Position numbers and translations under genes: made by a program. 36,269 nucleotides of DNA from Anaerolineales bacterium (GTDB lineage Bacteria; Chloroflexota; Anaerolineae; Anaerolineales; RBG-16-64-43), in the NCBI GenBank assembly GCA_016928575.1, contig JAFGKK010000120.1:1-36269 (forward strand). The letters run 5' to 3'. Shown here piece by piece: positions 1 through 36,269 of this stretch. The notes beneath the pieces are model-generated. The model worked only from the letters and a program-made list of their open reading frames with translations, did no database searches and was not told the origin of the DNA. Numbering within the stretch: position 1 is the stretch's first letter; each line of letters starts with the position of its first letter.

Positions 1-325
1 AATTTTATGGATTTGCTCTTCCTTGCGCCTCTGCGTCTTTGCGTTTTTATCTTCTCCGCTTGATAAACCAGGAACGCAAAGGCGCCAGGGCGCTGGGATG
101 CAAAAAGAATTTTATGGATTTGCTCTTCCTTGCGCCTCTGTGTCTTGGCGTTTTTATCTTCTCCACTTGATAAACCAGGAACGCAAAGGCGCCAAGGCGC
201 TATGGCGCAAAAAGAGCATCGGGGATTTGATTTTCCTTGCGTCTCTGCGTCTTTGCGTTTTTATCTTCTCCGCTTGGTAAACCAGGAACGCAAAGGCGCC
301 GGGGCGCTAGGACGATCAAACAAGA
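1..325. repeat. Three tandem copies of a 107-bp unit
   Basis: The same unit recurs with an exact 107-base period: the common core GATTTG starts at 10, 117 and 224. Copies 1 and 2 are nearly identical; copy 3 has diverged in its first quarter. Each unit carries a CCTTGCG-CTCTGCGTCTTTGCGTTT-like arm and, about 25 bases later, a complementary AACGCAAAGGCGCC-like arm, so each can fold into an imperfect hairpin. The short open frames inside are repeat-derived and judged non-coding. The stretch from the left edge to the pst promoter holds nothing else recognisable. Confidence 0.9.
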
Positions 326-338
326 GCAATCGGTAATC

Positions 339-392
339 TTAACAAAATGTTAACAATCCCTTGCCCGGCCGTTAATTGCCTTCCAGTAGGAT
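339..392 (+). promoter_or_regulatory. Candidate Pho box and -10 of the pst operon
   Basis: TTAACA occurs at 339-344 and again at 350-355, a perfect repeat on an 11-base period. Weaker matches in the same register follow at 361 (TTGCCC) and 372 (TTAATT). This matches the layout of PhoP/PhoB boxes, which are direct repeats read once per helical turn. A -10-like TAGGAT lies at 387-392 and no -35 is present at 17 bases, as expected for an activator-dependent promoter. The first two repeats also form a palindrome (TTAACA-AAA-TGTTAA), so a dimeric repressor site cannot be excluded. No regulator gene is in the window. Confidence 0.6.
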
Positions 393-415
393 AAAAGAAA
401 AACATGGAGGAAAGA

Positions 416-1603
416 ATGCAGAAAAAGAAAATGTTTGTTTTGGCCGGTCTGGCCGCCATGATGCTGATGCTTGCGGCTTGCGGAACCGCCAATCCCGCCA
501 CGGTGGAAGTGCCCCGTGAGGTCAAAGAGACCGTCGTCGTCGAACCAACGGCGGATCCGAACGCGGCCGCGCCCCTGCCGGCTGGCTCGGTCCAGATCAA
601 CGGCGCCGGCGCCACTTTCCCGCTCCCGGTGTATTCCGCCTGGACCTTCGCCTACAAATACGTCGATCCTTCGGTGGTGATCAACTACCAGGGGATCGGC
701 TCCGGCGGCGGTAAGAAGGCCATCATCGAGGGGACCGTTGACTTCGCCGGCTCCGACTCGCTGCTCAAGGACGAGGAGTATGCGTCGGGCAAGGACCTGC
801 AGATGTATCCGATGCTGGCCGGCGCGGTCGTTACCGTCTACAACATCAAGTGGGCCAAGGAAGTGGAATCCGGGACCAAGCTTCCGGTCCTGGTCCTCGA
901 CCGCCAAACCCTGGTCGACATCTACAACGCCAAAGTCACCATGTGGAACGATCCTAAGATTCTCGCCACCAATGCGGGCCTGGCGGACTACCTGCCGGCT
1001 GCGGCAATCACCGCCGTGCACCGCTCCGACGGCTCCGGAACCACCGAGATCTTCACCAAGGCGCTGACCGCCTTCAGCTCCGAATGGACCGCCGGCGGCG
1101 CGAGCGCGATCGAATGGCCGGTGGATAAGGACGGCAACGGAATGGGCGGCAAGGGCAACCAGGGCGTCGCCGCCGCGGTGATCAACACCCCGAACTCGAT
1201 CGGCTACGTGGAACTGTCCTACGCCGTCTCGAACGGCATGTCCTTCGCTTCGCTCGTCAACAAATCCGGAAACGTCGTCGTGGCGAATGCCGAAACCCTC
1301 GGCAATGCGATGAGCGACTTCGCGGGCGCTTTTTCCGACAAACTCACCGCCACGATCGTCGACGCGCCGGGAGCGGCCTCCTGGCCGATCGCCGGATACA
1401 CCTACATCATTCTGCACACCCAGAGCATGACCGATTGTGTCAAAGCCGAGAAACTGCTCGGGTTCCTGACCTGGGCGCTGACCGATCCTGGTGCGGCCCA
1501 ACAGGCTTCGGACCTCGGGTACTCGGTCCTGCCGACGGACGTGCGCGACATCGTCCTGGCCAAGCTCGGAGAGGTGACCTGCAACAGCAATCCGGTTCTC
1601 TAG
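416..1603 (+). CDS. pstS: Phosphate ABC transporter, substrate-binding lipoprotein PstS
   Basis: High-affinity phosphate-binding protein that delivers phosphate to the PstCAB channel outside the membrane. The 395-residue product starts with Lys-rich residues, a hydrophobic stretch and the lipobox LAAC (Cys22), so it should be a lipid-anchored protein. The mature part has the family signature GAGATFPLPVY and, further on, GIGSGGGKKAI and the phosphate-loop-like HRSDGSGTTEIF. The start was set at 416 because GGAGG (406-410) lies 5 bases upstream; the ATG at 404 would contain this ribosome site. It is the first gene of the pst operon, downstream of a candidate Pho box and upstream of a hairpin before pstC. 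Family assignment is firm. Confidence 0.95.
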   Translation: MQKKKMFVLAGLAAMMLMLAACGTANPATVEVPREVKETVVVEPTADPNAAAPLPAGSVQINGAGATFPLPVYSAWTFAYKYVDPSVVINYQGIGSGGGKKAIIEGTVDFAGSDSLLKDEEYASGKDLQMYPMLAGAVVTVYNIKWAKEVESGTKLPVLVLDRQTLVDIYNAKVTMWNDPKILATNAGLADYLPAAAITAVHRSDGSGTTEIFTKALTAFSSEWTAGGASAIEWPVDKDGNGMGGKGNQGVAAAVINTPNSIGYVELSYAVSNGMSFASLVNKSGNVVVANAETLGNAMSDFAGAFSDKLTATIVDAPGAASWPIAGYTYIILHTQSMTDCVKAEKLLGFLTWALTDPGAAQQASDLGYSVLPTDVRDIVLAKLGEVTCNSNPVL

Positions 1604-1638
1604 TCCGCATGGGTCGCGCTCCTCACGCAACGAACGCC

Positions 1639-1669
1639 TCTGGAGAGCCCGGAACTCGGGCTCTCCAGA
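1639..1669 (+). promoter_or_regulatory. Intercistronic hairpin between pstS and pstC
   Basis: A perfect 13-bp stem (1639-1651 with 1657-1669) closes a 5-base loop. No T-run follows, so it is not a typical intrinsic terminator. Its place after the binding-protein gene fits a 3'-end-stabilising or partly terminating element that lets PstS be made in excess over the membrane subunits. That role is inferred. Confidence 0.65.
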
Positions 1670-1691
1670 ACCTTTGTAAAAAGAAGGCGAA

Positions 1692-2705
1692 ATGCAGAAA
1701 TCGCAAACGGCCGTACGCACCTTCCTTGAGAACTTCCGCAAACGGGCGGGCAGCATCCTGCACCACGGGGACCGCATCTGGCAGTTGCTGACGGTCGGCA
1801 TGGGGCTTGGGGTAGCCCTCCTATTGCTGGGTATCGGCTGGATGCTGTGGCAGGATTCGGCCGATGCCCGGACTGTTTTCGGCTGGTCGTTTCTCCTGCC
1901 CACGGCGGATGCCTCCTGGAATCCCGTACTCGAACACTTCGAAGCCTGGCCCTTCATCTACGGAACCCTGATCACCTCCGCGGTGGCGCTGCTCATGGCG
2001 GTGCCGATCTCGATCGGAATCGGCATCTTCCTGGCCGAATTGTGTCCAGGCTGGCTGCGCCTGCCGCTCGGGTGGATGCTCGAACTCCTGGCATCCATCC
2101 CCAGCGTGGTGTTCGGGTTGTGGGGCATCTTCGTCTTCCTGCCCGAGGTTGTGGAACCGCTGGGAAGCTTTCTGGGCGCGTACCTCGGAGGCCTGCCGCT
2201 GCTTGGCGCGTTGTTCGCAGGCCCGATTCCGGCCAGCGGGGCCAGCCGGCTCGCGGCTTCGTTGATTCTCACCATCATGATAGTCCCGACCATCTCCGCC
2301 GTGACCCGCGACGTGTTTTTGGCCATCCCCCGTTCCCAACGCGAGGCCGCCTTCGCCCTCGGCGCTACGGAATGGGAGACAATCTCGCAAATCCTGGTCC
2401 CCTACGGCCTTTCCGGGATCCTCGGCGCGGTGATCCTCGGCCTCGGGCGGGCGCTCGGCGAGACGATGGCGGTGACGATGGTGATCGGCAACAGCATCAG
2501 CAGCGCCGTCTCCCTGCTGAAGCCCGGGTACACGATGTCGAGCATCATCGCCAACGAGTTTGCCGAAGCGGTCAGCCCCCTGCACAGCCAGGCGCTGATC
2601 GAAATCGGCTTTTTGTTGTTCTTCGTCACCTTGCTGGTGAATATGGCAGCCCGATTCATGGTCTGGCAAGTCGCCCGCAAGACTCCGCAGGAGGGACGCG
2701 GATGA
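1692..2705 (+). CDS. pstC: Phosphate ABC transporter permease PstC
   Basis: One of the two membrane subunits of the phosphate importer. The 337-residue product has an N-terminal cytoplasmic stretch of about 35 residues, a first membrane helix ([18 protein letters not shown]), and then the binding-protein-dependent permease domain. The EAA loop that docks onto PstB is visible as [13 protein letters not shown]. It follows the pstS hairpin; an AAGG-containing site precedes the ATG. Its TGA overlaps the pstA ATG (ATGA), so the two are translationally coupled. Length and helix pattern match the family; assignment is firm. Confidence 0.95.
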
Positions 2706-3649
2706 ACGCCTCTTCCGGCTCGACCCATTTCATCCGCGCCCGGCGCGGCTACGCAGGCCGACGGATCGTAAACGCCGCAATGCTGGTGTTTACCGGCCTG
2801 ACCACCATGCTGGCACTTGTGCCGCTGTTTTGGATCATCGGCTACGTGGTCTATCAGGGCGGCCGGCACATCAACCTGGCGTTCTTCACCCAGCTACCCA
2901 CGCCTCCCGGGGTGGAGGGCGGCGGGGTATGGAACGCAATTCAAGGGACCATTCTGTTGGTGATCCTATCCGGGATATTCGCCATCCCTCCGGGCGTGTT
3001 GGCGGCCTTTTACGCGGCCTATTACCCGAACACGCCCCTGGGGATCGTCGTCCGGTTCTCCACCGACGTGCTTGCCGGCGTGCCATCGATCGTTATCGGT
3101 TTGTTCCTCTACGCGCTGGTGGTCGTCGCCCAAGGCCACTTTTCGGGCCTGGCCGGCGGGATCGCGCTGGCGATCCTGATGCTGCCGACGATCATCCGCA
3201 CCACCGAGGAGATGTTGAAGCTCGTTCCGCCCACATTGCGCGAGGCGTCGCTGGCGCTGGGCGCCCCGGAGTGGAAAACCTCCCTGCAAGTCGTCCTCCC
3301 CGCGGCGGGCAACGGGCTGATCACCGGCTTCCTGCTCGGGCTGGCGCGGGCCTCCGGCGAAACGGCGCCGCTGCTGTTCACCGCCCTCGGCAACGAGTGG
3401 TTCGATTTCGCCTCGCTCGTCCGTTCCGGCGTCGAGACCGGGTTGAATCCCTTCGAGGTTTTCATCCGGATCATCGAACAGCCGGTGGATTCCTTGCCGC
3501 TGACGTTGTGGAAATACGCCCAGCAACCGTATCCGGAAAGGATCCAGCAGGCCTGGGCCGCCGCTTTGGTGTTGATGGGATTTGTCTTGGCGATCAACAT
3601 CGCCGCCAGATTATGGATCGTTGTCCGCGCACGGCGGATGAAAGGATGA
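2702..3649 (+). CDS. pstA: Phosphate ABC transporter permease PstA
   Basis: Second membrane subunit of the phosphate importer, 315 residues. The start is the ATG overlapping the pstC stop, with AGGAGGG at 2689-2695; the frame stays open further upstream but only as a shadow of pstC. Several hydrophobic helices are seen, starting at about residue 25 ([20 protein letters not shown]). The EAA loop is [13 protein letters not shown]. The ...[18 protein letters not shown] segment is typical of PstA. Its TGA overlaps an ATG at 3646, continuing the tightly packed operon. Confidence 0.95.
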
Positions 3650-3654
3650 CCAGG

Positions 3655-4518
3655 ATGACTTTCGCCAACAGCATCACCAACCCCCTCCCGATGGTCCGCG
3701 CCGTCACCGTTCCGGCGAAAGAGGGACTGGAAGCCGACGGGAGGCCGCACTCCGTCAAGATCGACATCCGAAGCCTTTCGGTCTTCTACGGCAAATTCCG
3801 CGCCATCGCCGAAGTGACGATGTCCATCCCCGCCAACAAGGTGACGGCGATCATCGGCCCTTCGGGCTGCGGCAAATCCACCCTCTTGCGAGCCATCAAC
3901 CGCATGACGGATTTGACGCTGGGAGCCCGGGCCGAGGGCGAGATCCGGCTCGACGGCGAGAACATCCTGGCCCAAGGAGTCGACGTGGTGCCGATCCGCC
4001 AGCGGATCGGGATGGTGTTCCAGAGGCCCAACCCCTTCCCCAAGAGCATCTACGATAACGTCGCCTACGGCCCCCGGCTGTACGGCGTTCGGCGGCGGGT
4101 CGACCTGGACGGAATCGTCGAGCGCAGCCTGCAGCAGGCCGCGCTGTGGGACGAGGTTAAGGACAAGCTGCACCAATCGGGAATGGCGCTTTCCGGCGGG
4201 CAGCAGCAGCGCCTGTGCATCGCCCGGGCGCTGGCGGTGGAGCCCTCGGTGATCCTGATGGACGAACCCGCCTCGGCCCTGGATCCGATCGCCACCCTCA
4301 AGATCGAAGACCTGATGCAGCAATTGAAATCCGAATACACGATCGTGATCGTCACCCACAACATGCAGCAGGCCGCGCGGGTGGCGGATTACACCGCCTT
4401 TCTGATGATCGACGCCGAGCGCGCCGGACGCCTGATCGAATTCGGCCCGACCAATAAGATCTTCACCAAACCGGAGAAGAAGGAAACCGAGGATTATGTT
4501 ACCGGGCGGTTCGGATAA
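3655..4518 (+). CDS. pstB: Phosphate ABC transporter ATP-binding protein PstB
   Basis: ATPase that powers PstCA. The 287-residue product carries Walker [10 protein letters not shown] (about residues 68-76), the Q-loop region [18 protein letters not shown], signature LSGGQQQR (about 179), Walker B VILMDEP with the Asp near residue 203, and the switch His in VIVTHNM. About 30 extra N-terminal residues precede the usual PstB start. Two in-frame ATGs compete: 3646 overlaps the pstA stop, and 3655 has AGGA (3643-3646) at good distance; I chose 3655. It lies between pstA and phoU, as in the standard operon. Confidence 0.95.
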
Positions 4519-4542
4519 TCCGGCCGCGCCGCGGAGAAGCCG

Positions 4543-5214
4543 ATGACGCGCGCAATCCTGAACGAGCGGTTGCAGCAATTGCAGGATGAAGTGCTGAGTT
4601 TGGGAAGCATCGTCGGCCAGGCGGCCGTGGATTCCGTGCGGGCGCTCAGCCGCTCCGACACGGCCGCGGCGAAGGAACTTGAGCGGCGTGACCGGCTGAT
4701 CAACACCCGGCGCTTCGAGATCGAGCGTGAGTGCCTGGCGCTGATCGCCACCCAGCAGCCGATGGCGCACGACCTGCGCCTCCTGGCCGCGGTGCTGGAG
4801 GTGATCACCGAACTCGAACGGATGGGGGATTACGTTAAAGGCATCGCCCATATCACGGTCCTGCTCCGGCCGTTTCCGCCGCCCCCCGACCTGTTCGAGG
4901 AGCTGGAGACGATGGCGATCAACGCCGGCGCCATGCTGCGCTGTGCGCTCGACGCCTTCGCGGCCGGCGACGAACGGGCGGCGCGCGCCATTCCGCAGGA
5001 AGACGACGAGGTGGACCGCTCCTACGCCCGGATTTTCCAAATGCTCACCGAGTGGATCAATTCCCACCCGGATTCGATCGATCCGGCCACCCGCCTGCTG
5101 TGGGTGGCCCACAACCTGGAGCGGTTCGCGGACCGCGTGACCAACATCTGTGAACGCACCATCTTCACCATTTGCGGGGAAATGGTGGAATTCTCCTCGT
5201 CGGGCGGCGATTAA
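4543..5214 (+). CDS. phoU: Phosphate signalling protein PhoU (first copy)
   Basis: PhoU links PstB activity to the PhoR kinase and lowers Pho signalling when phosphate is plentiful. The 223-residue, mostly helical product has two PhoU repeats with the metal-binding/family motif ELERMGDYVKGIAHI in the first and LERFADRVTNICERT in the second. It starts 24 bases after pstB with GGAG before the ATG. It is clearly paralogous to the second phoU at 5845: both share LIATQQPMA-DLR and VITELERMGDYVKGIAH. Having two copies in one operon is less common than one and may reflect specialisation. Confidence 0.94.
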   Translation: MTRAILNERLQQLQDEVLSLGSIVGQAAVDSVRALSRSDTAAAKELERRDRLINTRRFEIERECLALIATQQPMAHDLRLLAAVLEVITELERMGDYVKGIAHITVLLRPFPPPPDLFEELETMAINAGAMLRCALDAFAAGDERAARAIPQEDDEVDRSYARIFQMLTEWINSHPDSIDPATRLLWVAHNLERFADRVTNICERTIFTICGEMVEFSSSGGD

Positions 5215-5232
5215 CCAAAGGAGGATCCCGAT

Positions 5233-5667
5233 TTGAAGAAAAAGAAAGTGCTCTTTCTGTGCACGGGCAATTCCTGCCGCTCGCAAATGGCGGAAGCGAT
5301 CGTCAACGACCGCCTTCTTTCCCGTTGGGAAGCGCACAGCGCCGGAATCCGCCCGGCGGCGGCCGTGCACCCTTTTGTCGCACGGGTGCTCGCCGAATCC
5401 GGAATCTCTTTTAAAGGAAGCCCCAAGGGTCCGGAGGCCGTCCAGGGGACCGCCTTCGACCTGGTGATCACCTTATGCGACTCCGCCAGGCAGGAATGCC
5501 CGGTTTGGCTCGGCTCCGGGGGGCGCGCCCATCACGATTACGCCGATCCGAGTTTGGTGCAGGGGCCGGAAGAAGAAAGAATTGACGCCTTCCGGAAGCT
5601 GCGGGACGAAATGCTAGCGGAATTGCCGTATCTGCTGGAGAGGCATGGCGACCGGAAGCTGGAATAG
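5233..5667 (+). CDS. arsC: Thioredoxin-coupled arsenate reductase (low-MW phosphatase fold)
   Basis: Reduces arsenate to arsenite using electrons from thioredoxin. The 144-residue product has the P-loop CTGNSCRS (Cys10, Arg16), then LCDSARQEC with Cys82 and Cys89, and DYADPS with the acid Asp. The three cysteines at 10, 82 and 89 match the redox relay known for Staphylococcus plasmid ArsC, which separates it from plain tyrosine phosphatases. The start is TTG at 5233, supported by AGGAGG at 5219-5224, 8 bases away. It sits between two phoU genes with no arsR, arsB or acr3 nearby. Because Pst can import arsenate, co-expression with pst makes physiological sense. A phosphatase role remains possible. 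Confidence 0.88.
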   Translation: MKKKKVLFLCTGNSCRSQMAEAIVNDRLLSRWEAHSAGIRPAAAVHPFVARVLAESGISFKGSPKGPEAVQGTAFDLVITLCDSARQECPVWLGSGGRAHHDYADPSLVQGPEEERIDAFRKLRDEMLAELPYLLERHGDRKLE

Positions 5668-5785
5668 CCGTCCGCGCCGCACCCATTCCCTTCTTCCTCC
5701 GGCCAGCCGGGGCGCCGCTTAACCTGTCCGGCGTCCTGCTGTTCGGGTGCAATCCCCGGCGGGTGCCGATAATCCCCGCTTGCCT

Positions 5786-5791
5786 TATAAT
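5786..5791 (+). promoter_or_regulatory. Possible internal -10 before second phoU
   Basis: A consensus TATAAT lies 54 bases upstream of the second phoU in a 177-base gap after arsC. No convincing -35 or extended -10 is seen, so it is only a candidate internal promoter that could uncouple this phoU from the pst operon. Confidence 0.35.
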
Positions 5792-5844
5792 CAGCTCCTG
5801 CCGCGCCCCCGGCTCGGTCGCGGTTCGGAATAGGAGAGATCCCG

Positions 5845-6570
5845 ATGACCAGGAATTTATTCGAACAACAGCTGCAGCGCCTGCAGGATGAGATCCTCGA
5901 ACTGGGGTCCTCCGTCGACCAATCGCTGCTCGAGGTCGTCGCCGCCCTGCGCCGGCGGGATCTGGCCACGGCGCGGCGGTTGGAAGCCCACGACGAGGTG
6001 ATCAACCGCAAACGCTTCGCGATCGAAGAAGACTGCTTGACGTTGATCGCCACCCAACAGCCGATGGCCCGCGATCTGCGGATCCTGGCGGCGATCCTCG
6101 AGGTGATCACCGAACTGGAACGGATGGGGGACTACGTCAAGGGCATCGCCCACATCATCACCCTGCTCGGCCCGGAGCCGCTGCCGCCCGACCTGTTGGA
6201 TCATTTCGATGGGATGGCTTCCCAGGCGACAAAAATGCTGCGCCGGTCGCTGGAGGCATTCATCGCCGGCGACGCCAGGGCTTCCAAGGCGATTCCGGCC
6301 GGCGACGATGAGGTCGATAAACTCTACAACCTGGTCTACCGCGAGTTGTTGAAGCAGATGATCGCCGATCCCGATTCGATCGACCACGCCACTCACCTGC
6401 TGTGGGTCGCCCATAATCTGGAGCGCTTCGCCGACCGGGTCTCGAACATCTGCGAACGGACCCTCTTCTTCGCCACTGGGGAGATGATGGAGATCCGCTC
6501 CACCGACGATCAGACCAAACATCCCACCTATGTCTGGCGCAAGGAGGGGCCGCGCCACACTGGGGAATGA
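5845..6570 (+). CDS. phoU: Phosphate signalling protein PhoU (second copy)
   Basis: A 241-residue PhoU paralogue with the same two-repeat helical layout: LERMGDYVKGIAHI in repeat one and LERFADRVSNICERT in repeat two. It extends about 20 residues beyond the first copy with a charged tail. The ribosome site AGGAGAG precedes the ATG. It is separated from arsC by 177 bases that include a TATAAT, so it may be read both from the pst operon and on its own. Family call is firm; how its job differs from the first PhoU cannot be told from sequence. Confidence 0.93.
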   Translation: MTRNLFEQQLQRLQDEILELGSSVDQSLLEVVAALRRRDLATARRLEAHDEVINRKRFAIEEDCLTLIATQQPMARDLRILAAILEVITELERMGDYVKGIAHIITLLGPEPLPPDLLDHFDGMASQATKMLRRSLEAFIAGDARASKAIPAGDDEVDKLYNLVYRELLKQMIADPDSIDHATHLLWVAHNLERFADRVSNICERTLFFATGEMMEIRSTDDQTKHPTYVWRKEGPRHTGE

Positions 6571-6842
6571 CGCCCGCCCCCGCCGGGAGATGGCGCGTGG
6601 AGAGATCCTTCTCGACTTGGCCTGCCATGCCACCGGTCCGGACCCAACCGCCTCGCCGCTCACGAAAACCCGCCGCGAAGCGAGACCCAAAGGAAATCTA
6701 CAAAGCGGGCCCGACACGGACTTCCGGCTGCCGGAAGCAGTGCCCGAATGGAGCAAGCCCGCCCTCCGTGCCGGACCGGTCACCCCCGCCGGCATGCAAA
6801 GCGGATTACGGGATTATCTAAAATAAAGAATTGGCTGGGCCG
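6571..6842. other. Non-coding gap after phoU
   Basis: About 270 bases. Short open frames exist on both strands but have no recognisable domain and no good ribosome site. I see no promoter, RNA or repeat in this part. Confidence 0.5.
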
Positions 6843-6880
6843 CACAGCCCGACTCGGGCTTAAGCCCGAGTCGGGCTGTG
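6843..6880. repeat. 38-bp perfect palindrome
   Basis: Two 19-base arms (6843-6861 and 6862-6880) are exact reverse complements with no spacer. The sequence is built from two linked GCCCGA-TCGGGC blocks, so each half is nearly self-complementary too. No T-run follows. It ends 6 bases before the serC -35 box; it may end the phoU transcript, bind a regulator, or be a repeat element. Confidence 0.85.
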
Positions 6881-6886
6881 AAGGGA

Positions 6887-6915
6887 TTGACTCCCTCCCC
6901 GAACTATGTTATAAA
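6887..6915 (+). promoter_or_regulatory. Promoter of the serC T-box transcript
   Basis: TTGACT (6887-6892), a 17-base spacer and TATAAA (6910-6915) form a good sigma-70-type promoter. Transcription should start near 6922, just upstream of the T-box leader. Confidence 0.75.
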
Positions 6916-6944
6916 CATCACAATCTCATACATCCAAAAACGCA

Positions 6945-7240
6945 GACGAGGAAAAACCGTTCACTGGCAGGGCCCAGCGAATCGGACAGGGCATCCGTCC
7001 TGGTGGAAGTCCGATCCCGTTGCCGGAGCGGCAAGCACCTCTGAGTTTTCCAGGCCAAAAGGCTTCCGCCCCGGTAGCCTGGAACGGACCTGCAACCGTT
7101 ACCTCAGCAGAAGGCGCGGCAACGCGCCCCAAAGAGCGTGGCCGACCGGCATGGAATCCGGCCGCCGGGAGGCACACCAAGTAGGGTGGCACCACGGGAG
7201 ACTCCTCTCGTCCCTTCGGACGGAGGAGTCTCTTTTTTTT
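6945..7240 (+). ncRNA. T-box leader (serine type) upstream of serC
   Basis: Uncharged-tRNA sensor. The T-box sequence AGGGTGGCACCACGG (from 7183) nearly matches the consensus AGGGTGGNACCGCG. Stem I can form from GGAAAA near 6951 with TTTTCC near 7046, and its distal part shows the AGCGA ... GGTGGAAG pair typical of T-boxes. The antiterminator pairs AGGG (7183) with CCCT (7212). The TGGC element would pair with a tRNA whose discriminator base is G, which tRNA-Ser has. Serine triplets AGC (7034) and TCT (7040) lie in the probable specifier region; I cannot decide between them. serC, a serine-biosynthesis gene, follows, in agreement. Confidence 0.88.
7198..7240 (+). terminator. T-box intrinsic terminator
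   Basis: A 10-bp stem GAGACTCCTC/GAGGAGTCTC (7198-7207 with 7223-7232) encloses a second 5-bp stem CGTCC/GGACG and is followed by eight Ts (7233-7240). It is the competing structure to the T-box antiterminator. Confidence 0.92.
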
Positions 7241-7280
7241 CAAAATTCCGCGCCGGAGCACCGAGAAAAGGAGAAAACCA

Positions 7281-8393
7281 ATGACCGTATACACCGAACC
7301 CAAAACCAAACGCGTGTGCAACTTCGCCGCCGGGCCGGCCGTCCTGCCCCTGCCCGTGCTGGAAAAAGCGCAGGCGGATCTGTTAAACTTTAACGGCAGC
7401 GGCATGTCCGTCCTGGAGATGAGCCACCGCTCGGCCGCATTCGAGGGGATCATCCAGCGGGCGGAAGCGGATCTGCGCACTCTTTACGATATCCCCGCCA
7501 ACTACAAAATCCTGTTCCTGCAGGGCGGTGCCAACCTGCAATTCGGAATGATCCCGCTCAACCTGCGCGCCAAGGACGCGTCCATCGACGCCGTCCTCAC
7601 CGGCAACTGGTCCAAAGCCGCGATCAAGGAAGCCAAGAAGAGCGGGCCGGTCAAGCTGGCCGCCACCACCGAGGCGACCAACTTCAACCGCATCCCGGCC
7701 CAAAACGAACTCCAGCTGGATCCGAAGGCGGCATACCTCTACTTCACCTCGAACGAAACCATCCAAGGCGTGGAGTGGCGGACCGAACCCGTGCCGCCGG
7801 ACGGGGTGCCGTTGGTATGCGACGCCTCCTCCGACTTCGTCAGCCGGCCGCTGGATATTTCCAAGTACGGCCTGCTCTACGCCGGCGCTCAGAAGAACGC
7901 CGGGCCCGCGGGCGTGACGGTGGTGATCCTGCGTGAGGATCTCCTGGAGCGCGTCCCGCCGGATCTGGTCTCGATCCTGGACTACAAATTGATGGCGGAT
8001 AAGCAATCGCTCTACAACACCCCGCCCTGCTTCGCGATCTACATCGTCGGATTGGTGGCCGAGTGGCTGCTCGAGCTCGGCGGCCTGGCGCAGATCGCCA
8101 AACAGAACCAGGCCAAATCCGACCTCATCTACTCGGTGCTCGATGCCGAACCCGGCTTCTTCAATGGCCACGCGGAAAAGGACAGCCGCTCGCGGATGAA
8201 CATCACCTTCCGCCTGCCCAGCGAGGACCTGGAGAAGAAGTTCGTCAAGGACGCGGCGGCGGAGGGGCTGCTCGAACTCAAGGGGCACCGCTCGGTGGGC
8301 GGACTGCGCGTTTCGCTCTACAACGCCCAGCCGATGGCCGCCGTTGAAGCCCTGGCCGGCTTCATGAAGGAGTTCCGTAAGAAAAACGGTTAA
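7281..8393 (+). CDS. serC: Phosphoserine aminotransferase SerC
   Basis: PLP-dependent enzyme that converts 3-phosphohydroxypyruvate and glutamate to phosphoserine, the second step of serine synthesis in the cytosol. The 370-residue product starts with the family hallmark NFAAGPAVLP, has MSVLEMSHR, the substrate/PLP region LQGGANLQF, and the Schiff-base lysine in YAGAQKNAGPAGV (Lys205). HRSVGGLRVSLYNA is the typical C-terminal motif. AAGGAG precedes the ATG. It is alone in its unit, under the T-box leader and followed by a terminator-like hairpin, so its expression should rise when serine-tRNA is uncharged. serA and serB are not in the window. Confidence 0.95.
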   Translation: MTVYTEPKTKRVCNFAAGPAVLPLPVLEKAQADLLNFNGSGMSVLEMSHRSAAFEGIIQRAEADLRTLYDIPANYKILFLQGGANLQFGMIPLNLRAKDASIDAVLTGNWSKAAIKEAKKSGPVKLAATTEATNFNRIPAQNELQLDPKAAYLYFTSNETIQGVEWRTEPVPPDGVPLVCDASSDFVSRPLDISKYGLLYAGAQKNAGPAGVTVVILREDLLERVPPDLVSILDYKLMADKQSLYNTPPCFAIYIVGLVAEWLLELGGLAQIAKQNQAKSDLIYSVLDAEPGFFNGHAEKDSRSRMNITFRLPSEDLEKKFVKDAAAEGLLELKGHRSVGGLRVSLYNAQPMAAVEALAGFMKEFRKKNG

Positions 8394-8445
8394 GAGCGGA
8401 TTTGGGTTTTTCTCCTGCTCCTTTCTCCGGCGGAACCAACGCTTA

Positions 8446-8476
8446 CAAGCGCGGATCGGGCGACGATCCGCGCTTG
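8446..8476 (+). terminator. Terminator-like hairpin after serC
   Basis: A perfect 12-bp stem (8446-8457 with 8465-8476) with a 7-base loop, followed by a weak GCTTTC tract. It probably ends the serC transcript. The rest of the 287-base gap to the next gene shows only a weak TACAAT (8635-8640). Confidence 0.6.
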
Positions 8477-8680
8477 GCTTTCTGAAATCTTTCCACAACG
8501 ATTCTCACCCCCTTGAGGCGGAAAAACCTCTTCGCGTCCTTTGTCCTCTGCTCGGAAAAACCCGCGATGGCGCGGGAACGGATTAATGGATATTTAGCGC
8601 GGCCGCCTTTGCCTCCACGGTTTGATTTTCAGGATACAATTGGTCAAGATTATTCCATTCGATCGTTGGAGGTTACGAAG

Positions 8681-11600
8681 ATGGCAGAACCTGCGGCAGC
8701 GGACAACGCGGCCTCCACCCCCTCTTGGCGGAACCTGGATCAGAGCGTGTTCGGCCTGTTTCCGTTGACGGTGGAGAATTTTCTGGCGCTCGTGCTGGTG
8801 ATCCTGGCCGTGGCGACCCGGCTGTACGGATTGGAAGACCGGGTGGCCAGCCACGACGAAGTCAACCATTTCGTCCCCTCGTACGATTTCTCCCAAGGAA
8901 TGCAATTCCGATTCGATCCGATGACGCACGGCCCGCTGCAGATGCACCTGATCGCGCTTTCGTTCGTGGCCTTGGGCGACAACGATTTCACCGCCCGCCT
9001 TCCGGCCGCGCTGTTCAGCATCGCCACCGTCGCGATTGCGCTGTTCCTGTTCCGGCCTTACCTCGGCCGGCGCGGCGCCCTGATCGCCGGAGCGTTGTTC
9101 CTGATCTCGCCCTACATGCTGTATTACGGGCGCTACCAGCGCAACGAGGCCTTCATCGTCGTCTGGGTGCTGTTGACGATCTACGCCATCCTGCGCTACC
9201 TGGAACGCGGCGAATGGGGCACGCTGGTTCTCTTCACCGCCGTCAACGCGCTGCATTTCACCGAAAAAGCCACCGGATACATCTACGCCGGCGGGCAGGT
9301 GGTCTTCCTGATCGGGTTGTTCCTGATCCGGCTGGCGCGCCGGTCCGACGTCAACCGTCTGGCCAAGATCCGCTTCTTCGCAGCCCTGGGGCTTTCCGCC
9401 TTTCTCTTCGCCGGCACCGCCTATATGTGGCGGGCCGCCGACGCATCCTATGCGCAGAATCCCGATCCCGCAGTCTTCGTTCCGGCGGTGATCGCCGGAA
9501 TCTTCGGATTGGCCGCGGCGGTGGTCGGGGTGGTCCTCCTGATGCAGGATGCCGAGGCGCAGGTCCGCCAGGAACGGTCCTTCGACCTGATCGTCCTGCT
9601 CGGAACCCTGGTCCTCCCCTTGACCTCCGCGGTGTGGATGATCTCGATCGGCAGGCTCTTCCAATTTCCGATGGATCCGATCGACATGAATTTCGCATGG
9701 GCCTCAAACCTATCCGCCCTGTTCGATCCGGCGCAGCCGTACCTCGCCATGCTGGGTGGGGCCCTGCCCTATATTCTCGTTCCGACGGCCGCCGCGGTCG
9801 GGATCGGGCTGTGGTGGAAGCGCAAAGAATGGTGGATTCTGGCGCTGGTGTTCTTTGGCATATTCGCCTTCTTCTTCACCACCGTCCTGACCAATCCCGG
9901 CGGTTTGCTCGACGGCCTGATCCGTTATCTGGGGTATTGGATCGTCCAGCACGGGGAGGAGCGCGCCAGCCAGCCGTGGTTCTATTATCTGCTGATTCAA
10001 ATCCCGATCTACGAATACCTGCCGGCGATCGGCGCGGTCACGGCCTTTCTGATCATGCTTCGCCGGCGGCTGTGGCAGGCGGACGCCGGAAAACCGTTCC
10101 AGCCCGCCGCGGATTCCGCCGGCGAGGTCCGGCCGGTTCCGGCCATCCCGCTCTTCCTCTACTTCGGCCTGTTCAGCCTGGCGATCTTCTCCTACGCGGG
10201 CGAAAAAATGCCCCAGCAGACGATGCTGATCGCCGCGCCGATGATCCTCGCCGCCGCCTGGGCGCTGGGTTGGATCCTGGAGACGAAACCGGTGGGCGCG
10301 ACGCTGCGATTCCGGAAGTGGTCGTTCGAAATCCCCGCCTCGGCCGCCGTTCCGGCGCGCCACTTCCTGCTGGCTGCTTTCGCCGTCCTCGGATTGCTCA
10401 CCGCGCGCACGGCCTACTTCGCGACCTACATCAACTACGACTACCCCAACGAATACATGGCCTACGCCCACGGGGCGCCGGGGCCCAAGATCGCCTTGGA
10501 GGAGATCGAGCGCATCTCCCGCCTCACCACCGGCGGCACCGACCTGGTGGTGGCCTACGACAACTACGTCCGCTATCCCTACTGGTGGTACCTGCGGCAC
10601 TATCCGAAGCGGATCGACTTCGGCGAATCCCCGGGCATGGACATCCGCCAAGCGGGGATCGTCGTCGTCGGCGAGCAGAACAACCTCAAAGTCGTCCCCA
10701 TCCTGGGCGATGATTACGTCCGCTTCGAGCAGATGCGGATGTGGTGGCATAACCAGGACTACTGGGGGTTGAAATGGGATCCGCCGTATATCGAAAGCGA
10801 ATACCTGAGCGAAGCCCGGGCCAACGGGGTGGAGAACCCGCCGCCGATGTCGATCCCGGCCTACCTGCGGCTGGCCTGGGGCCACATCTCGCCGATCTTC
10901 GTGGATCCGCAAGCCCGCCTGGCCGCCCTGCAGATCTGGTTCAACCGCGATTTCTCCGGATGGGGGATGTATACGGGAAAGGGCGGATATTCCTATCAGG
11001 ATTGGTCGCTGGCGGAGCGGCTTTACATCTACTTCCGCAAAGACCTGTTGGATCACCTGGGCGGAGCTCCGGAAAGCGCCGCCGGCGGCGCCCTGACCTT
11101 CGATCCCTACGAACTCTCGTGGATCGACCTCGTGCCCGATTTCACCGTCGGGTACACCGGAGCGGGGCCCGGTGAGTTCTTCGCCCCGCGCGGAATCGCC
11201 CTCGCGCCCGACGGCAGTCTGTACGTGGCGGATTCGATGAACCACCGGATCCAACACCTGGATTCGGAAGGAACCCTCCTCCGCCAGTGGGGGTCCTTCG
11301 GCAGCATTGATCTGGGCCAAGCCCCCGGCGGGACCTTCAACGAGCCCTGGGGAATCGGCCTGGGTCCGGACGGTTCGGTCTACGTCGCCGACACCTGGAA
11401 CCACCGGGTCCAGAAATTCACGGCCGAAGGCGAGTTCCTCGCCATGTGGGGCGCGCCGATCTCCGACACCGAGGCGGAAATCACCTTCTACGGTCCGCGG
11501 ACGATCGCCGTCGACGCCGAGGGGCGCGTGTTCGTGGCCGACACCGGCAACAAGCGGGTCGCGGTCTTCACCGCCGACGGCGAATACCTTACCGAGTTCG

Positions 11601-12022
11601 GGACCCCGGGAGCCGGCGAAGGCCAGCTGGACGAGCCGGTCGGCCTCGCGGTGGACGACCAGGGGCGGGTGTTTGTCGCCGATACATGGAACCGCCGGGT
11701 TCAGATCTTCGCCCCCGAGGCGGACGGCTCCTATACCTCGGCCGGAATGTGGGACGTCAACGCCTGGTTCGGCACGACCGCCGAGATCAAACCCTTCCTG
11801 GCGCTGGACGCCAACCGCCACGTTTACCTCACGGATCCCTCCACCTGCCGGATCCTGGAGTTCACCGAGCGCGGGGTGATCTTGAACGTCTGGGGGACGT
11901 GCGGCGACGACGGCCTGTCGCTGAATTCGCCGACCGGGATCGCGGTCGACCCGCTCGGCGGGCTGTGGGTGAGTGATTCCCGGCACGACCGGCTGGTGCA
12001 CTACATGCCTCCGACCCGCTGA
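8681..12022 (+). CDS. Agl23/TIGR03663-like GT-C membrane protein with C-terminal NHL propeller
   Basis: A 1113-residue membrane protein. Residues about 25-620 hold many hydrophobic helices and resemble dolichyl-phosphate-mannose-type (GT-C) transferases of the TIGR03663/Agl23 group; an acidic pair follows the first helix (SHDEVNH, Asp59-Glu60), the usual catalytic position in GT-C enzymes. After a soluble stretch, residues about 820-1113 contain six NHL repeats of the type GIA-PDG-YVADS-NHRIQ, enough for a complete six-bladed propeller. The ATG at 8681 has GGAGG 8 bases upstream; in-frame sequence further up is not hydrophobic and was left out. Probably involved in envelope glycosylation or sugar-lipid handling; substrate unknown. 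Confidence 0.82.
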   Translation: MAEPAAADNAASTPSWRNLDQSVFGLFPLTVENFLALVLVILAVATRLYGLEDRVASHDEVNHFVPSYDFSQGMQFRFDPMTHGPLQMHLIALSFVALGDNDFTARLPAALFSIATVAIALFLFRPYLGRRGALIAGALFLISPYMLYYGRYQRNEAFIVVWVLLTIYAILRYLERGEWGTLVLFTAVNALHFTEKATGYIYAGGQVVFLIGLFLIRLARRSDVNRLAKIRFFAALGLSAFLFAGTAYMWRAADASYAQNPDPAVFVPAVIAGIFGLAAAVVGVVLLMQDAEAQVRQERSFDLIVLLGTLVLPLTSAVWMISIGRLFQFPMDPIDMNFAWASNLSALFDPAQPYLAMLGGALPYILVPTAAAVGIGLWWKRKEWWILALVFFGIFAFFFTTVLTNPGGLLDGLIRYLGYWIVQHGEERASQPWFYYLLIQIPIYEYLPAIGAVTAFLIMLRRRLWQADAGKPFQPAADSAGEVRPVPAIPLFLYFGLFSLAIFSYAGEKMPQQTMLIAAPMILAAAWALGWILETKPVGATLRFRKWSFEIPASAAVPARHFLLAAFAVLGLLTARTAYFATYINYDYPNEYMAYAHGAPGPKIALEEIERISRLTTGGTDLVVAYDNYVRYPYWWYLRHYPKRIDFGESPGMDIRQAGIVVVGEQNNLKVVPILGDDYVRFEQMRMWWHNQDYWGLKWDPPYIESEYLSEARANGVENPPPMSIPAYLRLAWGHISPIFVDPQARLAALQIWFNRDFSGWGMYTGKGGYSYQDWSLAERLYIYFRKDLLDHLGGAPESAAGGALTFDPYELSWIDLVPDFTVGYTGAGPGEFFAPRGIALAPDGSLYVADSMNHRIQHLDSEGTLLRQWGSFGSIDLGQAPGGTFNEPWGIGLGPDGSVYVADTWNHRVQKFTAEGEFLAMWGAPISDTEAEITFYGPRTIAVDAEGRVFVADTGNKRVAVFTADGEYLTEFGTPGAGEGQLDEPVGLAVDDQGRVFVADTWNRRVQIFAPEADGSYTSAGMWDVNAWFGTTAEIKPFLALDANRHVYLTDPSTCRILEFTERGVILNVWGTCGDDGLSLNSPTGIAVDPLGGLWVSDSRHDRLVHYMPPTR

Positions 12023-12079
12023 AACCGGGCGGGACTCGGCCTCCTCCGCGGCCCGCTTCCCCCTGACCCTCGACTTATC

Positions 12080-12117
12080 CGGCGCTCCCGCGCGGTTGAC
12101 ACTCCGCGGGAGCGCCG
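12080..12117. repeat. 13-bp inverted repeat overlapping a promoter
   Basis: Arms 12080-12092 and 12105-12117 are perfectly complementary around a 12-base centre that contains the -35 box TTGACA. No T-run follows. It may be an operator for a dimeric regulator of the downstream gene, the end hairpin of the upstream gene, or both. Confidence 0.75.
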
Positions 12118-12124
12118 CTATGAT
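12096..12124 (+). promoter_or_regulatory. Near-consensus promoter, leaderless
   Basis: TTGACA (12096-12101), a 17-base spacer and TATGAT (12119-12124). Only six bases separate the -10 from the ATG at 12131, so transcription is expected to begin at or next to the start codon. No ribosome site is present, which fits a leaderless mRNA. Confidence 0.8.
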
Positions 12125-12130
12125 CCGCCC

Positions 12131-13429
12131 ATGCTTCGCAGCCTGATCCGCAGCCTCCTGCGCCGGGCGATGTACGCCGTCACCTACCTGCCGGCGATGC
12201 TCGCCCTGACCATCGCCCTGACCTCGGATTCCTTCGCCCCGCGCTCCTTGATCGACAAGGTGCGCGTGATCACCGCCCCGTACGAGTTCGAATTCGTCTC
12301 CTGGACGGCGAACGCGGTGTGGGAGAAGCTCCTCCAGTTCACGCTGGGCGACGAGCGATACCTTTCCGCCGACGCCTGGCACGACATCGTCCTCGAGTAC
12401 AACGCCCTGCTGGACGGCATTTTCGCCGACAACGCCGAACTGACCCGGATCTTTTCCGATCCGTCGATCCCCGATCCGATGCGGGCTTCTACGGACCTGC
12501 GCGGCCGCCTGGAGGAAAAGCGCAGCCTTCAAGCCCGGCGCCAGAACCTGGTGGAGGCGATCCTGCAAGAGCAGGTCTCGTCCGAACTGCGCGCGGAGGG
12601 ATTCGCCTACGGCGGGGAGATGCTGCCGCCCGTGCTGTTCCGCTTCACCCAGCTGCCGATGGGCTTGATCATCTCGCCTCGTCACGTGATCCGCCAGGAC
12701 GCCAACGTCCAGCTGGCGGCCGGCCTGACCCTCGAGCGGCAGATCGCCCTCGAAGCGGAAGCCGAGCGCCGACTCGGCGTTTCCGCGCTGGTCGTCCCCT
12801 TCGGCGGGTTGGGAACCTTCCCGACGATGATCATGGAGACCACTTACACCCAGTGGGTGTTGGAAGCGGTGACGCACGAGTGGACCCATCATTACCTCTA
12901 CCTCCATCCGCTGGGGATCGCTTACGATTCTTCGGCGGAAATGCGCACCATCAACGAAACGGTCGCCACGCTGTTCGGAAAAGCGATCGGCGCGCAGGTG
13001 GTCCGGCGCCATTACCCCGAATGGGCGGGCGGAATCCCGAACGGCTCCGGCGCCAAAATGTTGTTGCACGGATTCCCGGCTCCCCGGCAGCAGGAATTCG
13101 ACTATCAGCACGAGATGTACGTTACCCGCGTGGAAACCGACCGCCTGCTGGCGGAAGGCAAGATCGCCGAGGCCGAAGCCTACATGGAAGCGCGCCGGCG
13201 TTTCATCGTGGAAAACGGGTACGTCATCCGCCGGTTGAACCAGGCTTTCTTCGCTTTCTACGGATCCTACGCCGATTCCCCCGGGGAGCGCGGCGAGGAT
13301 CCTGTCGGCCCGGCGGTGGTGGCGCTTTACGAACAGTGCCCTTCGGCCGGAGCGTTCCTGCGATACGTCGCCCAGGTTACCAGCTTCGAGCATTTGCAGC
13401 AGCTGGCCGCCGACGGACGGTGCGGATGA
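12131..13429 (+). CDS. Putative membrane-anchored HExxH metallopeptidase
   Basis: Not recognised as a named family. The 432-residue product has a basic N-terminus and one hydrophobic segment (about residues 15-31), so it is probably anchored with the rest outside. THEWTHHYLYLHPLG carries HExxH (His249, Glu250, His253), and NET (Glu276) follows 22 residues later, a spacing that suits a gluzincin-type zinc site. The C-terminal third is charged and includes FFAFYGSYADSPGE. The start is fixed by the leaderless promoter. It is joined to the next gene by a 4-base gap, so the two very likely share a transcript. Protease activity is inferred from the motif only. Confidence 0.7.
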   Translation: MLRSLIRSLLRRAMYAVTYLPAMLALTIALTSDSFAPRSLIDKVRVITAPYEFEFVSWTANAVWEKLLQFTLGDERYLSADAWHDIVLEYNALLDGIFADNAELTRIFSDPSIPDPMRASTDLRGRLEEKRSLQARRQNLVEAILQEQVSSELRAEGFAYGGEMLPPVLFRFTQLPMGLIISPRHVIRQDANVQLAAGLTLERQIALEAEAERRLGVSALVVPFGGLGTFPTMIMETTYTQWVLEAVTHEWTHHYLYLHPLGIAYDSSAEMRTINETVATLFGKAIGAQVVRRHYPEWAGGIPNGSGAKMLLHGFPAPRQQEFDYQHEMYVTRVETDRLLAEGKIAEAEAYMEARRRFIVENGYVIRRLNQAFFAFYGSYADSPGERGEDPVGPAVVALYEQCPSAGAFLRYVAQVTSFEHLQQLAADGRCG

Positions 13430-13433
13430 CCCG

Positions 13434-15788
13434 ATGGACATGCCCTTCTTCCCCGGCCGCCGTCTCTCGCCCCCGGAACCGCTCGCGGTGTTCCTGCCTC
13501 CGTACCGCGAGGGGCTGGGGGCGGAATTCCTGCGACGCCTCGGAAAACGCAGTCCGCGGATCGTCGACCCGTTCGGACAATCCCCCGCCCTGGCGCTGGA
13601 ATTGGCGCGCAGCGGAGCGGCGGTCCTCCTCGCTTCCCCCAATCCGGTCTTGCGTGCGATCCTCGGACTGCAGGCCGATCCGCCTCCCACCCGGCTGATC
13701 CAAAACGTACTCGCCCGGATCGCGAATTCCCCGTCCAGCGCGGCTCCCGATCCTGCCCCTTCCGCCCCCCAAACCCTGGAAGCGCACCTGCGCAGCCTGT
13801 ATCGCGGGAAATGCGCCTTCTGCGGAAAAGAGTCGGAAGCCGCCGGATACGTGTGGGAATACGAACCCGAGCCGAAGTCGCACGCCACCGTCACCCACCC
13901 GCCCGCCCGCGGCCTGTTCCAGGATTCCAAGAAGCGGAAGCCCAAACCCCGCCTGAGCCGCCGGATTTGCGCCTGTCCGGATTGCGGCCATCGGGTGGAG
14001 GAGCCAGCCGGCCCGGCCGACGAGAAGGCGATGCCCTCCGAGGCTTCGCGCCGGCTGCTCTACCATTTCGCGCTCGAGCGCTTGGCGCCGCTCGACGATC
14101 CTTCGCGGGCGGGGGCGGCCGACGCCTTGGACGCCTACCCCTCGCGCTCGTTGTACGCGCTGGTGCTGATCCTCCGGCGTCTTGAATCGATGGAATTCAC
14201 GGCGGAGGAAAAGCGGTGCGTGGATGCGCTGCTGCTCACGGTGCTGGACAGGGCCCACATCCTCCGCGGGCACGGACACTCGACTCGCACCCGGCCGCGT
14301 TCGCTGCAGCCTCCGGCCGAGTTCCTCGAGGTGAACATTTGGCGGGCGTTGGAGGAGGCGGCCGAAGTCTGGAGCGCACCCGCGCGGCCGGTCCCCTTCC
14401 GCAAATGGCGCGAGGGCGATTCGCCGGAAGCAGGGTCGATTATGACCTTCGCCGGCACCGCGCGCGAACTGGCCCCCCACGCGGCCGCCTTGCGTCCGGA
14501 CGGCCTGATCACCTTCCTGCCGCGGCCGAACCAGGCGGCCTGGACCCTTTCTGCGGTGTGGGCGGAATGGCTCTGGGGCCGGGCGGCCGCCGCGCCCCTG
14601 GCCGGCTCGCTGCAGCGCCGCTGGTTCGATTGGAACTGGCATGCCCGCGCGCTCGGCGCTTCGGCTGCGGCGCTGGCCGCCAGTCTGCCGGCGGACCTGC
14701 CCGCCGCGACGTTCCTGGGCGAATGCGAACCGGGGTTTCTTACCTCGGCGCTGTGGGCTTTGTATCAGGCAGGATTTGTCTTGAAAGGCCGCGCGATCCG
14801 GACCGACACCGGCGCGGCCCAGTTGCTGTGGTCGACCCCCGGCCCGGAACACACTCCCCTGTCTTATGGTCCGCTGAATTTGGAGGGCGCGGAGGATATC
14901 GCCCGGCTGGCGGTCCGCCAATTGATCTCCTCCCGCGCCGAGCCCGTGCCTTGGGATCTGATGCATGCGGCGTACTGGAGCGAGGAGGTGTTCCGCCGCA
15001 TGCTTCCGCCCGAACCCCCGCAAGCCGACGAAAGCGGCTTCGCCCGCTGTGTGACTGTGTTGGCCGAGGCGGTCCGCACCGACAAGGAGTTGAAATCCAC
15101 CGAGAAGAAAGAGGAGAACGAATTCGGCACCACCTGGTGGCTGCCGGGGGACGAATCGATCACCAATCCGCTGGCGGACGAAGTGGAGATGGAAACGGCC
15201 AGGATGCTGCTGGAGGACGGTCCGCTTCCCGCCGAGGAATTGGACCGCCGCCTTTGCTCTTTTTTTCCCGGACTGCTGACGCCCGAACAGCGTCTGCTGC
15301 AAGTTTGCCTGGAATCTTACGGCGCACCAACGGAGGACGGCGGCGCCTGGGTCCTCCGTCCGGAGGACCATCCGGCTTCGCGCACCAAGGAAATGGAATT
15401 GATGCGCGCGGCGTTAAGCGGGTTGGGCATAAAGATGGGATTTGCTCCGGAGGGGAATCCGGAAATGTACTGGATCGACGCCTCGGGCCGCAAGGCATAC
15501 TGCTTCCTGTTCATCCATTCCGGCGCCGTCGGCCGTTACCTGTTGCAGCCGGTTTTCGAGCCGCGCCTGTCCTGGATCGTCCTGCCCGGCGGACGGGCTA
15601 CGCTGGTCGGTCACAAACTCCGGCGGAACGTGCTCCTGCGCCGGGCCGTGTCCAAGGGCTGGCGCTTTATGAAGTTCCGGCACATCCGCCGGTTGCTTGA
15701 AGACCCGTACCTGCGGCCGGAAAACCTTGACGAACGCATGGGATTGGACCCCCTGGAAGTGACCGAGGACAAGGTTCCGCTGCTATAG
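13434..15788 (+). CDS. Zinc-ribbon protein resembling a degenerate DNA methyltransferase
   Basis: A 784-residue cytosolic protein without a firm family match. Residues 43-75 (IVDPFGQSPALALELARSG...) resemble the SAM-binding DPFxGxGT motif of N4/N6 DNA methylases but lack its glycines. Cys127-Cys130 and Cys179/Cys181-Cys184 look like a zinc ribbon inserted as in Zn-containing methylases. Near residue 359, ITFLPRPNQAAW sits where a DPPY/F catalytic motif would be expected but reads LPRP. The C-terminal part (from about 580) looks like a winged-helix region plus a basic segment (GHKLRRNVLLRRAVSKGWRFMKFRHIRR). I infer a nucleic-acid-binding protein that has lost methylation. It is the second gene of its unit. 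Confidence 0.6.
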   Translation: MDMPFFPGRRLSPPEPLAVFLPPYREGLGAEFLRRLGKRSPRIVDPFGQSPALALELARSGAAVLLASPNPVLRAILGLQADPPPTRLIQNVLARIANSPSSAAPDPAPSAPQTLEAHLRSLYRGKCAFCGKESEAAGYVWEYEPEPKSHATVTHPPARGLFQDSKKRKPKPRLSRRICACPDCGHRVEEPAGPADEKAMPSEASRRLLYHFALERLAPLDDPSRAGAADALDAYPSRSLYALVLILRRLESMEFTAEEKRCVDALLLTVLDRAHILRGHGHSTRTRPRSLQPPAEFLEVNIWRALEEAAEVWSAPARPVPFRKWREGDSPEAGSIMTFAGTARELAPHAAALRPDGLITFLPRPNQAAWTLSAVWAEWLWGRAAAAPLAGSLQRRWFDWNWHARALGASAAALAASLPADLPAATFLGECEPGFLTSALWALYQAGFVLKGRAIRTDTGAAQLLWSTPGPEHTPLSYGPLNLEGAEDIARLAVRQLISSRAEPVPWDLMHAAYWSEEVFRRMLPPEPPQADESGFARCVTVLAEAVRTDKELKSTEKKEENEFGTTWWLPGDESITNPLADEVEMETARMLLEDGPLPAEELDRRLCSFFPGLLTPEQRLLQVCLESYGAPTEDGGAWVLRPEDHPASRTKEMELMRAALSGLGIKMGFAPEGNPEMYWIDASGRKAYCFLFIHSGAVGRYLLQPVFEPRLSWIVLPGGRATLVGHKLRRNVLLRRAVSKGWRFMKFRHIRRLLEDPYLRPENLDERMGLDPLEVTEDKVPLL

Positions 15789-16074
15789 AGCTTTCCAACG
15801 CAAGGCCGCAAAGGCCGCGAAGGATTTTCCTTTTTCCCAAATAAACACTCCCGTTTCTTTGGCCTTGAACGGCAGGATAGGGAAAAAACCGGTCGAGCCA
15901 ACCCCGGACCGCCCGGTGAGCTTGCCGGGGTCGTAGAGAACGCGGCAGCCCGATGTGCCGGTCTGTGACCCTCCCCATCTTCAAGATTTTGCATTCCGGG
16001 GTTTTCTTATCCCGATTTCCAACCCATCCACCCTCCCCCAGGCACGAGTTGCCATATGGAAAAAACCAACTTCA
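15789..16074. other. Gap between convergent genes
   Basis: It starts with a degenerate relative of the repeat at the left edge (GCAAGGCCGCAAAGGCCGCGAAGG, about 15800-15823). Nothing coding and no clear terminator T-run were seen in the rest. Confidence 0.45.
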
Positions 16075-16113
16075 CCCCTCCCGCCTTCCCGTGATACGGG
16101 AAGGCGGGAGGGG
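16075..16113. repeat. 18-bp inverted repeat, C-rich/G-rich arms
   Basis: Arms 16075-16092 and 16096-16113 are perfectly complementary with a 3-base loop. The left arm is pyrimidine-rich, the right purine-rich. It lies between two convergent genes and could end both transcripts, but there is no T-run. It resembles the hairpin at 18207. Confidence 0.85.
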
Positions 16114-16197
16114 CATACGTCGGAACCTGGTTTTAAATTATTATTCCCCGGGGAGGGAGGATGGGATGGCCAGCGGCGACCCGCCGGCAAGGAAAAA

Positions 16198-17874
16198 TTA
16201 TTTTTCCACGTACCAGCCGCAGATCGACGCCAAGCGGTCGCTCGGATCGAAGAGCGGGCCGACGGCGACGCCGGCCACGCGGGAATCCACGGCGTAGCTG
16301 TAGACCGGATGCCAGAGGAACAGCGCCGGGAGCTGGTAGGCGAACCGGTATTGAAACGTCAGGTAGAGACGGGCCCGCTCCTCGCGGTCCATCTCGGTCC
16401 TGGCAGATTCCAGCAGCTCGCTGATCGCGCGGTCGTCCAGTTGGGAATAATTCTGTCCGTCCGGAGATTGGGTCTGATGCCAGAACGGATACGGATCCGG
16501 ATCCGGGTACGGAGCCAAGTTTAAATCCACGAGCGCAGCTTGATAGTTGCGCGGGGTGAGATGGTCCTCCAGCAGGGAGCGCATGTTGGCCGCCTGCGGC
16601 ACCGCGCGGACTCCGACCTTCGCCCATTGCTCGACGATCTCTTCCGCAATCGCTTTGTGCATCGGGTTCTCGGCGTAGAGCAGGGTGAAGGCGAGCAAGG
16701 CGTCGTCCTTCGCGCGGACGTAGGCTTCCGATCCGGGCGTGGCACCGGCGGGGAAAACCCAACCCGCCCCGTCCAAAAGCCGAGCCGCCTCCTGCGGGTT
16801 GTACTCCAGCGGCTTGAGGTCGGGATCCTCGGCCCAGATTCCGGAGAGGATCGGTCCGGCGGCCGGCACCGCCTGGCCGGCCAGCACGCCATCGATGATC
16901 CGCTGCCGGTCGACGGCCAGCAGGAGCGCCTTGCGCACGTCGCGCTGCGCGAAAAACTCCACGTCTTCGTTCTTCAGGTTGAGGAAGACCACCGCCGATT
17001 GCGGTAGGCGGGCGGAATAGACCTTCCACTCCGGCTCCTCCAAGGCGGCGTTCAATTCGTCGACCGTCAACCCGCCCAAGCCCATTACCTCGCCGGCTTC
17101 CAGGGCGGCGAAGGCGGCGTTGCGGGCGGGGTAGTAGCGCAGGTCGATTTTCTCGAGCGCCGGTTTGCCCCGGTAATATTGTTCGAACGGCCTAAGGGTG
17201 ACGCCGAGGATCGCGTCCCCGTCGACGATCAGCGTTTCCACCGCGTACGGGCCGGATCCCACCGGTTTGAGGTTGAACGAAAGCGTGTCCAACTCCTTAA
17301 CCCCCACCCCGTTCAGCAGGTGCGACGGCAGCAGGCCGGTGGTGAGGTAATCCAAAAACGGCGCGTAGGGTTCGGAGAGCGTGAAGCGGACCTCCAGCGC
17401 CGAGAGCGCCTCGACCTTCACCGACCGCCAAAGCGCAGCGAGGTCGTCCGGGCCAGGGTAGTCCGGGTCCTGGATCAATCCGAAGGTGTACACGACGTCC
17501 TGCGCGGTCACCGGATGGCCGTCGTGCCAAAGCGCGTCTTTGCGGATCCGGATCGTGTAGGTTACGCCCTCGTCGGAAATCACCCAGCCCTCGGCCAGGT
17601 CGCCCACCGGGATTCCAGCCGAATCAAAACTCAGCAATCCCGAAAAAACCAGCCGGTCGACGTCCCGGTCGGGGGCGTTGCGGACGTCTAGCACGGGATT
17701 CAGCCGCTGCAGGGCTCCGATGACGGCCTCCGAGTATTCACCGCCGGCGGCATTCGCAACCGGATTAAAGCCCGGGGGATTCGTCCCGCGCAGTCCGAGA
17801 ATCAACAGCAAGACCGCGGCAATCCCCGCCGCCGCGATCAGGATCTGCCAGCGGAATCGCTTCAGGGTCGACAT
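16198..17874 (-). CDS. Family 5 extracellular solute-binding protein
   Basis: Binding protein of the peptide/nickel (SBP_bac_5) type, 558 residues. The N-terminus MSTLKRFRWQ is followed by a long hydrophobic stretch (IAAAGIAAVLLLILGL) without a lipobox Cys, so it is secreted or held by an uncleaved anchor. Family segments seen are DRDVDRLVFSGLLSFD, LAEGWVISDEGVTYTIRIRKDALWHDG with PVTAQDVVYTF, and the C-terminal YPDPDPYPFWHQTQSPDGQNYS. The ATG at 17874 has no clear ribosome site; a TTG at 17946 would overlap secG and adds a hydrophilic N-tail, so it was rejected. No permease or ATPase genes are nearby, hence an orphan; the substrate is unknown. Confidence 0.85.
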   Translation of the reverse strand: MSTLKRFRWQILIAAAGIAAVLLLILGLRGTNPPGFNPVANAAGGEYSEAVIGALQRLNPVLDVRNAPDRDVDRLVFSGLLSFDSAGIPVGDLAEGWVISDEGVTYTIRIRKDALWHDGHPVTAQDVVYTFGLIQDPDYPGPDDLAALWRSVKVEALSALEVRFTLSEPYAPFLDYLTTGLLPSHLLNGVGVKELDTLSFNLKPVGSGPYAVETLIVDGDAILGVTLRPFEQYYRGKPALEKIDLRYYPARNAAFAALEAGEVMGLGGLTVDELNAALEEPEWKVYSARLPQSAVVFLNLKNEDVEFFAQRDVRKALLLAVDRQRIIDGVLAGQAVPAAGPILSGIWAEDPDLKPLEYNPQEAARLLDGAGWVFPAGATPGSEAYVRAKDDALLAFTLLYAENPMHKAIAEEIVEQWAKVGVRAVPQAANMRSLLEDHLTPRNYQAALVDLNLAPYPDPDPYPFWHQTQSPDGQNYSQLDDRAISELLESARTEMDREERARLYLTFQYRFAYQLPALFLWHPVYSYAVDSRVAGVAVGPLFDPSDRLASICGWYVEK

Positions 17875-17929
17875 AGCGGAAGGGGCGTTCCCGTCATGGG
17901 AAAACGGGTTGCGGTCGGCGGAGTCGGGC

Positions 17930-18154
17930 TTAGCGGATGGCCACAACGGTGATGATGGAGAGTGCGAAGAACAGGACGCTGAGGACGATGGTTCCGTTGA
18001 AGAGCGCCTTCTCCACTCCCCGCCGGGCGCGGAACACTCCGCCCGAATCGCCGCCGGTCAGGCCGCCGAGGCCGGCCTCCTTGCTTTGCAGGACGATGAC
18101 GATGATCAGTACGGAGCCAAGGATAATTTGAGCGATGCTCAGATAGGTGATCAC
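17930..18154 (-). CDS. secG: Preprotein translocase subunit SecG
   Basis: Small accessory subunit of the SecYEG channel that speeds protein export. The 74-residue product has the two-helix layout of SecG: LSIAQIILGSVLIIVIVLQ, the conserved GLGG...GGDSGGVF loop, and a second helix FNGTIVLSVLFFALSIITVV. It starts with GTG at 18154, with GGAGG four bases upstream. An extended -10 promoter lies just upstream. The solute-binding protein gene follows 55 bases downstream and may share the message. Confidence 0.92.
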   Translation of the reverse strand: MITYLSIAQIILGSVLIIVIVLQSKEAGLGGLTGGDSGGVFRARRGVEKALFNGTIVLSVLFFALSIITVVAIR

Positions 18155-18193
18155 AGGACCTCCGATTGCCGGTGATGCCTTTGGGGCGGCGGG

Positions 18194-18203
18194 ATTATAC
18201 CAG
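18194..18203 (-). promoter_or_regulatory. Extended -10 promoter of secG
   Basis: On the minus strand TGG-TATAAT (TG at 18202-18201, hexamer 18199-18194) is an extended -10. Start of transcription is expected near 18187, giving a leader of about 33 bases. The -35 position falls in the inverted repeat at 18207-18261. Confidence 0.65.
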
Positions 18204-18206
18204 AAA

Positions 18207-18261
18207 CCCCCTCCCCACCCTGCCCCGCTCCCTCCGCAAACGGGGCAGGGTGGGGAGGGGG
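18207..18261. repeat. 21-bp inverted repeat with G-quadruplex-capable arm
   Basis: Arms 18207-18227 and 18241-18261 are perfectly complementary with a 13-base spacer. The right arm has four G-runs with 1-2 base loops (18242-18261), which fits a canonical G-quadruplex pattern. It lies between the antiporter gene and the secG promoter. Both neighbouring genes read leftwards, so it may end the antiporter transcript; no T-run is present. Confidence 0.85.
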
Positions 18262-18265
18262 ATGC

Positions 18266-19345
18266 CTAGATCGGAAAGAGAAAGAAGGCCCAGGCCAGGA
18301 TGGCGTAGACCGCCAGCAAAACGCTGCCTTCCAGCCAGTTGCTGCGCCCGTCTGCGGCGATCAGCGCCACCACGCCCACCCCGGCGATGACCGAAACCAC
18401 CTCAAAGATGTTGAAGACCAGCGTCAGCGGATGACCCATGCCCAGGGACGCAAACACCATGAGTGGGGCGACCAGCAGGGCGATCTGCAGGCACGAGCCG
18501 AGGGCAACTTCCAGGCTGAGCTCCAGATGGTTCCGGCCGGCCACATCCACCGCCACGAAATGCTCGGCCACATTGCCGATCACCGGAACGAGGATGATTC
18601 CCAGGAAGAATTCCGAGACCCCGCTTGCGGCGATGACCGGCTCGATCACTCCGACCAGGATCTCGCTCAGCACGACCACCCCGGCGGTGGCCAGCCCCAG
18701 GCGGATCACCGCGCCCTTCCAGCTGTCCTTGGCATGCGCCGGCTCCTCCACCGGCGGCGGGATCACCCCATTCCGCTGGCTGAGGGAATAGACCAGGCTG
18801 AGAACGTAAATCAGCATCATCGCAGCCGCCACGCCCAGGCTCAGGTATTCCACCTGTAGGCTGTCCGGCGCGCCGATGGCCTCTCCGAACAGGGACGGAA
18901 CGCTCAGCGCCACCACGGCCAGGGCCAGCAGGGTGGCGTAGCGGCTGGCGGTGTCGCTCGAGAACCGCTGTTCCCCGTTGCGCACCCCGCCCACCAGGAG
19001 GCTCAACCCCAGCACGAGCAGCAGGTTGCCGATGATCGAGCCGGTGATCGACGCTTTGGCCAGCTCCAGGTAGCCTTCGCGGATGGCGACCATCGTGATG
19101 ATCAACTCGGCGGCGTTGCCCAGGGTCGCGTTCAGCAGGCCGCCCACCCGCGGCCCGGCCCGCGAGGCGAGCGTTTCGGTGGCGATCCCCATCTGGTCGG
19201 CCAGCGGAATCAGTCCGACGCAGGCCAGCAGAAAGACCAGCAGCGCCGACCCCTTCAGGAGCCAGGCCGCCACCGCCAGGAGCGAGACCAGCAAAAGCGC
19301 GTCAATCAGGCGGAGGTTGATTTTGGGGAAAGCGGGAGTTTTCAC
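18266..19345 (-). CDS. Calcium/proton (cation) antiporter, CaxA-type
   Basis: Membrane exchanger of the CaCA superfamily that expels Ca2+ in exchange for protons. The 359-residue product has about ten to eleven helices and the two alpha-repeats of the family: GNAAELIITMVAI in the first half and GNVAEHFVAVDVA in the second, each with the conserved Gly-Asn-x-x-Glu. An acidic loop is replaced by a PPPVEEPAHAKDSWKG linker between halves. The start was set at GTG 19345 because the -10 element at 19394-19389 lies inside the longer open frame, which would put upstream ATGs outside the message. Ion choice cannot be read from sequence. Confidence 0.85.
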   Translation of the reverse strand: MKTPAFPKINLRLIDALLLVSLLAVAAWLLKGSALLVFLLACVGLIPLADQMGIATETLASRAGPRVGGLLNATLGNAAELIITMVAIREGYLELAKASITGSIIGNLLLVLGLSLLVGGVRNGEQRFSSDTASRYATLLALAVVALSVPSLFGEAIGAPDSLQVEYLSLGVAAAMMLIYVLSLVYSLSQRNGVIPPPVEEPAHAKDSWKGAVIRLGLATAGVVVLSEILVGVIEPVIAASGVSEFFLGIILVPVIGNVAEHFVAVDVAGRNHLELSLEVALGSCLQIALLVAPLMVFASLGMGHPLTLVFNIFEVVSVIAGVGVVALIAADGRSNWLEGSVLLAVYAILAWAFFLFPI

Positions 19346-19388
19346 CGGATCCGTCGTCCCACCTTTCGGGTGGTTTTCTGCCGCGGGG

Positions 19389-19394
19389 ATTATA
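19389..19394 (-). promoter_or_regulatory. -10 box of the antiporter gene
   Basis: Minus-strand TATAAT at 19394-19389; expected start of transcription near 19382. No convincing -35 at 17 bases. It supports a GTG start at 19345. Confidence 0.5.
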
Positions 19395-19427
19395 CCCTTC
19401 CCCATACCCGGACCTGTCAGGTTGGCG

Positions 19428-19578
19428 GGACAAGCCGGCACCCCGGCGTCCGCCCTCGCGGAGCGGCAGTACCAGCCCGGAATCTTCGGGTACTGCCGAA
19501 TGCGCAGCGGGGGTGTTCCCGGCCGGGCTCCGCTTCGAAGTCCCTGGATGCCGGCTGCGCACGCGCCGGCACGACGAT
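19428..19578. repeat. Intergenic REP-like element
   Basis: A structured stretch between divergent genes. A 10-bp stem pairs 19464-19473 with 19489-19498. Its right part (CCCTGGAT-CC-GCT...CACGC...GGCA...ACGA, about 19542-19576) resembles the right part of the element at 30521-30621, so both may belong to one repeat family. Confidence 0.5.
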
Positions 19579-19587
19579 TCTATTCGT

Positions 19588-19596
19588 TGGTAAAAT
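19588..19596 (+). promoter_or_regulatory. Extended -10 promoter of the kinase gene, leaderless
   Basis: TGG-TAAAAT (19588-19596) is an extended -10. Seven bases separate it from the ATG at 19604 and no ribosome site is present, so the message probably starts at or next to the start codon. Confidence 0.6.
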
Positions 19597-19603
19597 CGAC
19601 GTC

Positions 19604-20620
19604 ATGGAAAAAGGGGCGCTCTTGAACGACCGCTACGTCCTCGAACGGCCGCTCGCCAGCGGAGGCATGGCGCACGTCTGGCTCGGCCGCGACCAGCTCC
19701 TCGGCCGCACGGTTGCGATAAAAATCCTGCGCGAGGAATACACCCGCAAGCCGGATTTTCAGGAACGCTTCCGCCGCGAAGCCCAGGCGATCGCCAGATT
19801 ATCACACCCCAACCTGGTCACGGTTTACGATTTCGGAACCCACGGCGGCCAATTCTTCATGATCATGGAATACGTGGAGGGGGAGGACCTCAAATCCTTC
19901 CTCCGCCATTCGCGGGAGCAGCCCCTGGAGGCTTGGGTTGACATCGCCATCCAGGTCTGCGAAGGCCTCGGGCTGGCGCACCGGGCGGGCGTGGTGCACT
20001 GCGACGTCAAGCCGCAAAACGTCCTGCTGGCTTCGGATCTGCTGGCCAAGATCGCGGATTTCGGCATTGCACGGGCGACGGCCGCAAAGGACATCGCGGC
20101 GGATTCCAACGGAACCCGGCCGCTGGAAGACGAGACCATCTGGGGCAGCCCCCAATACGTCTCGCCGGAGCAGGCAGCTGGAGAAACGCTGACTCCCGCC
20201 AGCGACATCTACTCCGCCGGAGTCATGCTGTTCGAGATGCTCACCGGCCGGCTTCCCTTCCCGGGCAAAGACCCGCGCACGCTCGCCCTCCAGCATCAGC
20301 GCGAACCCGCCCCCTCGCCGCGCCTGCTCAACCCAGCAATCCCCGCGGAACTGGAGGGGATCGTCCTGCGCGCCCTGGCCAAAGATCCGGCCCGGCGGTA
20401 CCGCAACGGCGACCAGATGGCCCGGGTCCTGAAGGCTTACCTGGAAGGGAACACCGCCCCGCTGCCTGGGGACGAAACCGCTCCGCAGACGGAGGAAGCC
20501 CAGGGCGAAGAAACCGATTGGGCCGCGATCGGGATGGGTTTCCTCAGCCTGATTTCGGTCGGCGGCCTGATTCCGCTTTGGGTGTACGTGTTTTTCCTCT
20601 ACAATCCCCCCGGAAGATAA
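19604..20620 (+). CDS. Membrane-anchored Ser/Thr protein kinase (PknB-type, non-RD)
   Basis: Bacterial Hanks-type kinase of 338 residues. Glycine-rich loop LASGGMAHV (18-25), ATP lysine in VAIKIL (Lys40), Glu59 of helix C, catalytic loop HCDVKPQN (Asp134), metal-binding DFG (152-154), activation/P+1 segment GSPQYVSPEQ and DIYSAGVMLFEMLTG are all present. The Arg of the usual HRD is Cys133, making it a non-RD kinase. After the domain an acidic linker leads to one C-terminal helix (IGMGFLSLISVGGLIPLWVYVFFLY), so it is anchored by its C-terminus with almost nothing outside; it has no PASTA sensor. The start is fixed by the leaderless-type promoter. It lies upstream of ftsH. Confidence 0.93.
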   Translation: MEKGALLNDRYVLERPLASGGMAHVWLGRDQLLGRTVAIKILREEYTRKPDFQERFRREAQAIARLSHPNLVTVYDFGTHGGQFFMIMEYVEGEDLKSFLRHSREQPLEAWVDIAIQVCEGLGLAHRAGVVHCDVKPQNVLLASDLLAKIADFGIARATAAKDIAADSNGTRPLEDETIWGSPQYVSPEQAAGETLTPASDIYSAGVMLFEMLTGRLPFPGKDPRTLALQHQREPAPSPRLLNPAIPAELEGIVLRALAKDPARRYRNGDQMARVLKAYLEGNTAPLPGDETAPQTEEAQGEETDWAAIGMGFLSLISVGGLIPLWVYVFFLYNPPGR

Positions 20621-20775
20621 GAGCTTGAGGATCCGCTTCCGCACAGCGGCGAACCCGCCCATCCGGACTCTCCGCTTCGAGGATCCCCCTTCCCGGGGCG
20701 GCGGGAAGCCCGGCAGACTCCCCGCTCGGGGTGGTGCGCGCGCGGTTCCCCGTTAACGGAACGCCAACCAACCAT

Positions 20776-20784
20776 TGGTATAAT
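20776..20784 (+). promoter_or_regulatory. Extended -10 promoter of ftsH
   Basis: TGG-TATAAT (20776-20784) is a perfect extended -10; the expected start is near 20791. The GTG start of ftsH lies 54 bases further on, after its own GGAGG. Confidence 0.7.
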
Positions 20785-20844
20785 CCACACACAGGACCCC
20801 AACCCTGGACGAACGGGGCGGGATCCGCAAAATCGGAGGCACGA

Positions 20845-22701
20845 GTGAACTCGAATCGAACGCGCAATATCGTTGCGATCTTTATCGTTCTCTTCTTCAT
20901 GGGATACCTTCTCATCAGCTGGTACAACAACCAGCAAATGAGCATTCCGACCATCCCGCTCAGCCAGGTGGCCGAGGAAATCCGCGCGGAAAAGATCAAG
21001 CAGATCGTCGTCATCGAGGACGACCTGGAGATCCATTACGCGGACGAAAAAGAGGCCAAGGCGCGCAAGGAATCCGCCGCGGCCCTTTCGGAGCAGCTGG
21101 CGGCCTTCGGGGTGACGCCCGCCGAGCTGGGCAGGGTCAACATCGAAGTCCAGGCCCCCAACGATTGGGGCTTGGTGTTCAACCTGCTCTCCTACCTGCT
21201 GCCGGTCCTGGTGCTGGGGGTCTTCATTTACTTCATGGTGCGGCAGATGCAGGGCACCAACAACCAGGCGATCATGTTCGGCAAAAGCAAGGCGCGGCTG
21301 CTGTCCGGCGACCAGCCGACCGTGACCTTCGAGGACGTGGCCGGCGTGGAGGAGGCCAAGGAGGAGCTTCACGAAGTGGTGGAGTTCCTCAAGGAGCCGG
21401 AAAAATTCATCTCCCTCGGCGCGCGCATCCCCAAGGGCGTGCTGTTGGTGGGCTCGCCGGGAACCGGTAAGACTCTCCTCGCCAAGGCCGTTTCGGGCGA
21501 GGCGGGCGTGCCGTTCTTCTCGATCTCGGGCTCCGAGTTTGTGGAGATGTTCGTCGGCGTCGGCGCCAGCCGGGTGCGCGACCTGTTCGAGCAGGCCAAG
21601 CGCCAATCGCCGTGCATCGTCTTCGTCGACGAGATCGACGCGGTCGGGCGCCAGCGCGGCACCGGCCTGGGCGGCAGCCACGACGAGCGCGAGCAGACCC
21701 TCAACCAGATCCTGGTGGAGATGGACGGGTTCGACACCGACACCAACGTGATCGTCATGGCGGCCACCAACAGGCCCGACATCCTCGACCCGGCGCTTCT
21801 GCGGCCGGGGCGCTTCGACCGGCGGGTGGTCCTCGACCGGCCCGACATGCGCGGCCGGGAGGCGATCCTCAAGATCCACGTGCGCGGCAAGCCGCTCGCC
21901 CCGGGGGTGGAGCTGAACAAGGTCGCCAAAGGCACCCCCGGTTTCGTCGGCGCCGACATCGAGAACCTGGTCAACGAGGCGGCGATCCTGGCCGCCCGCC
22001 GCAACAAGAAATCGATCGCTCAGGAGGAGTTCGAGGAAAGCATCGAGCGCGTGATCGCCGGCCCGGAGCGCAAGAGCCGCCTGATCACCGACGCCGAGAA
22101 GAAGATCATCGCCTACCACGAAGCCGGGCACGCGGTGGTGATGCAGGCCATCCCCGAGTGCGACCCGGTCCACAAGGTTTCGATCATCTCCCGCGGGATG
22201 ATGGGCGGCTACACCCTGGCCCTGCCGGAGGAGGACCGCACCGTGCGCGGAAGGCGCGAGTACATGGCCGAACTGGCGGGCCTGCTGGGCGGCCGGGCTT
22301 CGGAGGAGCTGGTCTTCAACGACATCACCACCGGCGCCTCCTCCGACATGGAGCGCGCCACCAAGACCGCCCGCAACATGGTCACCCGCTGGGGGATGAG
22401 CGACCGGCTCGGACCAATGGTCTACGGCCAGAAGGAGGAACTGATCTTCCTCGGCCGCGAAATTTCCGAACAGCGCGATTACTCGGATCAGGTGGCGAAC
22501 GAGATCGACGCCGAGGTGCGCAAGATCGTCAACGGCGCCTACGACGAAGCCAAAGCCCTGCTCACCAAACACCGCGACACCCTAGACCGGATCGCGGACC
22601 GCCTGATCGAGGTGGAGACGATCGACGAGGAGGAGTTCAACCGGCTCTTCCCCGCCCCACAGCCCAAGCGCAGCGGGACGCCGATCCCCAGGGTGAAGTG
22701 A
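20845..22701 (+). CDS. ftsH: ATP-dependent zinc metalloprotease FtsH
   Basis: Membrane AAA+ protease that unfolds and degrades membrane and short-lived proteins. The 618-residue product has helix 1 at about 7-26, an outer-face domain, helix 2 at about 107-129, then Walker A GSPGTGKT (203-210), Walker B VFVDEID (Asp262-Glu263), second region of homology [21 protein letters not shown], and the protease site HEAGH (425-429) with the third ligand Asp501. GTG at 20845 was chosen because GGAGG (20835-20839) precedes it and the promoter TATAAT at 20779 excludes upstream starts. A strong terminator follows, so it is monocistronic. Confidence 0.97.
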
Positions 22702-22723
22702 TCTGAACCCAAAACGAAGATCA

Positions 22724-22761
22724 AACCGCCGGCCAATCACCTCAGTCGGCGGTTCTTTTTT
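22724..22761 (+). terminator. Terminator of ftsH
   Basis: An 8-bp stem AACCGCCG/CGGCGGTT (22724-22731 with 22747-22754) with a 15-base loop, followed by CTTTTTT. Confidence 0.85.
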
Positions 22762-22864
22762 CCCTTCCTACCCGCCTAAGGGAAAACCGCCCGTGGGAAT
22801 TCCCGTCTTCGGCTCCTCGTTTCCTTATCAAATCCTCATCCCCCGTCCTCAACCCGCAATCGGT

Positions 22865-22870
22865 TATAAT
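22865..22870 (+). promoter_or_regulatory. -10 box of the dedA-like gene
   Basis: Consensus TATAAT, with an expected start near 22877, 38 bases before the ATG. No clear -35. Confidence 0.5.
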
Positions 22871-22914
22871 TGCGCAGCCCCGTTACCGGGTAAAGGAGAA
22901 TCGAAGGACCGCTC

Positions 22915-23583
22915 ATGACCTTTGGCATCGACCTGATCGAGCTGATCCGCACCGTCGGATACATCGGCATCATCGCCATCATCTTCGCCGAATCCGGCTT
23001 GTTCTTCGGCTTCTTCCTGCCCGGCGACAGCCTGCTGCTCACCGCCGGACTCCTCGCCGCGCGCGGAGAACTCAACCTGTGGGTCCTGCTCCTGACTCTG
23101 ACGCCTGCGGCGATTCTCGGCGACAACGTCGGCTACTGGTTCGGCAAGAAGGCCGGCCCGCCGATCTTCAGCCGGGAAAACTCGCTGCTCTTCCGGCGCA
23201 AGAACCTGCTGGCGGCCAAGGCGTTCTACGAAAAGCACGGCGGAAAGACGATCACCATCGCGCGCTTCATGCCCTTTATCCGCACCTTTGCGCCGATCGT
23301 CGCCGGCGCGGTGGAGATGGAATACCGCCGCTTCATGCTGTTCAACCTGGTGGGCGCGCTGTTGTGGGCGGTGGGGGTCACTCTGGCGGGTTATTTCCTC
23401 GGCCAGTCGATCCCGCCCGAGGTCCTGGACAAATACTTCTTGATCATCCTGGCCGCGGTGATTTTCCTCTCGGCGCTTCCGGCCATGATCCACGCCTGGA
23501 AAGAGTACCGCCACGAGGTTTGGCACAAAGCCGTGGATATTTGGAACCGCCTGTTCGTCAAGCGCCCGGAGCCCACGGAATAA
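22915..23583 (+). CDS. DedA-family membrane protein
   Basis: A 222-residue member of the DedA/VTT (SNARE-associated) family, whose bacterial members are thought to flip or exchange polyprenyl phosphates and phospholipids across the membrane. Seen are the re-entrant motif FFLPGDSLLLTAG, GDNVGYWFGKKAG, and the conserved ARFMPFIRTFAPIVAG with the two key arginines, followed by helices at about 140-165 and 170-195. A GAAGGA site precedes the ATG. It starts a short two-gene unit with the fmdB-like gene 33 bases downstream. The exact lipid cannot be inferred. Confidence 0.92.
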   Translation: MTFGIDLIELIRTVGYIGIIAIIFAESGLFFGFFLPGDSLLLTAGLLAARGELNLWVLLLTLTPAAILGDNVGYWFGKKAGPPIFSRENSLLFRRKNLLAAKAFYEKHGGKTITIARFMPFIRTFAPIVAGAVEMEYRRFMLFNLVGALLWAVGVTLAGYFLGQSIPPEVLDKYFLIILAAVIFLSALPAMIHAWKEYRHEVWHKAVDIWNRLFVKRPEPTE

Positions 23584-23616
23584 CGCCCGCGAGCCGGGTT
23601 CGGGAGAGGTAACGCA

Positions 23617-23934
23617 ATGCCCATCTACACCTACCGCTGCATGGAATGCGGCGTGGAATTCGACCAGCACCAAAATTTCTCCGATCTTCCGCTGACCAAA
23701 TGCCCGGAATGCGGAAAGAAATCGCTGCGCAAGGTCTTCTCGCCGGCCGGCATTATTTTCAAGGGATCCGGCTGGTACGCCACCGACCACCGCTCGCCCT
23801 CCGGGGGAGTGAATTTGCACAAAGACAAGGAAAAAGCCGAAGGCGCTTCTGAAAATAAGGCCGGAAACGCAGGCGCCGGCGGGGAAAAAACCCCCGAAGC
23901 CAAAGCCGGCTCTCACGGCCATTCGAAATCGTAG
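23617..23934 (+). CDS. FmdB-family zinc-ribbon protein
   Basis: A 105-residue protein of the FmdB type. It begins MPIYTYRCMECG and continues with KCPECGKKSLRKVFSPAGIIFKGSGWY, the standard single zinc ribbon (two CxxC pairs) and downstream signature. The second half is a low-complexity tail rich in Lys, Glu, Ala and Gly ending in a His-containing stretch. The family is named after a putative regulator of formamidase/amidase genes, but its general function is unclear; it is often found beside unrelated housekeeping genes, as here. Confidence 0.9.
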   Translation: MPIYTYRCMECGVEFDQHQNFSDLPLTKCPECGKKSLRKVFSPAGIIFKGSGWYATDHRSPSGGVNLHKDKEKAEGASENKAGNAGAGGEKTPEAKAGSHGHSKS

Positions 23935-24395
23935 CGGATAGCAGGTCTCCGAAAAAAACCTCCCATCTCCTTGAATTGCATCTCTTAGTAACTGGAATCC
24001 AGACAAGCTCTTACAGCGCCAAAAAGAACCTGCGCCACCTCACCCAGCTGTCCCGTTGTGCCCCAGCGTCTTAGTGGTTTCTGGGTGATTTTTCGACCGG
24101 CATCAAGCAACGGATAAAAAAAAGAGATCGTCGAAAAACCTTACCCGGCCGGGCCAAAGCCCCGCGCTTGGATACGATCCCCGGCTGCGCCGGGCAAAAA
24201 CCGCCGGAAAAAGGGGATTCTTACGAATGGAAAATATCCATCCCCTCAAAGCAAAGCGTTCCGGAACGACTTTTTCAGCGATCTTAAAATGTGTTCCGCA
24301 TCGCCGCGCTCCAACCATTAAGGCGCGAAGCTTTTTTGTCCGGAACGCGGCCTTTTCGGGAAGCGGAAAAACGAGGGATCGGCTTCGCAGGAGAG
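23935..24395. other. Non-coding gap between convergent genes
   Basis: About 460 bases, less GC-rich in parts. It has small palindromes (CCCGGC-TGC-GCCGGG at 24180-24194; CGTTCCGGAACG at 24257-24268 followed by five Ts) but no clear paired terminators, promoter or gene. Short open frames on both strands have no ribosome site or recognisable motif. Confidence 0.5.
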
Positions 24396-24701
24396 TTACA
24401 TCTGAAAGCCGTTGCGGGCGCGGACTACTTTATAGGAGAAATTCTCCACGTAATTCATGAGTTTTTCCGAGATATCCTGCCACTCGCGCGAGGCGAGGAA
24501 TTCGTTCATCGCTTCCATGCCGGCAGTGATTCCGCCCACCGTGATCTGCGGGCCGTCGCCGTAGGCGGTGTACCACGCATCGGTCGGCTCCACCCCGAGC
24601 TTCTGCATCCCCGGCAGGAACTCGCGGACAATGAATTCGAAATATTCCTGCGCCTGCCCCGGAAGGATGTCCCAGGTCATGAGCAGTTTGACCGCGGTCA
24701 T
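24396..24701 (-). CDS. Small conserved-type protein, probable dimeric alpha/beta barrel
   Basis: A 101-residue soluble protein. Its pattern (VKLLMTWDILPGQAQEYFEFIVREFLPGMQKLGVEP... DGPQITVGGITAG MEAMNEFLASREWQDISEKL) looks like the beta-alpha-beta ferredoxin-like fold of dimeric alpha/beta-barrel proteins, with a strand, a helix, a strand, then EAM-EFL-S-EW-. No catalytic residues can be named. Its ATG overlaps the stop of the upstream metallo-hydrolase-fold gene (ATGA), so the two are co-translated and may act together. Function unknown. Confidence 0.75.
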   Translation of the reverse strand: MTAVKLLMTWDILPGQAQEYFEFIVREFLPGMQKLGVEPTDAWYTAYGDGPQITVGGITAGMEAMNEFLASREWQDISEKLMNYVENFSYKVVRARNGFQM

Positions 24702-25363
24702 GCGCCTCGCTTGTGATCCAAGACCACCACGTGGGTTTCCTCCGGAAGCTCCGTCCGGGTGATCTTCAGCGATTCCTGGAGTTTGGGAGAGGCCAGCCCC
24801 ATTTCCTTGACGAATTTTTGGAGCGTATCCAGCTTCAGGCTGACCTCAGGGGTGCGGTAATGCATCGGCACGACGATCGACGGCTCGAGCAAGCTGATCA
24901 CCTCCGCCGCCTGCGAGGCGTTTAACCCGCCTCCGCCGCCGACCGGCACCAAGGCCACGGCGACCGCCCCCAGCGCCTCGATCTGCTGCTGGGTGGGAAT
25001 GTAATCCAAATCGCCCAAGTGGGCCACCGTCAGGCCGTTGAAATCCATCAGGTAGAGGGTGTTGGCGTCTTTGGATTCGGTTTTTTTCTTTTTCCCGGAG
25101 GCGTCCGGCGTGTGCCGGGTGGAGATGCCGGTGATGAAAACGCCGCCGATCTCGAACTCGCCCGGCCCGGTGATGACTCGTTTCTCGCCCTTCACCGCCT
25201 CGACGCAATTGTGGCCCGGCGCGTCGTGCGAAACGCAGACGATGTCCGCCTTCAGCCGCAACCCCCCGTATCCGACGCTGTCGTCGTAGGGATCGATCGC
25301 CACCGAAGCCATGCCGCGTTCCATCAGGCGGAAACAGGAAAGGCCGTACCACACGATTTCCAT
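24698..25363 (-). CDS. Metallo-beta-lactamase-fold protein with altered metal motif
   Basis: A 221-residue protein of the MBL fold, nearest to the Lactamase_B_3/UPF0173-like group. It starts MEIVWYGLSCFRL, has VITGPGEFEIGGVFITGI, the metal-ligand-like segments AHLGDLD and VPMHYRTPE, and ends in VVLDHKRG. The usual first metal motif HxHxDH reads HDAPGH (SHDAPGHN), so the middle His and the Asp are missing. A Lys-rich insertion (ASGKKKKTESKD) follows. The start at 25363 has AGAGGAG upstream and a TATAAT beyond it. Either the metal site is altered or the protein is non-catalytic. It is coupled to the small gene downstream. Confidence 0.85.
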   Translation of the reverse strand: MEIVWYGLSCFRLMERGMASVAIDPYDDSVGYGGLRLKADIVCVSHDAPGHNCVEAVKGEKRVITGPGEFEIGGVFITGISTRHTPDASGKKKKTESKDANTLYLMDFNGLTVAHLGDLDYIPTQQQIEALGAVAVALVPVGGGGGLNASQAAEVISLLEPSIVVPMHYRTPEVSLKLDTLQKFVKEMGLASPKLQESLKITRTELPEETHVVVLDHKRGA

Positions 25364-25385
25364 GAGGACTCCTCTGCGGGTATGG

Positions 25386-25391
25386 ATTATA
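25386..25391 (-). promoter_or_regulatory. -10 box of the metallo-hydrolase-fold gene
   Basis: Minus-strand TATAAT at 25391-25386; expected start near 25379, 16 bases before the ATG at 25363. No clear -35. Confidence 0.55.
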
Positions 25392-25481
25392 CTCGATGGA
25401 AGCGGCCGGCGGACCATCGACCGCCGCCGGTCATGGCGGGGGGATGGGGTTTCGCGCCCGCGGGAAGGTTTTCAGGCGCCC

Positions 25482-26318
25482 ATGAATACAGTCTCGGGCA
25501 ATCCACCCGTATCGGATTTGACGGCCAAGCCGCCTCCGCTCCTGCCACTCGAAATCGGCGGCGGGCGGGTGTTGCGCCGCCCGTCATCGGCCGGGGCAGA
25601 CCCCGAGCGGATCACCCTGCGCCTTCCCCCGTCCCGTCTGTACGCCGATGCACAGCTGGACGACACCCAAACCCTCGCGCGCGGATCCTTTTGTTGGAGT
25701 CCGCCGCTGCGCCTTTCCGTCCGCGCCCGGGTCTCACCCCCCGAGCCGCGGGGAACCTACGGCTTCGGTTTTTGGAACGATCCGTTTTCAATCTCGCTGG
25801 GGATGGGCGGCGCCGCGCGCAAACTTCCGGCTCCGCCGCAATGCGCCTGGTTCTTCCACGGATCCCCGCCCCACGATCTGGCACTGGCGGACGGCGCGCC
25901 GGGTTGGGGCTGGAAGGCACAGGTGCTTTCCTTCCGCCGCCTCCCTGCGCCCCTGCTGGCGCCCCTCGCCGCCGGCGGAATCTTGCTGGTGGCCCTGCCG
26001 CCCACCCGCCGCCGGGCTTTCCGGCTGGCGCGCCGGTTCTACCGGGCGGAGGAGAAAATCCTCGAAATCGACCCCTCCGTGTGGCATGCCTACGCCCTCG
26101 AATGGACCGCCTCCGGAATCCGGTTTTGCGTCGACGGAGCCGAGGCGCTCCGCTCGGGGCTGGCGCCCGCGCCCCCGCTCGGCTTGGTGTTGTGGATCGA
26201 CAACCAATACGCCGTCGCCTCGGCCGAGAAGGGATTCGGCTTCGGCGTCCTCCCCTTGGAACGGGAACAAACCCTCGAACTCGAGGATCTGCGGATTGAA
26301 TCGCCCATCCCGGCGTGA
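25482..26318 (+). CDS. Concanavalin-like (GH16-fold) protein without catalytic motif
   Basis: A 278-residue protein that reads like a beta-jelly-roll of the laminarinase/lectin type: TYGFGFWNDPF, then PPQCAWFFHGSPP, and the hallmark WHAYALEWTASGIRFCVDG, in which a strand pair precedes the V-DG turn. The GH16 catalytic E-x-D-x-x-E is not seen; EIDPSV is the nearest but is not in that context. No signal peptide or membrane helix is evident. The ATG at 25482 was chosen because the first 57 codons of the longer frame overlap the divergent promoter region and are Arg-rich. Likely a carbohydrate- or lipid-related binding protein; function unknown. Confidence 0.65.
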   Translation: MNTVSGNPPVSDLTAKPPPLLPLEIGGGRVLRRPSSAGADPERITLRLPPSRLYADAQLDDTQTLARGSFCWSPPLRLSVRARVSPPEPRGTYGFGFWNDPFSISLGMGGAARKLPAPPQCAWFFHGSPPHDLALADGAPGWGWKAQVLSFRRLPAPLLAPLAAGGILLVALPPTRRRAFRLARRFYRAEEKILEIDPSVWHAYALEWTASGIRFCVDGAEALRSGLAPAPPLGLVLWIDNQYAVASAEKGFGFGVLPLEREQTLELEDLRIESPIPA

Positions 26319-26324
26319 TAGAAT
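26296..26324 (+). promoter_or_regulatory. Promoter of the M50 protease gene inside the upstream gene end
   Basis: TTGAAT (26296-26301), a 17-base spacer and TAGAAT (26319-26324) with TG one base before it. The -10 begins directly after the upstream TGA (26316-26318). Transcription should start near 26331, which excludes the ATG at 26323 as a start. Confidence 0.65.
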
Positions 26325-26373
26325 GCGCGGACCTTTTTCCGCCGGCGGAGCGGATCCGCTCCCGCCGGGGCGA

Positions 26374-27636
26374 GTGCAGGGCGTGAATCCATCGACCGAT
26401 TTCGACAACCTCTCCCAAATCGTCGGCCGCGTGATGGCGGTGGAAGAAACAATGCTGGGGGGAGCCAAGCAAAACTTCGTCTTCCGCGCCCGCGGGCGGC
26501 TGACTCTCCAGAGCGAAGCGGCCTTCCAACAGCTCGCCCGCTCCGTCCAGCCGCTCGGTTTAACCCCCCTTCTGCGCGAGGAAAACGGGCGGCAGGAGAT
26601 CCTCCTGATCCGGTTGCCCGCGCGCCGCGGCGGCGGCGGCCTGCGCACCAATCTGGTCCTCGGCCTGTTGACTCTCGCCAGCGTGATCTACACCGCGGCG
26701 ATCAACTCGGTGCCCGCCTCCGCCGTGCCGTGCGAAACCCCGGCCACCCTCGCCGAGGCGTTGCGGTACCAGTGGCAGCTGATCGTGATCCTCACCCGCG
26801 AGGGCTTCACCCACCTCGCCGCCGGCCTGCCCTTCGCCCTGAGCTTCCTGGCCGTCCTGGCCTCGCACGAATTCGGCCACTACCTCGCCGGACGCCGCAA
26901 CGGAACCCGCGTCACCCTGCCGTTCTTCATCCCGCTGCCGCTCGTTAGCCCGTTCGGAACGCTCGGCGCGGTGATCTCGATGCAGGAGCCGCCGAAGAAC
27001 CGCAACGCGCTGGCGGAGATCGGCATCGCCGGGCCGCTGGCGGGCTTCCTGGTCGCCCTCCCCTTCCTCTTCCTCGGGTTGTCCCTCTCGAAGGTCGAAG
27101 CCCTGCCCACCGCTCTGGGAGCCTGCCAAGGATTCACCCTCGAGGGAAATTCGATTCTCTACCTGCTGGCCAAGTGGGCGGTGTTCGGCCGTCCGCTTCC
27201 GGCGCCCGCTCACTTCGACGTAGCGCCCGTGCTGTTCTACCTGCGGGCCTTTTTCACCGGCTTCCCCTTTCCGATGGAGGGGGTCGACGTGATCATCCAC
27301 CCGCTGGCCTTCGGCGCCTGGGCGGGGTTGATGATCACCGGGCTGAACCTCATCCCGGCCGGCCAGCTCGACGGCGGCCATCTGCTCTACGTCCTGCTGG
27401 GGAAAAGGACCGGCGCCTTCCTGCCCGTCATCCTATTCGGGCTGATCCTGCTTGGGTGGTTCTGGCCCGGATGGTTCCTGTGGGTGGTGTTGGTCTTCAT
27501 CTTCGGGCGGACTCATGCCGAGCCGCTCGATACCATCACCCCGCTGAGCCGCCGGCACCGCGCCCTGGCTTTGACCGGCTTGGTCCTCTTCTTTTTAGTC
27601 TTCACCCCCATCCCCCTGCAGGTGTTCGGTGCCTGA
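26374..27636 (+). CDS. Site-2-type membrane protease, peptidase family M50
   Basis: Intramembrane zinc protease, about 420 residues. A soluble N-terminal domain (about 90 residues, FDNLSQIVGRVMAVEETML...) precedes the membrane part. The active-site helix is ASHEFGHYLAGRRNG (HExxH) and the second zinc-site motif is NLIPAGQLDGGHLL (Asp ligand). FFIPLPLVSPFGTLGAVI and NALAEIGIAGPLAGF are typical of this subgroup. The start is uncertain: GTG 26374, GTG 26383 or ATG 26434, since the promoter rules out 26323. Its stop overlaps the rhodanese start, so both are co-translated. Such proteases often release membrane-bound regulators; the substrate here is unknown. Confidence 0.88.
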   Translation: MQGVNPSTDFDNLSQIVGRVMAVEETMLGGAKQNFVFRARGRLTLQSEAAFQQLARSVQPLGLTPLLREENGRQEILLIRLPARRGGGGLRTNLVLGLLTLASVIYTAAINSVPASAVPCETPATLAEALRYQWQLIVILTREGFTHLAAGLPFALSFLAVLASHEFGHYLAGRRNGTRVTLPFFIPLPLVSPFGTLGAVISMQEPPKNRNALAEIGIAGPLAGFLVALPFLFLGLSLSKVEALPTALGACQGFTLEGNSILYLLAKWAVFGRPLPAPAHFDVAPVLFYLRAFFTGFPFPMEGVDVIIHPLAFGAWAGLMITGLNLIPAGQLDGGHLLYVLLGKRTGAFLPVILFGLILLGWFWPGWFLWVVLVFIFGRTHAEPLDTITPLSRRHRALALTGLVLFFLVFTPIPLQVFGA

Positions 27637-27961
27637 GGAACCCTTCCGCGACCTGACCCCCGAACAACTGCGCGACCTGATCGCGCAGGGCCGCACGCCG
27701 CGGCTGATCGACGTCCGGCCGCCCGAGGAGTTCGCGCTGTGCCGCCTGCCCGGCGCCGAACTGCACTCCCCCGCGCAGATCACCGAATGGAGTCAGACCA
27801 TCGATCCGGAGGAGGAGATCCTGATTTACTGCCATCACGGCATCCGCAGCCTGCACGCGGTGATGTACCTGGCGGCGCGGGGTTTCACGCGCCTGATGCA
27901 CCTGCGCGGGGGATTGGACGCCTACAGCCTGCGCGCCGATCCGAGCGTGCCGCGGTATTAA
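27629..27961 (+). CDS. Rhodanese-like sulfurtransferase domain protein
   Basis: A single rhodanese domain, 110 residues, cytosolic. It has LIDVRPPEEFALCRLPGA, and the active loop YCHHGIRS with the catalytic Cys and the closing Arg (C-x4-R), then HLRGGLDAYSL. Such domains carry sulfur as persulfide. The GTG start at 27629 overlaps the end of the M50 gene by 8 bases, so translation is coupled. The pairing with a membrane protease is not explained by known function. Assignment to the family is firm; the partner is unknown. Confidence 0.88.
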   Translation: MPEEPFRDLTPEQLRDLIAQGRTPRLIDVRPPEEFALCRLPGAELHSPAQITEWSQTIDPEEEILIYCHHGIRSLHAVMYLAARGFTRLMHLRGGLDAYSLRADPSVPRY

Positions 27962-28157
27962 CCCATTTTCACCGCAAATGCGCGAAGAACGCCAAGAGTT
28001 CATGAGGATAAAACCTTTTTTTCATTATCATCCTTCCCGCTGGAAATGGATGACCGGCTAGGGGCTTTGGGCGAACTGAGCGAAAAATCAAATCCGATAT
28101 GGAAATCCGGATGGATTCCTCGAAAAAATTTGCACTCTTTGTGCCTTTTACGGCCGC
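27962..28157. other. Gap with a degenerate repeat
   Basis: About 196 bases between convergent genes. CACCGCAAATGCGCGAAGAACGC near 27970 resembles the 3' arm of the repeat at the left edge. No clear terminator was found. Confidence 0.35.
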
Positions 28158-29624
28158 CTAATTCACGCGCCACACGTGGACGACGGGTTTGGCGCCGTCG
28201 GCGAACTGCTCCAAGACGTAGAGCAATCCGTTGGCCCGGTCGTAGGCGACGTCTCCGATGCGGCAGCGCCGTTGATCGCCCTCGCCGATCATCTCCACGT
28301 CGGTTCCGGAAGGGTTGAAATACAAAAACTCATCGATATCGAGCGCCGCGTACGGCTGGGGTTCCCAGGATTCCATTTCCCCGGCGGCGACCCCGGCCAA
28401 ATCCGCCGGATCGTAGAAAATCAATTCGGCGTCGAACCGGGTGCTCCACCAGCCGCGTTGGCTGATGCATTCCCCCTCTTCGGCGTCGCAGCAGCCCGCA
28501 AAATCCTCCGGCGGACAGATCCGGCCGTCAGCCAGCCGGCAAGTCGGAAAATCCGAAACGTCCGCATCCACGCACGCCAGCCCGGCGCCGGCCGGATGGC
28601 GGTAACCGTACCAATATTTCCCGCCGGTGCTCTTCGTTCCGGCGAAGATCACCGCCGTTTTACCCCCAGGGGCGTCCAGCCACGCCCCGCCCTCCCATTC
28701 GTCGGGATGCTGATACCCGTTCATGCAGCGGACAATGGCCTCGCTCGCATCCGAGGTCTCGTACAGCAGGAGAACGGTGTCGGCCAGGCGCGCGCCGTCG
28801 GCGGGCGCCGCGCCGCCCTCCAGCCACGGCCGGTAGGCGAACAGCGCCGGTCCCATCCCGCCCTGCCCGCCGTCCCGCATCCGCCCGGTGGCGAGGGAAC
28901 ATCCGGAAGCGTGCACGTCCGCCCAAGCGGCGGGGATTTCGAACAGATACCCGTTGACGCTGTAGAGGTTTTCATCGCCGATGAACCAGACCCCTTGCAG
29001 ATCCGGATCGGCGAGATCGGGCTCGAACCAGGCATGCGAAGGGGCGTCCATCGGCTGAAGGTGTTGGCCCCACGCCAGATGGATCTTGGGCCCGGTGTCC
29101 GGATGGTTCAGGTACTGCATCCCGACCTTCGGAATTTCCTCGAGGCCGGTGAAACGCCCGGCGGCCACGTCGGAAAAATCTTGGAGAAAAACGGCGGCCG
29201 GCAGATCCTGCGGATCGGCGGCGATCGCCGGCCGGGGAATGCCGATCTCAGCCACCTGGTTCCCGTCCGGCAAGGATCCCCACGCCTGGCGGTCGTGCCC
29301 CATGACAAACAGCGAACCGGGAAAGGAGTCGACGCCCTGGGGATCACCGTCGGGATTGAAGGTCATGGCATTTCCGCCGTAGGCGAAGGTTTTCGGCGGC
29401 GCATCCCCCCCGGGCAGACGGAAAGCTCCGAGATAAACAAGATCGGCGGGACTAACCAGGTCCGCCGACGGCAGGTTGGAGGCCGCCGGAGCCGGCCGGG
29501 ATCCTGCGGCCGTCCGGCTTTCCGGCGTGGCGGCCGGCAAACCGGTCCTCCGGATCCCGGATGAAAAGTTGCATGCAACGGAAGCGGCAAACAAGATCCA
29601 TAAGGAGAACATTTTCCGTCTCAT
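28158..29624 (-). CDS. Cys-rich exported lipoprotein of unknown function
   Basis: A 488-residue protein. The N-terminus MRRKMFSLWILFAASVAC gives a lipobox-like end with Cys18, followed by a Pro/Ala/Ser-rich linker. The body has repeated aromatic/acidic segments of the type LVYLGAFRLPGG, AGTKSTGGKYWYGYRHPAG and a Cys-rich stretch (CRLADGRICPPEDFAGCCDAEEGECISQRG). The end, IGDVAYDRANGLLYVLEQFADG, looks like a propeller strand set. No named family was recognised. The ATG at 29624 has GGGGAGA 8 bases upstream, and a TAAAAT with TTGGCC at 18 bases lies around 29667-29696. Probably a surface protein with disulfides. Confidence 0.7.
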   Translation of the reverse strand: MRRKMFSLWILFAASVACNFSSGIRRTGLPAATPESRTAAGSRPAPAASNLPSADLVSPADLVYLGAFRLPGGDAPPKTFAYGGNAMTFNPDGDPQGVDSFPGSLFVMGHDRQAWGSLPDGNQVAEIGIPRPAIAADPQDLPAAVFLQDFSDVAAGRFTGLEEIPKVGMQYLNHPDTGPKIHLAWGQHLQPMDAPSHAWFEPDLADPDLQGVWFIGDENLYSVNGYLFEIPAAWADVHASGCSLATGRMRDGGQGGMGPALFAYRPWLEGGAAPADGARLADTVLLLYETSDASEAIVRCMNGYQHPDEWEGGAWLDAPGGKTAVIFAGTKSTGGKYWYGYRHPAGAGLACVDADVSDFPTCRLADGRICPPEDFAGCCDAEEGECISQRGWWSTRFDAELIFYDPADLAGVAAGEMESWEPQPYAALDIDEFLYFNPSGTDVEMIGEGDQRRCRIGDVAYDRANGLLYVLEQFADGAKPVVHVWRVN

Positions 29625-29880
29625 GATTTTATCTCCCCGTGAAAGCGGTTCGTAAATGCCCAATGCATTTTATCCGCTGGATGCGCGATCGGCCAACTTT
29701 CCGGCCGCGCCTGGGCGGAACACCTGCGGAATTTTCCCCATTCTCCTTTTGGTATCGGTTTCGTGCCCATATACCGCTCCTCACTCCCAAGGAGCCGCCG
29801 CCTCGCCCATGATGGGCAATGAATTGCGGGAATCGTTTGCCATCGGCTGTACCCTCGAAGGGCGTTGCATTCCCAAAAGA

Positions 29881-29912
29881 AAAAGCCCCGGCGGTTGCCC
29901 GCCGGGGCTTTT
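29881..29912 (-). terminator. Terminator of the cold-shock gene
   Basis: A perfect 14-bp GC-rich stem (29881-29894 with 29899-29912), four-base loop, followed on the minus strand by a T-rich run (TTTTTCTTTT). Confidence 0.92.
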
Positions 29913-29931
29913 CGGATTGACAGGTGTGTGA

Positions 29932-30144
29932 TTACTTAACCACAACGACGTTGGAAGCCTGCAAACCCTTGGGTCCCTTTTCAACGGAGAATTCGACCTT
30001 CTGGCCTTCTTCAAGGTTCCGATAACCTTCGCCTTGAATGGCGGAGAAGTGCACGAACACATCCTCGCCGCCTTCCCGGGAAATAAAGCCGTAGCCTTTC
30101 CCGCCGTTGAACCACTTGACCGTGCCGGTGATGCGCTCAGACAT
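29932..30144 (-). CDS. Cold-shock domain protein
   Basis: A 70-residue single-domain RNA/DNA-binding protein of the CspA type. [31 protein letters not shown] contains both RNA-binding motifs (KGYGFI and VFVHF), and the length and ending QASNVVVVK match the family. The ATG has AAAGGAGG 8 bases upstream. A 140-base leader, its own consensus promoter and a strong terminator make it monocistronic. The long leader with hairpins suggests post-transcriptional control, as known for other csp genes. The identity is firm. Confidence 0.96.
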
Positions 30145-30288
30145 TGTATTTGCCTCCTTTTGGCAAAAACTACTGTGGTAGGACTTCCATCTGTTCCATC
30201 GGAGAAGCTGGAACAAAAAGCGGCTCACGGATAGACCGTGAGCCACTGGCGTTTCTGCTTCCAACGTGAACCAACTGGTATCCTACAA
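30145..30288 (-). promoter_or_regulatory. Structured 5' leader of the cold-shock gene
   Basis: About 144 bases of leader. It can form a 9-bp hairpin (30222-30230 with 30236-30244, loop ATAGA) and a TGTTCC/GGAACA stem nearer the gene. Long csp leaders are known to act as temperature-dependent RNA switches; here that role is inferred. Confidence 0.6.
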
Positions 30289-30294
30289 CGTCAA

Positions 30295-30323
30295 AGAATA
30301 GCATAGTCTGGAATGTCTGTCAA
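30295..30323 (-). promoter_or_regulatory. Promoter of the cold-shock gene
   Basis: On the minus strand TTGACA (30323-30318), a 17-base spacer and TATTCT (30300-30295). Expected transcription start is near 30288. Confidence 0.7.
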
Positions 30324-30520
30324 GAGGACCTTCACGGAGGGCGCAACGGACGATCCGTAGGGAACGGATAGAATAGAGGGAAAACAGGATGGCGGAAGAT
30401 GCACAAAAGGCGCCCGGGCCCGCCCCGGAAAGTCCGTCGGGCGGGGCTTGACCTGCATTTTCCGCTTCCCGCAAGTATCTTGTCTCGTTTAATCCGTTGA
30501 ATATCTACAGGATTGTGGGG
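30324..30520. other. Gap upstream of the cold-shock promoter
   Basis: Lower-GC stretch with no recognisable gene or terminator. A TTGACC-like sequence and a run of short AT-rich words are present but no full promoter was found. Confidence 0.4.
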
Positions 30521-30621
30521 GTGTCATGCCCGCGCCTGCCCTGCGAAGCAGGGGGTATCTGGCGGGGATTTTCGCCTCCCAATCCCTGGATTCCCGCTAA
30601 AAACACGCGGCAATGACGACG
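30521..30621. repeat. Intergenic REP-like repeat
   Basis: Begins GTGTCATGCCCGCG and ends GGCAATGACGAC, giving imperfect inverted ends (GTCAT-GCC against GGCAATGAC). Inside is GGATTCCCGC. This layout is typical of short bacterial intergenic repeats; a weaker relative is at 19428-19578. The rest of the gap to trxB (30622-30720) shows nothing clear. Confidence 0.5.
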
Positions 30622-30720
30622 CGTCTGAAAGGCGAGATTCCAAAGGAAAAATCGTTCTTCCACTCTCCAGACAGCCCTTTAAACCAATAGATTATTGGAA
30701 GGATTTTTCGGGAGACAAGG

Positions 30721-31671
30721 TTAGGCCGGATTTTCTGCCAGCCAGCGCTCGGCGGAGATCGCCGCCGCCACCCCCATCCCGGCGGAGGTCGCCACCTGCC
30801 GAAAATCCGGGTCCGCCGCCTCGCCCGCGGCGTAAACGCCCTCGATTCCGGTCCGCATCCGTTCGTCCACCTTCACATAGCCCTTCTCGTCCATAGCCAG
30901 TTTCCCCCGGAAGAGCGCGGTATTCGGATCGTGGCCGATGAAGATGAACACGCCGTCGGCCGGCAGGGTTTCGGTCCGGCCGGTGGCGGTGCTGCGCAGC
31001 GCGACGCTCTGGACGCGGTCCGGCCCGCGGATCTCTTCGACCACCCTCTCCAACAGAAAACGGATTTTCGGATTCTGCTCCGCCCGGTCGCGGAGGATTT
31101 TTCCGGCGCGGAGTTCGTTGCGCCGGTGGATGACCGTCACCTGCGAGGCGAAGCGGGTGAGGAAGATCCCCTCTTCGAGGGCGCTGTCTCCGCCGCCGAC
31201 CACCAGCACGTTTTTCCCTCGGAAAAAGGCGCCATCGCAGGTGGCGCAATAGGAAACCCCCTTGCCGCTGAACTCCTTTTCGCCGGGGATTCCCAGCCGG
31301 CGCGGGCTGGCCCCGGTGGCGATGATCAGCGCCCTGGCGCGGTGGAGCCCCGAATCGGCCGTGACGCGGAACGGGCGGGCCGTCAGATCCACCTCCGTGG
31401 CGGAGGAAAAATCGACCTCCGCGCCGAACCGTTCGGCTTGCTTCCGGAACAGCTCAAACAAATCCGGCCCCTGGACTCCGTCCGGAAAACCGGGGTAATT
31501 CTCGATCGTGTAGGTCAGCGCAACCTGCCCGCCCGGATCTGGGCCGGCCAGCACCAGCGGGTTCCGGTCGGCGCGTGCGGCATAAACCGCCGCCGCCAAT
31601 CCCGCTGGACCGCTTCCGAGGATGACGATCTCCCGGTCGCCGCCGGTTTTTCCGCTTCCCGTCGTGTTCAT
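30721..31671 (-). CDS. trxB: Thioredoxin reductase TrxB
   Basis: NADPH-dependent flavoenzyme that keeps thioredoxin reduced in the cytosol. The 316-residue product has an FAD motif GSGPAGLAAAVYAAR near the N-terminus, the redox pair CATC (Cys142, Cys145), the NADPH motif VVGGGDSALEEG and HRR for NADPH choice, and the C-terminal GVYAAGEAADPDFRQVATSAGMG, where the usual AAGD reads AAGE. GGAGG lies before the ATG. Thioredoxin itself is not in the window, but the arsenate reductase at 5233 would need it. Divergent to the DUF503 gene. Confidence 0.95.
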   Translation of the reverse strand: MNTTGSGKTGGDREIVILGSGPAGLAAAVYAARADRNPLVLAGPDPGGQVALTYTIENYPGFPDGVQGPDLFELFRKQAERFGAEVDFSSATEVDLTARPFRVTADSGLHRARALIIATGASPRRLGIPGEKEFSGKGVSYCATCDGAFFRGKNVLVVGGGDSALEEGIFLTRFASQVTVIHRRNELRAGKILRDRAEQNPKIRFLLERVVEEIRGPDRVQSVALRSTATGRTETLPADGVFIFIGHDPNTALFRGKLAMDEKGYVKVDERMRTGIEGVYAAGEAADPDFRQVATSAGMGVAAAISAERWLAENPA

Positions 31672-31744
31672 CCGTTCCTCCCGAAGCCGTCCCGGCGGCG
31701 CGCTTTCCGTGTTTGCCGAGCCTGCCGCCGGAATTGCGATCGTG

Positions 31745-31750
31745 ATTATA
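31745..31750 (-). promoter_or_regulatory. -10 box of trxB
   Basis: Minus-strand TATAAT at 31750-31745; expected start near 31738, about 67 bases before the ATG. The -35 is weak. Confidence 0.5.
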
Positions 31751-31787
31751 CCGAAGTCCGGCTGGAAAATTCACCCCTTCCGGCGGC

Positions 31788-31816
31788 TTGACCCTCCGGC
31801 CAAGCGGTGACAGAAT
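31788..31816 (+). promoter_or_regulatory. Promoter of the DUF503 gene, leaderless
   Basis: TTGACC (31788-31793), a 17-base spacer and CAGAAT (31811-31816) with an extended TG. Six bases later comes the ATG at 31823, with no ribosome site, so a leaderless message is expected. Confidence 0.6.
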
Positions 31817-31822
31817 CCCTCC

Positions 31823-32107
31823 ATGCACATCACCGCCTGCGTTTTGGAACTCGGCGTTCCCGGCAGCAAATCGTTGAAGGAAAAACGCGGCCGGATCCAG
31901 CCGCTGATGGCCAAGTTGAAAAGCCAATTCGGCCTGGCGGCCGCGGAAATCGCCCGTCAGGATTCGCGGGATTTGGCGACCGTCGGGTGCGTCGCCGTCA
32001 GCACCGATCCGGGCCACAACGACCGCGTCCTCCGGTCCGCCCTGCATTGGATCGAAACCCACCGCCCGGACCTGGAAATCCGCGATACGCATTTCGAGCC
32101 GCGGTGA
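31823..32107 (+). CDS. DUF503 (YlxP-like) protein
   Basis: A 94-residue protein of the DUF503 family: it starts MHITACVLELGVPGSKSLKEKR and contains the typical S-KEKR and VGCVAVSTDPGHNDRVL segments. In many bacteria the family lies near rbfA and truB and is linked to ribosome or translation genes; here it stands alone, divergent to trxB. Function is not established. The start is supported by the closely placed promoter. Confidence 0.9.
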   Translation: MHITACVLELGVPGSKSLKEKRGRIQPLMAKLKSQFGLAAAEIARQDSRDLATVGCVAVSTDPGHNDRVLRSALHWIETHRPDLEIRDTHFEPR

Positions 32108-32301
32108 TGGGGACGGAGTTTGCCGTGGAGGATTTTCATTGAAGGGGTAGGCGGAGGTTTGCCTGAGTACCGGCCCTCCACCGCAGGCATCGCGAACACG
32201 GCTTTCCCCAGGAAAATCAGACGGTGCGTGCGGACCGTTCCGGCGGTACGGTAATCGATGGAATGCGGAAATCTGATATTGCATGACGACGAGTAGGCTC
32301 A

Positions 32302-33615
32302 ATGGATATCCGTCCATCGCGGATCCGGTCCGTTTGGTTCGTCGCCCTCATCCTGACGCTCTCCTGCGCCCAAACCCGCACGAATCCTCCGCCGGAGACC
32401 CCGACGGCGCGGGGGTCGACGCCGACGGGGGCGCTCTCCGCCTCAGCCGACTCTTCCGGAACGATATCCTGTTCGGAGGAAGTAACCGGACCGGTGCCGT
32501 CGGAGTATCAAGCCACGTACGCTTCTCTCGAAGCGCGCCTGACGGAGAAACTCGACACCCTGGCCGCCCTGCCGGAATCGTCCGGTTCCGAGCCTTATTT
32601 CGGGGCTGAGTTGATCCCCGCCAACGGGAACCGCGGCGACGCGCTGCTGCAACCCAACGCGCTTCCGGCGGTGAACCTTTATCTCGATCGGCTTCAAACG
32701 ATCGGGGTCACCGGGGTCTCCATTCAGGTCTCGGATCCGCTGCTGACTTCACCCGAGCTGGACAATTTCAGTTATCTGGAATTTTTCCGTCAAGTCGTCG
32801 AAGAGGCGCACCGCCGCGGCTTGAAGGTGATGGCGGAAACGGGACCGGCGTTCCCCGATCCGCAATACTCGAAACTGCAAATCGACTGGTCGGGCCTGAC
32901 CGCGGAGGAATATTTCAGCGACCGGAAACGGCAATTGACGCTGATCGCTTTGGAAATCCGTCCGGATTTTCTCTCGTTGGGCAACGAACCCGAAACCGAA
33001 CAATTGCTCACCGGGTTGGAGTTTACGCCGGAGGACTACCGCCGGTTCCTGAATTCGGCCGTCGCCGAGATCGGCGGCCTGGAGGGTCTGCAATTGGGCG
33101 GAGGAACGGGAAGCTGGGAGGATCCGGCCTACCGGGACGCGTTCCTGCAAACCGAAGGGCTGGATTTCCTCGACACCCATATCTATCCGATCGCCGGGCC
33201 GGCAACGGATTTCCTCGACGTCGTGCTGCAATCCGCCCATCTGGCGGCGGCCGCGGGCCGGAAGGTCGTCGTCGGAGAAAGCTGGTTGTACAAAGCCTTG
33301 CCCGAGGAACTGGTTTACGGGGCTTCGTATGCGTCGCTGTACGCGCGCGACGTGTTTAGTTTTTGGCAACCGCTCGATATCCTTTTCATCCGGATGATGG
33401 TCCGAATGGCGCGCGCCAAAGGGTTCGCGTATCTTTCGTTTTTTTGGTCCGGATACTTCTTCGCCTATTTGGACTACGAACAGACTCCCGCCGGGCTGTC
33501 GCCCGTCGAGCTTATCCGGACCCTCAACCAGGCGCAGTACAAGAACCTCGCCGCCGGCGAGTTCACGGCCGTCGGTTGCGCGTACCGCCAGGAAATCCGA
33601 TCCGCCGAAGGATAA
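32302..33615 (+). CDS. Glycosidase-like (TIM-barrel) lipoprotein
   Basis: A 437-residue exported protein with signal and lipobox (VALILTLSC, Cys22) and a Thr/Pro-rich linker. The body has a beta/alpha-barrel pattern: GVTGVSIQVSDP, EEAHRRGLKVMAETGP, then SLGNEPETE (Asn228-Glu229) and VVVGESWLYK (Glu326). An Asn-Glu-Pro followed about 97 residues later by a second Glu at a strand end is the arrangement of clan GH-A glycosidases (acid/base and nucleophile). No named GH family was recognised, and the sugar is unknown. It lies 15 bases upstream of the protease fusion gene, so both are probably co-transcribed. A weak TAGG ribosome site precedes the ATG. Confidence 0.72.
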   Translation: MDIRPSRIRSVWFVALILTLSCAQTRTNPPPETPTARGSTPTGALSASADSSGTISCSEEVTGPVPSEYQATYASLEARLTEKLDTLAALPESSGSEPYFGAELIPANGNRGDALLQPNALPAVNLYLDRLQTIGVTGVSIQVSDPLLTSPELDNFSYLEFFRQVVEEAHRRGLKVMAETGPAFPDPQYSKLQIDWSGLTAEEYFSDRKRQLTLIALEIRPDFLSLGNEPETEQLLTGLEFTPEDYRRFLNSAVAEIGGLEGLQLGGGTGSWEDPAYRDAFLQTEGLDFLDTHIYPIAGPATDFLDVVLQSAHLAAAAGRKVVVGESWLYKALPEELVYGASYASLYARDVFSFWQPLDILFIRMMVRMARAKGFAYLSFFWSGYFFAYLDYEQTPAGLSPVELIRTLNQAQYKNLAAGEFTAVGCAYRQEIRSAEG

Positions 33616-33630
33616 CCGGAGCGACCGCCG

Positions 33631-36102
33631 ATGACATCTGCCACCGCCCCCAACGACGCTTTTCCCTCTTCCGGCTCCGAACGGCCGCGCGGTCTTTGGC
33701 GCGCCGTTTTGCTCGGCTCCCTGCTGGCCGCCTGGCTGGCGGCGGCTCCCGTGCTCGCCCTGCTGGGCGGAATGCTCGCGTTCGGCTTCATCCCCGGAAG
33801 CTTCGCATTCTTCAGTCTGGTCCCGCAAGCCGGCTCTCTTCCGGCGGGTTTGACCGGCTTGATCCTCTGCCTGGCGGCTTTCTTCCTGGAAGCCTGCGTG
33901 ATTTTCCCGGTCTGGCGGATGACCCACCGCCGCCCAGGCTGGGAGACGGAGCACGCGGCCACCGGCGGCCTTCTGCTCACCGCTTTCTACCTGCTGGGCT
34001 GGGGGCTCGCCGGCCTGCCGTTTCCGGAACAGTCGGTTTGGCCGTTCCTCTTGCGGCTCCTCCTGGCGGCGCCCGCTCTGGGATGGATTTTCCGCCCGCT
34101 CTCTTCCCTGGCGCCCGCGTCTTTTGCGCGGCGCCATGCCTCCACGCTCCCGCTGGCGCTCGGCGCCGCCGCCATCCTGCTCCTGCCCTGGATGATTCAA
34201 GGCGCGCTGGGAACGGTCCGGGAGACCCTTTCCGCGCTCGTCACCGCTCTAGCCTACGGAGTCGGCGAGGAGCTCCTCCTGCGGGGCGTCGTGGCCGCGC
34301 TGATCGCGCGCGCCGCCGGCCGGCCGCGCCTCGGCTTTCTGCTGGGCATCTTGATCGGCCTGGCGATGCAGACCGGATACATTCTGCCCCAAGGGGATTG
34401 GATCTCCGCCCTGCGCCTGTTCAACACCGTCGCCGTCGGCGTGTTGGCCACCGAGCTGGCCGTGCGCGGATCACTGGGGAGCGCGATCCTGGTCCACACT
34501 GCTTTCGAGTTCGGATTCCCGGGCTGGGTGGATCCGCGGATGGAATTCTCGCTCCCGCATCCGGCGGCGCTGGAGAGCGTCGGATTGGTTTACCTGACCG
34601 GGATCGCCTTCGCCCTCGTCCGCATCCTCGGCGGCCGGATCCTTAAGCGCCAACCGCCGCCCCTCCGCCTTTCGGTATCGGCCGGGTTCGCCTTCCTCGC
34701 CCTGGCCGGCTCGGCCGCCGGGTACGCGGCCAAAGGGAATCCCGGCTTCACCGAGGACGGCTTCCTGATTATCCTTCGCGAACAAGCCGACGTCTCGGCG
34801 GCGGCCTCCATCGCGGACAGGGGGCAGCGCATCGAATACGTCTACCGGACTCTGGCCGAAACCGCGGAAACCACGCAGGCTCCCCTGCGGGCCGAGCTCG
34901 AGCGGCTGGGGGCGCGTTATCAGCCGCATTACCTCATCAACCTGATCGAGGTCTACGGCCGCGCCGATGGGATGACGGCCTTCGCCTCGCGGCCCGAGGT
35001 CCGGGAAGTCATCGTCAATCCGAATGTGCGGACGGTGAACTACAACGAAACCATGGATCTGCTTGTCCTTCCCATTCCCGGACAGGGGATCGAATGGAAC
35101 ATCACCGCCACCGGAGCGCCGCTGGTGTGGCAGGCCGGCGCCGACGGCCGCGGGATCGTCGTCGCCGGAGCCGACACCGGCGTGGATTGGACTCACCCGG
35201 CGCTGCAATCGAATTACCGCGGCTGGAGCAATGGTGCGGCCGCGCACGATTACCACTGGTACGATCCGTGGGACGATTCCGCCGCGCCGTGGGACGACCT
35301 GGGCCACGGCACCTATACGCTGGGAACGGCGGTCGGGCGGGACGGGGAGGAGAACCAAATCGGGATGGCGCCCGGCGCGCAGTGGATCGCCTGCCGCAAC
35401 ATGCGCTACGGGCTGGGCAATCCGGGAAAGTACCTCTCCTGCATGGAATTTTTCCTGGCGCCCTTCCCGCACGGGGGCGATCCGTTCCGCGACGGGCGTC
35501 CGGACCTCGCGCCGCACGTGGTCAACAATTCCTGGAGCTGTCCGGCGCGGGAAGGCTGCGGCGCCGATACGCTCGCGGCGGCCTTGCGCAACCTGCGCCT
35601 GGCGGGCATCATGATGGTCGCCGCAGCCGGCAACGAAGGCCCCGCCTGCGCCACCGCCGGCGACCCGCCGGCCAACTCGGGCGACGTCTTCACCGTCGGA
35701 GCCAGCGACGAAAACGATTCGCTGGCTTTCTTCTCCAGCCGCGGGCCCTCCGGGAGCCTCGTCAAGCCCGATATCACCGCCCCCGGCTGGATGGTCCGCT
35801 CCTGCATCCCCGGCGGCCTGTACAGCATCTCCGCCGGAACTTCGATCGCCGCGCCGCACGTAACCGGGGCGGTCGCGCTGTTGTGGTCGGCCTTCCCCGA
35901 GCTCGTCGGGCAGATCGAGCGCACGGAGGAAATCCTGCGCAGCTCGGCCCATCCGGTGGCGGCCGGACAATTCTGCGGCTTTCTGGAAAGCCGGGGGACG
36001 GAATGCCTGTGCGGCGCGGATACCAAATCGGGGATCCCCAACAACAGCTACGGATACGGGATGCTGCGGGTGGATACGGCGTTCAGCAAAGTATTATCCT
36101 AG
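33631..36102 (+). CDS. CPBP membrane protease domain fused to subtilisin-family (S8) protease
   Basis: An 823-residue fusion. Residues about 24-370 are membrane helices of the CPBP (Abi/CAAX) type: YGVGEELLLRG (Glu213-Glu214, Arg218) is motif 1 and HTAFEFGF (His289) the last motif; the middle FxxxH motif seems changed (LAMQTGY). A propeptide-like part (about 372-500, DGFLIILREQADV... ALASRPEVREVIVNPNVR style) leads to a subtilisin domain with Asp515 (GADTGVDWTHP), His559 (DLGHGTYTLGT), oxyanion Asn668 (AAGNEGP) and Ser738 (SAGTSIAAPHV). The catalytic triad is complete. The S8 part should lie outside the cell. Co-transcribed with the preceding lipoprotein gene. Confidence 0.88.
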   Translation: MTSATAPNDAFPSSGSERPRGLWRAVLLGSLLAAWLAAAPVLALLGGMLAFGFIPGSFAFFSLVPQAGSLPAGLTGLILCLAAFFLEACVIFPVWRMTHRRPGWETEHAATGGLLLTAFYLLGWGLAGLPFPEQSVWPFLLRLLLAAPALGWIFRPLSSLAPASFARRHASTLPLALGAAAILLLPWMIQGALGTVRETLSALVTALAYGVGEELLLRGVVAALIARAAGRPRLGFLLGILIGLAMQTGYILPQGDWISALRLFNTVAVGVLATELAVRGSLGSAILVHTAFEFGFPGWVDPRMEFSLPHPAALESVGLVYLTGIAFALVRILGGRILKRQPPPLRLSVSAGFAFLALAGSAAGYAAKGNPGFTEDGFLIILREQADVSAAASIADRGQRIEYVYRTLAETAETTQAPLRAELERLGARYQPHYLINLIEVYGRADGMTAFASRPEVREVIVNPNVRTVNYNETMDLLVLPIPGQGIEWNITATGAPLVWQAGADGRGIVVAGADTGVDWTHPALQSNYRGWSNGAAAHDYHWYDPWDDSAAPWDDLGHGTYTLGTAVGRDGEENQIGMAPGAQWIACRNMRYGLGNPGKYLSCMEFFLAPFPHGGDPFRDGRPDLAPHVVNNSWSCPAREGCGADTLAAALRNLRLAGIMMVAAAGNEGPACATAGDPPANSGDVFTVGASDENDSLAFFSSRGPSGSLVKPDITAPGWMVRSCIPGGLYSISAGTSIAAPHVTGAVALLWSAFPELVGQIERTEEILRSSAHPVAAGQFCGFLESRGTECLCGADTKSGIPNNSYGYGMLRVDTAFSKVLS

Positions 36103-36186
36103 AACGCCATTGGCCGCACACGGCGGAAAAGGCAAAAAAATATGCTGACTGCTTAGCCTGATACAGGCATCGGTAAAATTACTCAA
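36103..36186. other. Short gap before the intron
   Basis: About 84 bases, AT-richer than the flanks; holds the probable 3' exon of the group II intron. No other feature was seen. Confidence 0.4.
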
Positions 36187-36269
36187 ATCGAGTAGGGAGC
36201 GGTGACTGGCCGCTCCCTCTCACACCACCGGACATGCGGGTCCGCATCCGGCGGTTCGCAAAAGAGAAC
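36187..36269 (-). mobile_element. 3' end of a group II intron (domains V and VI), cut by the window edge
   Basis: On the minus strand, the domain V hairpin pairs ACCGCCGGA with TCCGGTGGT (36255-36247 with 36232-36224), with an upper stem TGCGG/CCGCA and a 2-base bulge. It contains a CGC triad in the lower stem. Domain VI is the GGGAGCGG/CCGCTCCC hairpin (36217-36210 with 36202-36195). The sequence TGTGAGAGGGAG ... CTACTCGAT is typical of bacterial introns of this type, and the probable 3' splice end (..GAT) is at 36187. The rest, including any reverse-transcriptase gene, lies beyond the right edge. Confidence 0.82.

Follow-up and report, generated by a model that had tools for sequence, protein, structure and literature searches.

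DNA methylases carrying DUF1156 (PF06634) are known from BR systems as relatives of BrxXI of type-3 BREX, and have an insert after core strand 2 together with C-terminal HTH domains (PMC12839542). A second group of possible relatives consists of zinc-containing N6/N4 DNA methylases with a DPPYFD motif (L047-L049 and L160-L168 in our collection), which match PF01555 and, weakly, PF06634/DUF1156. One-chain restriction-modification enzymes combine a methylase and a PD-(D/E)XK-like domain in a single chain, and restriction-modification enzymes in general are usually viewed as mobile defence genes. Proteins that bind the beta sliding clamp do so through peptides of the consensus Q-phi-x-[LM]-[FL], or of the longer, six-residue consensus Q-phi-x-[LM]-x-[FL], which are found at the C-terminus of Pol II (QLGLF) and Pol IV (QLVLGL) (PMC11139829).

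The gene described here lies in a 36,269-nt stretch of DNA from an Anaerolineales bacterium (contig JAFGKK010000120.1, positions 1 to 36,269, assembly GCA_016928575.1), referred to below as the window. The family to which its product belongs shares a collinear split fold with the zinc-containing N6/N4 methylases, and the likeness extends over the zinc ribbon, the NP motif and the motif IV region; however, the motif I glycines, the acidic residue and DPPY are gone here, as is the DUF1156 N-terminal helical part, and a winged helix and a PD-(D/E)XK-like domain are added. DUF1156 methylases keep DPFAGGG and DPPYYD and act in defence, whereas the family has no DUF499 ATPase or helicase neighbours. 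The layout of methylase and nuclease-like domain is that of one-chain restriction-modification enzymes, but catalytic residues are missing from both parts, and the gene is chromosomal and present once per genome. Judged by sequence, most members share with Pol II and Pol IV a disordered Q-phi-x-[LM]-[FL] peptide at the extreme C-terminus, while a polymerase domain or known repair domain is lacking. To the extent that this can be judged, the protein works in the manner of a restriction-modification enzyme that has been domesticated and tethered to the clamp; much of a phylum has apparently adopted one such enzyme, stripped it of both its activities and, in most members, connected it to the replication clamp through a short peptide.

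Coordinates of the features are collected in Table 1.

Table 1 Features of the pseudo-methylase gene and its upstream neighbour (nucleotide positions in the window)
Feature	Residues	Position	Strand	Basis
Upstream HExxH gene, N-terminal hydrophobic stretch		12131..13429	+	Ends 4 nt before the methylase-like ATG
Zinc-ribbon pseudo-methylase gene, 784 aa, ATG start		13434..15788	+	ORF, homologues, dN/dS ~0.2
Rossmann fold, first part (beta1-alphaA-beta2)	1-115	13434..13778	+	AF2, hhalign, alignment
Zinc ribbon inserted in methylase fold, C127xxC130 ... C181xxC184	116-195	13779..14018	+	Conservation
Mostly helical segment	196-335	14019..14438	+	AF2, hhalign
Rossmann fold, second part	336-470	14439..14843	+	AF2, hhalign, VIA-align, alignment
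Helical linker region	471-575	14844..15158	+	AF2 model
Winged helix	576-643	15159..15362	+	Separate AF2 model, structure matches
PD-(D/E)XK-like domain without acidic residues (probable)	644-775	15363..15758	+	Element order, structure matches
Disordered tail ending EDKVPLL	776-784	15759..15785	+	pLDDT < 50, tail comparison

A homologue without internal stops was found in 40 of 61 relatives, by position as a single copy per genome, several of the individual matches being fragments of one gene. Substitutions relative to the closest relative fell mostly on the third codon position (162, 115 and 370 at positions one, two and three). Uninterrupted homologues and this third-position bias identify the frame as a gene and not a chance ORF, and with dN of 0.20 and dS of 1.02 (dN/dS about 0.2) the gene is under purifying selection. 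An open frame of 664 aa on the minus strand (13377-15371) is likely a by-product of codon use at high G+C.

A scan of a collection with one genome per species returned 271 relatives; the best 80 of 271 were retained, and the titles of these were all Anaerolineales or other Chloroflexi, with the cultured Ornatilinea apprima (L127) as one of the members. A profile search of the phylum gave matches in 62 of 251 genomes. Matches from beyond the order were mostly frames of 790-1135 aa aligning over their full length, 15 of which aligned to the family with an hhalign E-value of 2e-92; some short matches to generic methylases were also obtained. Family matches were absent from the plasmids, phages and viral contigs searched, and neither Pfam nor NCBIfam holds a model matching the window protein. 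This is an unnamed chromosomal family of Chloroflexota, with relatives in 271 stretches of the species collection and yet no Pfam or NCBIfam model. The literature searched, of which most subscription journals were outside the scope, yielded no paper on a clamp-bound pseudo-methylase or on this Chloroflexota family.

An earlier note, written from the letters of the window alone, had read the protein as a degenerate zinc-ribbon DNA methylase, and the comparisons bear out this descent. When a profile of 79 members was aligned by hhalign with one of ten methylases from the phylum (nine with DPPY, for example with DPFMGGGT and DPPYFDSIHYSELSNFFYVWL, and L165 with DPAFFD), the probability was 98.7 and the E-value 4.7e-16. 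The match was collinear over window-protein residues 28-462, taking in motif I, NP, the zinc ribbon and motif IV, and the helical segment of residues 196-335 aligned with the corresponding region of the intact methylases. Of the two groups that the earlier note had proposed for comparison, the N4/N6 DNA methylases were thereby supported as relatives, whereas full DUF1156 methylases proved more distant, with core homology at an E-value of 0.002 and an hhalign probability of only 13%. PF06634 did not match the window protein or genome G000, and for 30 members it was not among the first 25 families listed. PADLOC models of type II methylases matched 11 of 30 members, with a best E-value of 4.8e-6. 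Residues C127, C130 and C181 of the zinc ribbon (CAFC at aa 127-130, CPDC at aa 181-184) are invariant in the 79 sequences and C184 is almost so. A tree of the methylase part, run as a quick search with SH-aLRT support only, grouped members from other classes and a PyrK-fused form (described below) on a single branch that excludes the intact methylases, with a support of 100.

The AF2 model built from the 79 sequences (pLDDT 91.4, pTM 0.90) contains the Rossmann SAM-methyltransferase fold that the methylase reading predicted. Foldseek alone found no PDB match to the whole model below 0.001, the best being methyltransferases at 0.04, and the fold was called after VIA-align realignment of the Foldseek matches. 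The best of these realignments was to Trm14 (Z 13.1, rmsd 2.8, 177 residues), above the level of Z < 8 at which VIA-align matches may be meaningless, and many further SAM methyltransferases were among the matches. Searching by sequence against solved structures produced zinc-finger and other chance matches only.

The methylase motifs themselves are changed, as the earlier note had also claimed, and the DPF motif, FGQSPAL, CxxC ribbon and LPRP that it listed are all present in the 784-aa frame. Motif I reads DPFGQSPAL (aa 45-53, nt 13566-13592) where intact relatives have DPFMGGGTT; its core, DPFGQSP (aa 45-51, nt 13566-13586), replaces DPFxGGGT, and the SAM-loop glycines, invariant in the intact set, have become Q49 and P51. 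The acidic D that follows beta2 in intact methylases (CDLNP) is S68, as S68-P-N70-P71 replaces D-x-NP. In motif IV, FLPRPNQ (aa 361-367, nt 14514-14534) stands for TDPPYFD, with F for D and R for Y. Active N6/N4 amino DNA methyltransferases have a FxGxG motif I loop and an acidic residue, both absent from the window protein, and (D/N/S)PP(Y/F/W), in place of which it has FLPRPNQ. By its motifs I and IV the window protein would therefore not count among the active DNA methylases, nor, going by profile, does it belong to the DUF1156 family.

These changes are family-wide, and for that reason are not sequencing errors. In all 79 Anaerolineales-type sequences the place of DPPY is taken by [x]PRPN, almost without variation, or by something close to it, GGGT of motif I is of xSP type and the acidic residue after beta2 is gone; N70, P71, P363 and R364 are invariant, P365 and N366 almost so. 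Since the changes are fixed and the new motif is constrained, they point to a change of job and not to decay. DPPY is missing from members in other Chloroflexota too, some of which, in other classes, keep DPWAGTG but carry GSPPPA or GTPSAP, with RPPYPD and DPPRPD seen in one member each. With DPPY, both SAM-loop glycines and the acidic SAM-ribose residue lost, the degenerate-methylase reading stands for a pocket judged from aligned motifs, and SAM chemistry would be absent from Anaerolineales-type members, although a non-canonical pocket might still bind SAM, and distant members with DPWAGTG may do so too. Of the two outcomes that the earlier note had named as refuting, the absence of a structural match to a Rossmann methylase and an intact SAM pocket, neither was encountered. 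A nucleic-acid-binding role, which the earlier note had assigned to the repurposed methylase, is plausible.

The winged helix, the PD-(D/E)XK-like C-terminus and the clamp-type tail are additions to that first reading. Residues 576-784 modelled alone by AF2 gave a pLDDT of 93.5. Within this part, aa 576-643 matched the winged helices of cullin WHB, IclR and PadR with Z up to 5.7, and aa ~645-775 followed the alpha-beta-beta-beta-alpha-beta order of a PD-(D/E)XK core. The latter region had weak matches to AF2093 (Z 6.0), EcoT38I (5.4), BspD6I (4.8) and NucS (4.0), as well as to FokI and YaeQ, all within Z 4-6, and we take nearly all of these proteins to be of the PD-(D/E)XK kind. Because the weak matches agree with one another and the order of helices and strands fits, the assignment is likely, and aa 644-775 probably adopt a PD-(D/E)XK fold in the model. 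The window protein has no acids at the PD-(D/E)XK catalytic sites (MYWIDAS...FLFIHSG, aligned by eye on W and F), and the catalytic acids are likewise missing throughout its order; the expected strands of distant members carry D at an invariant position together with an acidic residue (D..WY ... VEW), with K absent. The whole protein looks like a dead methylase-nuclease fusion. In one Chloroflexota family, five distant members (L208, L201, L209, L196 and L200) have an intact-looking SAM loop, DPWAGTG or DPWSGTG, without DPPY, and their nuclease-like domain carries D..WY...VEWTA or VDWTA; these five may still bind SAM or act as nucleases.

The C-terminal tail has a pLDDT < 50 in both the whole-protein and the C-terminal AF2 model. 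The strict clamp-binding consensus ends 66 of 79 members, compared with one of 494 clustered ORFs from neighbouring genes, a ratio that is not to be read as a probability because the member sequences are related. Examples are QLSLF, QLRLF, QMRLF, QMMMF and QLPLL, and a clamp-type tail was also present in 11 of the 15 distant members. Being disordered and yet unchanged at about 35% overall identity, the tail is under selection. MutS served as a positive control: in six genomes of the order it carries QLQLF (twice), QLPLF, QIALF, QAPLF and QAALF. We infer that the family tails bind the clamp, and their presence in most relatives suggests a role other than catalysis where DNA is being replicated or repaired. 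The lineage of the window differs, with DKVPLL in the window protein and DKVPYL and DKVPFL in L052 and L053: the consensus Q is replaced by K, and clamp binding by the window protein may be weak or absent. MutS of the same genome has QLQLF, so that the clamp there presumably still uses Q.

Taken together, we would give an even chance to the reading of the protein as a methylase-nuclease that was domesticated, is catalytically dead and serves as a clamp-tethered DNA-binding factor, a reader or scaffold. Its origin would be a fusion of a zinc-ribbon DNA methylase with a PD-(D/E)XK nuclease, which was domesticated with the loss of both activities. DNA would be held by three elements: the zinc ribbon, the winged helix and the cleft left empty in the methylase part. 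The flexible QLxLF-type C-terminal peptide would dock most members onto the beta sliding clamp, so placing them at the replication fork, in its wake or where DNA is under repair, with a task of reading or scaffolding instead of catalysis. In the lineage of the window, with KVPLL lacking the Q, this docking may be weak or gone. We infer DNA binding and a reader or scaffold role in general terms; a narrower version, a Chloroflexota-specific replication or repair factor that rides the clamp, reads DNA (for example its methylation state or damage) with the emptied pocket and uses PRPN as a new binding site, is possible but distinctly tentative. If the clamp link is real, the family is a new clamp client and directly testable as such, and suggests a monitoring of replicating DNA by Chloroflexota that is undescribed in the literature searched.

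Other explanations compete with that of a dead, clamp-tethered factor. The protein could still be an enzyme, a rebuilt SAM-dependent methyltransferase with PRPN for DPPY that acts on DNA, RNA or protein; the (almost) complete invariance of PRP and N-P in 79 sequences amounts to a high degree of constraint if the pocket is dead, the AF2 model shows an intact fold and distant members retain DPWAGTG. That both glycines of the SAM loop, the acid that would contact the SAM ribose, and D and Y of DPPY have disappeared together in Anaerolineales-type members nevertheless makes this unlikely in our view. We hold equally unlikely a clamp-directed repair factor with residual nuclease activity in distant members, lost in Anaerolineales, that has left the window protein as a regulatory remnant: the motif K is replaced even in the distant members, despite their invariant D and acidic residue in the expected strands, and although the repair nuclease NucS, of the PD-(D/E)XK type, is among the fold matches, MutS and MutL occur in nearly all genomes and hence are not being replaced. 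A simpler candidate, a stand-in for mismatch repair, was rejected on the same presence of MutS and MutL in nearly all relatives.

A part in defence, as a dead restriction-modification fusion acting as a phage sensor and akin to the DUF1156 methylases that BREX-related systems contain, would fit the intact cousins, which are defence-type DNA methylases (DUF1156 occurring in BR systems; PMC12839542), and the methylase-nuclease fusion, which is typical of restriction-modification. It sits poorly with a single copy per genome across most of an order, with the lack of recurrent defence genes nearby and of any plasmid, phage or viral-contig match, and with a tail that points to the replication clamp, and we rate it as rather improbable. 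Joint work with the upstream HExxH membrane protein, for example as a DNA-bound regulator under the control of membrane proteolysis, is very unlikely: linkage is seen in 10 of 40 genomes, the two genes are hundreds of kb apart in single-contig genomes, and many genomes have the HExxH gene but no methylase-like gene, against which stand the 4-nt spacing in the window and a distance within about 2 kb in all f1 genomes and all five f4 genomes compared.

The HExxH gene (motif HEWTH at aa 249-253) was found in 54 of 61 relatives and its product had no Pfam or NCBIfam match, making it an unannotated core gene of the order. The two genes were linked, at a distance of about 2 kb or less, in families f1 and f4; elsewhere the HExxH gene lay on other contigs or far away. 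The earlier note had called the two genes an odd pairing and asked whether homologues always stand side by side: adjacency holds in the window but is not general, a functional partnership is not supported, and the HExxH gene was accordingly rejected as an obligate partner. Recurrent neighbours at 78 loci were identified from a reading of their sequences. They are housekeeping genes, among them glycosyltransferases, an epimerase, a glycosidase-like enzyme, a sensor kinase and a penicillin-binding protein; the 15 largest recurrent-neighbour clusters contained no defence genes, and these surroundings give no hint of a defence island. Further upstream in the window, 8681-12022 encodes a 1113-aa protein with a mannosyltransferase-like membrane part (PMT_2) and an NHL beta-propeller.

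The same genome carries a second pseudo-methylase, a single frame of 1001 aa (L202:245-3247, minus strand; contig C66:7244-10246) fused to a PyrK-like reductase (dihydroorotate dehydrogenase electron transfer, PF10418). The PyrK-fused form was also seen at L203:347-3481 (minus strand) and in G001 on C22, and full-length matches were present in three family genomes. In the methylase-part tree it branches as a sister lineage, and its C-terminal remnant appears alike by eye; L202 and L203, however, end in the electron-transfer-like reductase where the family has the clamp tail, and L203 keeps DPFGGNGT and EPPF. On the contig of the PyrK fusion, frames resembling orotidine-5'-phosphate decarboxylase and aspartate carbamoyltransferase by sequence lie nearby.
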